From contig NZ_CP122539.1 in assembly GCF_029853675.1 (NCBI RefSeq), positions 2,189,001-2,253,000 of the forward strand: DNA of 64,000 nt, in the 5' to 3' direction. Origin of the DNA: Tenacibaculum tangerinum (GTDB taxonomy: Bacteria > Bacteroidota > Bacteroidia > Flavobacteriales > Flavobacteriaceae). The notes under the pieces are model-generated. The model was not told the origin of the DNA. It worked only from the letters and a program-made list of their open reading frames with translations, and did not search any database. Positions 1 through 64,000 of this stretch are shown piece by piece; the first letter of the stretch is position 1, and each line of letters opens with the position of its first letter. The position numbers and the translations under genes were made by a program.

Positions 1-2004
1 TTATACGCTACTGAATCGAATACCATGGTTCCGATGGCATGTAAGGTATAAAACCATCCACGAGTTTGATCTACTCCTTCAGCAATAAAATTGGCTGGAT
101 AGCTTTCTTTATTATCGATTAATTCTTTATTTTCAAACGGGTAGTGCCATTGTGCATAGGGCATCGAACCAGAATCGAACCAAACATCAATCAAGTCGCT
201 TTCACGTTTCATGGGTTTTCCTGAAGCTGAAACTAAGATAATTTTATCGACTACATTTTTGTGTAAGTCAATTGTATCATAGTTTTCTTCAGACATGTTT
301 CCTACTTCAAAATCAGCAAAAATATCTTCAGACATCACACCTGCTTCTACAGCTTTTGCCATTTCTGATTTCAATTCTGCTACAGAACCAATACAGATTT
401 GTTCTGTTCCGTCTTCGGTACGCCAGATGGGTAATGGAATTCCCCAAAAACGAGAACGCGATAAGTTCCAGTCATTGGCATTTTTTAACCAGTTTCCAAA
501 GCGTCCTTCTCCTGTCGATTTTGGTTTCCAGTTAATGGTTTCGTTCAAATCGAACATTTTATCTTTTACATCGGTTACTTTGATAAACCAAGAGTCTAAT
601 GGGTAGTATAAAATAGGTTTGTCGGTACGCCAGCAGTTCGGATAACTGTGTACGTATTTTTCAACTTTGAAGGCTTTATTTTCTTCTTTTAATCGAATCG
701 CTAGTTCTACGTCTACCGATTTTTCTGGTGCTTCGCCATCAGTATAGTACTCGTTTTTTACATACTTTCCTGCAAATTCTCCCATTTCTGGACGAAACTT
801 CCCTTGTAGGTCTACTAACGGAGACAGGATTCTCGTTTTCATCTAACACCAACATAGGCGGTACTTCTGGTGTTGCTTGTTTGGCTACCAACGCATCGTC
901 GGCACCAAAAGTAGGTGCGGTATGTACGATACCTGTACCATCTTCGGTAGTAACAAAATCTCCTGAAATGACTCTAAAGGCATTTTCTGAGTTTTGGTAT
1001 GGTACCGCAAATGGTAATAATTGTTCGTATTTAATACCTACTAAGTCTTTTCCTATAAACTCCTTTACAATCGTATATGGAATTTGCTTATCGCCTTTGG
1101 TATAGTTTGCTAGTTCGGCTGTATCTTCAACTTGGGTAAACTTCTTTCCTGCAAATTGTTTAGATACTAAATTTTTTGCCAATACTACTTGAATGGGTTC
1201 AAAGGTATATTGATTGAATGTTTTTACTAAAACATAGTCAATCTTAGGACCCACTGTTAATGCGGTGTTCGATGGAAGCGTCCAAGGAGTGGTAGTCCAT
1301 GCTAAAAAGTGCACCTCTCCTTCAACCTGTAAAAAGTCTGGTAAGGTTTCTTTGATGGTTTTAAACTGAGCTACTACGGTAGTATCGGTAACGTCTTGAT
1401 AGGTTCCTGGTTGGTTCAACTCGTGCGAGCTTAATCCTGTTCCTGCTTTTGGCGAATAGGGTTGAATGGTATATCCTTTATACAGCAACTCTTTATCATA
1501 AATTTGCTTTAGCAACCACCAAACCGATTCCATATACTTTGGTTTGTAGGTAATGTATGGGTCTTCCATATCTACCCAATAGCCCATTTTTTGGGTAAGA
1601 TCGTTCCAAATATCGGTGTAACGCATTACTGCTTTTTTACAGGCTTCGTTATATTCTTCAACCGTAATTTTAGTTCCGATATCTTCTTTGGTGATTCCTA
1701 GTTCTTTTTCAACGCCCAATTCTACAGGTAGTCCGTGAGTATCCCAACCTGCTTTTCGTTTAACTTGGTATCCTTTTTGAGTTTTATAACGACAAAAAAT
1801 ATCTTTTATGGCGCGTGCCATTACATGGTGAATTCCTGGCAACCCGTTTGCTGAAGGTGGTCCTTCAAAAAACACAAATGGTTCGTTTCCTTCACGTGTA
1901 GTAATACTTTTTTCAAAGATGTTGTTTGCTGACCAATAGTTTAATATTTCTTCGGCTACTTTTGGTAAATCCAATCCTTTGTATTCCGTAAATTGCTTAC
2001 TCAT
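1..2004 (-). CDS. ileS: Isoleucyl-tRNA synthetase, partial, with an internal frameshift
   Basis: Charges tRNA-Ile with isoleucine in the cytoplasm (class I aminoacyl-tRNA synthetase). Reading leftwards from the ATG at 2004, the protein has the class I nucleotide-binding signature as GLPGIHH at residues 54-60 and the AGWDTHGLPVE block that follows it. The frame then breaks at 819-825: the original frame runs on to a stop near 739, whereas the frame one base over continues as LVDLQGKFRPEMGEFAG and stays open to position 1. About 668 codons are visible. The rest, including the KMSKS-type loop and anticodon-binding domain, lies left of the window. Because the gene is normally essential, a one-base error in the sequence is more likely than a real null allele, unless a second ileS exists elsewhere. 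Confidence 0.95.
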
Positions 2005-2129
2005 TTTGTCGGTATATTAATTGAAGCTGCGAAATTACGTATTTTCTTGTAATTGTTGAATTTGAGATATAAAAAAACGCCTGAAAAAGCTGCCATAAAG
2101 CAGCTAGCTGTTGATTTATTGCAGGTAAA

Positions 2130-2891
2130 TTAACTCAGCCCTCTTTCTTTTTTTATTTGTTCGTATGCTAATTGAATTTTTTGAAATTTTTCTTTAGCTC
2201 CTTTTTTATGTTCATCTCCTAAATTTTGCAATTTATCTGGATGGTATTTTTTAGCCATTCTGCGATAGGCCTTTTTTACTTCTTCATTGCTCGCTTGCTT
2301 TGTTATTTCGAGAATTGTATACGCTGTATCAGAATCGTCATAAAACATCGCTTTTATCGACGAATAATCGTATTCGTTGATATACAAATAGCTTGCTATT
2401 TTTCTAATTTCTTCCTCTTCAACACTGGTTACTTGACCGTCTGCTTGTGCTATTCCAAATAAAAAATGCAGTAACTGCAAGCGTGTAGCATGCGACATAT
2501 ACTGACGTATTTGTAAGCAAACTTGCCTTGTCGATATTTTCTTTTTTATAATACCATTAAATAATTTAAAGGCATGATTTGCTCGTTCTTTTCCATACAT
2601 TTTTACAAAATACATACGAACGTAGTCTAACTCTCGTCGATCTATTTTTCCGTCAGATTTTATTACTACCGATGCCAATATTAATAGACTTATCTCAAAA
2701 TCGCCCGAAGTAGCTCTTCCTCTTCTGGGTTGTCCTTCTGTTCTTTTTTGATACTCTCGTTGCTCTTGTACAAAATCTTCAATTGAAACTCCATCTATAA
2801 AACTTCCCACAACAAACCCTATGATGGCTCCTATTGGTCCTCCTAAAGTAAAGCCTGCTCCTGCTCCAAGCCATTTTGCAAATTTTCCCAT
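2130..2891 (-). CDS. TerB-like and J-domain protein (DjlA type)
   Basis: Probable membrane-associated co-chaperone. The first 35 residues are glycine-rich and hydrophobic ([20 protein letters not shown]) and could enter the membrane. Residues about 65-175 resemble the TerB-type helical domain, with two acidic helix-loop segments ([20 protein letters not shown]). Residues about 190-253 form a J domain with the diagnostic His-Pro-Asp at 217-219, the motif that stimulates DnaK-type ATPases. This order matches the DjlA family. The gene stands alone between ileS and the bacilliredoxin gene and has its own TATCTTTG-type box about 20 bases upstream. The client is unknown. Confidence 0.85.
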
Positions 2892-2910
2892 TGTATTTTT
2901 TTATAAGCTA

Positions 2911-2918
2911 CAAAGATA
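2911..2918 (-). promoter_or_regulatory. -7 box TATCTTTG for the TerB/J-domain gene
   Basis: CAAAGATA on the top strand reads TATCTTTG on the minus strand and fits the flavobacterial TAnnTTTG -7 consensus. It lies about 20 bases before the start codon. I see no clear TTG at the usual -33 distance. Confidence 0.5.
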
Positions 2919-2954
2919 AAACATTACCGAACTATATGCATTAGCTATTTTGGG

Positions 2955-2985
2955 TTGATTGTTGCTATGAAAAGAAGTATCTTTG
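2955..2985 (+). promoter_or_regulatory. Promoter of the bacilliredoxin gene (TTG-N20-TATCTTTG)
   Basis: TTG at 2955-2957 and TATCTTTG at 2978-2985 are 20 bases apart, matching the -33/-7 arrangement known for Bacteroidota sigma factors. The -7 box ends 22 bases before the ATG at 3008. It is one of the two best-formed promoters in the window. Confidence 0.65.
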
Positions 2986-3007
2986 CATGAAATTTTAATT
3001 CAAGAAT

Positions 3008-3418
3008 ATGTATCCAGAAGAATTAGTAAAACCAATGCGCGATCAATTAATCGACGCTGGTTTTGAAGCTTTATATACTGCTGAAGATGTTGATAATGCT
3101 TTAGCCAAAGAAGGAACTACGTTAGTAATGGTAAACTCTGTTTGTGGATGTGCTGCAGGTACTGCAAGACCAGGAGCTATTGCTTCTTTAGGGGCAGATA
3201 AAACTCCTACCCATTTAACCACTGTTTTTGCAGGTGTTGAAAAAGAATCTACAGCGAAGGCAAGAGAATATATGATTCCTTTTCCTCCATCATCTCCTGC
3301 AATTGCGTTATTTAAAGATGGAAATTTAGTACACATGTTAGAGCGTCATCATATCGAAGGACGTTCTGCACAAGCAATTGCACAAAATTTAGTGGCTGCT
3401 TACGATGAGTTTTGTTAA
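3008..3418 (+). CDS. Bacilliredoxin family protein (BrxA/BrxB, YphP/YqiW-like)
   Basis: Small cytoplasmic thiol-disulfide protein of 136 residues, the usual family length. In Firmicutes the family removes bacillithiol from oxidised proteins; whether this organism makes bacillithiol cannot be seen here. The active site is the Cys-Gly-Cys at residues 46-48 in NSVCGCAAGTARPG, a block nearly invariant in the family. The N terminus MYPEELVKPMRDQL and the C-terminal HHIEGRSAQAIAQNL also match. It has its own promoter and a strong terminator at 3462-3488. Confidence 0.9.
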   Translation: MYPEELVKPMRDQLIDAGFEALYTAEDVDNALAKEGTTLVMVNSVCGCAAGTARPGAIASLGADKTPTHLTTVFAGVEKESTAKAREYMIPFPPSSPAIALFKDGNLVHMLERHHIEGRSAQAIAQNLVAAYDEFC

Positions 3419-3461
3419 TCTTTTTTAGACACAAGACTTTTAGATTAAAAAACAAAGACCT

Positions 3462-3488
3462 AAAAATCCAGCAATTTGCTGGATTTTT
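3462..3488. terminator. Bidirectional terminator between the bacilliredoxin gene and umuD
   Basis: AAAAATCCAGCA and TGCTGGATTTTT form a perfect 12-bp stem around a 3-base loop, with A and T runs on the two sides. It can serve both converging genes. Confidence 0.85.
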
Positions 3489-3581
3489 GAGTTTAAGGTT
3501 CCTCTTACAAAGCCCGAAATGAATCTTTGACCTAGAAGTCTTGATTCTTCTGTCTAGCAGCGAAGCTGTCTTGATTCTCCT

Positions 3582-4040
3582 TTACACTTTTTTAATCACA
3601 TTGGTGACAACTCCCCAAATGATAAAATTATTTTCTTCGGTAATTTTTATAATTGGATAGTTTGGATTTTCGGGTTGCAACCAAACCTCATCTCCTTCAA
3701 CTCGTAAGCGCTTTACTGTAAACTCTCCGTCTAAAAAACATACCGCTATTTTGTTATTGGTTGGCGGAATACTTCTATCGATAACCAACAAATCGTTATC
3801 ATCTAATCCTGCACCAATCATCGATTGCCCACTTACTCGTGCAAAAAAAGTAGCTTCTTTATTTTTAATAAGCTCTTCGTCTAACGAAATACGTGTTTCT
3901 CTAAAATCATCGGCAGGTGAAGGGAATCCGGCAGAAATACCTGTATCTATAAAAATGGCTCCTTCGCTTTCACTGAACTCTTTTGGTAAGAAAAAAGTCA
4001 ATGTTTCTGATGCTTTTACTTGCTTTAATTTTCGTAACAT
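3582..4040 (-). CDS. umuD: UmuD-like autoproteolytic subunit of DNA polymerase V (S24 family)
   Basis: S24 serine peptidase-type protein of 152 residues. Family members cut themselves on RecA filaments and then join UmuC in translesion synthesis. The likely cleavage bond is Ala37-Gly38 (ISAGFPSP), the nucleophile is Ser73 (VSGQSMIG) and the general base is Lys110 (GEFTVKRL). There is no N-terminal helix-turn-helix, so it is UmuD rather than LexA. It lies 25 bases downstream of umuC on the same strand, so the gene order is umuC-umuD, the reverse of the usual umuDC. Confidence 0.9.
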   Translation of the reverse strand: MLRKLKQVKASETLTFFLPKEFSESEGAIFIDTGISAGFPSPADDFRETRISLDEELIKNKEATFFARVSGQSMIGAGLDDNDLLVIDRSIPPTNNKIAVCFLDGEFTVKRLRVEGDEVWLQPENPNYPIIKITEENNFIIWGVVTNVIKKV

Positions 4041-4065
4041 CTTGTGTTTTTTTATTTAACTAAAC

Positions 4066-5322
4066 TTACTTTGCCTTAATAATATCGTTAATATTCGTGG
4101 TGTATTTTGGCGATAATCGTTCTTGACGCATCTTCCAAGTACGTTGCAAATCTTGATTGGCTAATTTAATTTTATCAGCCTTATAGGTTTGATTTATCTT
4201 ATCAATCGCACTCATTAAAGAAGTGTGTTTCGGATTTTCGCTTGCAAACATATCTAACTGATAGTTGTCTGAAGGTACTAACCCTGTTACAATTACCCCT
4301 GCTCTTTTGTACTGTATTCCTTCTTTAAAAATAGTGGTTACTGCCTGTACTGCACTTTTACTAATGGTTAATGTAGAATTTGTTGGATACGGAAACACTA
4401 CTGTTTTACTTGCCCGATGTTGTTCTGTGTCCTTTTTATGATAGTCGCTACGTAGTATAACGATTACCATGTGACAACATGAGTTTTGCTTCCGTAGTTT
4501 TTCTGCACAACTCACAGCAAACGTTGAAATTCTTTCTTTAATATTGTCTAAGTCAGAAAATGTATATTCAAAACTTCGGGTTGTTGCGATGGCTTTTTTG
4601 TTCGTAGGCTCATCCAATAGTATTTTAGATTCTCCTTCTAAATCTTTTTTCAATTTCCACCCGGTTATCGAAAGATTTTTCAATACCCAATCGTCGTTTA
4701 ATTGCGTAAAATCGTATGCCTTTTTACAGCCTTTCGCTAACAATCTTTTTTGCATTCCTCTACCAATTCCCCAAACGCTTTCTATAGGAATCCATTTTAA
4801 CGCCTTACTTCTTTTTTCTTCAGAATCAATTACATACACACCTCCTGTTTCCTTTAAAAATTTTCGAGCTATTTTATTAGCCACTTTACTCAACGCTTTG
4901 GTGGGCGCAATTCCTACACAGGTAGGAATCCCCGTCCACTGTAAAATTCTACTCCTAATTGCTGTTCCGTAGGAATTAAAATCATACTCATCAAAACCTT
5001 TGAATTGCAGAAAAGCTTCATCAATAGAATACACCTCAACATCTGGAGAAAATTGTTCTAAAATTTTCATTACGCGTGCACTCATGTCTCCATACAGCGG
5101 ATAATTAGAGGATAGCACTGAAATGTTATTGTTTTTACAAAACTGATTCCATTTAAAAATAGGGGCGGCAAACGGAAGCTGTAATGCTTTTGCCTCATCG
5201 CTCATTGAAATAACACACCCATCGTTATTGCTTAAAATAGCCACAGGTTTTCCTTGCAAATTCGGATTAAAAACCCGCTCGCAAGAAACATAAAAGTTAT
5301 TACAATCTACCAACGCATACAT
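4066..5322 (-). CDS. umuC: Y-family DNA polymerase, UmuC-like catalytic subunit
   Basis: Error-prone translesion polymerase of 418 residues, the family length. The palm-domain metal ligands are visible: Asp6 in ALVDCNNFYVSCE and Asp101-Glu102 in VYSIDEAFL. The Y-family helix-hairpin-helix region follows (SVWGIGRGMQKRL), then the little-finger domain (ATTRSFEYTF) and a UmuC-type C terminus. It is transcribed ahead of umuD and shares a 60-base divergent spacer with the Lrp gene. A SOS-type operator would be expected there, but I cannot identify one. Confidence 0.93.
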   Translation of the reverse strand: MYALVDCNNFYVSCERVFNPNLQGKPVAILSNNDGCVISMSDEAKALQLPFAAPIFKWNQFCKNNNISVLSSNYPLYGDMSARVMKILEQFSPDVEVYSIDEAFLQFKGFDEYDFNSYGTAIRSRILQWTGIPTCVGIAPTKALSKVANKIARKFLKETGGVYVIDSEEKRSKALKWIPIESVWGIGRGMQKRLLAKGCKKAYDFTQLNDDWVLKNLSITGWKLKKDLEGESKILLDEPTNKKAIATTRSFEYTFSDLDNIKERISTFAVSCAEKLRKQNSCCHMVIVILRSDYHKKDTEQHRASKTVVFPYPTNSTLTISKSAVQAVTTIFKEGIQYKRAGVIVTGLVPSDNYQLDMFASENPKHTSLMSAIDKINQTYKADKIKLANQDLQRTWKMRQERLSPKYTTNINDIIKAK

Positions 5323-5370
5323 ACGGTAAAGGTACAGAATATTGAAAAATGAACTCTAGCGAACTTTGCT

Positions 5371-5378
5371 TATTTTTG
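5371..5378 (+). promoter_or_regulatory. -7 box TATTTTTG for the Lrp-type regulator
   Basis: TATTTTTG fits TAnnTTTG and ends only four bases before the ATG at 5383. If used, it would give a very short leader or a leaderless mRNA. No TTG is correctly spaced upstream (nearest at 5342-5344). Confidence 0.4.
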
Positions 5379-5382
5379 TGTT

Positions 5383-5844
5383 ATGGTTAGAAAGTTAAAA
5401 ATTGACGGAATTGATAAAATTATTATCAAACGCCTTGTAAAAGATGCTCGTACACCCATTTTAAGTATTGCTAGAGAAGTGGGAATATCTGGAGCTGCCA
5501 TTCATCAACGATTGCGAAAATTGGATGAATCGGATTTAATTGATGGGTATAAAATGATTTTAAACCCGAAAGCTTTAGGATATACTACCACCGCTTTTGT
5601 TGGGGTCTTTTTAGATTCTTCAAGCCTATATTCTTCTGCAATTAAACGGTTAAAAGAAATTCCTGAGATTGTAGAAAGTCATTACACCACAGGTAACTAT
5701 GCTATTTTTATTAAAATTTTATGTAAAAACAACGAAGACTTAATGCATTTGTTAAATAGAGATATTCAAACCATAAAAGGAGTTTCAAGAACCGAAACTT
5801 TTATATCTTTAGACCAGCAAATAGATCGACAAATTAAAATTTAA
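5383..5844 (+). CDS. Lrp/AsnC family transcriptional regulator
   Basis: DNA-binding regulator of 153 residues, typical for the family. Residues about 8-60 are the winged helix-turn-helix (IIKRLVKDARTPILSIAREVG, then SGAAIHQRLRKL). Residues about 70-145 are the ligand-binding RAM domain (TTTAFVGVFLD, HYTTGNYAIFIKI). Members usually sense amino acids and act as octamers or larger. The target is unknown. The gene is divergent from umuC and is followed after 8 bases by the HupE-like gene, so those two are probably co-transcribed. Confidence 0.93.
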   Translation: MVRKLKIDGIDKIIIKRLVKDARTPILSIAREVGISGAAIHQRLRKLDESDLIDGYKMILNPKALGYTTTAFVGVFLDSSSLYSSAIKRLKEIPEIVESHYTTGNYAIFIKILCKNNEDLMHLLNRDIQTIKGVSRTETFISLDQQIDRQIKI

Positions 5845-5852
5845 AACCCCGA

Positions 5853-6434
5853 ATGAACGATTTTATCTTCTACTTTAAAATGGGCTTGTTTCATGTGCTA
5901 GATTTTAAAGCCTACGACCATATTTTATTCTTAATTGTACTAACCGTTGTATACCAATTTAAACAGTGGACAAAAGTTTTATGGCTCATTACCTTATTTA
6001 CTATTGGACATTCGATAACCCTAGCGCTTTCTGCCTACGGGATTTTAAATGTACGGGCAGATTTAATCGAGTTTTTAATCCCGCTAACCATTTTTATTAC
6101 GGGATTAATGAATGTGTTAACCGCTAAAAAAGCATCGGTAGGAAAAGAAAATCAGAATTTATTTTTTGCGCTTTTCTTCGGATTAATTCACGGATTGGGT
6201 TTTTCGAACTACTTTAAAATGATGATTGGAAAAACTTCTGATAAGTTTTTACCTTTGGTTGAGTTTGCGTTGGGTGTAGAAGCAGCACAAATTATTATTG
6301 TGCTAGGTATTTTGTTACTCGGTGCCTTGGTACAATCAATTTTTAACGTAAATCGTCGTGATTGGATTTTAATCATGTCGTCTATCGTAATAGGTTTTTC
6401 TTTACAAATGATGATTGACCGTGTTTTTTGGTAA
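5853..6434 (+). CDS. HupE/UreJ-like integral membrane protein
   Basis: Inner-membrane protein of 193 residues with about six hydrophobic segments. The pattern HVLDFKAYDHILFLIVLTVV near the N terminus, LFTIGHSITLALSAYG around residue 55 and FGLIHGLGFSNYF around residue 110 is characteristic of the HupE/UreJ_2 group; some of its relatives are metal (nickel, cobalt) permeases. No hydrogenase or urease genes are nearby, so the substrate cannot be named. It follows the Lrp gene by 8 bases. Confidence 0.8.
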   Translation: MNDFIFYFKMGLFHVLDFKAYDHILFLIVLTVVYQFKQWTKVLWLITLFTIGHSITLALSAYGILNVRADLIEFLIPLTIFITGLMNVLTAKKASVGKENQNLFFALFFGLIHGLGFSNYFKMMIGKTSDKFLPLVEFALGVEAAQIIIVLGILLLGALVQSIFNVNRRDWILIMSSIVIGFSLQMMIDRVFW

Positions 6435-6501
6435 AAATTAACAACTAACTAAACGAAATCTAATTACCTTAGCCTGTCTAGAAAAAACCACATTAAAAAT
6501 T

Positions 6502-6930
6502 TTGAAAAAAAAACAATTAAAATATGACGTTGCTTATTTAAAAATGGCAAATGAATGGGCGCAACTTTCACACTGTATTCGTAAAAAAGTAGGTGCTTTA
6601 ATTGTTAAAGATCGCATGATTATTTCTGATGGTTATAACGGCACACCCTCTGGCTTTGAAAATTATTGTGAAGATGAAGAGGGATATACCAAATGGTATG
6701 TATTGCATGCCGAAGCGAATGCCATTTTAAAAGTAGCTTCTTCAACACAAGCGTGTAAAGGTGCTACCTTATACATAACCCTTTCTCCTTGCCAACAATG
6801 TAGTAAACTCATACACCAAGCAGGTATTAAACGGGTGGTATACGCCAACGCATACAAAGACCGTTCTGGGTTAGATTTTTTAGAAAAAGCAGGTGTTGAA
6901 TTGACGTATTTACCTTATGAACAAGAATAA
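6502..6930 (+). CDS. dCMP/cytidine deaminase family protein with a TTG start
   Basis: Zinc-dependent deaminase of 142 residues, most likely dCMP deaminase feeding dUMP to thymidylate synthesis. Zinc ligands and catalytic Glu are visible: His69-Ala-Glu71 (VLHAEANAI) and Cys97/Cys100 (SPCQQC). The substrate-binding SDGYNGTPSGFEN block is typical of dCMP deaminases. The start codon appears to be TTG at 6502: the peptide MKKKQLKYDVAYLKMANEW matches the family N terminus, and the first ATG (codon 15) would remove the first helix. Its end overlaps the next gene by 14 bases, implying co-translation. Confidence 0.9.
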   Translation: MKKKQLKYDVAYLKMANEWAQLSHCIRKKVGALIVKDRMIISDGYNGTPSGFENYCEDEEGYTKWYVLHAEANAILKVASSTQACKGATLYITLSPCQQCSKLIHQAGIKRVVYANAYKDRSGLDFLEKAGVELTYLPYEQE

Positions 6931-8479
6931 TTTACCTATATATTTAGCGATTGCCGTAATTTTCGGTATTCTTATCGGAACCTTTTTTAGCAATGGAAAC
7001 TCAAACAATCTTATTGGAAAAAATTCGGCAAGTGAACGAAAAATAAAACGCTTAATCGACTATATTCAAAGTGATTATGTTGATGATGTAAATACCGATG
7101 AATTATTAGATGGTGCTATTGCCGAGATGCTCGATAAGTTAGATCCGCACTCTGTATACATTCCGAAAGAAAACCTACAATTGGTTACCGAAAATATGCA
7201 GGGTAATTTTGTAGGTATTGGGGTTCAGTTTCGTATGATTGGCGACACCATTACCGTCATACAACCTATTAAAGGTGGACCAAGTATTGAAGCGGGTATT
7301 AAAGCAGGTGACAGAATTTTACTTGCAGATAAAGATACTCTGTACGGAAAGAAGTTGCAAACTTCTCAAATAATGAAAGCTTTAAAAGGAAGACCCAACA
7401 CGAAAGTTGATTTACAAGTTTACAGAAAAACTAACGATAGTATTTTTGATATTACCATTAACCGAGGCAAGGTAAATATTAAAAGTGTAGATGTTGCCTA
7501 TATGCTGAATGATAGCATCGGCTATATAAAATTAGATCGTTTTGCACGCAATACCTACGTTGAATTCAAATCTTCTTTACAGAAGCTACTTACCAAAGGA
7601 ATGACCGATTTGGTGTTGGATCTTCGTGGAAATGGTGGTGGCTATATTGATATTGCCAATAGTATTGTAGATGAATTTTTAGAAGATGACAAGCTCATCG
7701 TTTTTACTAAAAATAACAAAGGAGAAATCGTAGAGTCTTTCGCTACCGAAAAAGGAGATTTTGAACACGGTGGTTTGTATGTTTTAATTGATGAAAACTC
7801 TGCTTCTGCTTCTGAAATTGTAGCGGGTGCTTTGCAAGACAACGATAAAGGAATTATCATCGGTCGCCGTTCTTTTGGTAAAGGGTTGGTACAGCAAGAA
7901 ATGGATTTAGGAGATGGCTCGGCAGTACGATTAACCACTGCCAGATATTATACCCCTACAGGGCGTTCTATTCAAAAACCTTACAAAAAAGAAGCTGATG
8001 CCGAAGAATACAATCACGATTTTGAGACTCGATTAGAAAATGGTGAATTATTTACAAAAGATAGTATTAAAATTGTTGACAGCCTTAAATATACAACCCC
8101 AAAAGGCAAAATAGTATATGGTGGTGGTGGAATTATTCCTGATTATTTTGTCGCCGTAGATACCACAGCATACATTCCTACAATTTTCTTCCGCCCTTTA
8201 AATGATTTTGCTTTTTCGTATGTAGATGACAATCGTAAAAAGCTAGCTGCTTTAACTATTGAAGATTTCATGAATAACTTTGATAAAAATAAGGAGGTTT
8301 CTAATCAATTTTTAGCTGAGTTAAAAGAGTATAGACTTGCTGAAAAAACAAAAAATCAACTTCGAAACAATTTAAAGATACTTATTGCTCGTGAACTTTT
8401 TAGTGATGAAGGCTTGTATAAAGTAGATCAAAAAGACGATAAAATGCTACAAAAAGTGTTTGAGTTAGAAGCTAAGTAA
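6917..8479 (+). CDS. S41 family C-terminal processing protease (CtpA/Prc-like)
   Basis: Periplasmic or membrane-anchored serine protease of 520 residues. Residues about 7-24 are a signal anchor. Residues about 95-175 are a PDZ domain (GNFVGIGVQF, GIKAGDRIL). Residues about 190-360 are the S41 core, with DLRGNGGGY at 235-243, the nucleophile region SASAS at 295-299 and the catalytic Lys322 in RSFGKGLVQ. The C-terminal 150 residues are a helical extension. Such enzymes trim exported proteins from the C terminus. The gene starts inside the end of the deaminase gene. Confidence 0.92.
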   Translation: MNKNNLPIYLAIAVIFGILIGTFFSNGNSNNLIGKNSASERKIKRLIDYIQSDYVDDVNTDELLDGAIAEMLDKLDPHSVYIPKENLQLVTENMQGNFVGIGVQFRMIGDTITVIQPIKGGPSIEAGIKAGDRILLADKDTLYGKKLQTSQIMKALKGRPNTKVDLQVYRKTNDSIFDITINRGKVNIKSVDVAYMLNDSIGYIKLDRFARNTYVEFKSSLQKLLTKGMTDLVLDLRGNGGGYIDIANSIVDEFLEDDKLIVFTKNNKGEIVESFATEKGDFEHGGLYVLIDENSASASEIVAGALQDNDKGIIIGRRSFGKGLVQQEMDLGDGSAVRLTTARYYTPTGRSIQKPYKKEADAEEYNHDFETRLENGELFTKDSIKIVDSLKYTTPKGKIVYGGGGIIPDYFVAVDTTAYIPTIFFRPLNDFAFSYVDDNRKKLAALTIEDFMNNFDKNKEVSNQFLAELKEYRLAEKTKNQLRNNLKILIARELFSDEGLYKVDQKDDKMLQKVFELEAK

Positions 8480-8482
8480 AAG

Positions 8483-9040
8483 CTACTTCTCTTGTTGAAC
8501 TCTTTTTTCTTGATATACCTTAACAATGGTTGGATTTTGCGGACAGCTTTTTAGTTGTTCTAATGCATCTCCTGCTTTTACCAACCCTGTTTGTAGTACT
8601 TTAAAATACACTCCCGGATAATTTTGTTGCCAAAATTGTTTTACGATTTTCATATCGTTAAAGCGCACGCCCAATGTTCTGCAGGGTTCGCGTGGTTTGG
8701 TTACCTCAATAATAACTTCGCCTATTTTAAAGGTATCCCCTACATGCAATTGACGTTCATCTAAATCGTCAACAGTTAAATTTTCGCCAAACATTCCGAA
8801 CTGCCAATCTAAATCTGGATATAATTCTTTCCAATACGCATAGTGTTTTGCCGAATAACCATATACCGCTTGGTCTGTTCCTCCATGGTGTTTTCTATCG
8901 CAAATAGTATCTTCTTTTACTTTTTCTAAATCTAAAAAAATAGGATTTTCGACAGGAAATTTAAAAATACCCGTGGTAATCGTTTTACCTTTCCAATCGA
9001 TTTTCTTTCTTTCTCCGATATTCGTCGCTACTATTTTCAT
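8483..9040 (-). CDS. MOSC domain protein (YiiM-like)
   Basis: Cytoplasmic protein of 185 residues. The MOSC beta-barrel core is seen in CDRKHHGGTDQAVYGYS, FGENLTV and the conserved cysteine Cys120 in KPREPCRTLG, which in this family is thought to hold sulfur or contact molybdenum cofactor. YiiM-type proteins reduce N-hydroxylated bases using molybdenum cofactor; that role is inferred by family only. It starts 3 bases after the stop of the large lipoprotein gene, so both are probably on one transcript, although no functional link is obvious. Confidence 0.87.
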   Translation of the reverse strand: MKIVATNIGERKKIDWKGKTITTGIFKFPVENPIFLDLEKVKEDTICDRKHHGGTDQAVYGYSAKHYAYWKELYPDLDWQFGMFGENLTVDDLDERQLHVGDTFKIGEVIIEVTKPREPCRTLGVRFNDMKIVKQFWQQNYPGVYFKVLQTGLVKAGDALEQLKSCPQNPTIVKVYQEKRVQQEK

Positions 9041-9043
9041 GTT

Positions 9044-11635
9044 TTAATAAATAAATTCGAAATACTCTGAAGTACCTTTATATCCCCAACCACCAGAAAT
9101 ATCAAATTCATAGAGTCTTACTCTCCAATAGTAAGTTCTTCCTGGGGTTAAATTATTAGTATGTGTTACATTAAAAAAGGCATTATTACTACTATCTAAT
9201 TCTCCAGAGCTTTCAAACAAAATATCTGTAAATGTATTGTCCGAAGCTAACTGTAAATCATATTTATATGGGCTATTATATAAATTAGTATATTCAACAG
9301 TAAAAGTATTACTAGAATACGACCATGTTAAAACATGAGGAGGTTCAACATTAATACTTGAACTTTCAGAAGTAATAATATTGTCCGATGTGTCTACTAA
9401 AGATATTTTATAATAATTTGTTATGGTATAGTCTAATATATTGGTTGTCCTATACTCTGGAAAAGAAGTTGCAGTATCTACAGCAACATCTTGCTCAGCC
9501 TCTTCTACTAAATTCGTTAACCCTACATCACTAAAAAATTGAATTTTATATTTAAAACTAGCTGGGGCATTTCCTTCATGTGACCATTTTACTGTTGGTT
9601 TTAAAGAGGTATTATTTTCAGTTAAAATAATTTTAACTTCAGTAACACTAAACAAATGGAAATAATTACTCCATTCAGATGTTATTCCTTCTTGAGAAAT
9701 ATGCCTTACTCTAACATGATAGGAACCATAACCATCATTTACAGCATTCCAAACATTATATTCTTCTTGTAAATCTAAATTATCTAGGTCTTTAATTATA
9801 GTATTAAAGCTCGTGTTATCTGAAATTTGAATTTGAAGCTTTACTCCATCTGCTTCATAGTTAGAGTTATGTGATTTATCATAATCTAATACAAATCCGT
9901 ATAATACAGAGTCATTATATTTTGTTTCTAAGAACACTGGAACATTTAATTTATATTGAAATGAAGCACTAAACCATTCTCCTTCAACTCCTTCTTCATT
10001 AAAAATTTTTACTCTCCAATAATATATAGTATTATTAGTTACATTAAATATTGGAGTAATTGAAAAATCAGTATAATTTTCTTGGGTAAATAAAATTGTA
10101 TTAAAAGATGAATCAATTGCCACCTCAATATAATATTTCACATTTTTCATAACCTTAGGAGCTTCCCATTCCAACGTAGGAATCTTTACTACCTCTTCTC
10201 CGTTAGATGGAAAAGCTAAGCTTACATCTTCTAATTTAAAAAGATATGAACCCTCAACCCAATTACCAACTACATTATTAACATCTACAGGACGAACTCT
10301 CCAATAATAAGTGGTATTATTTAAGTAGTTTATTGAAGGTGTAATTGTTGCATGAGTATGACCACTTTTTTCAAAAAGTATATTATTAAAGCCTGAATTA
10401 TCTGACACTTGCACTTCATACTCAACATGATTTGAGGTCGAAGGAGTCGTCCACTCTAATTGAGGAGATTTAATTACTACTTCTCCGACAATAGGAGCAA
10501 CTACATTTATATTTTCTAAATTAATGTTAAAAGTTGCTATATTCCATTCACTTTGTTGATTGTTTTCATCTAAATACCTAACTCGCCAATAATACTTTGT
10601 ATCGTCTAACAATACTACAGAGGAAACAATCTTTGTAGTAGTTAAGTCATTTACATCCATTAACAAATTTGAAAAATCTTCTTTGTTAGATAACTGAAAA
10701 TGATATTTTGTGCCATCAACTTCACTAGCAGTCCATATAAACTCAGGTTTAGTCTCTATAATCTCTTCTTTAGGACTGATTACCATCACATCATAAGCAT
10801 TTAATGAACCATCTCCATCAGAATCTATAAACCTTTCGAAAGGAGGTAGTGAATAATCTATTTTTAACTCATCAAATCTTTTTGTAATATTCTTTGCTAC
10901 CTCCTCTAAGTTTAAATTTACACTATTCGTTTTTATTTCATCAATTAAAGATTCATTATCTAACGTGCCATCAGTTTCTAAATCTTGAGCTAATTTCGAC
11001 ACAAATTCTCCTAATTTTGCAACTGAGTTATCTCCTTGAATAATTACTGAAATAGCTAAAAGTATCGCATTTCCATCTCCTGCTTGGCTAATATCTAACT
11101 TATTAAAATCTATATCTTTGTGAAAAGGCTCTGGTATATTTAAAGCTAACAAAACTTCTTTTTCTCCTTGTTCCTTAGCTTCTGAAAATGATTTATCTTC
11201 ATTAATCATTAAGTATTTTATACGTTGACGAGCCAAAGTAGAAAGTATATTTATATTTATTTTTTCATCATTGTCTAAAACAACAAAAGTTCGAAGGGTT
11301 AATTGGGCTTCTGATAACTTTCCTGTAACTTCATTAAAATAAAATCCAGTTGCTGAAATATCTATTTTATCGCTTTGTACCTCAGCGTTTACGTCAAAAG
11401 ACCCGAAATCATCTATTGTTTCTGTATTATAAACGTAACCACTAAGTGTTAAATCATCATTCAACTCTTGCAATGAAATTGTTGACCCTTGAATATATGG
11501 CCCTTTTTGAATTAAGCTTTTATTTAGTTTAATAGAAACATTAGGTGGTGATGGATTCGTAGGAACTGGAGAATCGTGATTTGAACATGATACAAGAAAT
11601 ACTAAAAAAGCTAAAAGATATAAGTAGTTTTTCAT
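9044..11635 (-). CDS. Large surface lipoprotein with six fibronectin III-like repeats
   Basis: Exported lipoprotein of about 863 residues. I start it at the ATG at 11633-11635, because the in-frame TTG at 11651-11653 lies inside a promoter -7 box. The start gives a clean lipoprotein signal (LAFLVFLVSC, Cys17). A 250-residue N-terminal domain follows, then a short acidic calcium-type stretch (DSDGDGSLNAYDVM). Six repeats of about 95 residues come after, recognised by YYWRVR-type strands (YYWRVRYLD, YYWRVRPVD, YYWRVKIFN, TYYWRVRLYE). Such repeats usually mediate surface adhesion or polymer contact. No catalytic motif is seen. It is probably co-transcribed with the MOSC gene. I do not recognise the N-terminal domain. 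Confidence 0.75.
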   Translation of the reverse strand: MKNYLYLLAFLVFLVSCSNHDSPVPTNPSPPNVSIKLNKSLIQKGPYIQGSTISLQELNDDLTLSGYVYNTETIDDFGSFDVNAEVQSDKIDISATGFYFNEVTGKLSEAQLTLRTFVVLDNDEKININILSTLARQRIKYLMINEDKSFSEAKEQGEKEVLLALNIPEPFHKDIDFNKLDISQAGDGNAILLAISVIIQGDNSVAKLGEFVSKLAQDLETDGTLDNESLIDEIKTNSVNLNLEEVAKNITKRFDELKIDYSLPPFERFIDSDGDGSLNAYDVMVISPKEEIIETKPEFIWTASEVDGTKYHFQLSNKEDFSNLLMDVNDLTTTKIVSSVVLLDDTKYYWRVRYLDENNQQSEWNIATFNINLENINVVAPIVGEVVIKSPQLEWTTPSTSNHVEYEVQVSDNSGFNNILFEKSGHTHATITPSINYLNNTTYYWRVRPVDVNNVVGNWVEGSYLFKLEDVSLAFPSNGEEVVKIPTLEWEAPKVMKNVKYYIEVAIDSSFNTILFTQENYTDFSITPIFNVTNNTIYYWRVKIFNEEGVEGEWFSASFQYKLNVPVFLETKYNDSVLYGFVLDYDKSHNSNYEADGVKLQIQISDNTSFNTIIKDLDNLDLQEEYNVWNAVNDGYGSYHVRVRHISQEGITSEWSNYFHLFSVTEVKIILTENNTSLKPTVKWSHEGNAPASFKYKIQFFSDVGLTNLVEEAEQDVAVDTATSFPEYRTTNILDYTITNYYKISLVDTSDNIITSESSSINVEPPHVLTWSYSSNTFTVEYTNLYNSPYKYDLQLASDNTFTDILFESSGELDSSNNAFFNVTHTNNLTPGRTYYWRVRLYEFDISGGWGYKGTSEYFEFIY

Positions 11636-11650
11636 TAGTTGTTTTTCTCG

Positions 11651-11658
11651 CAAAGATA
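11651..11658 (-). promoter_or_regulatory. -7 box TATCTTTG for the fibronectin-like lipoprotein gene
   Basis: CAAAGATA on top reads TATCTTTG on the minus strand, 15 bases before the ATG at 11635. Its first bases coincide with the in-frame TTG that would otherwise extend the protein, so it decides the start. A CAA at 11673-11675 is slightly too close for a standard -33 box. Confidence 0.5.
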
Positions 11659-11997
11659 ATTATTTTATAAAACAATTTCTTCTAAATGAATATTTTAATA
11701 ATTATTAGCTACTTTGAATTCTTTAAAACTAATTCAAACTATTTTTTTATAAACATAACTCACGTTAATTAGTAACATAGAGCAATGAGAAAATGGTATT
11801 GAAAAAAATAAACATCAAAAAAATGCAGCCGTTCCACAATTACCTTCATGATATGTTTCTCCTGTTATATACTATATTAAAATGGCTTCAATTATGGAAA
11901 TAAGAGTAGGTAAAACTTCTATAATTATCAACAATAAATAACTTACTAATAATTGTTTTATATTTTTTTGGAAACCTAAACAATTTTCATTTAATTA
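11654..11997. other. AT-rich 340-base intergenic stretch without a recognisable gene
   Basis: Between GH3 and the fibronectin-like lipoprotein. It holds the lipoprotein promoter at its left end. I find no tRNA, no strong terminator and no long ORF. A short minus-strand reading frame ending in GETYHEGNCGTAAFF is closed by a stop a few codons upstream and is left unannotated. Confidence 0.5.
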
Positions 11998-13494
11998 TTA
12001 CTTAATCAAAAAACCTTGCAATACCTCCGCTATTTTTCGATTGTCTGATAGTTGCGGAATTTTATTTTGTCCTCCAAACTTACCGATGGATTTCATATAC
12101 TCATGGAAGCCTCCTTTTTTTACTTTTCTGATGATGAGTGGGCGCAAAATTTTTCCTTCAATTAAATCGAAGTAATATATGTTTTGCGTTTGCATAGAGG
12201 CATCAATTTTAGTCGCAAGTTCTTCTGTATTTTCAGGTTCGTTTTCAAACTCAATAAACCACTCGTGATACGGCAATCCGCTTTCTGGATTTACTTGTGG
12301 CGCTACAGTAAACTCACTCACACGAATATCTGTTCCTTTAATAGCATCATTCAATGCTTTTTCAACTTCTTTCCCGATTACATGCTCTCCAAAAGCAGAA
12401 ATAAAGTGCTTGATGCGTCCTGTTACTTTTATTCTATAAGGTTGTAAAGAGGTAAACTCTACCGTATCGCCTATATTATAGCCCCATAAACCTGCGGAAG
12501 TATTTAAAATAATTACATAGTTTACACCTAACTGAACATCTTTTAAGGAGATTCGTGTAGGATTATCTTCAAAAAACTCGTTGGCTGGAATGAATTCATA
12601 AAACATTCCTGAGTTTAATTGCAGCAACATTCCTTTTTCGGTTTGTGAGTCTTGATAGGCTATGAATCCTTCAGATGCTGGATACAACTCTACGTAGTCT
12701 ATTTTTTTTCCTATCAATGCTTCAAACTTGTTTTTGTAGGGCTCGAAGTTTACGCCTCCGTAAACAAAAAAGTTGAAGTTAGGAAAGAGTTCAGAAACGG
12801 TTTTTCCTGTTTTTTCTATGAGTCGTTCAAAATACATTTGTACCCAAGACGGTATTCCACTAATTACCGTCATATTTTCTGGTAAGGTTTCTTCAACTAT
12901 CTTATCTACTTTCGTATCCCAATCTTCAATACAATTGGTTTCCCAGCTAGGCAAACGATTTTTTAATAGGTAATTTGGAACATAGTGGGCGGCAATACCG
13001 CTTAAACGTCCTAATTTCATGCCGTTTTTATCTTCTAAAACAGGACTTCCTTGTAAAAAAATCATCTTTCCATCAACAAAGCTGGCATCGTTGGTTTCGG
13101 TAATATAAAACAACAATGCATTGCGGGCTGCTTTGATATGTGTTGGCATCGATTCTTTACTGATAGGGATGTATTTTGCTCCTGAGGTGGTTCCTGAGGT
13201 TTTGGCAAAATACAAGGGTTTTCCTTTCCACAACACATTTTCTTCTCCTGCTACCACTCTATCAATATACGGGCGCAACCCTTCGTAATCGTTTATTGGA
13301 ACTCGATTTTTAAAGTCTTCGTAATTATTAATCGATATAAAATCGTGTTCTTTTCCAAACACTGTTTTACATCCTTCAGCAACCAAATATTGAAATACTT
13401 TTTCTTGAGTTTTGTGTGGGTTGTTTGCCCATTTGTATACTTGTTTACGAACAATTTTCGCAAATGGAATGGCTAGTATTGATTTTACACTCAT
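11998..13494 (-). CDS. GH3 family acyl-adenylate/acyl-amide synthetase-like protein
   Basis: ANL-superfamily enzyme of 498 residues, full length for bacterial GH3 proteins. GH3 enzymes activate a carboxylic acid with ATP and join it to an amino acid; the bacterial substrate is unknown. Visible blocks include the ATP-binding P-loop-like FAKTSGTTSGAKYIPIS (about 107-123), the YPASEGFIAYQ adenylate region, and the GYNIGDTVEF plus KVTGRIKHFISAFGEHV hinge region. It starts 15 bases after the stop of the M23 peptidase gene and is likely in its operon. Confidence 0.88.
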   Translation of the reverse strand: MSVKSILAIPFAKIVRKQVYKWANNPHKTQEKVFQYLVAEGCKTVFGKEHDFISINNYEDFKNRVPINDYEGLRPYIDRVVAGEENVLWKGKPLYFAKTSGTTSGAKYIPISKESMPTHIKAARNALLFYITETNDASFVDGKMIFLQGSPVLEDKNGMKLGRLSGIAAHYVPNYLLKNRLPSWETNCIEDWDTKVDKIVEETLPENMTVISGIPSWVQMYFERLIEKTGKTVSELFPNFNFFVYGGVNFEPYKNKFEALIGKKIDYVELYPASEGFIAYQDSQTEKGMLLQLNSGMFYEFIPANEFFEDNPTRISLKDVQLGVNYVIILNTSAGLWGYNIGDTVEFTSLQPYRIKVTGRIKHFISAFGEHVIGKEVEKALNDAIKGTDIRVSEFTVAPQVNPESGLPYHEWFIEFENEPENTEELATKIDASMQTQNIYYFDLIEGKILRPLIIRKVKKGGFHEYMKSIGKFGGQNKIPQLSDNRKIAEVLQGFLIK

Positions 13495-13509
13495 GTTCTT
13501 TTTACCTGT

Positions 13510-14373
13510 TTACTGAAAATCTATATAGTTTGTTGGGTTTACTGGAAATCCGTTATTCCACAGCTCAAAGTGTAAATGTGGCCCGGTAGTTAATTCTCCT
13601 GTAGAGCCTACACTTGCTATTGCTTCTCCTGATTTTACAACATCTCCTTGTTGTTTTAGTAGCGTACCATTGTGCTTATAAACTGATAAGAATTTGTTAG
13701 GGTGTTGTATCATTATTACATATCCTGTTTCTGCTGTCCATTCGGCTAAAATTACGGTTCCGTCTGCGACTGTTTTTACTGGTGTTCCTGTTTTTGCCAC
13801 AATATCAATCGCATAATGTTTATCGTCTGCATCAAATGGTTGAGAAATGGTTCCTGTTAATGGTGAAAAAAACACGTTTTTAATGTTATTTTTTCCTCCT
13901 TCATATAAGGGGAAAAGGTCTTTGCTCTCAATTTTTTCTCTGAATAATGAATCTTCTTTTGATGCTTGTAACTTTTGTTCATCAAAAGCAATGGTTTTCA
14001 TTTCACTGGTAATAGAGTCGATTTTTTCTGGTTCTATCTCTCCTGTTAAAACGGGTTTTAACGCTTTTGTATAGTTTTCGATAATAGCTAAACGATTTTT
14101 TAAAGAGTCTGATTCGTAGGTAAGTCGTGTTGCTTTCTTTTTTAATGCTGTTGAAGAATATCCTGGTATGTATTCTCGAATTCCTGTAAATGCTATGAGC
14201 AATGTAGTAAGCACAATGAGAAGTATCGAAAACACTCCACCAAATACAAAAACATTGAGTCGTGATAACTTTAAAGAAAACCGCTCTTGAAAGGTATCTT
14301 CATTTATAATTACCAAGCGATATTTATCGGTAAGTTTTTGTTTGAGCTTTCGCCTTTTGTTATTGTTTGCCAC
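13510..14373 (-). CDS. M23 family metallopeptidase, membrane-anchored
   Basis: Cell-wall endopeptidase-like protein of 287 residues. A basic N terminus (NNNKRRKLKQKL) precedes one membrane span at about 41-63. A helical region at 75-165 follows, then the LytM/M23 beta domain at 170-285. The zinc site is represented by HYAIDI (His and Asp) and GPHLHFELW (His-x-His), so all expected ligands are present. It acts in the periplasm on peptidoglycan cross-links or as a regulator of another hydrolase. The gene leads into GH3 and has a TATATTTG box 22 bases upstream. Confidence 0.9.
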   Translation of the reverse strand: MANNNKRRKLKQKLTDKYRLVIINEDTFQERFSLKLSRLNVFVFGGVFSILLIVLTTLLIAFTGIREYIPGYSSTALKKKATRLTYESDSLKNRLAIIENYTKALKPVLTGEIEPEKIDSITSEMKTIAFDEQKLQASKEDSLFREKIESKDLFPLYEGGKNNIKNVFFSPLTGTISQPFDADDKHYAIDIVAKTGTPVKTVADGTVILAEWTAETGYVIMIQHPNKFLSVYKHNGTLLKQQGDVVKSGEAIASVGSTGELTTGPHLHFELWNNGFPVNPTNYIDFQ

Positions 14374-14394
14374 GTTTTATACTTGTTTGGGTTT

Positions 14395-14402
14395 CAAATA
14401 TA
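14395..14402 (-). promoter_or_regulatory. -7 box TATATTTG for the M23 peptidase gene
   Basis: CAAATATA on top reads TATATTTG on the minus strand, 22 bases before the ATG at 14373, and fits TAnnTTTG. The -33 element is not clear. Confidence 0.45.
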
Positions 14403-14460
14403 CAACGAAAAAGTTTCAATTCTTTTCTTAAGAAAAGCTTAAAAGTTCACTTACAAAACA

Positions 14461-14504
14461 TAACAATAAAAAAAACCAGCTAATTACTGGCTTTTTTATT
14501 GTTA
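14461..14504. terminator. Terminator after the small lipoprotein gene
   Basis: Inverted repeat with a CCAG/CTGG core and long flanking pairs (TAACAATAAAAAA and TTTTTTATTGTTA) just past the 3' end of the minus-strand gene at 14522. Confidence 0.75.
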
Positions 14505-14521
14505 TGAATTCTTCTGTATAT

Positions 14522-15364
14522 TTAGTATCTATCTTTTAGTATTATTTCTTTAGTGTTGCCAGCAGCATCGGTTATTGTTGCGTTGCTATCACAAGAACCA
14601 TCTCCAAAATCAATCGTATAACTACGCTCTCCTCTAGTTACTTCAACTACTCCGCTTACTATGTATTTGCAGGCATATTCTCTTCTTAAATCGGTAGTTA
14701 TCGTTACGTTCACTTCTTTGCCTGCTTTGTTTACTGATTTCCAAAAACCTGAGATTAAAAACACATCATCTCCTCTATCGTGTGTATCATAACCTTCAAT
14801 CATTTCTTTAATTTTCTCTCCTTTTTTAGTAATCGTTTCTCCTGTTTTTAACGTTATTGAAAGATCTATTGAATAGGTTCTTTCTGGGTGTCCGTCTATA
14901 TTCTCTCTCACCTTAGATACTACGATGGTACCTACTACAGCGTTTCCATCTACTGAAAAATTTTCAAAGGTAACTGTTTTTAAAAATCCTCCTTCTACTC
15001 TGGTATATTCAATACTAATTTTACCAGCAAAAACATGTCCTTTCTTTCCAGTACAAGCAGTACCAAAATCTAACGTCACTTTTTTACTTCCTGCTGTTTC
15101 TTCAATAGTTCTAGTTAAACATTCAGGGTGGTTGTTTTTTGCGACAGTTCCTTTTACAGAAAGCTCCTCTAGTACAACATCGTCTTCAATAACACTTTCA
15201 ATGCCTGATGAAATATCATTTTCTAATACAGCTTCTAATGCTTCTTCAGTTGTCAATTCAGAGTTAGATACTTTTTCTGTTTCATCAGATTGACAAGATG
15301 TTACTACCAAAAAACTTAGAAGTGAAAGAATATAGATGCTTTCTTTTACAAATTTTAAAGTCAT
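14522..15364 (-). CDS. Hypothetical lipoprotein
   Basis: Exported lipoprotein of 280 residues with a signal peptide ending in the lipobox VVTSC at about residue 24. An acidic region follows (DETEKVSNSELTTEEALEAV), then a beta-rich domain with paired cysteines (HPECL, GTACTGKKGH, REYACKYI, GDGSC). I do not recognise the family, although it resembles other flavobacterial secreted lipoproteins. Its start lies 66 bases from the stop of a truncated nadD copy, with the same flanking sequence that follows intact nadD at 22.8 kb. This suggests that it once sat directly downstream of nadD. A terminator follows it. Confidence 0.7.
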   Translation of the reverse strand: MTLKFVKESIYILSLLSFLVVTSCQSDETEKVSNSELTTEEALEAVLENDISSGIESVIEDDVVLEELSVKGTVAKNNHPECLTRTIEETAGSKKVTLDFGTACTGKKGHVFAGKISIEYTRVEGGFLKTVTFENFSVDGNAVVGTIVVSKVRENIDGHPERTYSIDLSITLKTGETITKKGEKIKEMIEGYDTHDRGDDVFLISGFWKSVNKAGKEVNVTITTDLRREYACKYIVSGVVEVTRGERSYTIDFGDGSCDSNATITDAAGNTKEIILKDRY

Positions 15365-15371
15365 GATTTTT

Positions 15372-15652
15372 AATTTTAAAGTTAATCAATTACTTTGACC
15401 TTAAAATTTTAAAAAAGTTTAATTGCTTTTTTATTTTTTGTAAAAATTCATCTCATCAATATACTTCCAAACTTGATAAGACAATAATGGTTTGCAGTTT
15501 TTTTCTTCTTTAATTGCCTTGCGAATCATCGTTGAAGATATTTGTATGATAGGCGCCGCCACTTTGTGAATTTTTTGATGGTTTTTAAACTGATTTTCTA
15601 CAGTTCCTTCTGAAATCCTGGGATATACGTAAATATTGTAATCTTCTAAAAT
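15372..15652. repeat. Left copy of a 281-bp direct repeat (nadD tail and downstream flank)
   Basis: Aligns without gaps to 22747-23027 with eight differences that I can count, all transitions (about 97% identity). It includes the last 74 codons of nadD plus 59 bases beyond the stop. The left copy stops abruptly at TCTAAAAT, where it joins an IS-derived sequence. Confidence 0.95.
15431..15652 (-). pseudogene. nadD C-terminal fragment
   Basis: Encodes the last 74 residues of the NadD found at 22806-23390, including the ISSTMIRKAI block and the final EMNFYKK, with the same stop codon. The catalytic N-terminal half (GTFNPIHIGH) is absent, there is no start codon, and the 5' end fuses to an IS1595-like terminus at 15648. 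It is non-functional, and its value is as a scar of the rearrangement that placed the 15.7-22.7 kb insert here. Confidence 0.93.
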
Positions 15653-15748
15653 TCGCTATGAAACTGAAAATAGTCATCTGTTGATTCTTACTAGATGATA
15701 CTACTTTCTTGTAAAGTATGACGTATTATGGGGATTCAATAAATTTTA
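15648..15748 (-). mobile_element. Terminal 101-bp fragment of an IS1595-like element
   Basis: Aligns without gaps to 22653-22753, the leader and first codons of the IS1595-type transposase remnant, with 19 differences that I count (about 81% identity). Both copies end in ATTCAATAAATTTTA. The fragment joins the truncated nadD through a shared AAAAT and ends on the stop codon of the AraC gene. Confidence 0.8.
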
Positions 15749-16912
15749 ATCAGTTTTTAACTTTTCCATTTTCTTTATGAAATCAGAAGGATTAACACCT
15801 TTTAATTTGAAGAACGCTTTAGAAAAAGAATCAGCACTTTTGTAACCAGCCTCTAAAGCAATAGCTTTAATTGTAAACTTTCTAATAATTGAATTTGTTT
15901 CTAATTGTTCTGTTATATTATTTATTCTCAAATTATTAATGTAATTATTAAAAGACAATTCTTTATAGTGATTAATTACTTTTGACAAATAAGCTGTATT
16001 GGTATTTAATTGATTAGCTAAGTTATTTAAAGTAACATTTTGAGAAGAGTACTGTTTCTCTTTTTCAAATTTTTCTAGGCTTCGTAAAATATTGTCCACA
16101 ACATCATTAGGAATATTGATTACTTTTTTATCAATATTATTTTGATTATAAGATGTGGTTTTTTGATTAACATATAAAGCATTATATTTTCGTAAATATT
16201 CTCTTTCTTTTAATATTTTTAGTTGTAGAATTGATTGATAACCTAACCAATATATGAGAATAGTTGTAAAAACTCTTAAAGGGTAATAAGAAGGCATAAA
16301 TACCTCAAATCCTAAATAAAGAGTTATAAGTAAAGGTACAAACCAAAACACATAAGACAATAGACCTAATCTGAAAAATATACGAATCCAATTCAAATTA
16401 TCATACGTGGTAATATTTGATAATGTATTTGATTCTTTATATATCTTATAAGAATAAATAAAAATAGTTAGTGAAAATACACTACTAATAATTTCCTCAA
16501 TAACGACATACTTTCTAAAAAAATATATAACATCACTATTAATTTTTTCGCTATAAATATAAAATCCAAATCGTATTACTAAAAAAGCACAAAAAGTAAA
16601 TAAAATGATTTTCAAAATATTAAAACTCTTTTTTGCTACATTTAAATATTGATTAAGAAACAAGTAAAAAAAAGGAGCAATCCAAAAATGCCAAGGAACT
16701 TGAAAATACTGTATAAAAACATTACCTCTAAAAAAATCTTTAACCACCACCCAAGATTGGAAATTATTTAATGATATAGCTAAAGCTAACAAATTAATAA
16801 AAATTAATACTTTATTCCTACCTCCTCTTGAAAAGTACAAGGCAAAACAAAAAACAAAGCCATGTATTGCACTAATTAGCAAGAATAAATTAAAAAAATC
16901 TTCTACACTCAA
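15746..16912 (-). CDS. AraC family regulator with a multi-span membrane N terminus
   Basis: Membrane-anchored transcription factor of 388 residues. The first 235 residues contain about seven hydrophobic segments (FFNLFLLISAIHGFVFCFAL, WIAPFFYLFLNQYL, FWFVPLLITLYLGF, LIYWLGYQSILQL). Residues about 285-385 are the AraC DNA-binding domain with two helix-turn-helix units (VTLNNLANQLNTNTAYLSKV, then AIALEAGYKSADSFSKAFFK) and the closing GVNPSDFIKK. This layout is common in Bacteroidota, where the membrane part may sense a signal. It is the first gene inside the nadD-bracketed insert and is transcribed away from the small membrane protein gene at 17146. The palindrome at 17038-17059 between them is a likely control site. 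Confidence 0.9.
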   Translation of the reverse strand: MSVEDFFNLFLLISAIHGFVFCFALYFSRGGRNKVLIFINLLALAISLNNFQSWVVVKDFFRGNVFIQYFQVPWHFWIAPFFYLFLNQYLNVAKKSFNILKIILFTFCAFLVIRFGFYIYSEKINSDVIYFFRKYVVIEEIISSVFSLTIFIYSYKIYKESNTLSNITTYDNLNWIRIFFRLGLLSYVFWFVPLLITLYLGFEVFMPSYYPLRVFTTILIYWLGYQSILQLKILKEREYLRKYNALYVNQKTTSYNQNNIDKKVINIPNDVVDNILRSLEKFEKEKQYSSQNVTLNNLANQLNTNTAYLSKVINHYKELSFNNYINNLRINNITEQLETNSIIRKFTIKAIALEAGYKSADSFSKAFFKLKGVNPSDFIKKMEKLKTD

Positions 16913-17037
16913 TTTTTAAAGGTCATTTTTAATACTAAAAAAAGTAAAAGTAGCTATTTTATATTACTAATATGAATAAAAGCAACAACATTATAAATGT
17001 CAGCGCTTTATTTAATCTAATAAGTTTTTAATATACA

Positions 17038-17059
17038 CTTGATATTTATAAATATCAAG
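17038..17059. promoter_or_regulatory. Perfect 22-bp palindrome, candidate operator
   Basis: CTTGATATTTA is followed immediately by its exact reverse complement. It lies in the 233-base divergent spacer between the AraC regulator and the gene at 17146. A direct repeat of TTTATAAATAkCAA...CAGTAATT overlaps it (17045-17067 and 17066-17091). Direct repeats suit AraC-type binding, whereas the palindrome suits a dimer. Confidence 0.6.
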
Positions 17060-17145
17060 CAGTAATTTATAAATAGCAAAATACAGTAATTGTACAGCAC
17101 CTTTTTCTTTAGTTATTTAGCAATAAATAATTTATTCTCATTACA

Positions 17146-17547
17146 ATGAAAACGGTAATAACATGTATTTTACTCTTATTTAGTTATTCTATTAACTCTC
17201 AAAGTTTATCTAAAAGGCAAATTTATAAACTAAATGCTTTAAATGTAAAAACTAATGAACTTAATTTAAATAATCTCAATATTCAAAAAGATTTAAATGA
17301 AATATTAATTCTTGAAAAAAAACGAAAAACAAACAAAACAGTAGCAATAGTATTAAGTTCAATTGCTGTTAGCGGAATATTGCTAGGTGGTGCTTTATAC
17401 AGCCAAGATGATGGATTATCAGAAGTTTTTGGAGCTACATTTATGGTTGGTGGAGCTGTTTATGGTGGAATTTCTATACCTTTTTGGACTTCTTCTAAAA
17501 AAAGGAAAAAAGAAAGAGATAAATTATTACAATTGTTTAATGATTAA
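17146..17547 (+). CDS. Small exported or membrane protein of unknown function
   Basis: Protein of 133 residues. Residues 1-18 look like a signal peptide (TCILLLFSYSINSQ). Residues 20-60 are a charged, possibly coiled-coil stretch (KLNALNVKTNELNLNNLNIQ). Residues about 64-115 form two hydrophobic segments rich in glycine (VAIVLSSIAVSGILLGGAL, FMVGGAVYGGISIPF). The C terminus is strongly basic (SSKKRKKERDKLL). I do not recognise the family. It is divergent from the AraC regulator and 39 bases ahead of the lipoprotein triplet, so it may be co-regulated with both. Confidence 0.65.
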   Translation: MKTVITCILLLFSYSINSQSLSKRQIYKLNALNVKTNELNLNNLNIQKDLNEILILEKKRKTNKTVAIVLSSIAVSGILLGGALYSQDDGLSEVFGATFMVGGAVYGGISIPFWTSSKKRKKERDKLLQLFND

Positions 17548-17586
17548 TTTTATCTAAAAAATAAAATAACTTAAAAACCCAAAAAC

Positions 17587-18186
17587 ATGAAAATAAAAAT
17601 TTTGAAAACAGTTTTATTATTTGCAGTAATTCTATTTTTTAATTGCTCAAATAATGATGATTCCATTGAACAAGACCAATTACCTCCGATAACACAAACT
17701 GGAGCTAACACTTTTGGGTGTGTTGTTAACGGTAAAGTACTTATTCCAAAAGATGCATTACCAAGTTTAGGCGGACCACAAAGTTCTGCAAGAAGAGGAT
17801 TGAGTGTTAATTATCACTCAAATAATAATTTTGTCATTTATGCTGGTAATTTTAGAGGAGAAAATAAACCAAATATTTATATATATATAAATAATCTAAC
17901 TTCCACAGGAACATATTCATTTGGATTAAGTAATGGTGAAAGTATTTCAACTTTTGAACCTACCTATCCTCACTGTTGGATTAAACCTTTTAGCATAGCA
18001 GTAAATGGACAAAAATACCTAAGCAATACAAATTCTGGGATAGTGACTATTACTAAATTTGACTCTGTAAATAACATAATTTCAGGTACATTTCAATTAA
18101 CTGCTTTTGATGAAAATAACCCCAGAGAAACTATAGAAGTAACTAATGGTAGATTCGATTTTAATTTAAATACAGTAAATAATTAA
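17587..18186 (+). CDS. Lipoprotein, DUF6252-like, copy 1 of 3
   Basis: Lipoprotein of 199 residues with its signal cut at FFNCSNN (Cys20). After a short acidic linker comes the near-invariant segment PPITQTGANTFGCVVNGKV (about 32-50), which I associate with the DUF6252 family; that assignment is from memory. The central region (NVYI-type strands, TSTGTYSFGLSNGES) is predicted to be beta-rich. The first 150 bases and the last 40 are almost identical to copy 2, while the middle differs. Function is unknown. The protein is anchored in the periplasm or on the outer membrane. Confidence 0.8.
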   Translation: MKIKILKTVLLFAVILFFNCSNNDDSIEQDQLPPITQTGANTFGCVVNGKVLIPKDALPSLGGPQSSARRGLSVNYHSNNNFVIYAGNFRGENKPNIYIYINNLTSTGTYSFGLSNGESISTFEPTYPHCWIKPFSIAVNGQKYLSNTNSGIVTITKFDSVNNIISGTFQLTAFDENNPRETIEVTNGRFDFNLNTVNN

Positions 18187-18199
18187 AAACCGAAACCAT

Positions 18200-18784
18200 A
18201 TGAAAATAAAAATTTTAAAAACAGTTTTATTATTTGCAGTAATTATATTTTTTAATTGCTCAAATAATGATGATTCTATTGAACAAGACCAATTACCTCC
18301 GATAACACAAACTGGAGCTAACACTTTTGGGTGTGTTATAAATGGAGAGGTTTTAGTACCTAAAGATGCTATAAATTACCCCCCAGGTCCTATACCAAGA
18401 GGTTTAAAAGTATACTATCAAAATAACATCTTGACTATAGATGCTGGAAATTTAGCAGATGATAATGGTAATCGTGTATACATATATATAAATGGTATTA
18501 ATAGTACTGGAAGCTTTGAACTTAACAATGCTGAATATACAGCAAATAACTTCACTCCAAACTATTCTTATTTATGGGTTCGTGAAAATAATAATGATAT
18601 AGATAAAATATACTTATCAAAAACTACAACTGGAAGTATTAATATCAGTCGATTTGATTCAGTAAATAACATAGTGTCTGGTAATTTTGATAACCTAAAC
18701 ATAGTAAACAAAGACAATACTAATGAATCAATTACTTTAACTAATGGTAGATTCGATTTTAATTTAAATACAGTAAATAATTAA
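18200..18784 (+). CDS. Lipoprotein, DUF6252-like, copy 2 of 3
   Basis: Paralogue of 194 residues directly after copy 1 (13-base spacer AAAACCGAAACCAT plus start). The first 46 residues match copy 1 except for one or two positions, and the last 13 residues (GRFDFNLNTVNN) are identical. The core is clearly different: an insertion/deletion at residues 57-65, and INSTGSFELNNAEYTANNF replacing TSTGTYSFGLSNGES. Identity at both edges with a divergent core points to repeated gene conversion or unequal crossing-over. Function is unknown. Confidence 0.8.
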   Translation: MKIKILKTVLLFAVIIFFNCSNNDDSIEQDQLPPITQTGANTFGCVINGEVLVPKDAINYPPGPIPRGLKVYYQNNILTIDAGNLADDNGNRVYIYINGINSTGSFELNNAEYTANNFTPNYSYLWVRENNNDIDKIYLSKTTTGSINISRFDSVNNIVSGNFDNLNIVNKDNTNESITLTNGRFDFNLNTVNN

Positions 18785-18797
18785 AAACCGAAACCAT

Positions 18798-19373
18798 ATG
18801 AAAACAAACATTTTAAAAACAGTTTTATTATTTGCAGTAATTATATTTTTTAATTGCTCAAATAATGATGATTCCATTGAACAAGACCAATTACCTCCGA
18901 TAACACAAACTGGAGCTAATACTTTTGGGTGTGTTGTTAACGGTAAAGTAATTATTCCAAAAGATGGTATAGGTGTACCTCAACCAAAAGGAATTAATGT
19001 TTACTATTTTCAGAATAATAATTTTGTAATAGATGCAGCTAATTTAAAAGATAGTAATAGAGATCGTATTTACTTATATGTAAACAACTTAACATCTACA
19101 GGGACTTATTCTTTTGGAGTGAGTAATGGTCAAGGCACTTCTACTTTCGAACCTGACTTCCCTCATTGCTGGGTAAGAACTTTTGATAATGCAAATGGTA
19201 GTAAAAGATATTTTTCCAATTTAAATTCTGGATCTATTACTGTTACATATTTTGATGCTAATAACCATATAGTAGCGGGAACATTTCAATTAACTGTTGC
19301 TAATGAAAATGATACTAATGACGTTATCGAAATAACAGAAGGACGTTTCGATGTAAATTGGATTGAATTATAA
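18798..19373 (+). CDS. Lipoprotein, DUF6252-like, copy 3 of 3
   Basis: Paralogue of 191 residues with the same 13-base spacer and lipoprotein signal (Cys20). Its core (TSTGTYSFGVSNGQGTSTF, PHCWVRTF) is closer to copy 1 than to copy 2. Its C terminus (GRFDVNWIEL) differs from the other two. A hairpin follows at 19379-19401, and the esterase-like gene starts 80 bases on. Function is unknown; as lipoproteins next to a secreted esterase-like protein they could be accessory or protective partners, but nothing in the sequence proves it. Confidence 0.8.
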   Translation: MKTNILKTVLLFAVIIFFNCSNNDDSIEQDQLPPITQTGANTFGCVVNGKVIIPKDGIGVPQPKGINVYYFQNNNFVIDAANLKDSNRDRIYLYVNNLTSTGTYSFGVSNGQGTSTFEPDFPHCWVRTFDNANGSKRYFSNLNSGSITVTYFDANNHIVAGTFQLTVANENDTNDVIEITEGRFDVNWIEL

Positions 19374-19378
19374 AAAAA

Positions 19379-19401
19379 GACAGTTGCCTCTAACAACCGT
19401 C
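19379..19401 (+). terminator. Hairpin after the lipoprotein triplet
   Basis: GACAGTTG and CAACCGTC pair with one mismatch around a 7-base loop. There is no long T run, so it may weaken rather than stop read-through into the next gene. Confidence 0.4.
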
Positions 19402-19452
19402 TATAATATTAAACTCTAAAACACTTTATTAAAATTTAACACATACAAAGTT

Positions 19453-22251
19453 ATGAAAAAAAACATACTTTTTTTATTTATATTTTTAATTTCGTTGATA
19501 GCACAAGCGCAATTAACCAATGGAAATTTCACAACAGAAATAGACGAAAGGTTTAAAAATCTTAACAAAACTACTATTACATCAAATATATTAATAGATA
19601 GAGTTTTTTCAATGGCTGAAATCCAAACCTTTAACCAAAATTTAAGAAAAGACACTTCTAATGTATCTCATTTTAAACAAGCTTGGAGTGAATTATATAG
19701 AGCGTCTTATACTAAAAATTTCCCATCAGTTGACATATTTAAAAATCAACTGAAGGCTAAGAAATATACTTCTAATGTTGTACCAATCGGAATAATAAAT
19801 ACAGCGTTTCATGAATGTAATTTTGGCACAACAGAACAAAACGCTACAGTAAGTTATAATTCTAGTACTGGGTTGTTTAGTAATATTGCAGGTAAAATTC
19901 CTTTTATAAAAAAACAGACCACTATTATAGCTCCACTGGTGACTAAAGCATCAGGGCACTCTATTACATTTACTACTGATAATTTGTTTAAATTATACAA
20001 ACAGGGAAAACCTATAAAAAATTTAATTTTATACACAAATAACTCTTCGTTTTCATTGATAAGCAACTATAATTTAAGAACTACAAATTTTTCAACAACG
20101 TATCAAAACACTGGTTTACAGACACTTCGTTTTGTGGTTACATATAGTGATAATACATCAAAAACGACTTATGGCACTGTAAATATAATAAAACCTGTTA
20201 CTTACGCTCAGAGAGACAGTTCTTCTAATTTATTAACTATTGATTCAGATGACGATTTACTGTTCCAAGGATATGATGAAAATCAAGTATACAGAGGTCT
20301 AAATGAGTATCGAATTTATTATGATACACAAAATAATGATGAAGTAGTTAATAAACCTTTATATATTATTGATGGTTATGACCCTAATGATTCTAGAAAA
20401 ATCGATGCACAAGATTATATTAACTTTAATCCTAATGAAGATAAAAGCATTATAGATTTAATGAAGTATGGAAACAATATCAATTTGATAGATTCTTTAA
20501 ATCATAAAGGTTTTGATGTAATAATTGTAAATCACCCAGTATACAATAGAGGTAATAAAACTATTGATGGAGGTAGTGATTATATTGAGCGTAATGCTTA
20601 TACTTTTATAAGTTTAATACGTCATATAAAAAGTATTCAACAAGGTAATGAGAAGGCTGTAGTTATTGGTCCAAGTATGGGCGGATTAATTTCTCGCTAT
20701 GCATTAGCTTTTATGGAAAAGAAATTAGCTGAAACTGGAGATAATACAAAATGGAATCATAACACTCGCTTATGGGTAAGTTTTGACAGTCCACACCAAG
20801 GGGCTAATATACCTATTGGTGTACAAAAAGGCATACAATATTTTGCAGAAGTACTAGACAACGAAGGAGCTAAAGAGTTTATAAATGAAGAGCTAAACAA
20901 ACCTGCTCCTAAACAAATGCTTGTAAACCACTATACGAATAATACTAGTTTACCTGTTGGAGCTCCAAATTTTAGAAACCGCTTTCAAAATGCTTTAGAT
21001 AACATAGGAATGCCACAAAATTTAAGGAAAGTAGCCTTACTTAATGGAAGTATATATGGGCAACTAAATGGAGTTTCATCAGGCAATTATCTGGATATCG
21101 ACACTAAAATACCGATACTATTTGGACTATTTCACTTTAATTTATTACACTCAGATTTCTACCATAGTACAAATATTAAAAGTGGAAGCCAAAAGTTTCT
21201 TACTTTTAGTAATGATGGTTTCTATATAAGTTTTCTTTTTTGGAAAATTACAATAATAAAGGGAAGACACACATACTCATCTCCTTCTTCAAAAGGCAGT
21301 TATGATATTGCACCTGGTGGACACTTTGGAGCCCATAAAATTTTAGCAAAAGAATCAAATAGTGATTCCTATTGGTCTGCTTGGGGTATCAGGTGGGTAC
21401 ATACGTTAACCACAAGGTCAACTATATTTGACCCAACACATAGTTTCATTCCGACTAAAAGTGCATTAGCTTATACAGGTAGTTCTACATTAGATGAATA
21501 TCTTGCAGATAAAAATAGAGTTTGTACTGGTGAAACTCCTTTTGATGGCTATTTCGCTCCTCAAAATAATGAAGAGCATATTTTTCTTACTAATGAAAAC
21601 GTAAACTGGTTAACTGAAGAAATTATGGGCAACCCTCAAAATCCACCAGTTTACATAAGACCTTTTACAATTCAAGGAGAAAATACGATATGCTATTCTG
21701 AATATAAAACATTTACCATAGACGCTATATCTTCATGTCAAAGTACAACCCAATGGTCGGTAAGTAATAATTTAATTATTTCTTCTCAAACTAACAAGAG
21801 TATAACGGTCACTCCTATAGATAGTTCTACAAATGGCTTAGGCTGGATATCAGCTAAAAGAGAAGGTGGAAATACTGTTATTGATGATAAAGGAATATGG
21901 GTAGGAAAACCTTTAGAGCAATTCGCCTCTTTTAGATTAGTGGGAAATACCCAAATTTTTTCGCAACAATGGTCTAGATTAGAAGCTTCTGGGCAGTTTT
22001 TAATTCCTGAATATGAAAAAGATTTATATACATTTGATTATGATTGGAGTATACCTAATAGTGAAATAAGATACGCTGAAAATAAACGAATAGCTAATAT
22101 AAAGCCATACTATACTGGAAATATTAATATTGGGTTACGATTAAAAAACATATGTGGATGCTCTAATTGGTATACTAGACAGTTTAACGTAGTCTATGAA
22201 GGAGGCGGCACAGGTGGAGGAGGTAATGTTTTAACTCCAGTTTTTGAATAA
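19453..22251 (+). CDS. Large secreted alpha/beta-hydrolase (esterase or lipase-like)
   Basis: Secreted protein of 932 residues with a Sec signal peptide (LFLFIFLISLIAQAQ, cut about residue 19). Residues about 290-480 are an alpha/beta-hydrolase domain: PLYIIDGYDPND, VIIVNHPVYNRG, then the nucleophile elbow GPSMGG around residue 410 (G-x-S-x-G) and SFDSPHQGANIP, all typical of lipase/PGAP1-like folds. A late His in GGHFGAHK around residue 624 could complete the triad. Residues 730-920 are Ig/PKD-like beta domains (ISCQSTTQWSVS). The end GGGTGGGGNVLTPVFE resembles the linker before a type IX secretion signal, but no sorting domain follows. A good terminator lies 21 bases downstream. The substrate is unknown. 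Confidence 0.75.
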   Translation: MKKNILFLFIFLISLIAQAQLTNGNFTTEIDERFKNLNKTTITSNILIDRVFSMAEIQTFNQNLRKDTSNVSHFKQAWSELYRASYTKNFPSVDIFKNQLKAKKYTSNVVPIGIINTAFHECNFGTTEQNATVSYNSSTGLFSNIAGKIPFIKKQTTIIAPLVTKASGHSITFTTDNLFKLYKQGKPIKNLILYTNNSSFSLISNYNLRTTNFSTTYQNTGLQTLRFVVTYSDNTSKTTYGTVNIIKPVTYAQRDSSSNLLTIDSDDDLLFQGYDENQVYRGLNEYRIYYDTQNNDEVVNKPLYIIDGYDPNDSRKIDAQDYINFNPNEDKSIIDLMKYGNNINLIDSLNHKGFDVIIVNHPVYNRGNKTIDGGSDYIERNAYTFISLIRHIKSIQQGNEKAVVIGPSMGGLISRYALAFMEKKLAETGDNTKWNHNTRLWVSFDSPHQGANIPIGVQKGIQYFAEVLDNEGAKEFINEELNKPAPKQMLVNHYTNNTSLPVGAPNFRNRFQNALDNIGMPQNLRKVALLNGSIYGQLNGVSSGNYLDIDTKIPILFGLFHFNLLHSDFYHSTNIKSGSQKFLTFSNDGFYISFLFWKITIIKGRHTYSSPSSKGSYDIAPGGHFGAHKILAKESNSDSYWSAWGIRWVHTLTTRSTIFDPTHSFIPTKSALAYTGSSTLDEYLADKNRVCTGETPFDGYFAPQNNEEHIFLTNENVNWLTEEIMGNPQNPPVYIRPFTIQGENTICYSEYKTFTIDAISSCQSTTQWSVSNNLIISSQTNKSITVTPIDSSTNGLGWISAKREGGNTVIDDKGIWVGKPLEQFASFRLVGNTQIFSQQWSRLEASGQFLIPEYEKDLYTFDYDWSIPNSEIRYAENKRIANIKPYYTGNINIGLRLKNICGCSNWYTRQFNVVYEGGGTGGGGNVLTPVFE

Positions 22252-22272
22252 GAATATTATTTTGAATAGTTT

Positions 22273-22311
22273 AAAAGCAGGTTTTCATTTTAAAACTTGC
22301 TTTTATTTTTT
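22273..22311 (+). terminator. Terminator of the esterase-like gene
   Basis: AAAAGCAGGTTTT and AAAACTTGCTTTT form a 13-bp stem with one G-T pair around CATTTT, followed by an AT-rich T run. Confidence 0.8.
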
Positions 22312-22337
22312 ATGTCCGAAAACTGGCAACATGGACA

Positions 22338-22682
22338 TCTCTGTAACTTATCAACCATTTCCCATACAGGCTCATATCATTTTAAAACTAATTGCTTTTG
22401 AATCTCTTTAGAAGAAAACCCTTTTTTTTGGTAGCTGTGAGTAAAAATATGGTCTTATACCAAACAAAAAAAAGGAAGGTTAGAGTCTTGCATAATTGCA
22501 CCTCTCTTTAAGTTTATACGCTTTCGACATTTCTTACTCTCGTATCTTAACCTGCTTTTAATCAAATAATGCTCTGTATGACCACATTTACATACAACTC
22601 CTTGCTTATCTCTTTCTGATTTAAAATCAGCTATAAAAGCTTGTTCATCTTCAAAATTCGCTGTGAAACACAAAATAATCAT
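22338..22682 (-). pseudogene. IS1595-family transposase remnant (N-terminal half)
   Basis: Reading leftwards from the ATG at 22682, the peptide FEDEQAFIADFKSERDKQG followed by CKCGHTEHYLIKSR and MQDSNLPF is the zinc-ribbon N terminus of IS1595/ISXO2-type transposases. The frame breaks after about 75 codons, but the alternate frames continue recognisably as WYKTIFLLTATKKKGFSSKE and, past an internal TGA, YEPVWEMVDKLQR. The DDE catalytic domain is missing. Copy-end sequence at 22683-22753 matches 15678-15748. It marks the right edge of the insert. Confidence 0.85.
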
Positions 22683-22746
22683 CTGTTAATTTTTACTACA
22701 TTATAATACTTTTTTATAAAATATTATGTATCACAGATATTCAATA

Positions 22747-23027
22747 AATTTTAAAGTTAATCAATTACTTTGACCTTAAAATTTTAAAAAAGTTTAATTG
22801 CTTTTTTATTTTTTGTAAAAATTCATCTCATCAATATATTTCCAAACTTGATAAGACAATAATGGTTTGCAGTTTTTTTCTTCTTTAATTGCTTTGCGAA
22901 TCATTGTTGAAGATATTTGTATGATAGGCGCCACCACTTTATGAATTTTTTGATGGTTTTTAAACTGATTTTCTGCAGTTCCTTCTGAAATTCTGGGGTA
23001 TACGTAAATATTGTAATCTTCTAAAAT
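22747..23027. repeat. Right copy of the 281-bp direct repeat (inside intact nadD)
   Basis: Partner of 15372-15652, offset by exactly 7375 bases. It covers the 3' part of nadD and 59 bases beyond its stop. It joins IS1595-like sequence at AAATTTTA. Confidence 0.95.
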
Positions 23028-23390
23028 AGCCTCGTAATTTTTCCACTTGTGCAAACTCTTCAAATTATCTTCTCCCATGATTAGACTAAAGTTATAGTCT
23101 GGATATTTTTCTGAAATATGAGCTAAAGTATTGATGGTATAATTAGGTTGTGGTAGTTTAAATTCGATATCTGAAGGCCTAATTTTTTCATATTCTTGGG
23201 TCGCCAAATACACCATTTCTAAGCGATGGTGATTATCTAATAACGAGCTTTTCTTTTTAAAGGGGTTGTGTGGGGTTACCACCATCCAGATTTCATCTAA
23301 ATCTGAGTTTTCAACCAAATGGTTGGCAATAATTAAATGCCCAATATGAATTGGATTAAATGTTCCGAAGTATAATCCGATATTTTTCAT
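22806..23390 (-). CDS. nadD: Nicotinate-nucleotide adenylyltransferase
   Basis: Makes deamido-NAD from nicotinate mononucleotide and ATP in the cytoplasm. The protein has 194 residues, the family length. The nucleotidyltransferase signature GTFNPIHIGH with His15 and His18 opens the protein, and the C-terminal ISSTMIRKAI block completes the ATP site. It is the third gene of a yicC-gmk-nadD operon (16 bases after gmk). Its last 74 codons are duplicated at 15.4 kb, and its downstream neighbour has been displaced by the 7-kb insert. Confidence 0.97.
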   Translation of the reverse strand: MKNIGLYFGTFNPIHIGHLIIANHLVENSDLDEIWMVVTPHNPFKKKSSLLDNHHRLEMVYLATQEYEKIRPSDIEFKLPQPNYTINTLAHISEKYPDYNFSLIMGEDNLKSLHKWKNYEAILEDYNIYVYPRISEGTAENQFKNHQKIHKVVAPIIQISSTMIRKAIKEEKNCKPLLSYQVWKYIDEMNFYKK

Positions 23391-23405
23391 ACGATTTTAA
23401 AAATA

Positions 23406-24014
23406 CTATTCTTCTTCTGAAGTTACTTTTACTAACCCTAAAAAATCATCTACCAAATCTTCTGCTTCTTGCAGTGCAATTTCTAAATCGTAGTTTTTAA
23501 TAATTTTATCAAATTGTGGTGCATTGGCAAGTTCGGCTGAGGCTTTTGCGATACGCATGTTTATTTTATCTTCGCTTTCGGTACTTCTTTTCTTTAAACG
23601 AATCTTGAGTTCATCGATACTTGGTGGCTTCACAAAAACAGCTAAGGTTTCTTCAGGAAATTTTCTTTTGATACGTAAGCCTCCTGAAACATCGATATCA
23701 AAAATCACGTGTTTTCCCTGTGCCCAAATACGTTCAACTTCTGTTTTTAATGTTCCATAAAAGTTATCGCGATACACTTCTTCCCACTCTAAAAACTCTT
23801 GGTTTTTTATTTTTTGTTTGAAGTCTTTTAATGAGATAAAATAATAATCTATTCCGTCTTTTTCTTCTCCTCTAGGATCTCTATTAGTTGCAGAAATAGA
23901 AAACGCCAAATTGAAACGTTTTTGTGCCAACAAATGGCGTACAATTGTAGTTTTTCCTGAACCTGATGGTGCTGAAAACACAAATAACCTTCCTTTAAAT
24001 TCTTCTTTAGCCAT
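23406..24014 (-). CDS. gmk: Guanylate kinase
   Basis: Converts GMP and ATP to GDP and ADP. The protein has 202 residues. The P-loop SAPSGSGKTTIVRHL is at about 14-28, the GMP-binding block SISATNRDPRGEEKDGIDYYF at about 38-58, and the FLEWEEVYRDNFYGT segment follows. It starts 1 base after the yicC stop and precedes nadD, a gene order common in Bacteroidota. Confidence 0.97.
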   Translation of the reverse strand: MAKEEFKGRLFVFSAPSGSGKTTIVRHLLAQKRFNLAFSISATNRDPRGEEKDGIDYYFISLKDFKQKIKNQEFLEWEEVYRDNFYGTLKTEVERIWAQGKHVIFDIDVSGGLRIKRKFPEETLAVFVKPPSIDELKIRLKKRSTESEDKINMRIAKASAELANAPQFDKIIKNYDLEIALQEAEDLVDDFLGLVKVTSEEE

Positions 24015-24015
24015 T

Positions 24016-24882
24016 TTATAAAACGTTTAAAATTTGCTCTTTTATTTTCTCTAACTCGTCTTTCATTTGAATGACTAATTTTTGCATGGGAGCAAAATTA
24101 GCTTTCGAACCTGTGGTGTTAATCTCTCTTCCTATTTCTTGTACGATAAACCCTAGTTTTTTTCCATTCGAGTCTTCGCTTGCTAGCTGCTCTAAGAAAT
24201 ATTCTAAGTGATTTGCCAAACGTACCTTTTCTTCGTTAATATCTAATTTTTCTAAATAGTAAATCAATTCTTGTTCGAAACGGTTTTCATCAACTTCAAC
24301 TTTTAAATCAGTTAAAGCTTTTTGTAAACGTTCTTTCACATGCTCAATTCTATCGCCATCTAATTCTTTGATTTCTTCTAAAGCTGATTGAATATTTCGT
24401 ATTCTAGTTTTAAAGTCTTCTTCTAACGATTTTGCTTCGTCTATTCTGTATTGAATAATTTCTTTCAGTGCTTCGTTTATATGAATATCGATATGCTTCC
24501 ATTCTTCTTCATCTAACTCTTCACGTTCAGTTTTTAATGCATCGGGCATTCTAACTGCCATTTTTAGTAACTCAACATCGTCAGAAGCTCCTACTTGTGT
24601 TACGTTTCTTAATTGTTGCATGTACTCTCGTACCACACCCGTATTTACCGTAGTTGAAGTTTCGTCGGCAGTCATTTCTACATAAATAGAAAAATCTACT
24701 TTCCCTCTTACTAAGCTACTTGCTAGTTTTTTTCGAACATCTAACTCCTTTTCTCTATAGTAAGAAGGAATTCTTGTGTTCAAATCTAAATTTTTGCTAT
24801 TTAAAGATTTAACCTCGATGGTTATTTTTTTAGAGGGCAAATGCAATACAGATTTCCCGTATCCCGTCATAGACTGTATCAT
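24016..24882 (-). CDS. YicC family endoribonuclease-like protein
   Basis: Protein of 288 residues of the YicC/DUF1732 family, recently linked to RNA degradation. Diagnostic features are the start IQSMTGYGKSVL, the segment EVKSLNSKNLDLNTRIP, and the C-terminal GKKLGFIVQEIGREINTTGSKA. It leads the yicC-gmk-nadD operon and has a TATCTTTG box 21 bases upstream. The neighbouring gmk order is as widely seen in other bacteria. Confidence 0.92.
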   Translation of the reverse strand: MIQSMTGYGKSVLHLPSKKITIEVKSLNSKNLDLNTRIPSYYREKELDVRKKLASSLVRGKVDFSIYVEMTADETSTTVNTGVVREYMQQLRNVTQVGASDDVELLKMAVRMPDALKTEREELDEEEWKHIDIHINEALKEIIQYRIDEAKSLEEDFKTRIRNIQSALEEIKELDGDRIEHVKERLQKALTDLKVEVDENRFEQELIYYLEKLDINEEKVRLANHLEYFLEQLASEDSNGKKLGFIVQEIGREINTTGSKANFAPMQKLVIQMKDELEKIKEQILNVL

Positions 24883-24902
24883 AACTTCAATTTAATAATT
24901 TG

Positions 24903-24910
24903 CAAAGATA
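24903..24910 (-). promoter_or_regulatory. -7 box TATCTTTG for the yicC-gmk-nadD operon
   Basis: CAAAGATA on top, 21 bases before the yicC ATG and only a few bases from the end of the transporter gene. No clear -33 element. Confidence 0.5.
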
Positions 24911-24913
24911 CGT

Positions 24914-25813
24914 TTATTTATTGGGAGTTTGTGCTGGGCGTTTTGTTACTAAAAACACTCCTAAAAATATTAAAAGTGCTGCGCCTACTTTTACAACATC
25001 TAAATGATCGCTTCCTACAATTAATGCATAAATGGCTGCTACGACTGGTTGTAAGTATATAAAAACGCTTACTGTAGTTGGTTTTAGTTTTGACAATGCA
25101 AACAAATTAAATAAGTAGGTAATGCAAGTAGTAAATAACACCACAAAACCTACTTTTAAGTATATTGATGTTGGCATTGTTTTCCATTGTACTTGCATTA
25201 ATTCAGAAAATCCAAAAGGTAAAACCATTAAGAAACCAAAAAGATACAACCACTTTATAAAAACAATTGGATTGTATTTTGCTATTAGTTTTTTTGCTAC
25301 CACTAAATACATTGCATACGACGCTGCATTGACAAATACTAAAAAGTTTCCTAGTACGATATTGGTTGCATCTCCTTGAAGTGTGTTTCCGTAGGCTATT
25401 AAGATTATGGCTCCTATTAAGCCTATAATCACACCTACAATTTTTCGTAAGACGAGTTTTTCTTTCAGTAAAATACTTGCAAAAATTAGTACTAAAATAG
25501 GCGTTGTTACCATCATCACTGACGCATTGATCGGAGTGGTATAACTTAACCCTTTAAAAAAGGTAAGCATGTTAAAGGCAATTCCAAAAAAGGCTGCCAT
25601 TGCTACTCGTTTATAATCTGCTTTTTCTATAGAAGGCGCTTTGACAAAAAAGCCTAATACCCAAAAAACCAGTGCAGCCCCAACTACTCGAAGCAATATA
25701 AAACCAAACGGTTGTACATGCTGTCGCATTACTTCTTTTGCAATGGTAAACGTAACTCCGTAAATAAGGGTTGCAATAGATGCCGCAGTAAGTGCTAGCG
25801 CTCTTTGATTCAT
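24914..25813 (-). CDS. EamA/DMT superfamily transporter
   Basis: Inner-membrane permease of 299 residues from the ATG at 25811-25813. A longer frame adds 15 residues (MKFIIIFVLVFKISN), but the family begins at MNQRALALTAASIATLIYG, so the shorter form is preferred. Ten hydrophobic segments in two EamA repeats are visible, the second starting at LGNFLVFVNAASYAMYLVVA, each with the usual helix-4 PI/PV pattern (TPINASVMMVTTPILV; FIYLQPVVAAIYAL). It exports unknown small metabolites. It is monocistronic between the BON-LysM gene and yicC. Confidence 0.9.
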   Translation of the reverse strand: MNQRALALTAASIATLIYGVTFTIAKEVMRQHVQPFGFILLRVVGAALVFWVLGFFVKAPSIEKADYKRVAMAAFFGIAFNMLTFFKGLSYTTPINASVMMVTTPILVLIFASILLKEKLVLRKIVGVIIGLIGAIILIAYGNTLQGDATNIVLGNFLVFVNAASYAMYLVVAKKLIAKYNPIVFIKWLYLFGFLMVLPFGFSELMQVQWKTMPTSIYLKVGFVVLFTTCITYLFNLFALSKLKPTTVSVFIYLQPVVAAIYALIVGSDHLDVVKVGAALLIFLGVFLVTKRPAQTPNK

Positions 25814-25884
25814 ATTACTAATTTTAAAAACAAGGACAAAGATGATGATAAATTTCATCTTTTAACAGCGATTTCAATAACTAA

Positions 25885-25912
25885 AAAAGGCACTGCAAAT
25901 GCAGTGCCTTTT
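25885..25912. terminator. Terminator between the BON-LysM gene and the transporter gene
   Basis: AAAAGGCACTGC and GCAGTGCCTTTT form a perfect 12-bp stem with an AAAT loop. Confidence 0.9.
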
Positions 25913-25933
25913 AGTTGGTTGATTAACTTTTGA

Positions 25934-26404
25934 TTAGTCCACTAAAGGTGGTATTCTTAATACTTGCCCTGGATAAATTTTATCAGGATGCGTTAACATA
26001 GGTTTGTTTGCTTCGAAAATTACAGGGTACTTCATCGGATCGCCATAAAATTCTTTAGCAATCTTACTCAATGAATCTCCTTTAACTACCGTGTGGAATT
26101 GTGCCATGGCTGATTCATCAATTTCTTCAACCTCAGCAACTGTCATGTTATCTTCTACAGAAGCAATTCCATCGGTATTACCTACTACTAAAACTACCTT
26201 TTCTTTGGTAGCTAAATCTGCAGCCTCTCCTGTTACCGTGGCTTTGTCGTCATCGACACTAATTTCTAAATTTTCTACAGGTAATTCTAATTTACGTACT
26301 GCATCTACTAATTTTGATGCTTTTTCTGCAGCTTCTTCTTCTGTTGTTTTTCCGATACCGAAAATTTTAGCTCCGGCGTTTTTAATAAATGAAAAAATTC
26401 CCAT
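25934..26404 (-). CDS. kbp: BON and LysM domain protein (Kbp/YgaU-like)
   Basis: Protein of 156 residues with the order BON domain (about 28-95, LVDAVRKLELPVENLEI, VVGNTDGIASVEDNM) then LysM (about 103-153, HTVVKGDSLSKIAKEFYG, YPGQVLRIPP). Length and domain order match E. coli Kbp, a cytoplasmic potassium-binding protein. No signal peptide is present, consistent with Kbp rather than a cell-wall LysM protein. The potassium role is by family, not shown here. Confidence 0.88.
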   Translation of the reverse strand: MGIFSFIKNAGAKIFGIGKTTEEEAAEKASKLVDAVRKLELPVENLEISVDDDKATVTGEAADLATKEKVVLVVGNTDGIASVEDNMTVAEVEEIDESAMAQFHTVVKGDSLSKIAKEFYGDPMKYPVIFEANKPMLTHPDKIYPGQVLRIPPLVD

Positions 26405-26563
26405 TCTTCTTTTTGATTTTTTGTTAATACTGTTTTTACTATTTGACTAAGATACAATTTTTATACTAGAATTTCTATTCTAAAAAGATTTAAAATATTG
26501 TTTTTTTTAAAAAAGCTTGTTAGTACTAGGAAGAGCTTTTAAGGTTTTTACTTTTTGGTATCT

Positions 26564-27613
26564 CTACTCTTTCGTAAAAGAGTTCCAACCTTGTGCCTTC
26601 AATTCAATTTCTTGATTTGCGCGAGTTACCAAATTCATTCCTTCATTTTTTTCGGTAATATGACCAATGACTGTTAAATTAGGATTCCCTTTAATTTTAT
26701 CGTAATCTCCTATAGAAACGGTAAATAACAACTCGTAATCTTCTCCTCCACTTAGAGCAATCATGGTACTATCCATACTAAATTCTTCCGAAGTAGAAAT
26801 TACCTGAGGGTCTAAGGGCAACTTATCTTCATAAATTTTACACCCTACTTTACTTTGTGTACAAATGTGCATGATTTCAGAAGACAACCCGTCAGAAATA
26901 TCAATCATAGAAGTCGGTTGAACTTCTAACTCTTTTAATAAAGCGGGAATATCTTTACGCGCTTCTGGTTTTAATTGACGTTCTATAATATAGGTATACT
27001 TCTCTAAATCTGGTTGATTTTGAGGATTTACTTGAAAAACTTGCTTTTCACGCTCTAATACCTGCAAGCCTAAATACGCTCCGCCTAAATCTCCAGAAAC
27101 GACGATTAAATCGGTTGGTTTTGCTCCATTTCTATATACAATATCTTCCTTTTTAGCAGTACCAATTGCTGTGATAGAAATTAGCATTCCTTTGGTTGAA
27201 GACGTAGTATCTCCACCGATTAAATCTACTTGATACGTGTCGCACGCCAGTTGTATGCCTGCATACAATTCTTCAATAGCTTCTAGCGGAAAACGATTAG
27301 AAACAGCTATTGACACGGTAATTTGCGTTGCAGTGGCATTCATTGCATATATATCAGATAAATTCACCATAACTGCCTTATAACCCAAGTGTTTTAGAGG
27401 CATATAGCTCAAATCAAAATGCACTCCTTCTATCAACAAATCGGTTGTAACTAAGGTTTCTTTCTCTGACGAATAAATAACAGCTGCGTCATCTCCCACT
27501 CCTTTTACAGTTGAAGAGTGATACGTTTTAAAATGCTTCGTTAAATGGTTGATGAGTCCAAACTCTCCCAATTCTGCCAATGAGGTTCTCTCTTGATTTT
27601 TATCTTCTAACAT
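26564..27613 (-). CDS. thiL: Thiamine-monophosphate kinase
   Basis: Phosphorylates thiamine monophosphate to thiamine diphosphate, the last step of de novo synthesis. The protein has 349 residues in the PurM/ThiL fold. The motifs VKGVGDDAAVI and LVTTDLLIEGVHFDL near the N terminus bind ATP and metal, and DLIGGDTTSSTKG and SMIDISDGLSSEIMHI are ThiL hallmarks. It is divergent from the anchor-B lipoprotein gene, with a TATCTTTG box just upstream. No other thiamine genes are in the window. Confidence 0.95.
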   Translation of the reverse strand: MLEDKNQERTSLAELGEFGLINHLTKHFKTYHSSTVKGVGDDAAVIYSSEKETLVTTDLLIEGVHFDLSYMPLKHLGYKAVMVNLSDIYAMNATATQITVSIAVSNRFPLEAIEELYAGIQLACDTYQVDLIGGDTTSSTKGMLISITAIGTAKKEDIVYRNGAKPTDLIVVSGDLGGAYLGLQVLEREKQVFQVNPQNQPDLEKYTYIIERQLKPEARKDIPALLKELEVQPTSMIDISDGLSSEIMHICTQSKVGCKIYEDKLPLDPQVISTSEEFSMDSTMIALSGGEDYELLFTVSIGDYDKIKGNPNLTVIGHITEKNEGMNLVTRANQEIELKAQGWNSFTKE

Positions 27614-27617
27614 ATCA

Positions 27618-27625
27618 CAAAGATA
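27618..27625 (-). promoter_or_regulatory. -7 box TATCTTTG for thiL
   Basis: CAAAGATA on top, five bases upstream of the thiL ATG at 27613, so any transcript would have almost no leader. No matching -33 element. Confidence 0.4.
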
Positions 27626-27759
27626 GTTACAACCACAGAAACTACCACATCTATAAAAAGAATAATAACATTTTATAAAAATAAAAATAGGGTTTTACTA
27701 TTTTTATATGTTATATAATTAGGTAATTACTTAATTTAGTAGTTTTAAATCCCTTCTTT

Positions 27760-29097
27760 ATGAAAAATGTTAGAATGCTATTTGTTATTGTTGGAATTTT
27801 ACTTGTAGCTTCATGCTCTTCTTCTACTAGTGACAGTCCTGTAAGCGATCAAGACAACGATGGTATAGTCGACTCGAAAGATAATTGTCCCGCAATTGCC
27901 AACCCAAACCAAGAAGATACCGACAATGATGGTATTGGTGATGTATGTGATACTCAAACTCCTACCAATAAAGTTCCTTGCGAAAATGGTATGGCAGACG
28001 TCTTTCCTTGTAACGGTTACGATTTATTATTAAATCTTCCTGTTAGTACTTTTAATGCAGTAGAAGTAAATGATAGTTGGGGATGGACAGACCCAACGAC
28101 AAACAAAGAATATGCGATTGTAGGTTTAGACAACGGTACAGCCTTTGTAGATATAACCGATACTGATAATCCTATTTATTTAGGAAAACTTCCTACTCCT
28201 ACCATTAGTAGTGATTGGAGAGATGTAAAGGTATACAGCAATCATGCATTTATTGTTGCAGATAATAATAAAGGAGATACTGGTCATGGAATGCAAGTTT
28301 TCGATTTAACGAGGCTTCGCAATGTTTCGAACCCTCCTGCCACCTTTACGATGGATGCTCATTTTACCGATTTTGGTAAAGCTCATAACATTGTAATTAA
28401 CGAAGAATCTGGTTATGCATACCCAGTAGGAACTGAAAGAGCAAACACCTACAAAGGAGGTCCTTTATTTATCAATATTAAAGACCCAAAAAACCCAGTA
28501 AATGAAGGCGGATGGGGAACAGATAATTACAGTCACGATGCACAAGTGGTTACTTACAATGGACCAGATACCGATTATACAGGCAAAGAAATTTTAATAG
28601 GAAGTAATGAAAACGAAGTCGTAATTGTTGATATTACCAATAAATCAAATCCTGCAACTATTTCTAAAATTTCGTATGCCAATGTAGGATATGCCCATCA
28701 GGGTTGGTTTACTGAAAATCAACACTATTTTATTCTGGGAGATGAATCGGATGAGCAAGAATTTGGCAATAATACTAGAACCATTGTTTTTGATTTTACA
28801 GATTTAGACAACCCTAAACAACATTTTACCTATAACGGACCTACCAAAGCAATCGACCATAACTTATATGTAAACGGAACTACTCTTTATTTAGCTAATT
28901 ATACTGCAGGTGCTCGTTTTATCAATATTTCTAATATTGAAGGTAAAAGTATTGTCGAAACAGGATACTTCGATACCCATCCTGAAAATGACGGAACTAG
29001 TTTTAACGGTGCTTGGAACGTATACCCTTACTTTAAAAGTGGTAATATTTTGGTGAGCGATATTAATAGAGGCTTGTTTATACTAAAAAAACAGTAA
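27760..29097 (+). CDS. Choice-of-anchor B / LVIVD-repeat lipoprotein
   Basis: Exported lipoprotein of 445 residues: signal ending in the lipobox LVASC (Cys19), then a thrombospondin type 3 calcium repeat (DQDNDGIVDSKDNCPA, DTDNDGIGDVCD, about 31-65). A beta-propeller-like region with LVIVD-type repeats follows (AFVDITDTDNPIYLGKLPT, EVVIVDITNKSNP, VFDFTDLDNPKQHF, ARFINISNIEG). This build is called choice-of-anchor B in Bacteroidota. It is the first of four adjacent same-strand genes that end in an MbnP/MbnH-like pair, so it may be part of a surface metal-handling unit. The catalytic role, if any, is unknown. Confidence 0.85.
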   Translation: MKNVRMLFVIVGILLVASCSSSTSDSPVSDQDNDGIVDSKDNCPAIANPNQEDTDNDGIGDVCDTQTPTNKVPCENGMADVFPCNGYDLLLNLPVSTFNAVEVNDSWGWTDPTTNKEYAIVGLDNGTAFVDITDTDNPIYLGKLPTPTISSDWRDVKVYSNHAFIVADNNKGDTGHGMQVFDLTRLRNVSNPPATFTMDAHFTDFGKAHNIVINEESGYAYPVGTERANTYKGGPLFINIKDPKNPVNEGGWGTDNYSHDAQVVTYNGPDTDYTGKEILIGSNENEVVIVDITNKSNPATISKISYANVGYAHQGWFTENQHYFILGDESDEQEFGNNTRTIVFDFTDLDNPKQHFTYNGPTKAIDHNLYVNGTTLYLANYTAGARFINISNIEGKSIVETGYFDTHPENDGTSFNGAWNVYPYFKSGNILVSDINRGLFILKKQ

Positions 29098-30426
29098 ATG
29101 CTGAAAAAAGCTGTATCAATACTGCTCATTTTAATTTTTTACTGTTGTAGTAAAGATATAGGCATTTATTTTTCTCCTTCATCAAACACTCCCGAAATTA
29201 GTTTTGTAAAAACATTTGGAGGAACTGTTAATGAAAGTGGTAGAAGCGTTATCAGTACTCTAGACAATGGTTATCTAGTTGCTGGTTATACCCAAAGTAT
29301 TGACGGAGATATTACCACTACTAAAAAAACAGTACAGAATGATTTTTGGGTCTTAAAATTTGATGCAGACGATAACCTTCAATGGCAAAAAACGTATGGG
29401 GGTTCAAAAGATGACAAGGCCTTTCAAATCATTCAAACAAACGATGCTGGCTTTGCTGTCGTAGGGCATGGAAAAAGCAACGATGGAGATGTTCAAACTA
29501 ACGAAGGTTTTGATGATGTTTGGGTGTTAAAACTAAACAGTGATGGTACTATTGCATGGGAAAAAACCATCGGTTTTTCTGGAGCCGACCAAGGTTTTTC
29601 AATCATTCAAACCTCAGATACTGGCTTTTTTGTAGGCGGCATTTTAGACGTCACAGCATCTGGAGGTCTAGGCAACTCAAAGCTAACCAAAAAACATGCT
29701 GGTGGAGATTATTGGGGCATTAAACTCAATGCTAGCGGAGATATCGAATGGAGAAACTATTTTGGTGGAACCAACACCGATATTTGTTATGACGTTACCG
29801 AAACCGCTGATGGCTACCTGTTAGTTGGCACTTCCGACAGTAATGATGTAGACGTTAAAAACAACCAAGGGTCTTATGATTTCTGGGTTGTTAAAACTGA
29901 TAAAAGCGGCCAAATGCTCTGGGAAAAATCTTATGGCGGAACAGAAATTGATGAAGCTAGAGCCATTGCCAAAACCAATGATGGTAACTTTATTATTGTT
30001 GGTGAAACACGAAGTTCTGATAAAGATGTGTCTAAAAATAATGGTGGAGCCGATGTATGGGCAATAAAAATAAACACAGAAGGAAAACTGCTTTGGCAGA
30101 AAAATTATGGAGGAGCTAGTTTTGATGTTGGTCGTTCTATCAGCAAAACTTTAGACGGTAATTTTTTAATTTCAGGAAGTTCACGTAGTTCCGATAATAA
30201 TCTCGAAAATAAAGGTCAAAATGATGCGTTTATTATAAAGATTAGCTCAAACGGAAACCTCTTATGGCAAAAAACAGTAGGAGGTACCGAAATAGATTTC
30301 TGTTACGATGCTGTAGCGTTAGCAAACGGAACGATTATAGCAGTAGGAGAAAGTAGTAGTAGTAATCAAGACATAACAACAAACAAAGGTTTTTCAGACC
30401 TCCTAATTATAAAATTAAAACCCTAA
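29098..30426 (+). CDS. Lipoprotein with tandem beta-propeller-like repeats
   Basis: Lipoprotein of 442 residues; the signal ends at IFYCC (Cys16 or 17). The rest is about seven repeats of roughly 55-60 residues with the pattern KTYGGS..D.A..I..T.D.G..V.G...S.DGDV, then DVWVLKLNSDGTIAWEK. Examples begin at residues about 38, 98, 155, 223, 286, 345 and 400. The regular W-x-K-x-x and GG-T/S-x-x-D blocks suggest one seven-blade propeller. The start codon abuts the stop of the previous gene, so the two are translationally coupled. Function is unknown; the context is the MbnP/MbnH-like pair. Confidence 0.8.
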   Translation: MLKKAVSILLILIFYCCSKDIGIYFSPSSNTPEISFVKTFGGTVNESGRSVISTLDNGYLVAGYTQSIDGDITTTKKTVQNDFWVLKFDADDNLQWQKTYGGSKDDKAFQIIQTNDAGFAVVGHGKSNDGDVQTNEGFDDVWVLKLNSDGTIAWEKTIGFSGADQGFSIIQTSDTGFFVGGILDVTASGGLGNSKLTKKHAGGDYWGIKLNASGDIEWRNYFGGTNTDICYDVTETADGYLLVGTSDSNDVDVKNNQGSYDFWVVKTDKSGQMLWEKSYGGTEIDEARAIAKTNDGNFIIVGETRSSDKDVSKNNGGADVWAIKINTEGKLLWQKNYGGASFDVGRSISKTLDGNFLISGSSRSSDNNLENKGQNDAFIIKISSNGNLLWQKTVGGTEIDFCYDAVALANGTIIAVGESSSSNQDITTNKGFSDLLIIKLKP

Positions 30427-31180
30427 TGAAATACCTCTCAATTTTTTTCTTAGCCTGTTAGTACTTTCTTGTAGTTCAGATAACGATGAGCCCATAAAAC
30501 AAATTTCAGTAAAGCTACAATTTAGTCAAAGCTGGGATAACTCCGCTATCGATAACACTGATTTAGAAAGTACCGAATTCGAAAATAAATATCAGAACCT
30601 TACCATAATTAGACTACGCTATTTAATTTCTAAGATTACACTAACCAATAGCTTAGATGAAATTGTAGCATCAGAGACTTATCAACTAATAGATATTAGT
30701 AATCCTGAAAGTGCGATGCTTTCTTTTCCTGAAAAAATGCCTGAAGGATTTTACAAACTTTCCTTTACGTTTGGTTTTAATGATGATGATAATAAAAGTG
30801 GAATATACCCTGACTTAAACACTGCTGATTGGAATGTGCCCGATATTATAGGTGGAGGATACCATTTTATGCAACTAGACGGAAATTTTAAAGATAGTAA
30901 TGGAAAAGAACAACCTTATGCTTTTCACGTTATTCGGGCCTATGATACTGCTAAAAATGTAACTGAAGACACTTCTATTAACATCGAAACTAGCCCTTTT
31001 CAATTAAAAAACGATGCCACTATTGAAATTAAAATGAATGTAGCTGGCTGGTTTAAAAATCCGAATAACTGGGATTTAAGAGAGAAAAGTGTTAATTTAA
31101 TGGTAGATTTTGAAGCTCAAAAAACAATGTTTGAAAACGGAAAAAGTGGGGTGTTCAGTTTAGGTACCATCGACCAATAA
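30426..31180 (+). CDS. MbnP-like copper-associated lipoprotein, frameshifted in the signal peptide
   Basis: The ATG at 30426 overlaps the previous stop (TAATG) and reads MKYLSIFFLAC then TAG. In the frame one base back the protein continues without a break as LSLLVLSCSSDNDEP, a textbook lipoprotein signal, through to the stop at 31180. One extra T in the run of seven at 30442-30448 would repair it. The mature part has MbnP-family features: VKLQFSQSW at the start, RYLISKITLTN, then GGGYHFMQLDGNF and HVIRAYD, and Trp residues at several conserved points. In methanotrophs MbnP carries a Trp oxidised to kynurenine by the di-haem enzyme MbnH and binds copper. An MbnH-like gene follows 4 bases later. 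Confidence 0.8.
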
Positions 31181-31184
31181 AAGC

Positions 31185-32249
31185 ATGATAAAAAAAGAAC
31201 TATATACTTTTTTAATGCTGACTTTTTTAATCAGCTGTTCTTCAAAAGAAGAAGAGAACGCCTATACACCTATTCCAGCGAATTTAGAAATTCCTGAGAT
31301 ATTTCAACAAAAAATAATAGCTCCTGTTATACCAACCACCAATCCTTTAACAGAAGAAGGCATTGCCTTAGGCAAAAAGTTATTTTTCGACCCACTTTTA
31401 TCAAAAGACAATACCCAATCTTGCGCTAGTTGTCACGACCCTAAAAATGCTTTTACCGATACTGCTCGTTTTAGTGAAGGCGTCAATGGCAAATTCGGAA
31501 AACGAAATTCGATGCCACTGTTTAATTTAGCGTGGAATTTTGACGAGCGATTTATGTGGGATGGTAGAGAACTCAGCATCGAGCGTCAAGCATTTGTCCC
31601 TGTTCGCAATCCAATTGAAATGCACAGCGATTGGAAAAATGTAGCGAAAAAACTACAAGAGCATACCGAATATCCAACACTTTTTCAGCAAGCTTTCGGA
31701 ACTTCTAAAATAGACTCTACCTTGGTTACCAAAGCCATTGCTCAGTTTGAAAGGACTTTAATTTCAGGAAACTCAAAATTTGACCAATACCTCTTGGGAA
31801 AAGTTGAATTAACCCCAGAAGAACAAAACGGATTTAATGTTTTTATGGACGAAACTAGAGGCGACTGTTTTCACTGTCACGGAAGTAACAACAATCCTTT
31901 ATGGACAAATAATAAATTCCATAACAACGGTTTAGATGAAACTTTTACTGATATGGGTTTAGGTGCCGTTACTGGCGACCCTAACGACAACGGAAAATTT
32001 AAAACCCCTTCTTTACGAAATTTAAAATTCACTGCTCCATACATGCACGATGGCCGATTTGCCACCTTAGATGAAGTAATAAACCATTATTCTGAAGGAT
32101 TAAAAAAGTCTTCAACCATCGACCCGCTAATGAAAAAAGTCAATCAAGGAGGTGTGCAACTTTCTGAAAAAGACAAAGCAGCTTTAAAAGCTTTTCTTCT
32201 AAGTCTTACCGACAATAGTTTTGTAAACAATCCTAATTTCCAACAATAA
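31185..32249 (+). CDS. Di-haem cytochrome c peroxidase / MauG-MbnH family protein
   Basis: Periplasm-facing lipoprotein of 354 residues (lipobox FLISC, Cys18). It carries two c-type haem sites: Cys80-x2-Cys83-His84 (CASCH) and Cys228-x2-Cys231-His232 (CFHCH). The domain pattern (GKKLFFDPLLS, AFVPVRNPIEM, PYMHDGRFATLDEV) is the bacterial CCP/MauG fold. Lying 4 bases behind an MbnP-like gene, it is best read as an MbnH-type enzyme that modifies a tryptophan in that partner rather than a peroxide scavenger. This rests on context; the residues that separate MbnH from peroxidases need an alignment. Confidence 0.87.
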   Translation: MIKKELYTFLMLTFLISCSSKEEENAYTPIPANLEIPEIFQQKIIAPVIPTTNPLTEEGIALGKKLFFDPLLSKDNTQSCASCHDPKNAFTDTARFSEGVNGKFGKRNSMPLFNLAWNFDERFMWDGRELSIERQAFVPVRNPIEMHSDWKNVAKKLQEHTEYPTLFQQAFGTSKIDSTLVTKAIAQFERTLISGNSKFDQYLLGKVELTPEEQNGFNVFMDETRGDCFHCHGSNNNPLWTNNKFHNNGLDETFTDMGLGAVTGDPNDNGKFKTPSLRNLKFTAPYMHDGRFATLDEVINHYSEGLKKSSTIDPLMKKVNQGGVQLSEKDKAALKAFLLSLTDNSFVNNPNFQQ

Positions 32250-32323
32250 TCTTCTAAAAATCAGCAAATAGAAATAACATATAAACAATTTTTATCGCTT
32301 AATAATTATATTCATTTCAAAAA

Positions 32324-32337
32324 ATGATATAAATCAT
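32324..32337. promoter_or_regulatory. Palindrome ATGAT-ATAA-ATCAT upstream of the suf cluster
   Basis: Five-base arms around four bases, resembling a CRP/FNR-type site (TTGAT-N4-ATCAA) with altered end bases. It lies immediately upstream of the TATCTTTG box at 32348 and would overlap the -33 region. An oxygen- or NO-sensing regulator could act here; this is inference. Confidence 0.4.
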
Positions 32338-32347
32338 ATTTTGTCAT

Positions 32348-32355
32348 TATCTTTG
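32348..32355 (+). promoter_or_regulatory. -7 box TATCTTTG for the suf cluster
   Basis: TATCTTTG, 30 bases before the ATG at 32386. The -33 position is occupied by the palindrome at 32324-32337 rather than a TTG. Confidence 0.55.
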
Positions 32356-32385
32356 CAACTCATTTAGATTTAATCTATTTAAACG

Positions 32386-32715
32386 ATGATAAAAGTTTCA
32401 GATACAGCAAAAAAGAAAGTCATTGAATTAATGACCGATGACGGATTTGATACTACAACCGACTTTGTTCGTGTTGGCGTGAAAAGCGGCGGTTGTTCAG
32501 GATTATCATACGAATTGACTTTTGACAAAACCCAACAAGAAAACGATAAAGTTTTTGAAGATAACGATGTGAAAATTGTGGTTGACAAAAAAAGTTTTTT
32601 ATACTTAGTCGGAACAACTTTAGAGTATTCTGGAGGTTTAAACGGAAAAGGATTTGTATTTAACAACCCGAATGCTAACAGAACTTGTGGTTGCGGAGAG
32701 AGTTTTTCTCTTTAG
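32386..32715 (+). CDS. Fe-S cluster assembly A-type carrier (SufA/IscA/HesB family)
   Basis: A-type carrier of 109 residues that holds and delivers Fe-S clusters. The three ligand cysteines are in place: Cys37 (GGCSGLSYEL) and Cys101/Cys103 (TCGCGESF). It is the first gene of a same-strand cluster with sufB, sufC and sufD and presumably passes clusters made on the SufBCD scaffold to targets. The cysteine desulfurase gene (sufS) and sufE are not in the window. Confidence 0.93.
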   Translation: MIKVSDTAKKKVIELMTDDGFDTTTDFVRVGVKSGGCSGLSYELTFDKTQQENDKVFEDNDVKIVVDKKSFLYLVGTTLEYSGGLNGKGFVFNNPNANRTCGCGESFSL

Positions 32716-32755
32716 TTAGAAAGTGAAAAGTTAGAAAGTGAAAAGTTAGAAAGGA
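32715..32755. repeat. Tandem 15-base repeat between the A-type carrier and the four-helix-bundle gene
   Basis: GTTAGAAAGTGAAAA occurs twice in full (32715-32729, 32730-32744) and partly a third time. It fills the spacer between the two genes. Confidence 0.85.
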
Positions 32756-32768
32756 AAAATGTTAAATT

Positions 32769-33140
32769 ATGGGAAAGTTTAGTTCTTTTGAAGAGATTAT
32801 TTCTTGGCAAAAAGCAAGAGAATTAAACGTTGACATTTATAAAATAACTAATTCTTGCGATTTATTTTTGAAAGATTATGGATTACGGGATCAAATAAGA
32901 AGAGCGAGTATATCTATTTCTTCTAATATCGCAGAAGGGTTTGAAAGACAAACAACAAAGGAATTTATTCGTTTTTTATATATCGCAAAAGCATCAGCAG
33001 GAGAAGTTCGATCTCAGCTATATGTAGCTTTTGATATCAATTACATAGCTAAAAACGAATTTGAACAATTAAAAATAAAAGTAAATGAGGTTTCAAAATT
33101 GATTAGTGGATTGTTAAAATACCTACAGTCAACTTTGTAA
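32769..33140 (+). CDS. Four helix bundle protein (23S rRNA intervening-sequence protein family)
   Basis: Protein of 123 residues. The signature runs from [19 protein letters not shown], through the second helix [19 protein letters not shown] and [21 protein letters not shown], to the final helix. It matches the IVP/S23 family, first seen inside 23S rRNA intervening sequences and later as free-standing genes or diversity-generating partners. Its molecular role is unclear. Here it is inserted between the A-type carrier and sufB, bounded by short tandem repeats, so it may be an accessory insertion rather than a suf component. Confidence 0.9.
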
Positions 33141-33169
33141 CTTTTACACTAAGAACTTTATAAACTATT

Positions 33170-34615
33170 ATGAAGTACACCGAAGACGATTTAAGAGAAG
33201 AGTTAAAAACCAAAGAGTACGAGTATGGTTTTTATACCGATATTGAAAGTGACAAGTTTCCTAATGGTATAAACGAAGATGTCGTTCGTGCCATTTCTAA
33301 AAAGAAAAACGAACCAGAATGGATGACTGAATGGCGTTTAGAAGCTTTTAGAATTTGGGAAAAAATGGAAGAGCCAGAATGGGCGAACGTTACCTATAAA
33401 AAACCTAGTTTTCAAGATATTTCTTACTACTCAGCTCCTAAAAAGAAACCTAAATTAAATAGTTTAGATGAGGTTGATCCTGATTTACTAGAAACTTTTG
33501 AAAAGTTAGGAATCTCTTTAGAAGAACAAAAAAGACTAGCAAATGTAGCCGTTGATATTGTGATGGATTCTGTGTCAGTCGCTACTACCTTTAAAGAAAC
33601 ACTGGCAGAAAAAGGAATTATTTTTATGCCTATCTCTGAGGCCATTCAAGAGCACCCAGAATTGGTAAAAAAATATATTGGTTCGGTGGTACCACCGACC
33701 GACAATTTTTATGCTGCCTTAAACTCTGCTGTATTCTCAGACGGATCTTTCTGTTACATTCCAAAAGGCGTTCGTTGCCCTATGGAATTATCTACCTACT
33801 TCCGTATCAATGAAGGAGGTACAGGTCAGTTTGAACGTACTTTGGTAGTTGCTGACGAAAGCAGTTATGTTTCGTATTTAGAAGGATGTACTGCCCCACA
33901 ACGTGACGAAAATCAACTACACGCAGCGGTGGTTGAATTAATTGCTTTAGACGATGCTGAAATAAAATATTCAACCGTTCAAAACTGGTTCCCTGGTGAT
34001 TCAGAAGGCAAAGGGGGCGTTTTTAATTTTGTTACCAAAAGAGGATTGTGCGAAACCAATGCTAAAATTTCTTGGACACAAGTAGAAACAGGGTCTGCAA
34101 TTACATGGAAATACCCGAGTTGCATTTTAAAAGGAAACAATTCTGTTGGTGAGTTTTATTCAATTGCAGTTACCAACAACCACCAGCAAGCAGACACAGG
34201 TACTAAGATGATTCACTTAGGAAAAAACACCAAGTCAACTATTATTTCTAAAGGAATTTCTGCTGGTAAATCACAAAATAGTTACCGTGGTTTAGTACAG
34301 GTTAATTCTAGAGCAGAAAATGCACGTAATTTCTCACAATGCGATTCATTATTAATGGGAAATGAGTGCGGTGCACATACGTTCCCTTATATAGAAACCA
34401 AAAATAAATCAGCTCAAATCGAGCACGAAGCGACTACAAGTAAAATTGGTGAAGATCAATTGTTTTATTGTAACCAACGTGGTATAGATACCGAAAAAGC
34501 CATCGCACTAATTGTAAACGGATTTAGTAAAGAAGTATTAAATAAGTTACCCATGGAATTTGCTGTAGAAGCTCAAAAACTACTAGAAATAAGTTTGGAA
34601 GGAAGCGTAGGTTAA
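33170..34615 (+). CDS. sufB: Fe-S cluster assembly protein SufB
   Basis: Scaffold subunit of the SufBCD complex, 481 residues, full length. Family blocks include [38 protein letters not shown], and the right-handed beta-helix core ([20 protein letters not shown]-like [12 protein letters not shown]). The C-terminal region ends with [20 protein letters not shown]. The conserved cysteine used for cluster assembly is expected near [17 protein letters not shown] (about residues 400-418). It works with the SufC ATPase and SufD, encoded downstream. Confidence 0.97.
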
Positions 34616-34640
34616 AATTAAAATTTGAACCGTTTAGTCG

Positions 34641-34693
34641 TTAAACGATTACAATGTTTAAACGATTACACAAATAGAAATTAAACGATTACA
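34641..34693. repeat. Three copies of a 13-mer in the sufB-sufC spacer
   Basis: TTAAACGATTACA occurs at 34641-34653, 34658-34670 and 34681-34693, spaced by 4 and 10 bases. All copies are in the same orientation and end 12 bases before sufC. Confidence 0.9.
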
Positions 34694-34704
34694 CATACCA
34701 GAAA

Positions 34705-35457
34705 ATGTTAAAAATAGAAAATTTACACGCACAGATAGAAAATAAAGATATTCTTAAAGGAATTAACTTAGAAGTAAAAGCAGGAGAGGTTCACGCAATT
34801 ATGGGCCCGAACGGTGCAGGTAAAAGTACCTTATCATCTGTAATTGCTGGTAACGAAAATTATGAAATGACTTCTGGTTCTATTGAGTTAGACGGTGAAG
34901 ATATTAGCGAATTATCTCCAGAAGAAAGAGCGCATGCAGGAGTATTTTTATCGTTTCAATACCCAGTAGAAATCCCTGGTGTTACAGTTACCAACTTTAT
35001 TAAAACGGCTATTAACGAAACTCGAAAAGCAAAAGGCTTAGAAGAAATGCCAGCCAAAGATATGCTTAAGAAAATTCGTGAAAAATCAGCATTATTAGAA
35101 ATTGATCGTAAATTCTTATCACGCTCGCTAAACGAAGGATTTTCTGGTGGAGAAAAAAAACGTAACGAAATTTTTCAATTGGCTATGTTAGAACCTAAAC
35201 TAGCTATTTTAGATGAAACAGATTCTGGTTTAGATATTGACGCTTTACGCATTGTTGCCAACGGAGTTAATAAGTTAAAAACGAAAGAAAATGCCGTGGT
35301 AGTTATTACCCACTACCAACGTTTATTAGAATATATTGTTCCTGATTATGTACACGTTTTACACGATGGAAAAATCGTTAAAACCGGTGATGCTTCTCTT
35401 GCTTTAGAGCTAGAAGAAAAAGGGTACGATTGGATAAAAGAAGAGGTAAATAGTTAG
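34705..35457 (+). CDS. sufC: Fe-S cluster assembly ATPase SufC
   Basis: ABC-type ATPase of 250 residues, soluble, partner of SufB and SufD. Walker A is GPNGAGKST (about 35-43), the ABC signature is SGGEKKRNEI, Walker B is LAILDETDSGLD, and the H-loop is VITHYQ. The lack of membrane segments and the EKKRNE variant identify SufC rather than a transporter. It follows sufB after a 90-base repeat-filled spacer. Confidence 0.97.
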   Translation: MLKIENLHAQIENKDILKGINLEVKAGEVHAIMGPNGAGKSTLSSVIAGNENYEMTSGSIELDGEDISELSPEERAHAGVFLSFQYPVEIPGVTVTNFIKTAINETRKAKGLEEMPAKDMLKKIREKSALLEIDRKFLSRSLNEGFSGGEKKRNEIFQLAMLEPKLAILDETDSGLDIDALRIVANGVNKLKTKENAVVVITHYQRLLEYIVPDYVHVLHDGKIVKTGDASLALELEEKGYDWIKEEVNS

Positions 35458-35553
35458 AAAGGTTGAAAAGTAAAAAGTGAAAAATGCCCACAAAACAAGC
35501 ATCTTTTCAACTTTACAAACTTTTATACTTTATAAACTTTACAACTAAAAACA

Positions 35554-36867
35554 ATGGAGTTGAGAGAAAAAATATTATCATCATACGTAGCTTTTGAAGA
35601 CAGTGTAAACATCAATTCAGATTTACATGACATAAGAGCAAAAGCCTTCCAAAATTTTGAAAAACTAGGCTTTCCAACAAAAAAACTAGAAGCTTGGAAA
35701 TACACTTCTTTAAATTCAGTTTTAAAAGAAGATTACAGCATCTTTCCAGACAGAGATGTTTCTGTGGCATTTGCTGACGTAAAGAAGTATTTCATTCACG
35801 AAATAGACAGTTATAAAATTGTATTTATTGACGGAAAATACAGCTCTTTTTTATCAACAACTACGCATGATGGAAAAGACGTTTGTTTACTATCTGCTGC
35901 CTTTTCAAAAGACAAATACAAGCCTCTTATTGAAAAATATTTTAATAAAATTGCCAAGCAAGATAATTTAACCTCACTGAATACTGCTTTTGCTACCGAA
36001 GGAGCATATATTCACATCCCTAAAAATATCGAGGTTGAAAAACCTATTCAGATAATTAATTTCACTACAGGTAAAGAGCATGCCACCATGTTACAACCTC
36101 GTAACTTAATTGTTGTAGAACAAAATGCACATGTTCAAATTATAGAACGTCACCAAAATCTTAGTAATAATGCTGTATTAACAAATTCGGTAACCGAAAT
36201 TTACGCTGATACTCATGCTACCGTAGATTATTATAAGATTCAAAATGACACTAATGAAGCTTCTTTGGTTGACAATACCTATATTGAGCAACAAAAAGAA
36301 AGTACTTGTTCTGTACATACGTTTTCTTTTGGTGGAAATATTACCCGAAACAACCTAAACTTCTACCAAAAAGGAGAACACATTAATTCTATCTTAAAAG
36401 GAATTACCATTATTGAAGGAAAACAACATGTTGACCATCATACTCTAGTAAATCATATAGAGCCTAACTGTGAAAGTCACCAAGACTACAAAGGCATTTA
36501 TGCCGATCGTTCTACAGGAGTATTTAACGGTAAAGTTATTGTTGAAAAAGAAGCACAGAAAACCAATGCATACCAACAAAACAACAATATTTTAATAAGC
36601 GACAAAGCAACCATTAATGCAAAACCTCAATTAGAAATTTTTGCTGATGATGTAAAATGCTCTCATGGTTGTACCATTGGTCAGTTAGACGATCAAGCAT
36701 TGTTTTATATGCAACAAAGGGGTATTCCTAAAAAAGAGGCCAAAGCTTTATTAATGTATGCATTTGCAAATACCGTTTTAGAAAGTGTTAAAATTCCTGA
36801 AGTAACCAAAAGAATTACCAAATTAATTGCCAATAAATTAGGTGTAAATATAGGTTTTGAATTATAA
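35554..36867 (+). CDS. sufD: Fe-S cluster assembly protein SufD
   Basis: SufB paralogue of 437 residues completing the SufBCD scaffold. An N-terminal helical domain (EKLGFPTKKLEAWKYTSLNS) is followed by the beta-helix (AYIHIPKNIEVEKPIQI, LVVEQNAHVQIIERHQ-like blocks). The closing signature is DVKCSHGCTIGQLDDQALFY with MQQRGIPKKEAKALLMYAFA. It comes after a 96-base spacer rich in near-repeats of ACTTTACAA/CTTTATAAAC. The absence of sufS after sufD is notable, since sufS commonly follows in flavobacteria. Confidence 0.96.
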   Translation: MELREKILSSYVAFEDSVNINSDLHDIRAKAFQNFEKLGFPTKKLEAWKYTSLNSVLKEDYSIFPDRDVSVAFADVKKYFIHEIDSYKIVFIDGKYSSFLSTTTHDGKDVCLLSAAFSKDKYKPLIEKYFNKIAKQDNLTSLNTAFATEGAYIHIPKNIEVEKPIQIINFTTGKEHATMLQPRNLIVVEQNAHVQIIERHQNLSNNAVLTNSVTEIYADTHATVDYYKIQNDTNEASLVDNTYIEQQKESTCSVHTFSFGGNITRNNLNFYQKGEHINSILKGITIIEGKQHVDHHTLVNHIEPNCESHQDYKGIYADRSTGVFNGKVIVEKEAQKTNAYQQNNNILISDKATINAKPQLEIFADDVKCSHGCTIGQLDDQALFYMQQRGIPKKEAKALLMYAFANTVLESVKIPEVTKRITKLIANKLGVNIGFEL

Positions 36868-36875
36868 TATGATTT

Positions 36876-36897
36876 TTTTTCTATCTTTATAGAAAAA
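36876..36897. terminator. Hairpin after sufD
   Basis: TTTTTCTAT and ATAGAAAAA form a 9-bp stem around CTTT, 9 bases after the sufD stop. It also contains TATCTTTA, close to a -7 box for the next gene, so its role is ambiguous. Confidence 0.4.
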
Positions 36898-36905
36898 CAT
36901 TTATT

Positions 36906-37109
36906 ATGAACAAAACTATTAAATCAGTATTATTAATTGCTGGTATTATAATTCTAATCTATGGAATTTATACACTTATCCAGCCAGAAGCTCAAGTTTC
37001 AATCGGAGATGTAGACTTGGTGAAAGCTCAAGACAACACCAACTCATACATAACTATTGCTGTTGGTATTATTGCTATAGCAATTAGTTCTTTAGCTGGA
37101 AAGAAATAA
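36906..37109 (+). CDS. Small two-span membrane protein (DUF3185-like)
   Basis: Protein of 67 residues with two membrane helices: VLLIAGIIILIYGIYTLI (about 8-25) and ITIAVGIIAIAISSLAG (about 49-65), separated by a polar loop (QPEAQVSIGDVDLVKAQDN). The layout and G-x-x-L-L-x-Y-G-like first helix resemble DUF3185 proteins. Function is unknown. It lies 38 bases after sufD and before a strong terminator, so it may be the last gene of the suf transcript. Confidence 0.7.
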   Translation: MNKTIKSVLLIAGIIILIYGIYTLIQPEAQVSIGDVDLVKAQDNTNSYITIAVGIIAIAISSLAGKK

Positions 37110-37130
37110 AGAGCGTATGTTTCTATTAAC

Positions 37131-37160
37131 AAAAAAAGCCACTTTTTTAAGTGGTTTTTT
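37131..37160 (+). terminator. Terminator ending the suf region
   Basis: AAAAAGCCACTT and AAGTGGTTTTTT pair around TT, followed by a T run. Confidence 0.8.
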
Positions 37161-37231
37161 TGTTAATTAACTTTTTTTTGTAATGATTAGATAAAACGTT
37201 CGTCAAAGTTGGTATACTAATTTTTTTTGAA

Positions 37232-37945
37232 ATGCGAAAAACAATTATCCTAACTTTTTTACTTCTTTTTGTAAGTATACAATCCCAAGCACAAACCGAT
37301 GTGTATAATGCGCTGCTTAAAACGTATGTTGACTCCGAAGGAAACATAGATTATAAAGGATTAAGAAAAAATCGCGCTGTTCTAGATATTTACATTAAAC
37401 ACTTAGAAAATACCATACCAAGCAATAAATGGTCGTCTAACCAAGCGAAAGCTTTTTGGATTAATGCCTACAATGCCTACACTATTAAATTAATTGTAGA
37501 TAGTTATCCCTTAAAAAAGATTACCGATATAAAACGTAAAGGAAGAAATGCTTGGAAAATTCCTTTTGCTTCGGTTGGTAAAAAACTATATTCGTTAGAT
37601 TATATTGAACACAAGATACTTCGTAGATGGCATGACGATCCAAGAATTCATGCAGCCTTAAATGCAGCCTCTAAATCTGGTCCTCGTTTCCCCAACTTTG
37701 CGTTTACTGAAAAAAATATAGAAGATAGTTTAGAAAAGCTGATGAAAAGTTTTATCAACGACCCAAGCAAAAATAAAATTTCTTTAACAAAGTTGGAAGT
37801 TTCAAAGGTGTTTCAGTGGTATCAAGAAGATTTTACGGTTCAAAATACTTTGGTAGATTATATTAACAAGTACTCAGATATTAAAGCTAATGACAATGCT
37901 GAAATTATTTACTTAGAGTACGATTGGAATTTGAATACCAAATAA
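37232..37945 (+). CDS. DUF547 domain-containing secreted protein
   Basis: Exported protein of 237 residues with a signal peptide (TFLLLFVSIQSQAQ, cut about residue 21). The rest is the DUF547 domain: AFWINAYNAYTIKLIVDSYP, SLDYIEHKILR, DPRIHAALNAASKSGP and the closing VDYINKYSD. The domain is distantly related to papain-like folds; its activity is not established. It is monocistronic, and the IS3 insertion lies 50 bases downstream. Confidence 0.88.
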   Translation: MRKTIILTFLLLFVSIQSQAQTDVYNALLKTYVDSEGNIDYKGLRKNRAVLDIYIKHLENTIPSNKWSSNQAKAFWINAYNAYTIKLIVDSYPLKKITDIKRKGRNAWKIPFASVGKKLYSLDYIEHKILRRWHDDPRIHAALNAASKSGPRFPNFAFTEKNIEDSLEKLMKSFINDPSKNKISLTKLEVSKVFQWYQEDFTVQNTLVDYINKYSDIKANDNAEIIYLEYDWNLNTK

Positions 37946-38011
37946 TATTCCCTTTTAATAAATACATATATCAATATTCCCTAAACAGAAGAAACTGTAG
38001 GCTTCCCCTTT

Positions 38012-38905
38012 TTAGGACACCTTAAAATTCGACAAATAATTATTATTTAGGTCAGATTTGATGAAGAATTTAAATTCTTCATCAAATCTAGGCATATATT
38101 CTTTAGGTGATTTGTTACCTAAAGATTGATGTAGATGATTAAAGTTGTAATCTTCTCTCCATTGATTACTTATCTTTTGAAGTTGGTAGCTATCATTAAA
38201 ATAATAAGCATCTAGTATATCCTCTCTAAAGAAGCGATTAAAACGTTCTATATATCCATTTTGCATTGGTTTACCTGGTTGTGTGTATCTAATTTCTATA
38301 AAGTTCTTTTTACACCAGTTCATAAATGTTTTTGAGATAAACTCAGGACCATTATCACATCTTACATACCTAGGTGTTCCAATTTCTTCTTTTAAATATT
38401 CTAATGTTTCTACAACCGCTCTTGCTGGATAAGAAAGTCCAGCGTTAATGGCTATTGCTTCTCTGTTACAGTCATCGATCACGTTAAAAATACGCACTTT
38501 CCTTCCATCAGTAAGCGCATCACTCATGAAATCCATACTCCAACACTCATTTAATACATTAGGTACTTCTAAGTGTTGTTCTATACGAGCAACCAAGCGT
38601 TTTTTATATTTACGCCTCAAACTAAGTTTCATTTCACGATACACTCGTAAAACACGTTTTCTGTTCCATTTTAGACCTTCACGACGAATCTTGTAATAAT
38701 ATTCATCAAAACCACGAGTAGGATAGGCTTCTGCTAGCTCACTGAGTTTATCAATAACTTCACTATCATCCCTTTTACTCTTGAACGTGTAAGTCCTACA
38801 ACTTTACAAGCACGTATTACAGGTACTAAATACTCTTTGACCAAATAGTTTACTCGAGCTCTTTTGTCGGAAGGTCTTAAAACTTTTTTGATAAGATGTC
38901 TTTTA
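38012..38905 (-). pseudogene. IS3-family transposase OrfB (DDE), with a one-base frameshift
   Basis: Reached by -1 frameshifting from orfA: DAKRHLIKKVLRPSDKRARV continues to ACKVVGLTRSRVK, where the frame breaks at 38774-38777. One extra A in the AAAA run (minus strand) would restore RVKRDDSEVIDKL. After the break the DDE core is intact: ECWSMDFMSDAL (first Asp), RCDNGPEFIS (second Asp), NGYIERFNRFFRE (Glu). The core matches the IS407 subgroup (DFMSDAL, NVIDDCNRE). Either this copy is dead or one base was lost in sequencing. Confidence 0.88.
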
Positions 38906-39146
38906 GCATCTTATTATCAAGACTTATATCCGCATACATCTGTTTGAGTCGTAGATTCTCAGCTTCTAAGTCTTTTAGACGTTTGAGTTCCTGCTTTTCC
39001 ATGCCGCCGTATTTCTTGCGCCAATAATAAAATGTACTCTTATCAATACCTAATTCTCTGGATAAATCTCCTACAGATCTTCCTTGTTCATTCTCCTTGA
39101 GAGCCTTAATGATTTGACTCTCGCTAAATTTGCTGCTTTTAATAAT
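38877..39146 (-). CDS. IS3-family OrfA (helix-turn-helix and leucine zipper)
   Basis: About 89 codons. The frame starts after an upstream stop, and the first available initiator is ATT at 39144-39146 (AUU starts are known in IS3 relatives). The peptide KSSKFSESQIIKALKENEQG then SVGDLSRELGIDKSTFYYW is the helix-turn-helix, followed by a coiled coil (LKRLKDLEAENLRLKQMYAD). It ends LSKKF-stop. The slippery heptamer A-AAA-AAG (minus strand, 38883-38889) three codons before the stop is the expected site for -1 frameshifting into orfB. Confidence 0.8.
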   Translation of the reverse strand: MIKSSKFSESQIIKALKENEQGRSVGDLSRELGIDKSTFYYWRKKYGGMEKQELKRLKDLEAENLRLKQMYADISLDNKMLKDILSKKF

Positions 39147-39213
39147 GACAGTTTGAAGTTAAAGTTAGTAAATTCGAATTTATAACTGTCCTGTTTTTCG
39201 GGAAGCCTACACC

Positions 39214-39903
39214 AGAATTCAAAAGAAATTACAATCAGAAGGCTTTGTTTATCGTATTTCCTACATTGGTAGATTAATGCAGCAAATGGGATTAAAAAGT
39301 ATTTTAAAGCAGAAACTTGTTATAACTACCCAATCAAAACACGATAATCCAGTAGCTAAAAATATACTTAATAGAGATTTTACAAGTACTCAAATAGGTC
39401 CAAAATGGGTATTTGACATTACTTATATCCCAGTAGGTCAACGTTAGAACTACTTAACAACCATTATCGATTTAGCAGATCGTAAAGTAGTGGGTTGGAC
39501 TTTGAGTGAAGATATGACCACAGAAAACACCGTGTATCCAACTTGGATTAAAGCTCGAAATACACGTGCTATTGAAAACAATCTTATTTTTCATTCCGAT
39601 AAAGGAGCCCAATACACCTCTAATAAAATAGTTCGACTATTAAATATCAATATAAAAGTAATACAAAGTATGAGTAGAAAAGGTAATTGTTGGTATAATG
39701 CATTAGCAGAATCCTTTTTTAAAACTATTAAATATGAATACCTAAATCAATATCAATTTGAAAACCATCTACATCTTTATCAGTGTTTCGAAAGATATAT
39801 ATTGTGGTATAATACAGAAAGAATACATTCAGCTTTAGGATATATGACTCCTTTGGAAATGGAAAGAAAATTAACAGAATATAAATATAAACAAGTGGCT
39901 TAG
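39214..39903 (+). pseudogene. Second IS3-family transposase remnant
   Basis: Open from RIQKKLQSEGFVYRISYIGR to a TAG at 39445-39447, where a Trp is expected (VGQR-stop-NYLTTIIDLADRK), then open to the stop at 39903. DDE residues are visible: WVFDITYIP, FHSDKGAQYTS, NALAESFFKTIKYE. The N-terminal third is missing and is replaced by the intact end of the neighbouring IS3 element, so that insertion (or an adjacent deletion it caused) truncated this copy. It belongs to a different IS3 subgroup (IS3/IS150-like) from its neighbour. Confidence 0.88.
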
Positions 39904-40036
39904 AAAAATTGTACCAAACTTAGTAGGTAGTCCACATCGTGACTATAAGGTAATAGGCTCAACTGATATTGGGTATAAGTCTTAAAAACTACTTTTTTAA
40001 TCATTCTTAAAGTTAATAACTAACTCTATCAATAAC

Positions 40037-40069
40037 AAAAAAGACTGCCTTTTCAGACAGTCTTTTTTT
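40037..40069. terminator. Terminator between the IS remnant and the cupin-like gene
   Basis: AAAAAAGACTG and CAGTCTTTTTT form an 11-bp stem around a 10-base loop. On the minus strand it terminates the cupin-like gene. The bases between 39904 and 40036 hold the likely right end of the older IS (GTACCAAACTTAGTAGG) and nothing else that I recognise. Confidence 0.8.
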
Positions 40070-40943
40070 ATGAAGCAATGGTATTATTTGCCTTATTCGT
40101 TCGAACAATAGCTTGTTCGTTTTTCCAATCAATCCATTTTTGCCCCTTCATACGACGCATCATATTATCAATCGTACGCATAATAAACACATTGTAAATA
40201 GCTTTTCCTAAATTTTTAGGGTTACGAGCAATAGCACGCAGACTCATCGAAAAACCTGGTGTTATATAACGCATATAATGCCAGTATCCTTCAGGCATAT
40301 ACAACACATTTCCATGCTCTAATTCAGCAACATACCCTTTGGCATTTTTAAGCGCAGGCCACTTCTCAAAATCAGGATTATTAAAATCAATATCTTCACG
40401 AGTAATTAAAGAATGCGGAATTTTATACAAGTACTTGTTTTGCTTTTGATCAAACAAAATACACTTCTTCTTCCCTTCAAAATGAAAGTGAAAAATGTTT
40501 GCTAAATCAATATCATAATGCATAAAAGTGTACGAATCACGCCCGCCAAAAAACAACATAGGCAAGCCTTTCATTAAACGCAAGCCAAAATCAGGAAACG
40601 TGAAATCTTTTTGCAATTGCGGCACCTCTTTTAAAATATTCCACAAGAAAATTCGGAATTTTGTAGGCTCACGTTTTAATAAATCTACATACTCACTCAT
40701 TTTCATAGTAGCATGAGGTTCGTTAAAACCATCTTTATAATCTACAGGCCTATCATCGTATAAAGGAACTGTTATATCACCCGCAACCTCTTTCATATAA
40801 TCTAAAGACCATTTGTTGTATGCTGGCCAATCTTCGATAAAACGTTCAATTACCACAGGCTTTTGTGGCTTAAAGTAATGTTTGATAAAGTCTTCTTTGG
40901 TAATGGTTTCTACTCTATCAATTGGAGAAAGATTTAATCCCAT
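40068..40943 (-). CDS. Cupin-like (JmjC-fold) domain protein
   Basis: Protein of 291 residues resembling cupin_8/JmjC Fe(II)/2-oxoglutarate hydroxylases. Typical blocks are KPVVIERFIEDWPAYNKW near the N terminus and the iron site HYDIDLANIFHFHFEG (His-x-Asp, about 141-156) with a distal His in MPEGYWHYMRY (about 218-228). The LELGDVL-like ELEHGNVLYMPEG strand precedes the last His. The substrate (protein residue or small molecule) is unknown. It is divergent from the methyltransferase gene, with a TAACTTTG box 20 bases upstream. Confidence 0.88.
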   Translation of the reverse strand: MGLNLSPIDRVETITKEDFIKHYFKPQKPVVIERFIEDWPAYNKWSLDYMKEVAGDITVPLYDDRPVDYKDGFNEPHATMKMSEYVDLLKREPTKFRIFLWNILKEVPQLQKDFTFPDFGLRLMKGLPMLFFGGRDSYTFMHYDIDLANIFHFHFEGKKKCILFDQKQNKYLYKIPHSLITREDIDFNNPDFEKWPALKNAKGYVAELEHGNVLYMPEGYWHYMRYITPGFSMSLRAIARNPKNLGKAIYNVFIMRTIDNMMRRMKGQKWIDWKNEQAIVRTNKANNTIAS

Positions 40944-40962
40944 GACTTGCTATTTAAAATGG

Positions 40963-40970
40963 CAAAGTTA
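40963..40970 (-). promoter_or_regulatory. -7 box TAACTTTG for the cupin-like gene
   Basis: CAAAGTTA on top, 20 bases before the ATG at 40943; fits TAnnTTTG. No clear -33 element. Confidence 0.4.
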
Positions 40971-41024
40971 AGAAATTGTTACGACGTTTTTATTCTTAAA
41001 TTCGTGCTATAAAGCATTAAAGAA

Positions 41025-41606
41025 ATGATAGAGTTGTCAGAAGAATTTTGGAATAATAAATATCTAACCAATAAAACAGGATGGGATTTGGGAGCAATCT
41101 CCAATCCGCTAAAAGAATATAGCAATCAATTAGCAGATAAGAACCTTAAAATTTTAATACCAGGAGGCGGAAACTCGTACGAAGCAGAATATTTATGGAA
41201 CAAAGGATTCAAGGATGTTTTTGTAGTCGATATTGCTTCAGCACCTTTACAAAGAATTCAGAATAGAGTTCCAAACTTTCCGAAAGAAAATTTGATTCAC
41301 GCTAATTTTTTCGAGCTACAAGGAACTTTTGATTTGATTATCGAACAAACTTTTTTCTGCGCTATCGACCCAAAACTACGTCAAACGTATGCCCAAAAAG
41401 CACACCAATTATTAAGAGATAAAGGAAAACTAGTTGGATTATTGTTTGATGCAGTATTAAATAAAGACCATCCACCTTTTGGAGGAAGTAAAGAAGAATA
41501 TGAAAAATATTTCACACCGTATTTTACAGGAAGTATGCAACCTTGCTACAACTCATCAGAAGGTAGAAAAGGAATGGAGTTGTTTGTTAACATGATAAAA
41601 AAATAA
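41025..41606 (+). CDS. SAM-dependent methyltransferase, thiopurine methyltransferase-like
   Basis: Protein of 193 residues with a class I Rossmann methyltransferase fold: KILIPGGGNSYEAEYLWNKG binds SAM (about 39-58), followed by VFVVDIASAP and the PPxY-like region. The pattern EFWNNKYLTNKTGWDLGAIS at the start is typical of the TPMT family in flavobacteria. The substrate is not inferable; bacterial relatives act on selenium, tellurium or thiol compounds. It is monocistronic, and a palindromic repeat follows. Confidence 0.85.
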   Translation: MIELSEEFWNNKYLTNKTGWDLGAISNPLKEYSNQLADKNLKILIPGGGNSYEAEYLWNKGFKDVFVVDIASAPLQRIQNRVPNFPKENLIHANFFELQGTFDLIIEQTFFCAIDPKLRQTYAQKAHQLLRDKGKLVGLLFDAVLNKDHPPFGGSKEEYEKYFTPYFTGSMQPCYNSSEGRKGMELFVNMIKK

Positions 41607-41631
41607 GGACATTTAAAAAATAATTGAAAAT

Positions 41632-41717
41632 CGTCATTGCGAAGGAGTTTACGACTGAAGTAATCTCATTTTCGACAAAAAAGATTACTTTTTCGAAACA
41701 TCGGAATCGCAATGACG
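41632..41717. repeat. 86-bp imperfect palindromic repeat (CGTCATTGCGA type)
   Basis: Outer arms CGTCATTGCGA (41632) and TCGCAATGACG (41707-41717) are perfect. Inner arms AAGTAATCT and AGATTACTT flank a TTTTCGAC loop. This outer motif resembles a palindromic repeat that I remember from many Bacteroidota genomes. It lies between convergent genes and may act as a terminator as well as a mobile repeat. Confidence 0.85.
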
Positions 41718-41728
41718 TTTGTAAAATA

Positions 41729-42826
41729 TTAAGCTCTTATTTCTTTCGCCTCTTTCTTTTTTTGTTCGTTACGCTCAATCTTATGGTCAGGTCTTGTCCA
41801 TTTTGGTTTCTCACCTAACGATTGGTATTGTGAGTTTTCTGCTTCAACAGATGCTCTTTGTTCATGCTTAAAGAAAGGCTTTTGCGTGTTTAAACCTAAG
41901 TCTTTAAACATTTTCATATCCTCGTCAATATCGGGGTTCGGAGTGGTTAATAATTTATCTCCTGCAAAAATTGAGTTTGCTCCGGCAAAGAAACACATTG
42001 CCTGACCTTCTCTACTCATTTGCGTTCTACCTGCTGACAAACGTACTTGAGAATCTGGTAAAACGATACGAGCAGTGGCAACCATACGAACCATTTCAAA
42101 AATGTTTATAGGTGGCTGCTCTTCTAACGGAGTACCTTCAACTGCAACTAAGGCATTGATAGGCACAGACTCAGGATGTGGAGAGAAACGAGTTAAGGTT
42201 TCTAACATTCCAGCTCTGTCTTCTAACGATTCTCCCATACCAATAATACCCCCAGAACAAACCGTTACATTGGTTTTTCGTACATTTTCAATCGTATCTA
42301 CTCTATCTTTAAAAGCACGAGTAGAAATTACATCGTCGTAATACTCTTCAGAAGTATCAATATTATGATTGTAAGCATACAAACCAGCTTCCGCTAAACG
42401 TTTTGCTTGGTTTTCGGTAACCATACCTAAGGTACAGCAAACTTCCATATCTAGTTTATTAATAGTACGTACCATTTCTAACACTTGGTCAAACTCTGGT
42501 CCGTCTTTTACATTTCTCCAAGCAGCACCCATACACACTCTTGATGAACCACCTTCTTTAGCACGTAAAGCTTGCGCCTTAACTTGGTTTACAGTCATCA
42601 AATCATTTCCTTCTATATCGGTATGGTAACGGGCTGCTTGCGGACAATATCCACAGTCTTCAGAACATCCACCAGTTTTTATAGAAATTAAGGTACTTAC
42701 TTGTACTGTATTCGGGTCATGGTATTTTCTATGTATCGTTGAAGCTTCGTACAAAAGCTCCATTAGAGGCTTATTGTATACTTGTAGAATTTCTTCTTTC
42801 GTCCAATCGTGTCTGATTTCGTTCAT
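41729..42826 (-). CDS. bioB: Biotin synthase
   Basis: Radical-SAM enzyme of 365 residues that inserts sulfur into dethiobiotin. The [4Fe-4S] ligands are Cys54, Cys58 and Cys61 in GGCSEDCGYCPQ. The YNHNIDTS and CSGGIIGMGES blocks and the [2Fe-2S] site region (RLSAGRTQMS, with Arg) are conserved. A lysine-rich tail of about 25 residues is specific to this lineage. It is preceded by a terminator at 42855-42883 that separates it from the ketosynthase gene. Confidence 0.97.
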   Translation of the reverse strand: MNEIRHDWTKEEILQVYNKPLMELLYEASTIHRKYHDPNTVQVSTLISIKTGGCSEDCGYCPQAARYHTDIEGNDLMTVNQVKAQALRAKEGGSSRVCMGAAWRNVKDGPEFDQVLEMVRTINKLDMEVCCTLGMVTENQAKRLAEAGLYAYNHNIDTSEEYYDDVISTRAFKDRVDTIENVRKTNVTVCSGGIIGMGESLEDRAGMLETLTRFSPHPESVPINALVAVEGTPLEEQPPINIFEMVRMVATARIVLPDSQVRLSAGRTQMSREGQAMCFFAGANSIFAGDKLLTTPNPDIDEDMKMFKDLGLNTQKPFFKHEQRASVEAENSQYQSLGEKPKWTRPDHKIERNEQKKKEAKEIRA

Positions 42827-42854
42827 AAATAGGTGTTGTTTGTGCGGTAAAAAT

Positions 42855-42883
42855 AAAAAATTCCGCCACGAAAGCGGAATTTT
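42855..42883 (-). terminator. Terminator between the ketosynthase gene and bioB
   Basis: AAATTCCGC and GCGGAATTT pair around CACGAAA. On the minus strand the stem is followed by a T run, so it ends ketosynthase transcripts about 45 bases past their stop, before bioB. Confidence 0.75.
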
Positions 42884-42925
42884 ATGAGTCTTATTTTTCT
42901 TCGGAAGGAGAATCGCTTTTGTCGA

Positions 42926-44113
42926 TTACTTTTGTGTGTTTTTTGCAGTAATTAAAACAGAAACGGCATTTCCACCAAAACCAACTGCATTGACCAATAT
43001 TTTGTGAAGTTTTTTTGGTTTTTGTTGAGGTGCAGCAAAAGGAACTTCAATTACTTGTTGATGTTGTAACATGAGTAGGGCCAATTCTAAACTCAACAAG
43101 CCAGAAGCACCGAATGTATGACCGAGTTTCCATTTATTAGTGGTTAAAAACGGTGTTTTTTTAGAAAACACTTTTTGAATCGCATTAATTTCTGATTGGT
43201 CTCCTTTAATAGTTCCTGGTGCATGCATTACAATCGCATCAATTTCATTTGGTGAAATAGTACCCAACGCCATTTTCATTGATTTCTGAAAACATTCAGC
43301 GTCGGTTGTTACCGAGGTGTTGTGTTGTAATATCTCTGTTGCATACCCAACCCCTTCAATAAAAGCGATGGCATTTTCTTTATTCCCTCTTTCTAAACAA
43401 AATACCGAAGCCCCTTCGCCTAAAACCATCGTGTTTTTGGTTTTAGTAAGGTCAAAAGATTTACATGGATAGTTACTATTTTCTTTCGTATACACTTTTA
43501 GCGCTTGCATTTGCGCAATGGTGAAATTGGTTAAGGAAGCTTCGCTGGCACCGATCATAAATTTTTCTGACATTCCCGATTGTAACCAAGCAATTCCATT
43601 AAGCAAAGAATGCAATCCCGTCGAACAAGTAATAGAATGTGAAATTTCTGGTCCGTTACTCTGTAAATCGTGTGCAATCCATGAAGAAATATTACCTAAA
43701 GTAGTAGTAGGAGAACTTAAGGTAGATGATTTTCTTGTTTTTAAGAACTCCTTATGGTATTTTTCAAATAGCGAGGTAGCTCCGCGAGAAGAACCGATAT
43801 TAATTCCGAAATTATCTGAAGACTTCCAGTCAGTTTGTTCCATTGCTTTTCTAGCAACAAAAAGTGTATATACAACCGAAGGGTCTAAATTTTTATACTT
43901 AGAATCAGCATTTCTTACATTTTCAATAGCAGATTTATCTTCATCGGTTAATTGTGCTACCCAAGCTTTAGAACCTTCAAATTCTTTACTACTTAAAAAA
44001 TGTTGATTGTTTAGGTAGTTTTTCCATATTGTCTCCGGAGTGCTTCCTAAGGCAGAAACTGATGCAAAAGATGTTATTGAGATAAGGTGTTGCATTTTTT
44101 TCATTTTTGTCAT
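42926..44113 (-). CDS. Beta-ketoacyl-ACP synthase (FabF-like) in the biotin cluster
   Basis: Condensing enzyme of 395 residues (thiolase fold). The Cys-His-His triad is complete: Cys163 (ITCSTGLHS), His297 (VMHAPGTIKGD) and His332 (KLGHTFGASG). The first ATG lies inside a GTCATGCTGAA-type palindrome, so the next ATG (44104) or MQHLISITS may be the real start. It is shorter and more divergent than housekeeping FabF. Its place between bioA and bioB on the same strand suggests a role in making the pimelate part of biotin; this is inference from context, since no bioC or bioH is in the window. Confidence 0.87.
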   Translation of the reverse strand: MTKMKKMQHLISITSFASVSALGSTPETIWKNYLNNQHFLSSKEFEGSKAWVAQLTDEDKSAIENVRNADSKYKNLDPSVVYTLFVARKAMEQTDWKSSDNFGINIGSSRGATSLFEKYHKEFLKTRKSSTLSSPTTTLGNISSWIAHDLQSNGPEISHSITCSTGLHSLLNGIAWLQSGMSEKFMIGASEASLTNFTIAQMQALKVYTKENSNYPCKSFDLTKTKNTMVLGEGASVFCLERGNKENAIAFIEGVGYATEILQHNTSVTTDAECFQKSMKMALGTISPNEIDAIVMHAPGTIKGDQSEINAIQKVFSKKTPFLTTNKWKLGHTFGASGLLSLELALLMLQHQQVIEVPFAAPQQKPKKLHKILVNAVGFGGNAVSVLITAKNTQK

Positions 44114-44134
44114 GCTGAATTTTATTTCAGCGTC
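44109..44134. repeat. GTCATGCTGAA-type palindrome
   Basis: GCTGAA and TTCAGC pair around TTTTAT, flanked by GTCAT and GTCAC. It overlaps the annotated start of the ketosynthase and directly follows a dead GIY-YIG gene. Confidence 0.6.
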
Positions 44135-44142
44135 ACCTAAAA

Positions 44143-44420
44143 TTAATTATCTACTGTTTTGAAAGTAGAATTTATGGTTCTTATTAGGTTTAATTTCCAT
44201 TTTTTATACTTGCTTAAGTTGCTTTTCCCTAGATATACCCTGAGTGATCTTATGAAATTCTTTAAAATAAATTACATCTTTTTAGATTAATTTTTTTTTG
44301 CTAAATTGAACCCAGTATTGTTTAATGTTTATATACGCTGCTTTTTAGATTAATTGTGGCACCAATACTAAAAGTTCCACGATACTTATTGATTATTATA
44401 TAAACATAATTTTTCCCCAG
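44143..44420 (-). pseudogene. GIY-YIG endonuclease family pseudogene
   Basis: Fragments of a GIY-YIG protein in three frames, reading leftwards: NYVYIIINKYRGTFSIGATI then NLKSSVYKH-stop; after a shift, KDVIYFKEFHKITQGISREK with QLK; after another shift, WKLNLIRTINSTFKTVDN-stop. The order and spacing match small UPF0213/GIY-YIG proteins of about 90 residues. Several stops and shifts show it is dead. The rest of the 420-base gap (44421-44534) shows nothing that I recognise. Confidence 0.85.
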
Positions 44421-44534
44421 TTTTTGATATATCCCCCGAAATCTCTCGACATGCTTAAGAAGCAAAAATAAAGGTAAAATCAAGTATTCTAAAAGAAAAT
44501 GGAAACATTTTCTTACGACAAGGATTATTAAATT

Positions 44535-44972
44535 ATGAATGAGCGAGAGCAAAAAAAAATTTCTAGAAGAAAAAGGTTGTGGTTCACTCCATTAACAGGT
44601 TGTTTGGGGGTTTTTATATCAATTTTTTTACGTATTAAAGCGGTATTTTTTGGTGCACCAAAAATAATTAGCAAAGCTACTCCTTTTGAGTATGCCATTG
44701 AACAGGCGTTTAAAAACGAAACAGTGATTGAAAATTTAGGACAGTCTATCGAAAAATATGGAACTCCATCAGGAAATACTTCGATTACAAGTGATGGAGG
44801 AAATGTTGATATTTCTATTCCGATAAGAGGAGATAAAGGGGAAGGTACGCTAATTGTTAAAGGAATTAGGGTGAATGGAGAATGGGTTTATAAAGATTTA
44901 TATGTTGTTGTTACAAGAACCCAAGAAGAAATTAATTTATTGGAAAAAGAAAGAGCTTTAGAGACTGTTTAG
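44535..44972 (+). CDS. Coa1/Tim21-like cytochrome c oxidase assembly factor family protein
   Basis: Protein of 145 residues with a basic N terminus (NEREQKKISRRKRLW), one membrane helix (LTGCLGVFISIFLRI, about 19-34) and a small soluble domain (IEQAFKNETVIENLGQSIEK, DISIPIRGDKGEGTL, EWVYKDLYVVV). This matches the bacterial Coa1 family. The role is by family only. It is on the opposite strand inside the biotin cluster, and its end overlaps bioA by 15 bases, so it looks like an intruder in that operon. Confidence 0.8.
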   Translation: MNEREQKKISRRKRLWFTPLTGCLGVFISIFLRIKAVFFGAPKIISKATPFEYAIEQAFKNETVIENLGQSIEKYGTPSGNTSITSDGGNVDISIPIRGDKGEGTLIVKGIRVNGEWVYKDLYVVVTRTQEEINLLEKERALETV

Positions 44973-46223
44973 AATCTTTGTAATAGTTGTATATATTCTC
45001 TCAAGTTGGTCTTCTGTAATTACATAAGGCGGTTGAATATAAATGGTATTTCCTAACGGGCGTAAGAAAACACCTTCGTTCATAAACGATTGTAAAAGTT
45101 GATCTCGTAAGGTACCGTAACGACCTGCATTGGTGTTTAAATCAATAGCCAAAATAACGCCTTTATATCTTACCGAACTTACTTTTGAATGCTTTTCGAT
45201 TTTCTTAGAAAATTCTTTGTGAGAACTTGAAATGTACTCGATATTATCTTGAATTTCTTGTGTTTTTAATAACTCAATGCTTGCCAATGCAGCACTGCAG
45301 GCTATTGGGTTCGCAGCATAGGTATGACAATGAAAGAAACCTTTGGCAATGTCATTGTCTAAAAAAGCAGCATAAATTTCTTCCGTACACGAAGTAATGG
45401 ACATAGGAACCAGTCCAGCTGTTAACGCTTTACTTAAACATATAATATCTGGTTTGGTAGCGACTTCGTCAGAAGCAAAATAGTTGCCAGTTTTTCCAAA
45501 ACCAGTCATCACTTCATCAGCAATAGTTAAAATGTTATTTTTCTTACAAATCGCTAAAATAGTATTCAAATCTGCTGCTTTGTGTATTTTCATCCCGGCA
45601 GCTCCTTGAATTAATGGTTCATAAATGAATCCTACGACGTTATTTTCTGAAATTATCTGATGTAATTGCTCAGCAATAATCTCGTTATTCTCTCCGTTTG
45701 GAACAGGAATACGTTGAATATCCATTAAAAAATCTTCGAACGGACCGTTATATACCGATAATCCAGAAACGGACATCGCTCCAAAGGTATCTCCGTGAAA
45801 ACCATTTTCAAAAGCAATAAACGTAGTACGCTTTTCACCTTTGTTAAAATAGTATTGCAATGCCATTTTAATACCTGCTTCTACCGCAGTAGAACCGTTA
45901 TCGTTAAAGAAAATTCTGTTTTGATTCTTCGGAAGAATTTTTATCAATTCTTCCGATAATCTCACTGCAGGCTCGTGCGTAAAATCGCTAAACATTATTT
46001 GATCTAATGTTTGCATTTGTTGGTAAACACGACTGGTAATAAAATCATTACAGTGCCCAAACATACAGGTGTACCAAGACGAAATAGCATCAATATATTC
46101 GTTACCATCTTCATCGGTGAGTATGCAACCTTTTGCTTTTACAATTCCTAAACTGTCGGGATGTGTTTGGTGTTGTTTTAGCGGATGCCACAAATGTTTT
46201 TTATCGCGTTCTTGTAAGCTCAT
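44958..46223 (-). CDS. bioA: Adenosylmethionine-8-amino-7-oxononanoate aminotransferase
   Basis: PLP enzyme of 421 residues that converts KAPA to DAPA using SAM as amino donor. PLP-binding Lys265 (CLSKALTAG), Asp in TIADEVMTGFG and the SSWYTCMFGH substrate region (about 48-57) identify BioA rather than other class III aminotransferases. It begins 23 bases inside the upstream membrane-protein gene, so translation is coupled. It is the fifth gene of the bioF-DUF2007-bioD-membrane protein-bioA unit. Confidence 0.96.
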   Translation of the reverse strand: MSLQERDKKHLWHPLKQHQTHPDSLGIVKAKGCILTDEDGNEYIDAISSWYTCMFGHCNDFITSRVYQQMQTLDQIMFSDFTHEPAVRLSEELIKILPKNQNRIFFNDNGSTAVEAGIKMALQYYFNKGEKRTTFIAFENGFHGDTFGAMSVSGLSVYNGPFEDFLMDIQRIPVPNGENNEIIAEQLHQIISENNVVGFIYEPLIQGAAGMKIHKAADLNTILAICKKNNILTIADEVMTGFGKTGNYFASDEVATKPDIICLSKALTAGLVPMSITSCTEEIYAAFLDNDIAKGFFHCHTYAANPIACSAALASIELLKTQEIQDNIEYISSSHKEFSKKIEKHSKVSSVRYKGVILAIDLNTNAGRYGTLRDQLLQSFMNEGVFLRPLGNTIYIQPPYVITEDQLERIYTTITKILNSL

Positions 46224-47349
46224 CTATTTTGTTCTTTTGAAAAAGAGCTGTCAAATGTACAACAGAAATACATAAAACCACCCCGAAATAGGCAATAAAC
46301 AATAGCCACATAATCGAGGTAGCAAACAATTCAGAAAAAAATGTCGGGAAAAGCAAAAAGGCTTCTGAAGTGAGTAAGAAAACGATATAAACAACCCAGA
46401 TACTTTGACGAATTTTTGTACCCAATTCCATCCAAATAAAAGGAAGGTACATCCCTAAGAAAAGAAAATGCAACCAAGCAATGAGCATAAATCTGTTCGT
46501 TATAACTAAGTTCGAAAAGTAAGGAATGCTGCCAAAACAGTTTAGGATTCCGATAAACAAGAGAGTTCCAAAAAACAATTGATATTGTAATTTTTGATTT
46601 GAAAATGATTTTTTAAGTTTTAGGAAAAACAAGAACAGCGCTATGGAACCAATACTTCCTACAATTTGAATAGCCAAATGATTGAAACTGTATTGTAATG
46701 AATGCGCATACAAAAGTGTAATAGCACCCACAAGTAAGCTCATTTGTTTTTTTGTTAACCGAATGGTTGTTTTTTGAAAGAGTATGGCAAGCATCCAAAG
46801 AAAAAAGGAACCGAAATACTGAAAGTGTAAGTAGAAGAAAATAGCTTGTTCGTACCAAGGAGAAGCTTGCATTTTAAGAGCCATCAACGGACCTAGCGCA
46901 TACGGACCAATAGAAGATATAAAGTGAAAGATACTACCTGTTTTAATTAAGATTAGGTCTGATTTTTTACCTACTAATCGTTTCCACAACCTTATAACAA
47001 GACAATAACTTATCCATAAGTGTAGGGTAGAAAATGTAATCGTAACCAAGGCATATCCTTGTATGATAAATCCGACTAACAAAACAGCTACACAAACTTG
47101 CAATGCAAGATATAATCGATAAGAAGTTGTATCGATTCCGTTCGTAAATCTGGTAAAAAGCAGTACAATCAAAGCATTGAACACAAAACCCAATAACATA
47201 ATGTGAGAATGGGAGTGCAATACAAACTTAAAAGGAAAGTTAGCAATACTTCCTGTAAAAGCATAACGCAAAACGAGCCCTATGATACCTCCTAAAAAAC
47301 CAAAAAGCAACGGGAAAGACCAAAGATGTTTTGCGGTAATAGCTTTCAT
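46201..47349 (-). CDS. Histidine-rich multi-pass membrane protein in the biotin operon
   Basis: Integral membrane protein of 382 residues with about 11-12 hydrophobic segments. Histidines cluster near or in helices: HSHSH at 45-49 (KFVLHSHSHIMLLGF), His110, His142, His175 (FYLHFQYFGSFFLW), His216, His224 and His294 (AWLHFLFLG). The pattern recalls haem-copper oxidase subunit I or NnrS-like proteins, but I cannot assign it. It fits exactly between bioD (0-base gap) and bioA (23-base overlap), so it is translated with biotin enzymes. A redox or transport role in pimelate/biotin metabolism is speculation. Confidence 0.75.
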   Translation of the reverse strand: MKAITAKHLWSFPLLFGFLGGIIGLVLRYAFTGSIANFPFKFVLHSHSHIMLLGFVFNALIVLLFTRFTNGIDTTSYRLYLALQVCVAVLLVGFIIQGYALVTITFSTLHLWISYCLVIRLWKRLVGKKSDLILIKTGSIFHFISSIGPYALGPLMALKMQASPWYEQAIFFYLHFQYFGSFFLWMLAILFQKTTIRLTKKQMSLLVGAITLLYAHSLQYSFNHLAIQIVGSIGSIALFLFFLKLKKSFSNQKLQYQLFFGTLLFIGILNCFGSIPYFSNLVITNRFMLIAWLHFLFLGMYLPFIWMELGTKIRQSIWVVYIVFLLTSEAFLLFPTFFSELFATSIMWLLFIAYFGVVLCISVVHLTALFQKNKIDELTRTR

Positions 47350-47958
47350 TTATAAGTTGGGTTTAAATAATTCAGCGTATTCTTTAATGACATTTTTATC
47401 GAAATAAGGCTCTTCTTCAATACGTCCAATTACAGGAGCACCTGTCATTTTTTTGATACTATCTTCGGTGGTTTTATGTTCGTTTCCAGAAAAAATTAGC
47501 GAAACATCAAATCCTTTTTCTTTTAGTAGGTTAACGGTTAATAAGGTGTGATTAATACTTCCTAAATAATGACGAGAAACTACGATAACCTTATAATTAG
47601 GTTTTATAAGGTCTAATAAAGTGTTTTTAGTATTCAGCGGAACTAATAAGCCGCCAGCACCTTCAATAACCAAATGATTTTCAGTGGTTGGCTCTTTTAT
47701 ATTGTCGATTTCAATAGTAATTCCGTCAATTTCAGCGGCAGCATGCGGACTCATAGGGGTTTGTAGCGCGTATGCATTTGGGTGAAATACAGTTTTTGAA
47801 TTAGAAATTAGTTTTTTTACTTTATGAGTATCAGAATAATCTAAGTCTCCTGATTGGATAGGTTTCCAATAATCAGCTTGCAAGGCCTCAGTTACAATGG
47901 CTGAAGCGACGGTTTTACCCACCTCTGTTGAGATTCCTGTGATAAAATACTTATTCAT
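47350..47958 (-). CDS. bioD: Dethiobiotin synthetase
   Basis: ATP-dependent carboxylase of 202 residues that closes the ureido ring of DAPA. The P-loop is GISTEVGKT (about 8-16), the DAPA-binding TPMSPHAAAE segment follows, and VIEGAGGLLVPL is the second conserved block. It overlaps the DUF2007 gene by 4 bases and abuts the membrane-protein gene. Confidence 0.96.
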   Translation of the reverse strand: MNKYFITGISTEVGKTVASAIVTEALQADYWKPIQSGDLDYSDTHKVKKLISNSKTVFHPNAYALQTPMSPHAAAEIDGITIEIDNIKEPTTENHLVIEGAGGLLVPLNTKNTLLDLIKPNYKVIVVSRHYLGSINHTLLTVNLLKEKGFDVSLIFSGNEHKTTEDSIKKMTGAPVIGRIEEEPYFDKNVIKEYAELFKPNL

Positions 47959-48335
47959 TTAAAAATTGTTTTACAATCGTTGCAAATTAATTTCTTGCTT
48001 TCAAAAAAAGGAAAAAGCATAAAAAAGATGTTTTTACGCTGTAAATCGGCAACTAATATGTTGGTTGAATTACATTTAGGACAATGAATAGCACTCCCAT
48101 TTTCATCTTTTACGTATGCTCTTATTTCGTTATAGATAGCAACCGCTTTTTCTAAATCATTATTATGTACTAGCAACTTTACTCCACCAATGGCTTGACT
48201 AATCAAGGGGTCAGAATCAATTGTTTTTTCGTCCATCAACATGGTTCTGATATTTTCAGAATCTAACTTAGCCTTTATCACTTGTGCTTCAGTAGAATAT
48301 TCGAATACCGCTAAAATGGTGTACGTATCTTGCAT
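47955..48335 (-). CDS. DUF2007 protein with a C-terminal zinc-ribbon
   Basis: Protein of 126 residues. Residues 1-75 are a DUF2007 (signal-transducing protein-like) domain (VFEYSTEAQVIKAKLDSENI, SQAIGGVKLLVHNNDLEKAV). Residues about 90-125 contain CPKCNSTN and CNDCKTIF, a four-cysteine metal site around a hydrophobic stretch (IFFMLFPFFESKK). It is translationally coupled to bioF (overlapping stop and start) and to bioD. Its role in biotin synthesis is not established; a regulatory or metal-sensing adaptor is possible. Confidence 0.85.
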   Translation of the reverse strand: MQDTYTILAVFEYSTEAQVIKAKLDSENIRTMLMDEKTIDSDPLISQAIGGVKLLVHNNDLEKAVAIYNEIRAYVKDENGSAIHCPKCNSTNILVADLQRKNIFFMLFPFFESKKLICNDCKTIFK

Positions 48336-49471
48336 TATATTTTTTGAACAAAAGTAGCAAGGTTCTCTAAAACATGGGTAATTTCTTTTTTAGAATTGTA
48401 GGTATGTAAGCAAAAACGCAAGCGTTCTTCACCTTTAGGGATAGTAGGTGATAAAATGGGCTTCACATCAAAGCCACGCTGCTGCAATTGCAAAGCCATA
48501 TTTTTTACATGCTCATTTCCTGAAATAATACAGCAATGAATGGCAGAAGTACTCTTGATAAAGTTTAATTGCAATCGATTAGACTCTGCAATAAAATGTT
48601 GAATGTTTTGTCGAAGCTGTTTTTTAGAATTGCTAATGGCTAATTCATCGTATGCACTTTTTATAGTAGCTATCGCATGAGGAGGCAACCCTGTAGTGTA
48701 AATAAAACTGCGAGAAAAATTAATGAGATACTGTTGTAGTTGTTTGCTTCCTAATACAGCAGCGCCATGGCATCCTAAGGCTTTTCCGAAGGTAATAATT
48801 CGAGCAAAAACAGCCTCTTCAAGCTGTAGTTCTTGAATCAACCCGTAGTTAAAAACACCTAAGGCATGTGCTTCATCGACAATGAAATGTACATTCGCAT
48901 ATTTCTTAATTACTTTAGTCATTTCTACTAAGTCAGGAGAGTCTCCATCCATAGAAAAAACAGCTTCGGTAACTACATACACTTCTGAACTATCAAATTC
49001 AACAAACCGAAGTATTTTTTCTTCTAAGTCTTTTATGTTATTATGTTGAAACTTAAAAGATTTTGCATTCGATAATTGAATTCCGTCTCGTATGGATGCA
49101 TGAATGAGCTCATCATACAAAATAACATCACCCCGTTGAGGTATCGAAGCAAAAAAGCCAATATTTGCATCGTAACCAGAATTAAAAATTAAAGCCGTTT
49201 CTGCATGGTGAACCTTGGCTATCTGTTTTTCAACGGTTGTATATAGTTTGTGATTTCCAGAAAGTAAGCGAGAGCCTGTAGCGCCGTTCACTTTTATATT
49301 ATTGTCAACTAGAAGCTGCTGTGTGTTGTTAAAAATAACGTCAGATTTCGCAAACCCTAAATAATCATTTGAAGAAAAATCAACAAGGGAATTTTCTTCA
49401 CCAAGTTCCCTCAAAGAGTATTGTGCTACTCTTTGTAAAATTTTTTGTTGTAGTTTTTTAGGAAATTGCAT
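48335..49471 (-). CDS. bioF: 8-amino-7-oxononanoate synthase
   Basis: PLP enzyme of 378 residues that joins pimeloyl thioester and alanine to give KAPA. It belongs to the alpha-oxoamine synthase family: SSNDYLGF, GATGSRLLSGNH, FNSGYDANIGF, VDEAHALGVF, and PLP-Lys230 in TFGKALGCHGAA. As the first gene of the biotin transcript it commits the pathway. It starts 46 bases from the tRNA-Asn gene, with a terminator between them, so its promoter must be within or across that terminator. Confidence 0.95.
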   Translation of the reverse strand: MQFPKKLQQKILQRVAQYSLRELGEENSLVDFSSNDYLGFAKSDVIFNNTQQLLVDNNIKVNGATGSRLLSGNHKLYTTVEKQIAKVHHAETALIFNSGYDANIGFFASIPQRGDVILYDELIHASIRDGIQLSNAKSFKFQHNNIKDLEEKILRFVEFDSSEVYVVTEAVFSMDGDSPDLVEMTKVIKKYANVHFIVDEAHALGVFNYGLIQELQLEEAVFARIITFGKALGCHGAAVLGSKQLQQYLINFSRSFIYTTGLPPHAIATIKSAYDELAISNSKKQLRQNIQHFIAESNRLQLNFIKSTSAIHCCIISGNEHVKNMALQLQQRGFDVKPILSPTIPKGEERLRFCLHTYNSKKEITHVLENLATFVQKI

Positions 49472-49483
49472 GGTATAAAAATA

Positions 49484-49515
49484 AAAAAAGACTCACGTAT
49501 TGGTAAGTCTTTTTT
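49484..49515 (-). terminator. Terminator after the tRNA-Asn pair
   Basis: AAAAAAGACT and AGTCTTTTTT form a perfect 10-bp stem with a 12-base loop. It ends tRNA transcripts before bioF. Confidence 0.8.
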
Positions 49516-49516
49516 G

Positions 49517-49590
49517 CTCCCCCTCTTGGGCTCGAACCAAGGACCCTCTGATTAACAGTCAGATGCTCTAACCAACTGAGCTAAGGAGGA
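49517..49590 (-). tRNA. tRNA-Asn (GUU), downstream copy
   Basis: 74 bases. On the minus strand the 5' acceptor TCCTCCT pairs with AGGGGGA and the D arm is AGCTCAGTTGGTTAGAGC. The anticodon stem-loop CTGACTGTTAATCAG has anticodon GTT, and the T arm contains GGTTCGAGCC. The discriminator is G; CCA is not encoded. Confidence 0.95.
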
Positions 49591-49651
49591 ATGTTCATTT
49601 AGAACAATATATATGTATTGTAGAAATTATCGGCTTCTACGTTGCCTTTTG

Positions 49652-49725
49652 CTCCCCCTCTTGGGCTCGAACCAAGGACCCTCTGATTAACAGTCAGATG
49701 CTCTAACCAACTGAGCTAAGGAGGA
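49652..49725 (-). tRNA. tRNA-Asn (GUU), upstream copy
   Basis: Sequence identical to the copy at 49517-49590, with the same anticodon GTT, separated by 61 bases. CCA is not encoded. Both are transcribed from the promoter at 49758-49788. Confidence 0.95.
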
Positions 49726-49757
49726 ATTTAAAACATACTTGTCTTAAAATGCGAGTG

Positions 49758-49788
49758 CAAATTTAAGGTGTTTTTTTATATCTGCAAA
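49758..49788 (-). promoter_or_regulatory. Promoter of the tRNA-Asn pair (TTTG-N19-TAAATTTG)
   Basis: On the minus strand TTTG (top 49785-49788) and TAAATTTG (top CAAATTTA at 49758-49765) are 19 bases apart, an ideal flavobacterial -33/-7 pair, 33 bases before the first tRNA. Confidence 0.75.
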
Positions 49789-49946
49789 TTATTTTTACAA
49801 AAAGTAGGTAGAAAATTTTTCATTTCTGAATTTTAACAAATTATTTTTCAAAAAAGGGGCGTTTAATTAGAATTTAACAAAAACAAAATACACTTTAAGA
49901 AGTTTAAAATTAGACTAAAAAGGAACGGTATTTTTCGTAAAAGTTG

Positions 49947-49954
49947 TACTTTTG
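49947..49954 (+). promoter_or_regulatory. -7 box TACTTTTG for sucA-sucB
   Basis: TACTTTTG fits TAnnTTTG and lies 40 bases before the sucA ATG. No matching -33 TTG; TTTTTCG at 49931 is too close. The rest of the 49726-49994 gap is AT-rich with no gene. Confidence 0.45.
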
Positions 49955-49994
49955 TCACCATTATTCTTATAGATAGAAAAGTATAACAAAATAT

Positions 49995-52721
49995 ATGGAC
50001 AAGTTTTCGTTCTTAAACGCAGCACATGCAGGTTTTATAGGTGATTTGTATGAACAATATCAAAAAAATCCTGATGCGATAGAACCAAGTTGGAGAAGTT
50101 TTTTTCAAGGGTACGATTTGGCTAATGAGAAGTATTCTTTAACAGATGAAGAAGTTTCGGTTGAGGTTCCAGAAGAAGTACGTAAAGAGTTTTTAGTAAT
50201 CGATTTAATTAACGGTTATCGTACTCGTGGTCACCTGTTTACAAAAACAAATCCAGTACGAGAAAGAAGAACCTATACTCCTACGTTAGATATTGAAAAC
50301 TTTGGGTTAGATCAATCTGATTTATCTACAGTTTTTAGTGCAGGAGAAATTTTAGGTATAGGACCTAAAAGTTTAGCAGAAATTATAGAATATCTAAAAA
50401 CAGTTTTCTGTGAAAGTATCGGAGTAGAGTACATGTACGTGCGCAACCCCGATGAATTAAAATGGTGGAACGAGCGTTTAAATAAAAACGCAAACCATCC
50501 TAATTATGATGTAGAAGCTAAAAAATACATTCTTACAAAACTAAATCAAGCATCGACTTTCGAAAGCTTTTTACAAACGAAATACGTGGGGCAAAAGCGA
50601 TTCTCAGTAGAAGGAGGAGAAACCTTAATCTCTGGATTGAGTGTCGCACTAAAAGATGCTGCAGAGTTATATGATGTAGAAGAATGTGTATTAGGAATGG
50701 CACACCGCGGACGCCTAAATACGCTAGTAAATATTTTTAAAAAGCCTGTTAGAGATCTCTTTAGCGAATTTGAAGGAAAAGATTTTGAAGACCAAGATAT
50801 CGATGGTGATGTAAAATACCACTTAGGTTTAACGCTAAGTAAAGAGTATCAAGGTGGACAAAAAATGAAAATGAATTTAGTTCCGAATCCATCACACTTA
50901 GAAACTGTTGATGCAGTAGCTGAGGGAATTGTTCGAGCTAAAATAGATAAGGATTATGAAGGAAACGAAAATAAAATATTGCCAATTTTAGTACACGGTG
51001 ATGCTGCAATTGCAGGTCAGGGTATTGTGTACGAAGTGGTGCAAATGGCACAATTAAATGGCTATAAAACAGGGGGTACCATTCATGTAGTAGTAAACAA
51101 TCAAGTAGGGTTTACCACCAACTATTTAGACGGACGTTCGAGTACCTATTGTACCGATGTTGGTAAGGTAACTTTGTCGCCAGTGCTACACGTGAATGCC
51201 GACCATGCAGAAGCCGTATGTCATGCCATGGAAATGGCAGTTGAATATCGTATGAAATTCAATAAAGATATTTTTATTGATTTATTAGGATATCGTAAAT
51301 ACGGGCACAACGAAGGGGATGAGCCTCGTTTTACCCAACCAAAACTGTACAAAGCAATTTCTAAGCATAAAAATGCTAGAGAGATTTACGCAAACAAACT
51401 CATCGCAGAAGGAAGCATTAGTGCAGACTATTTACAAGAAATCACAGAAGAATTTAAGGCACATTTAGAAGTCGAGTTTGCCGAGTCTAAAAAGAAGGAA
51501 ACGTCTAAAATTCAAGAATTCATGCCAGATGTATGGGAAGGTTTTGTGCGCAAGCAGCTACAAGATATGCTGCAGCCTGTCGATACAACTTATCCGGTAG
51601 AAGACTTGAAAGGTATTGCCAGCGTAATTTCAAAAACGCCAGAAGGGCATAAGTTTGTGCGTAAAGCAGAACGTATCTTAAAAGGTCGTGAAAAAATGGT
51701 TTTTGAAGACAATTTACTCGATTGGGGTACGGCAGAGAATCTTGCGTATGGTACGTTGTTAGAAGAAGGATATGATGTGCGTATCTCGGGAGAAGATGTA
51801 GAAAGAGGAACGTTCTCTCACCGTCATGCCATTATGCGTGATGAAGAAACGTTAGAACGGGTTAACTTGTTAAACACGAATTCGAAGAATAAAGGAGAGA
51901 TGACCATTTACAACTCTCATTTATCGGAATATGGAGTGTTAGGTTTTGATTATGGATATGCCATGGCAGCACCCAATACCTTAACTATTTGGGAAGCTCA
52001 GTTTGGTGATTTTGCCAACGGAGCCCAAATTATGTTCGACCAATATATTTCTTCGGCAGAAGATAAATGGAAGTTGCAAAATGGCTTGGTAGTATTGTTA
52101 CCTCATGGTTATGAAGGACAAGGGCCTGAACATTCATCGGGTAGAATAGAGCGATTTTTACAATCGTCATCTACCGATAACTGGACCATCGCTAACTGTT
52201 CTACACCAGCTAATATGTATCACATATTACGCCGTCAGATGAAGCGTGATTTTAGAAAGCCATTAATTGTTTTCACTCCCAAAAGTTTATTGCGTTTGCC
52301 AAAGGCGGTAAGCACTATTGAAGAGTTGGCTAACGGAACCTTCCAAGAAGTAATTAACGATACTATTGATGCATCAAAAGTAAAGAAAATGGTGTTCTGT
52401 ACGGGTAAATTTTATTACGACTTGTTAGCAGAACGCGAAAAGTTAGGCAGAGAAGATGTAGCTTTGGTTCGTATAGAGCAATTGTTCCCATTACACAATG
52501 ATAAAATTAAAGAGGCAATGAATCAGTATCCAAATGTAGAACGTTATGTTTGGGCACAAGAAGAGCCTAGAAATATGGGAGCTTGGAGTTATATGTTACA
52601 ACGTTTTGAATTGGCTAGGTTAGAATGTGCTTCGGAAGAGTATCGTTCGGCACCCGCAGCGGGTTCAAGTGCACGTTTTAAAAGACGTCATCAAGCTATT
52701 ATTGATAAGGTTTTTGATTAA
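49995..52721 (+). CDS. sucA: 2-oxoglutarate dehydrogenase E1 component
   Basis: Thiamine-diphosphate decarboxylase of 908 residues in the TCA-cycle 2-oxoglutarate dehydrogenase complex. The N terminus FLNAAHAGFIGDLYEQY with PSWRSFFQGY is typical of flavobacterial E1. The active centre appears in VLGMAHRGRLNTLVNI, the ThDP-binding GDAAIAGQGIVYE and VVVNNQVGFTTN, and the C-terminal transketolase domain (GTFSHRHA, YGVLGFDYGYA, LLPHGYEGQGPEHSSGR). It is upstream of sucB in an operon, with a 116-base structured spacer. Confidence 0.97.
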   Translation: MDKFSFLNAAHAGFIGDLYEQYQKNPDAIEPSWRSFFQGYDLANEKYSLTDEEVSVEVPEEVRKEFLVIDLINGYRTRGHLFTKTNPVRERRTYTPTLDIENFGLDQSDLSTVFSAGEILGIGPKSLAEIIEYLKTVFCESIGVEYMYVRNPDELKWWNERLNKNANHPNYDVEAKKYILTKLNQASTFESFLQTKYVGQKRFSVEGGETLISGLSVALKDAAELYDVEECVLGMAHRGRLNTLVNIFKKPVRDLFSEFEGKDFEDQDIDGDVKYHLGLTLSKEYQGGQKMKMNLVPNPSHLETVDAVAEGIVRAKIDKDYEGNENKILPILVHGDAAIAGQGIVYEVVQMAQLNGYKTGGTIHVVVNNQVGFTTNYLDGRSSTYCTDVGKVTLSPVLHVNADHAEAVCHAMEMAVEYRMKFNKDIFIDLLGYRKYGHNEGDEPRFTQPKLYKAISKHKNAREIYANKLIAEGSISADYLQEITEEFKAHLEVEFAESKKKETSKIQEFMPDVWEGFVRKQLQDMLQPVDTTYPVEDLKGIASVISKTPEGHKFVRKAERILKGREKMVFEDNLLDWGTAENLAYGTLLEEGYDVRISGEDVERGTFSHRHAIMRDEETLERVNLLNTNSKNKGEMTIYNSHLSEYGVLGFDYGYAMAAPNTLTIWEAQFGDFANGAQIMFDQYISSAEDKWKLQNGLVVLLPHGYEGQGPEHSSGRIERFLQSSSTDNWTIANCSTPANMYHILRRQMKRDFRKPLIVFTPKSLLRLPKAVSTIEELANGTFQEVINDTIDASKVKKMVFCTGKFYYDLLAEREKLGREDVALVRIEQLFPLHNDKIKEAMNQYPNVERYVWAQEEPRNMGAWSYMLQRFELARLECASEEYRSAPAAGSSARFKRRHQAIIDKVFD

Positions 52722-52729
52722 AAATAAAT

Positions 52730-52792
52730 GCGTTAGGGATTGTAGCAAGCTACCATGTAGCGCGAAAAGCCCGACCCGATAGGGAAACGCCC
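52730..52792 (+). ncRNA. Structured spacer element between sucA and sucB
   Basis: GCGTT at 52730 pairs with AACGC at 52786-52790. Inside are GTAGCAAGCTAC (5-bp hairpin) and CCCGACCCGATAGGG. The motif set GTTAGGGATTG ... AGCCCGACCC ... AGGGAAACGCCC is one I remember as an interspersed flavobacterial element; whether it matches a named RNA family (for example Flavo-1) must be tested. It could be processed RNA, an attenuator or a repeat. Confidence 0.45.
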
Positions 52793-52837
52793 AACAAAAA
52801 GAAATAAAATAATTCAGATATATAAAATTTAGAACTG

Positions 52838-54049
52838 ATGGTTTTAGAAATGAAAGTTCCTTCTCCGGGGGAATCAATTACAGAAGTAGAAATCGCAACT
52901 TGGTTAGTTGAAGATGGTGATTATGTTGAGAAAGATCAGCCAATTGCCGAAGTAGATTCTGACAAAGCAACGTTAGAATTACCTGCGGAAGAAAGTGGAA
53001 TAATCACGTTAAAAGCTGAAGAGGGTGATGCCGTGGCAGTAGGAGCAGTCGTTTGCCACATTGATATGAGTGCGGCAAAACCAGAAGGAGCAGGGGAAGC
53101 TAAAACCGAAGCTCCTAAAGCTGAAGAGAAAAAAGAAGCAGCGCCACAAGCAGCACCTGCAAAGGAAACCTATGCTACAGGTACCGCATCTCCAGCAGCC
53201 AAAAAAGTGTTGGCTGAAAAAGGGATGAGTGCCTCTGAGGTTAAAGGAACGGGTAAAGATGGTCGTGTAACGAAAGAAGATGCGGTAAAAGCAGTGCCTT
53301 CAATGGGAACTCCAGGAATGGGCTCTCGTGGTACAGAACGTAAAAAATTATCAATGTTACGTCGTAAAGTAGCGGAGCGTTTGGTATCTGTAAAGAACGA
53401 AACAGCGATGTTAACTACGTTTAACGAAGTAAACATGCAGCCAATTTTCGATTTGCGTAGCGAGTATAAAGAGGATTTTAAAGCAAAACACGGAGTTAGT
53501 TTAGGGTTTATGTCTTTCTTTACGAAAGCAGTCGTACGTGCGTTGCAAATGTATCCGGCGGTAAATTCAATGATAGATGGTAAAGAAATGGTGTCGTTTG
53601 ATTTCCAAGATATTTCTATTGCTGTGTCTGGACCTAAAGGATTAATGGTGCCTGTAATTAGAAATGCTGAGAACTTAACGTTTAGAGGCGTTGAAAGTGA
53701 AGTAAAGCGCTTAGCGTTACGTGCTCGTGAAGGACAAATTACAGTAGATGAAATGACAGGTGGTACGTTTACCATTACTAACGGTGGGGTATTCGGTTCT
53801 ATGCTATCTACTCCAATTATCAACCCTCCTCAAAGTGCCATTTTAGGAATGCACAATATTGTAAATCGCCCTATGGCTGTAAATGGAGAAGTGGTGATTC
53901 AACCTATTATGTATGTAGCTTTATCGTACGACCACAGAATTATTGATGGTAAAGAGTCTGTTGGATTCTTAGTAGCGGTAAAAGAAGCCTTAGAAAATCC
54001 GGTAGAATTATTAATGGATAACAATCCTACCAAAGCTTTAGAAATGTAG
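52838..54049 (+). CDS. sucB: Dihydrolipoyllysine succinyltransferase (E2 of 2-oxoglutarate dehydrogenase)
   Basis: Protein of 403 residues, the core of the complex. The lipoyl domain is at about 1-77 with lipoylated Lys43 ([11 protein letters not shown]), and an Ala/Pro/Glu-rich linker spans about 80-115. The E1/E3-binding domain ([20 protein letters not shown]) is at about 118-155, and the catalytic domain is at about 170-403 with [16 protein letters not shown] carrying the catalytic His. [16 protein letters not shown] is the conserved substrate block. The third enzyme, lipoamide dehydrogenase, is not in the window. A terminator follows. Confidence 0.97.
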
Positions 54050-54076
54050 TCGAAAATTTTGACATATAAGTATATG

Positions 54077-54105
54077 AATCCCGCACTTTTGTGTGGGATT
54101 TTTTG
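54077..54105 (+). terminator. Terminator of sucA-sucB
   Basis: AATCCCGCAC and GTGTGGGATT pair (one G-T) around TTTT, followed by TTTT. Confidence 0.85.
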
Positions 54106-54213
54106 TTTGAATTTAATCTCTTGATGCTTGTATCTATGGGATGTTTATTTTTAAAAATTTAAAAATCATAAGTGACTGTTTTAATTATTTACAGTTCTAT
54201 TTTTATCTATGGC

Positions 54214-54918
54214 CTAGTTTACTAAACGATCCTCAATAATATTATATCTTAGATCAACATCAAGAGAATCTCCTTTAGTAACTTTTTCCATAAGAATCAT
54301 AACTCCATCTTTATTAAGTTCTAACACCTCTATTTGGAATGATGGTAATAAATCACTTTTACTTTTAAGGATTCCTTTTATGATTAAATCTTTTGAATCA
54401 TCAAACTCCCAATTGTGCTCATTCCTTTCTAAACATAAAATTTCAATAGCATTATCTTTTCTTATCTTCATACGAACTGTTAATGTATCTGAAACTTCAT
54501 ATAAGTTGTAGTACTTTTTTGCTCTCTCTTTATTCTTTTTATCGCAATCTAAATTATCTTTTTTATAATTCTCGAATATTTCTATTTGATTATTAATATT
54601 TAAAGGTTTGTTATTTAGTTTTCGATGTAAAGATGTAAAAACTATATATGAAATAACATCATAACTATTAATCCCTTTACCTTTAAAATACTCTATTAAT
54701 TGTGAATCCGTATTATTTATTAAGTATTCATTTCTAAAATGTATACCATAAGTCATATATAAATTGGAGACAGCTTTCTTTTCCTTCTTATTTGCAAAAT
54801 CATTAAGCTTTTCTTTTCCTAAATCGTATTTAATTTTTTCAAAACTATTATCCAATACTTTTTCAGATTGACAATTTATAAAAATAAAAACAGTACATAC
54901 ATATACATATTTTCTCAT
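54214..54918 (-). CDS. Hypothetical lipoprotein
   Basis: Exported lipoprotein of 234 residues, signal ending at FIFINC (Cys16). The mature region is lysine- and aspartate-rich with helical segments (KYDLGKEKLNDFANKKEKK, IEIFENYKKDNLDCDKKNKE) and a C-terminal beta-like part (FQIEVLELNKDGVMILMEK). I do not recognise the family. It is isolated on the minus strand between the sucB terminator and a region of mobile-element debris, so it may be accessory. No partner gene is obvious. Confidence 0.6.
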   Translation of the reverse strand: MRKYVYVCTVFIFINCQSEKVLDNSFEKIKYDLGKEKLNDFANKKEKKAVSNLYMTYGIHFRNEYLINNTDSQLIEYFKGKGINSYDVISYIVFTSLHRKLNNKPLNINNQIEIFENYKKDNLDCDKKNKERAKKYYNLYEVSDTLTVRMKIRKDNAIEILCLERNEHNWEFDDSKDLIIKGILKSKSDLLPSFQIEVLELNKDGVMILMEKVTKGDSLDVDLRYNIIEDRLVN

Positions 54919-55366
54919 ATTTTAAATTTGTTAATTATTTACCTTCTTGTATTAAACTGTTGTCATTTATTTTAGTAATGGTTAATTGTCTTTCTTCAGA
55001 AGATAATTTTGTATTATTTGCAGAATTATTTGTTACAGAATGGTTATTATTAAGAAACACGCATGTTTTCTTTGTCATCTGGATACGAACTCAATAATAA
55101 CGGGTTTTAAGAAGCTTCTAATATTTCGATGAATGTGAGCATGCCTCTAAATAGAAGCTTGTTTTTTGTTTAATTAACTGATTATCAATGTAAATTTTTT
55201 GTCTTTTTATAAAAAGCATCTTTTTACTATACTACCCTTTATATTTATTATTTTAAAATTAATTTCTAATTGCTTACTCATAACCGCCACTAGAAAGGAT
55301 TCTAGCGGGAGCCCTTAGTTTAGCATTGTTATTTATATAGAAGTTTTTACTACACTACCCAAAGCT
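54919..55366. other. 450-base gap with repeats and possible element ends
   Basis: Contains a possible 47-codon minus-strand frame (54935-55078, starting MTKKTCVFLNNNHSV) with no recognisable homology. It also has an inverted repeat AAGCTTCTA/TAGAAGCTT (55112-55120, 55152-55160), a hairpin CTAGAA-AGGA-TTCTAG (55290-55305), and two near-identical 17-mers TTTTTACTAyACTACCC (55221-55237, 55344-55360). It looks like layered remnants of insertion elements. Confidence 0.5.
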
Positions 55367-56149
55367 TTAACTCTTTATTTCAACAAAGTCATTATTACCT
55401 CCAAAATAGCTACTTCCTTCAGATTTTAAAATTCTCTTATAGACATTAGTAATATGAAAGTTGTTCAATCCTGCTCTCATCTTTGGGTGATATAAAAGTT
55501 TTATAACATCTTTATCAATTTGAGAAAGATTTTGATTTAATCTACCCTCAATAACTTGATTTTCATAAAAAATACTGTTTGGATATATTTCAGAACCTGC
55601 AGGTATACCAATGCTTTGAGATAACTCTTCCAATATTGTAGAAAGTTGAATATTAATAGGCTGATTTACATCGATAAATATAATTGATTTAGTTATAAAA
55701 TAATCATTTAAATCAAACTCTATATCTACTAACCCTGTAAATTCCTTATCTACACCTTCAAAAAAATCTGGATTTTCTTTTTCTACTTTATCTCTTTGCC
55801 CTAAGTAAATTATTGAATTACATTTAGATTTATCTTTTGTAATATTTATTTCAAACCCACTTTTAGCAGTTAATAAATTAATTTCTTTTATAACTTCATT
55901 GATTCTTTTCACTTGCTTTTCATACTCATTATCTCTTGATATATAAAGAAGCATTTTTTTATTCCATTTAATAATACTTCTGGGACTTTCTCCAAACTCT
56001 GAATTTAAAGTCACTTCCTTGAAATAATTAAGTAAATCCTTTTCATAATCAGAAAGAAAAACTTTCTCAGAAGGATTTATTATTTTATAGATAAAAACAC
56101 TTAAACAAATAATTGAAACAAATAAAATCAAATATGAGGATTTAATCAT
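55367..56149 (-). CDS. DUF2927-like protein with an N-terminal membrane anchor
   Basis: Protein of about 260 residues from the ATG at 56147-56149. A longer frame adds MVQKDNK, which is coded by IS1-like transposase sequence and is probably not native. Residues about 3-23 are a membrane helix (SSYLILFVSIICLSVFIYKI). The C-terminal third ILEELSQSIGIPAGSEIYPN, then LSQIDKDVIKLLYHPKMRAG, resembles the DUF2927 pattern of conserved Glu-Glu and LLYHPK/R, where ligands of a metallopeptidase-like site may lie. Function is unknown. Promoter and start were probably altered by the IS1-type insertion immediately upstream. Confidence 0.65.
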   Translation of the reverse strand: MIKSSYLILFVSIICLSVFIYKIINPSEKVFLSDYEKDLLNYFKEVTLNSEFGESPRSIIKWNKKMLLYISRDNEYEKQVKRINEVIKEINLLTAKSGFEINITKDKSKCNSIIYLGQRDKVEKENPDFFEGVDKEFTGLVDIEFDLNDYFITKSIIFIDVNQPINIQLSTILEELSQSIGIPAGSEIYPNSIFYENQVIEGRLNQNLSQIDKDVIKLLYHPKMRAGLNNFHITNVYKRILKSEGSSYFGGNNDFVEIKS

Positions 56150-56502
56150 TTTATTATCTTTTTGTACCATCTCGAACTACCATTTGTTATTTTTATAAAT
56201 AATTCATCAATCTCAAACTTACAACCGAACTTATTAAGGTATGGAGTCTTAATTTGTTTGCTAATCTTTAGCATTCTTGATAATACAGTATCTTTTGAAA
56301 TTTTTAAGACTCTCGAAATCCCTCGAATACTACAACTTTTCTTAAGTAAACTTTTGATATAATTATCCGTTTTGGGCTTGTAAGCCTGATATTTATAATC
56401 TAATTGAAAATATTTTCTACAATCTTTGCAATAAAACCGTTGTAAGTTATTCCGGATTCCTTTTTTGATGTAATTCAACGAATTACACTTTTTGCATTTC
56501 AT
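56146..56502 (-). pseudogene. IS1-family transposase, C-terminally truncated
   Basis: The 118-residue frame starts with a zinc finger (CKKCNSLNYIKKG, FYCKDCRKYFQ) and a helix-turn-helix (KSCSIRGISRVLKISKDTVL), then reaches the first catalytic region (FEIDELFIKI) and ends at WYKKIIK-stop, inside the start of the DUF2927-like gene. IS1 transposases need about 100 more residues, including the second half of the DDE core. It is a remnant, and its 5' side still has an element-like end up to 56699. Confidence 0.85.
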
Positions 56503-56699
56503 AGCACTTGGTTTTTTTCAGGTGCCAATTTAGGACATTAAGCAATACAAAACCTAGATTTTACAAGCCCTAACAAATTTTTATGATGTCAATGAACATA
56601 ATATACTGCTCTTTTTGAGCAGTATATTTTATTTAACTTGTTGATTTTTAAAGCTTAAATTTATGTAAAAATAGTAAGTGCCAGTTTAGGACACTACCC
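56503..56699 (-). mobile_element. Leader and end of the IS1-like remnant
   Basis: Holds two near-identical direct repeats, GTGCCAATTTAGGACATT (56522) and GTGCCAGTTTAGGACACT (56678), the second leading to ACACTACCC at 56691-56699. A perfect 11-bp hairpin ATATACTGCTC/GAGCAGTATAT lies at about 56601-56627. ACTACCC also ends the 17-mers at 55237 and 55360. Confidence 0.6.
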
Positions 56700-56713
56700 A
56701 ATAAACATGCCAT

Positions 56714-56748
56714 AAAAAAAAGCAATCTAACTTAGATTGCTTTTTTTA
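56714..56748 (-). terminator. Terminator of tonB
   Basis: AAAAAAAAGCAATCTAA and TTAGATTGCTTTTTTT form a long near-perfect stem around one base or a short loop, just past the tonB stop. Confidence 0.88.
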
Positions 56749-56765
56749 TTTTATTTCTTGAAGTG

Positions 56766-57488
56766 CTATTCTACACTAAATGTAATCGGCAAAGTATATC
56801 CTACTCTTACAGGTCTTCCTCTTTGTCTACCTGGTTTCATATTAGGTATTTTTTTAGCCACTCTTTCAGCTTCTTGCTTTAATTTCGGGTGGGGTGCTCT
56901 AGCTGCTACACTAGTAATAGAACCATCTTTATCTATTTTAAACTGCACATAAATTCTTTTCTTCCCTGGAGTTAATCCTAACTCATTGGCTAGTTCAGCA
57001 TTAAAATTACGTTGAACGTGTTTTTGTAAATTTTTATTCAAACAAGCTTTCTTTTGTTCTTTTGTACCAGTACATCCAGGAAATACAGGAACTTCTTCGA
57101 TAATAGCAAAAGGTACGTCTTCTACTACTTCCTCTACTTCTTCTACTTCTTCGATGTCTTCTACGATGATTTCTTCTGACTCGTCGGTTTCAGTAGATTC
57201 AATAATTGTTTCTTCAACTTCTTTTTCATCTTCTACAACTTCAATCTTTTCAGGAGCTGGTGGCGGAGGCGTATTTGGCTTTGGTTTTGGTGGTTCAATT
57301 TGAAGCTCGATCGTTTCTTCTTCAATTTCTGAAGCCATATCAACGATTCCTAAATCTCCATACTCTTTATCGTATGTTTTATTTTCAATAGCAACATACG
57401 TTACAAATAAAGCTAAAACCAAACCTATTTGCATAAAAAGTTTGCTGTAATTCTCTAAGTTTGATTTTGGATTTTTCTTAATTTCCAT
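56766..57488 (-). CDS. TonB-type energy transducer with an acidic linker
   Basis: Protein of 240 residues that spans the periplasm and passes proton-motive energy to outer-membrane receptors. The membrane anchor is at about 17-34 (FMQIGLVLALFVTYVAIE). A proline-rich part (PPKPKPNTPPPPAPEK) is followed by a 60-residue Glu/Val-rich stretch (EEVEEVEEVVEDVP). The C-terminal domain is at about 135-240 (VPVFPGCTGTKEQKKACLNK, VQFKIDKDGSITSV, KPGRQRGRPVRVGYTLPI). The two cysteines after VFPG are usual in Bacteroidota. It is the last gene of the sprA-gcvH-vanZ-tonB block, each on the minus strand. Confidence 0.93.
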   Translation of the reverse strand: MEIKKNPKSNLENYSKLFMQIGLVLALFVTYVAIENKTYDKEYGDLGIVDMASEIEEETIELQIEPPKPKPNTPPPPAPEKIEVVEDEKEVEETIIESTETDESEEIIVEDIEEVEEVEEVVEDVPFAIIEEVPVFPGCTGTKEQKKACLNKNLQKHVQRNFNAELANELGLTPGKKRIYVQFKIDKDGSITSVAARAPHPKLKQEAERVAKKIPNMKPGRQRGRPVRVGYTLPITFSVE

Positions 57489-57551
57489 CCTAAATGTTTT
57501 TAATAGTTCGCTAATTTAATTAAATTATTTCAACTTTTACAAGCTTAATCT

Positions 57552-57929
57552 TTAAATAGCTTTATTTTTCTTAAAAAAAGAACTGTAGATAATGAAAGCT
57601 ATTAATACTCCTACTGAATTCGCCAGTACATCTAGAAACTCTCCAAATCTGTATGACGTTATGGTGACTTGTAATACCTCAATAATTGTGCCGTAAAAAA
57701 AACAACAAAACACGATAGCGTATGTGCTAATTTTTGTTCTTTTCAAAGCTAGTAACCATACTAAGGTTAACACAAAATAGGCAAAAGCGTGTTCTAACTT
57801 ATCTATGTGATTGATTTCTATAGGAGATTTTCCTAGTTTTACTAAGCTAATAATAGCAATACCAATGGTTATTAGTATTGCTATTATAATTAACTTATCC
57901 TTTAACAAGTTCTTGATATTCTTCAGCAC
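57552..57929 (-). CDS. VanZ-like membrane protein
   Basis: Protein of 125 residues with four membrane helices ([65 protein letters not shown]). The motif [17 protein letters not shown] and [22 protein letters not shown] are typical of VanZ-family proteins near sprA in flavobacteria. Function outside glycopeptide resistance is unknown. It overlaps the gcvH 3' end by 35 bases, implying co-translation. Confidence 0.88.
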
Positions 57930-58275
57930 TTAACAAGTCTGTTACTTGTGAGTCATCAGATAGTTTTACTTTTATCATCCAGCCTTTTGCATAAGGGTCA
58001 GAGTTTACCAATTCTGGTTCGTCTTCTAACGCTTCGTTAAATTCTATTACTTCGCCAGATAAAGGCATGAAAAGGTCTGATACTGTTTTTACTGCTTCTA
58101 CAGAACCGAAAACTTCTTCTGCTTCTAATTCTTCATCTAAGGTATCTACATCAACATATACGATATCTCCTAATTCTCCTTGTGCAAAGTCTGTAATGCC
58201 AATGGTTGCTACACCATTTTCTACTCTAACCCACTCGTGGTCTTTAGTGTATTTTAATTCTGATGGGATGTTCAT
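57895..58275 (-). CDS. gcvH: Glycine cleavage system H protein
   Basis: Lipoyl-carrier of 126 residues for glycine decarboxylation. Lys63 in [16 protein letters not shown] is the lipoylation site, and the protein has the standard hammerhead fold pattern ([24 protein letters not shown] [22 protein letters not shown]). It lies between sprA and vanZ, a conserved neighbourhood in flavobacteria, although there is no clear functional link to secretion. The gcvT and gcvP genes are not in the window. Confidence 0.96.
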
Positions 58276-58298
58276 TCTAATTGTTTTTATTGTATTTT

Positions 58299-61200
58299 TT
58301 AATTTCCTAAGTTATATACTAAATTAATTCCTGCATTAATAGATTGTCTTGGAAAGGTGGTAGAAACTGCATATTCAAACGTTTGATGGTTGTAGTAAAA
58401 AGATGCTGTTAAGTTACTACTTAAGTTATAATCTGCAATAAATTTTAACCCGAATAACTTCTCACCTCCTGTAACCTGACTATTTTCTTCATCTACACTT
58501 CTTATGAGTGTTAAATTATCTCTCAATGAAATATCTGCTCTTAAATTTATATCTCCTTTTAAGGTTTCTTTCTTTCCTGTAAATCTGGTAACAAATTTAA
58601 CATCTTTAATCTTATACCCAAGACCTAAAACATATTCTGTACCGTTCACATCTGTTAATGTGTTGTTATTAAAGTTTAAGGTTAATGTTCTATCTCTTCT
58701 TACTTCTCCTTTAAATGAAAAGGAATTTTTCATTCTAAAATCTACTTTTACTAATGGTGAAAACTCATCAATTAATGTTGCCGACGAAATTAAGAGTTCT
58801 GGTTGATAATTACCAGAAGTATTTGTATTAGTTGACGTGTCTGAATCGTATTGCAAATTATTGGTGTAATTACCAATGGTATACGATGATTTATAACCGT
58901 GTGACAGTGTAAATGAACTAAAGTTTTTCTTAAACCATTTGAATTTCATAAACCCGTTGTAACGCAGTGTCCAGTTAGGAAGTGGAATGTTTTTAAAGAT
59001 GCTTGTACTTGCAGAGTTTGCACTATTACCAGAGTAGGCGGCAATAAAAGCTGGCAACATAGCTTGTTGACCGTTTGTTTTGAATCCTGGGTCGTTGTTT
59101 TCTGGACTCGATTCGTTGGTAGCTACTCCTTGTTCTTTAGCGATTCTTGTTGAAATAGTTTCTCTGTAGTCTAAGAAATTTTGGTACAAGGTTTCATTAT
59201 CGGTAAACATAGTTCCTAACATAAAATGGCTTATGCTGTAGTTTCCTGTTTCAAAAGGTTTAATATTGGGGTCTTGCTCATAATCATCAGGATTGGTTGG
59301 GTTTCCTCCTGGTTGCAAAATTACATCTAACTGTTGGGTTAAATTACTTGTTTGAATTCTGCTACCTAACAAATCAATCGTTAGATCTTTGAATGGTTTG
59401 ATAGAAACAGTATAATCTAGTTTTGTATATCTTGTTCTATTATAGTTTTTACTGTAATAGTCTTCTCCAGAATTTCTTGTTATTAACCATCCATTTTCAA
59501 TAGCAGTATTTAAAATGTCTGTTTGACTACCAAATACAAATCCGAACGTCGGAGCTAGACTTCCATCGAAACTATTTCTTCCTAAAAAACCTACTGACGG
59601 TTTGTACCCTTCTAATAAAGTTCCGTTATTTTGAGTATAGCTAATTTTTCCTCTTTTTACAGAAGTTAGTATATCGTAAAACCCTTTTCCTAATTTTTGT
59701 CCAAAAGAGGCTTTCTTCTTGAGCTTAGCTTTCGTTGCCACCTTAGTGTTCCCTAGTGTGGCTGTTCCTTTTTGAGAGGGTGCTTTTTTAGTTCCTTTTA
59801 ACAGTAATTTATCCAGCCCAAGTATCTTATAAAACCGTCCAAAATCTATATTTGTATTCAAATTATGTGTATTGGCATTTTGAATCATGTTTCCAACTTG
59901 CTCTACATAACTTTGCGATCCTGCTTTCCAATCAAAATCGGCATTATACCCATAATCTGCACTAATAAATTTTAAGAACGGAAACTTATCTAATGGCAGT
60001 TTGTAGGTTAGGTTTAACTTTTGATGGTAATTGTCGGGTCTTCCAATACTAAAAAACTGATCGTACACCTCTAGGTTTTCATCTTGTCCGAAACTATCAT
60101 AAATATAATTGTTGGTTGCATTAAAGTTAAGCTGTAAAGACTTTGTTAAATCGAAACCTATGGTATAATCCCAATTAAACAAAAACCTTCGTTGCACCAA
60201 CTCTGGTTGGGGAGGCAAAGGATTTACAGGGTCAACAATTAAATTTCTTGATTGTTGACTGTTATAATTTCTATCAATTCTTGAGTTTACCGCCAGTGTT
60301 TTGGGCAAAGGGCTAAAGTTAAAATCTTTTATAAATTGTAAATACCTGTTATTAAAAGTTTTTGATTTTTTAAAGGGTTCGATAGTAAAAGGAACAAAGT
60401 TAAAGTTGTAATTCGCACCTGCCATTACATTTTTATTCTCATACTTTTCGATATTATAGTCTTTATGAAACTCTTCACTATGTGAATACGATGCTGAAAA
60501 GTTTTCTACATCGTAAAACTTTGGTTTTTTCTTGCTTTCAGGATTCCTGTTCTTTTTTACGTTAATGAAGCTAATACTTTTTCTTCGCGTATAGTCTTGT
60601 GCATTTTTACTATTCGGATTCTTATCAATAGCATCTTTTAATTCTACATCTTGAAACTGAGGGTCGTATTGTGGGTCTCTAAACTCTTCTCCGTAAGTGT
60701 AGCTCATAGGTACTTGCATGTTCCATTTTTTAGGCATCATTTTTCCTAACTGAACATTGGTAGCCACACTGTATTGCTTTATCTCTTCGATACTTCTTTG
60801 TTGTACACGGTCTTCTACATTACCAAAACCAATGGTAGACATTCTTCCTGCCAACGACACATCTAATACATCTGCCATATTCGCATCGGCGTTTAACACG
60901 GCAGCCCACCCCCCTTTGTTATCGAAATCTACGGCACGTAATTCGTTAAACCAAACCTCAACTGATTTGGAGTCTTTTGCTTTGTTTTTTACTCCTAACA
61001 TTACGGTTCTTACTTGTGCTAAAGTTGGATTTCCTTTAACCAAGATGGTTAAGCCATTAGAACTTGTGGATGAAAAAACATCAGTAAGTGCTGCTCCGTT
61101 GGGTCTTTCAATTTTAAGATTTGCCAATTCTTTTAAAGATAATTCTAAATTGTTTTGTTTGGGCAACCAAACATCTTCAGATGTAGCATTTGATGTTGAT

Positions 61201-64000
61201 AAACTTAACGGTTTTTCTATTTGGTAATAATTGTCATTCAAATCAGTACCTAAACGAATAACAGCTACCATATCACCATCGTCAGGAATCCCTGGGGAAT
61301 CTAAGCCATCTGTATTTTCAGCATGTAAAAACATACGTAGTGTTTTATACCTACGCATATCAATACTAATATTCTTATAAATAGTTCTCACTTCTTCTGA
61401 AGGCAAATCAGTTACTTTTAAAGTTACCGATTGTTCGTTTTGGCGTTGAACTCGGTTGGTTCCTTGCAAACGCTCTCGTTGAATTCCAGGAGGTAGTTTA
61501 TAGCGGTCTTGATTTTGTTCAATACTTACCACCCCTACTTCAAACTTATTTAACTCTTCTGTTTCTAGGGGAATAGAGGTTCCAGAATCAGGTAATGTTT
61601 TTGTATAACGACGCCAGTCTCCTCGTACCAATTCTAACTCTCCGAAACGCAATACTACAGGCATTTTAAATTGCGTTAAAAACAGTCGGATAAAACGAAT
61701 ACTATTAAAATCAGTTATGTTATATTTTTGGTCTTCTGTTACGTTTCTAATTGGAATTCTAAATTGATACCATTTCGTAGTTCTTGTTGCCCCGTTTAAG
61801 AGGGTTACATCTTGTGTTTTTATGTCGATAATGTGATTTTGACCCAATTGTAAATCTGCCTTATTTAAAGATACCTCGTACTCAAAATAACTGCTTACTG
61901 GGTTCATCGTTTGGTCTTTGTTGATATCTTCTGTATCTGGATAGGTGGTAGATGACGTAGGATACGACTCGTCTGACTGACTTGCTGTAGGCGAATTACC
62001 TTCGGTACCGTTGTAGTTTTTATAACGAGATAATACTGACGGATTTGTATTTTCTATCGCCCCGCCTCTAAAAAATTGGAAGTTATCACCTGCAGGATCC
62101 TCTAATCCTGCAAAAGCAGGGTATTTGGCTCTTTCTTCCTCATCATTCAATCCGTCTAAACCAATATCTTGATTGGTTCTTGCTTCGTTACTCGCATCGA
62201 AAGCATATAGTATCGAAGGATTGATGGGTGTATCTCCCCAAATAGAGGAACGAACATTGCCGCCATCATTCTTTTGTCCATCTTCTGGCAACCCATTTTC
62301 GTACTGTTTTCTTCCATCTTTTAATATATCTTCTGAAATATTTCCTAGGTTAATAAACAGTTTTCCTACTTGGTTCGTTGGGTCATTAGGATCGATACCA
62401 ACTGGCAAGCCTTCTTCGTTGGTTATGGAGTAATTTTCGTACGGATCCATTAACCAAAATTGGATATACTCTACGTTTGCTTGTTCAAAATTATTTGTAG
62501 TTAACGAACGCATGATACCTCCCCAGCGCTCTTCGGCAGTTACCGTATTTGCATTTTCATTATAATTGTAAGGCCCTCTTTCATCAGGGTAGTAGGCCAA
62601 ATCTAGGGTTCTAACTAAATTTTGCTGAGTAATGTCTAAATCTGTATTCGGGAATAATTCGTTGTAACGAATTTGGCGTACCTCATCTCTAGATAGTTCA
62701 TTTTCATCAATATTATCGGGTCTATTTCCACTTCCGTAGAATAATTGATCGATATTATACCACGCTAATTTTCCTCTTTTGTAATTGTACTCCAATCCGA
62801 AAGAACCTCCGTTAAAGCCTTGTGATTCGGGTGTGCTAGCTAAAAACCATTGTTGTGGTGAGTTCAAGTTAATGGGTATTTGCGAGGCTTCAAAGTCATC
62901 TAAATACGACGTCGCAGTGCCGTCTACATTAATTCCACTTGGAGACCCTGGTAACAAATATGCCATATCTGACCGAACAGAAATATTTGAGGGTACTTCC
63001 GTTTCTACAAACGGTAATTTATTGGCTAGTTTCGTTAAATAGGGTACTTCTGAAGAGTAGTTTACATTCAATCCGAACATGATATTGTCTATCGGTTCAC
63101 CTCCAAAATTTACTTTTGGCGTGATGGGTCTTTCGCTTACATTTAAGAAGGTTCCTCCTACAATAAAATCTTCAGAGAATCGGTGTTCCACATCTATTCC
63201 AATAAATGTTTTTCGTTGTTGGTTAAAAAAGGTGTTATTTTCTACAGAGGCATTAATTGGGATTCCTGATGCTTCTAATCCTGGATCTAAAATTTGCACA
63301 CGACCTAACTGATAATCTACCACATAGTCTACTCCTTCTACCAACTGTCTTCCGCCTGCGGTAACTCTTACAGAACCTCTCGGAACATTAAAAGCTCCTA
63401 AAGAAATACCCCTACTGGTTTCTGATTTAAAGTATCCTTTTAAAAAGAATTTATCTAAGTTTTGGTATTCGTTTTTTGCTTGGATTTTGGTAGTTAAGTA
63501 CAGTTCTTCGAATATATACTTCTCTTGGTCGGCAGGGTTGGTAAGTTCGTCTTTTAAATCGTTTCCAAAAGGTTCGGGTTCTGGGAATAGTACGTATCCT
63601 CTTTCAGAGTTTACCGTAATTCCTTCAACGTAATCGAAGAAACCGTCTCCATTAGGAACTGCATACTGACTTTGGTCTAGTTTATCTAAATTTAAAATGC
63701 GTAATAACGGACTATCATTTATTCCTGGGGTTTGTGCATTTTGTAGAGTGTTTTGCAAGGTTCCTGTTTCATCGTCTCGATATAATAATTCAAAACGGAA
63801 ACCATCGCGCTGTAGTGGAAACGCTCCTAAGGCATACACGTTTTTCATCATTAAACGCCAAGTAGGAAATGATTCTCCAAGACTAGTAGCTGTAGCTGTT
63901 TCTGGACGTACTGTGTTTAAAATTTCGCTACGCAATAGTTTAACCACTATGTTTGCAGGTGCAATAATTCCATCGTTAGAAAATTCTCCAACTTTAAAAA
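58299..64000 (-). CDS. sprA: SprA/Sov outer-membrane translocon of the type IX secretion system, partial
   Basis: Giant outer-membrane beta-barrel that forms the type IX translocon and is required for gliding and export in flavobacteria. About 1900 codons are visible. The frame is open past the first GTG at 63947 to the window edge, so the N terminus (about 500 residues) is missing. Recognisable parts are [39 protein letters not shown] with VDIQ repeats, [37 protein letters not shown] and the C-terminal barrel ending in [18 protein letters not shown]. It is followed after 23 bases by gcvH. All residues read cleanly with no frameshift. Confidence 0.96.

What the first reader, a model, noticed from the sequence alone, without database searches (positions are those of the whole stretch)
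15372..23027. A 7.4-kb insert bracketed by a duplicated nadD tail and IS1595 remnants
The last 74 codons of nadD plus 59 flanking bases occur twice in direct orientation (15372-15652 and 22747-23027, eight differences in 281). Next to each copy lies part of an IS1595-like element (15648-15748 and 22338-22753), but these two are only about 81% identical over the shared 101 bases. Between them sit the AraC regulator, a small membrane protein, three paralogous lipoproteins and a large esterase-like protein. The lipoprotein gene at 14522 still has nadD's downstream flank before it, so nadD and that gene were once neighbours. Junctions show short shared sequence (AAAAT; AAATTTTA). The unequal divergence of the two repeat types argues against one simple tandem duplication and suggests integration at pre-existing IS copies or recombination with related DNA.
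Basis: partly seen in the sequence, partly recalled or inferred. Interest (0 to 1): 0.8.

Follow-up and report, generated by a model that had tools for sequence, protein, structure and literature searches.

The report
Inserted lipase module with gene-tail scar
A foreign-looking block with a predicted secreted lipase and three lipoproteins that may guard against it sits next to the gene nadD, framed by a copied piece of nadD's end; similar blocks framed by copied ends of other core genes were found in two other bacteria, which hints at a shared way of entering chromosomes.

Summary
In detail: the last 74 codons of nadD plus 59 bp occur twice (281 bp, 8 differences) around a 28%-GC block with an AraC regulator, a small protein, three paralogous lipoproteins and a large alpha/beta-hydrolase, with IS1595 relics at both edges. 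Relatives show nadD-lip14522 (11 genomes) or nadD-M23 (the five closest). None of the 21 other esterase-bearing genomes of the genus set shows the esterase beside nadD.

The block is a recurrent module: 22 of 26 esterase loci read have lipoprotein genes just upstream. Lipoprotein arrays without esterase, and esterase stubs inside arrays, resemble effector-immunity loci; that function is inferred.

Core-gene-tail repeats also bracket such modules at trpS (G012) and at a symporter gene (G206, draft contigs), in the order intact gene, module, orphan tail. The trpS tails are identical over 138 bp and about 20% different on either side. No recombinase was found among the insert's scanned ORFs apart from the IS relic. 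Best explanation: donor DNA carrying a core-gene 3' end entered by homologous recombination in that tail, with an end-join at microhomology. The IS relics look like passengers. Scars are the minority: most module loci have none, and enrichment over controls is only suggestive.

The parts
14522..15364 (-). lip14522, lipoprotein gene, ancestral downstream neighbour of nadD
   Evidence: next to nadD in 11 distinct genomes
15372..15430 (-). leader between lip14522 and nadD, copy 1 (59 bp)
15431..15652 (-). orphan nadD 3' end, 74 codons with stop; no start, not translated in the nadD frame from the fused IS start
15648..15652 (.). left junction, microhomology AAAAT between nadD and the IS relic
15648..15749 (-). 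IS1595 relic, 5' end only (inferred IS end at 15738)
15746..16912 (-). AraC-family regulator, 388 aa
   Evidence: PF12833 E 2e-13; relative near 13 of 26 esterase loci
17146..17547 (+). small protein, 133 aa, no Pfam match; 37% match in L187
   Evidence: (as L109)
17587..18186 (+). lipA, lipoprotein, Riean_0653 family (proposed immunity protein)
   Evidence: NF052634 155 bits, cut-off 57
18200..18784 (+). lipB, paralogue
   Evidence: NF052634 144 bits
18798..19373 (+). lipC, paralogue
   Evidence: NF052634 161 bits
19453..22251 (+). est, 932 aa, signal peptide (by eye), alpha/beta-hydrolase about residues 250-735; proposed secreted lipase effector
   Evidence: PF00561; model and fold comparison
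22338..22754 (-). IS1595 relic, 5' part with truncated zinc-ribbon ORF 22455-22682 (inferred IS end at 22743)
22747..22754 (.). right junction, AATTTTAA, between the sequence next to the IS relic and the nadD leader
22747..22805 (-). leader, copy 2
22806..23390 (-). intact nadD, 194 aa
   Evidence: PF01467

Best explanation
A lipase plus lipoprotein-array module came from a closely related donor on DNA that also carried the nadD 3' end. It entered by homologous recombination in that tail, while the other end was joined at microhomology (AAAAT): either a single crossover of a circularised donor fragment, or homology-facilitated illegitimate recombination (HFIR). Both give the order intact gene, module, orphan tail, old neighbour. 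The module most likely works as a secreted antibacterial lipase with a stack of immunity lipoproteins, controlled by the AraC regulator. Shown: the scar, the ancestral neighbours, the recurrence of the module, tail repeats around two homologous modules at other genes. Inferred: the donor, the crossover, secretion, toxicity and immunity.
For: Repeat ends coincide with the two insert junctions. Copy differences look allelic: 6 of 8 synonymous, P 0.017 under neutral transitions, a small post-hoc test. Insert GC 28.1% against 32.3 and 34.5% beside it. Homologous modules are bracketed by a trpS tail in G012 and by symporter tails in G206; trpS tails differ at 7 of 36, 0 of 138 and 17 of 84 positions in successive stretches, as conversion around a crossover would leave; 6 of 17 other same-genus genomes have trpS directly beside the gene now behind the orphan tail. 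Precedent: in E. coli 56 of 60 clones gave the PCR product of a target-end duplication, 14 sequenced ones of 109-950 bp, ascribed to single crossovers (PMC3240628, passages); HFIR proposed for effector-immunity arrays in Vibrio cholerae (PMC5361080, passages). ComEC homologue in the own genome (PF03772 E 4e-56). Function: 22 of 26 esterase loci have lipoproteins just upstream; lipoprotein arrays with no esterase in the fetched stretch (L199, L202) and esterase stubs in arrays (L180, L200, L211).
Against: No same-species genome was available, so neither donor nor recipient haplotype is seen. Tail scars were found at only 2 of 25 other esterase-bearing loci; repeats passing the size test at 3 of 25 against 1 of 69 controls, P 0.056, and 3 of 39 against 1 of 69, P 0.13, with all module loci. 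The G206 order rests on contig ends. A later allelic exchange of the intact nadD would give the same difference pattern. The 11 bases shared after both IS relics are unexplained. Riean_0653 is needed for full haemolysis in Riemerella (PMC7881567, passages), which allows a helper role. The window's est has no T9SS-tail match, so its export route is open.
Confidence: 0.55

Rival explanations
1. Two-ended illegitimate insertion: a fragment was patched in at two microhomologies (AAAAT and AATTTTAA) with staggered switch points, which copied 281 bp; the copies were identical at first and diverged later.
For: Both junctions show microhomology rarer than random joins.
Against: Differences are mostly synonymous although copy 1 is untranslated, and none lies in the 59 non-coding bases; the trpS pair of G012 shows recombination between diverged tails.
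Confidence: 0.2
2. IS1595-mediated arrival: the module was a composite transposon between two IS1595 copies, later scarred.
For: Relics of the same IS type in direct orientation at both edges, each followed by the same 11 AT-rich bases.
Against: The relics are only 81% alike, both truncated; the left one is cut inside nadD sequence and not at an IS end; no other IS1595 zinc-ribbon gene in the genome; no IS match in G012, which has a comparable scar.
Confidence: 0.1
3. Site-specific integrative element that uses gene 3' ends as attachment sites and carries replacement tails, its recombinase lost or acting in trans.
For: The order intact gene, insert, orphan tail is what such elements leave (recalled, from no call); inserts appear stacked in G206.
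Against: Three unrelated target genes; no recombinase among the scanned ORFs of the window's insert (two short overlapping ORFs not scanned).
Confidence: 0.12
4. On function: the lipoproteins are helpers of the lipase (chaperones or surface partners) and not immunity proteins.
For: Riean_0653 mutants of Riemerella have reduced haemolysis, restored by complementation, and the recombinant protein is not haemolytic (PMC7881567, passages).
Against: Up to eight diverged paralogues per lipase, arrays with no lipase in the fetched stretch, and lipase stubs of another allele class inside an array.
Confidence: 0.35

Closest known systems
Vibrio cholerae T6SS effector-immunity modules and orphan immunity arrays (PMC5361080, passages read)
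   Same: Arrays of immunity-like genes, leftover effector pieces, and HFIR as the proposed way in
   Different: Here Sec-type export signals, lipoproteins of the Riean_0653 family, no T6SS link tested, and the anchor is the tail of an unrelated core gene
Tle lipase effectors with Tli immunity proteins (PMC9860674: start of abstract in a listing; PMC6684961: passages)
   Same: Lipase-type effector; Tli3 is an outer-membrane lipoprotein; PldB is listed with three immunity genes, tli5b123
   Different: No sequence or fold kinship shown; est has an N-terminal signal and long beta-rich flanks
Duplications by single crossover of circularised DNA in E. coli (PMC3240628, passages)
   Same: Duplicated target end of 109-950 bp around inserted DNA
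   Different: A laboratory construct, not a natural module
Riean_0653 family, NCBIfam NF052634
   Same: lipA-C score 144-161 bits, cut-off 57
   Different: The family has no assigned biochemical function; its Riemerella namesake is linked to haemolysis only

Membership tests
Riean_0653 family (NF052634) | Score over the curated cut-off | tested here: met
   155, 144 and 161 bits, cut-off 57
Alpha/beta-hydrolase lipase/esterase (est) | Pfam score and fold | tested here: met
Alpha/beta-hydrolase lipase/esterase (est) | Nucleophile and catalytic acid and base | tested here: inconclusive
   S408 in GPSMG, D618 and H709 invariant in 42 sequences; geometry not measured
T9SS cargo | C-terminal sorting domain | tested here: not met
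   No match for the window's est; the own genome's second esterase has one (PF18962 E 8e-8)
Effector-immunity module | Toxic effector neutralised by cognate immunity protein | not testable with these tools
   Only gene order and arrays seen
HFIR or single-crossover integration | Homologous tail duplicated, other end joined at microhomology | tested here: met
   281-bp repeat ending at AAAAT
HFIR or single-crossover integration | Donor and recipient haplotypes found in other strains | not testable with these tools
   No same-species genome met; the best nadD DNA matches in the genus set are 82-85%
IS1595 composite transposon | Complete IS copies with inverted repeats at both ends | tested here: not met
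   Both relics truncated, 81% alike
Known anti-phage defence system | PADLOC model match | tested here: not met
   No match at E 0.1 for 7 proteins

The most novel reading that the evidence does not exclude
Integrase-free spread of effector-immunity modules among marine Flavobacteriaceae: modules move as DNA circles or fragments that carry the 3' end of the core gene they last sat beside, and enter the same gene of the next genome by a single crossover. This keeps the gene working, leaves an orphan tail as a scar, and lets inserts stack at one gene, as the symporter contigs of G206 suggest.
Probability: 0.3. Interest if true: 0.75.

Novelty: new variant of a known kind. Interest (0 to 1): 0.58.

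Why it matters
If right, orphan core-gene tails are a readable record of how weapon-like modules enter chromosomes without a recombinase of their own, and a search key for such islands. The lipase/lipoprotein arrays would be an undescribed effector-immunity class: I met no such description in the paper searches, which cover open-access papers only and were read as listings, apart from the passages cited.

Full report
What was checked. The window is G000:C1:2189001-2253000 of a 3.61-Mb single-contig genome. The 27 best of 80 named nadD matches are titled Tenacibaculum (records of the own or a very near genome may be left out there). The reported repeats, relics and genes are present. The 281-nt repeat has 8 differences. 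Neither the nadD tail nor the relics were found elsewhere in the genome.

What the site looked like before. In the five closest named relatives (L006-L010) nadD is followed by the M23 peptidase gene. In 11 distinct genomes it is followed by lip14522 (7 of 80 loci; 9 of 29, 5 of them the same contigs). In the six aligned, the leader matches both window copies; L030 has another spacer. So the chromosome was probably lip14522-leader-nadD, and copy 1 is its left part. The esterase is not near nadD in any of the 21 other genomes of the 166-genome genus set with an esterase match: it is on another contig, or at least about 99 kb away. For drafts, adjacency across contig ends is not excluded.

A recurrent module. 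An esterase match occurs in 22 of 166 genus genomes; I fetched wide stretches from 18 of these 22 (20 loci; G058, G082, G151 and G153 were left out), later also six esterase loci from other genera. Of these 26, window included, 22 have same-strand lipoprotein genes upstream, 21 within 400 bp, 15 have two or more, and 13 have an AraC relative in the stretch. L203 was fetched for its lipoprotein hit and L212, L216 and L217 for hits to both, so the association is slightly favoured by choice; without these four it is 18 of 22. In six loci (L175, L179, L181, L182, L184, L187) the module lies between the rsmE gene and the DUF4159/symporter gene pair, and in two (L185, L189) one side is seen; these genes were matched by their printed starts to the own genome's copies, which were typed by Pfam. 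The own genome has that site with an AraC gene only. Its second module lies beside a ComEC gene.

Signs of effector-immunity evolution. Lipoprotein arrays occur with no esterase match in the fetched stretch (L199 and L202, five genes each; L201, five, cut by a contig end); a diverged esterase could have been missed. In L180 three 91-residue esterase stubs alternate with lipoprotein genes: two are 90 and 93% identical to the resident esterase, the third is 87.6% identical to another protein, P0050. L200 and L211 also hold short stubs beside lipoproteins. Displaced effectors with kept immunity genes are described so in Vibrio cholerae (PMC5361080, passages). An exported or Sec-directed lipase with lipoprotein guards fits this, but nothing here tests toxicity.

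How it got in: the screen. I screened 40 module loci, window included, for direct repeats bracketing the est/lip genes. Four pass 200 bp and 85%: the window, L193, L212 and L188. Of 69 nadD loci of at least 15 kb without an est/lip hit, one has such a repeat anywhere at 2-12 kb spacing. Without the window this is 3 of 39 against 1 of 69, P 0.13, or 3 of 25 esterase-bearing loci, P 0.056; core-gene tails alone, 2 of 25, P 0.17. The enrichment is suggestive only; the argument rests on the anatomy of the cases.

Order: intact trpS (PF00579, E 5e-55), esterase, eight lipoproteins, orphan trpS tail, DUF1761 gene. In 6 of the 17 other same-genus genomes, trpS lies directly beside the DUF1761 gene; in 4 others it lies beside the following gene; in the other 7 neither was seen within the 1.5 kb held. 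The two tails differ at 7 of 36, 0 of 138 and 17 of 84 positions in successive stretches. An identical core between diverged edges is what conversion around a crossover leaves; decay of a duplicate would not.

The symporter case (G206, a draft of about 250 contigs). Contig 37 ends inside an open symporter gene (392 aa) in a 99-base sequence shared exactly with one end and the start of contig 15 and the start of contig 212. The simplest path is intact symporter, three lipoproteins, esterase, orphan tail of 152 codons, outer-membrane protein and subtilase, second orphan tail, a thiolase-like gene (recognised by eye): two stacked inserts. This rests on contig ends and is not proven. The second insert is not an est/lip module, so the mode of entry may be general.

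Mechanism. A single crossover of a circularised fragment, or HFIR, gives this order. In E. coli 56 of 60 clones gave the PCR product of a duplicated target end, 14 sequenced ones spanned 109-950 bp, and the authors ascribe them to single crossovers (PMC3240628, passages). The window's left join is at AAAAT inside a longer near-match. The synonymous bias (6 of 8, P 0.017, a small post-hoc test) suggests that both tails were in use while they diverged, so that they are two alleles. Against 27 relatives, copy 1 has the rarer state at two sites (CAC, AGG; both synonymous) and copy 2 at one (GCA, Ala for Val); the other five are ambiguous. I cannot tell single crossover from HFIR, nor exclude a later allelic exchange of the intact nadD. 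Gene tails may be favoured because only a 3'-end duplication leaves the gene working (inference).

Results against. Most module loci lack a scar. The 11 bases after both IS relics are shared and unexplained; AT-rich target choice may explain them, as other copies sit in AT-rich sequence. Riean_0653 mutants of Riemerella have reduced haemolysis, restored by complementation (PMC7881567, passages), which allows a helper role. The family-wide esterase search scored only the two best candidates per genome, so its misses mean little, and many of its hits cover only the C-terminal tail. 186 of 299 family genomes have a lipoprotein match at E 0.001, 44 over the cut-off.

Verdict. The finding is real and better explained by recombination with related DNA than by IS insertion. 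The parts are of known kinds; lipase/lipoprotein arrays combined with core-gene-tail scars at different genes are, as far as I could search, a new variant.

Noticed in passing
L212, L226, L227 (G206 contigs 15, 212, 37): Two inserts seem stacked behind one symporter gene, each followed by an orphan tail of that gene; the second carries an outer-membrane protein and a subtilase.
   Followed up: partly
L188:7961-8280 and 11428-11747: The esterase's own 3' end plus flank is repeated just upstream of the gene (320 bp, 87.5%), perhaps a tail taken from its neighbour.
   Followed up: no
L185:4598-4660, 10312-10373, 11897-11958, 12786-12847: A 63-bp element, 92-94% alike, lies near the starts of several lipoprotein genes and one other gene; a candidate binding site of the AraC regulator.
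   Followed up: no
L191 (G000:C1:3317500-3336500): The own genome has a second, distant esterase with five lipoprotein ORFs and a T9SS tail, beside a ComEC gene.
   Followed up: partly
window 14373-14522: Relatives have an ECF sigma factor cluster between lip14522 and the M23 gene; it is missing here.
   Followed up: partly
L180:8348-11281: Three esterase N-terminal stubs, two allele classes, all ending at the same codons, alternate with lipoprotein genes.
   Followed up: partly
L064:4060-4258 and 14420-14618: The one control locus with a 201-bp, 90.5% direct repeat about 10 kb apart.
   Followed up: no
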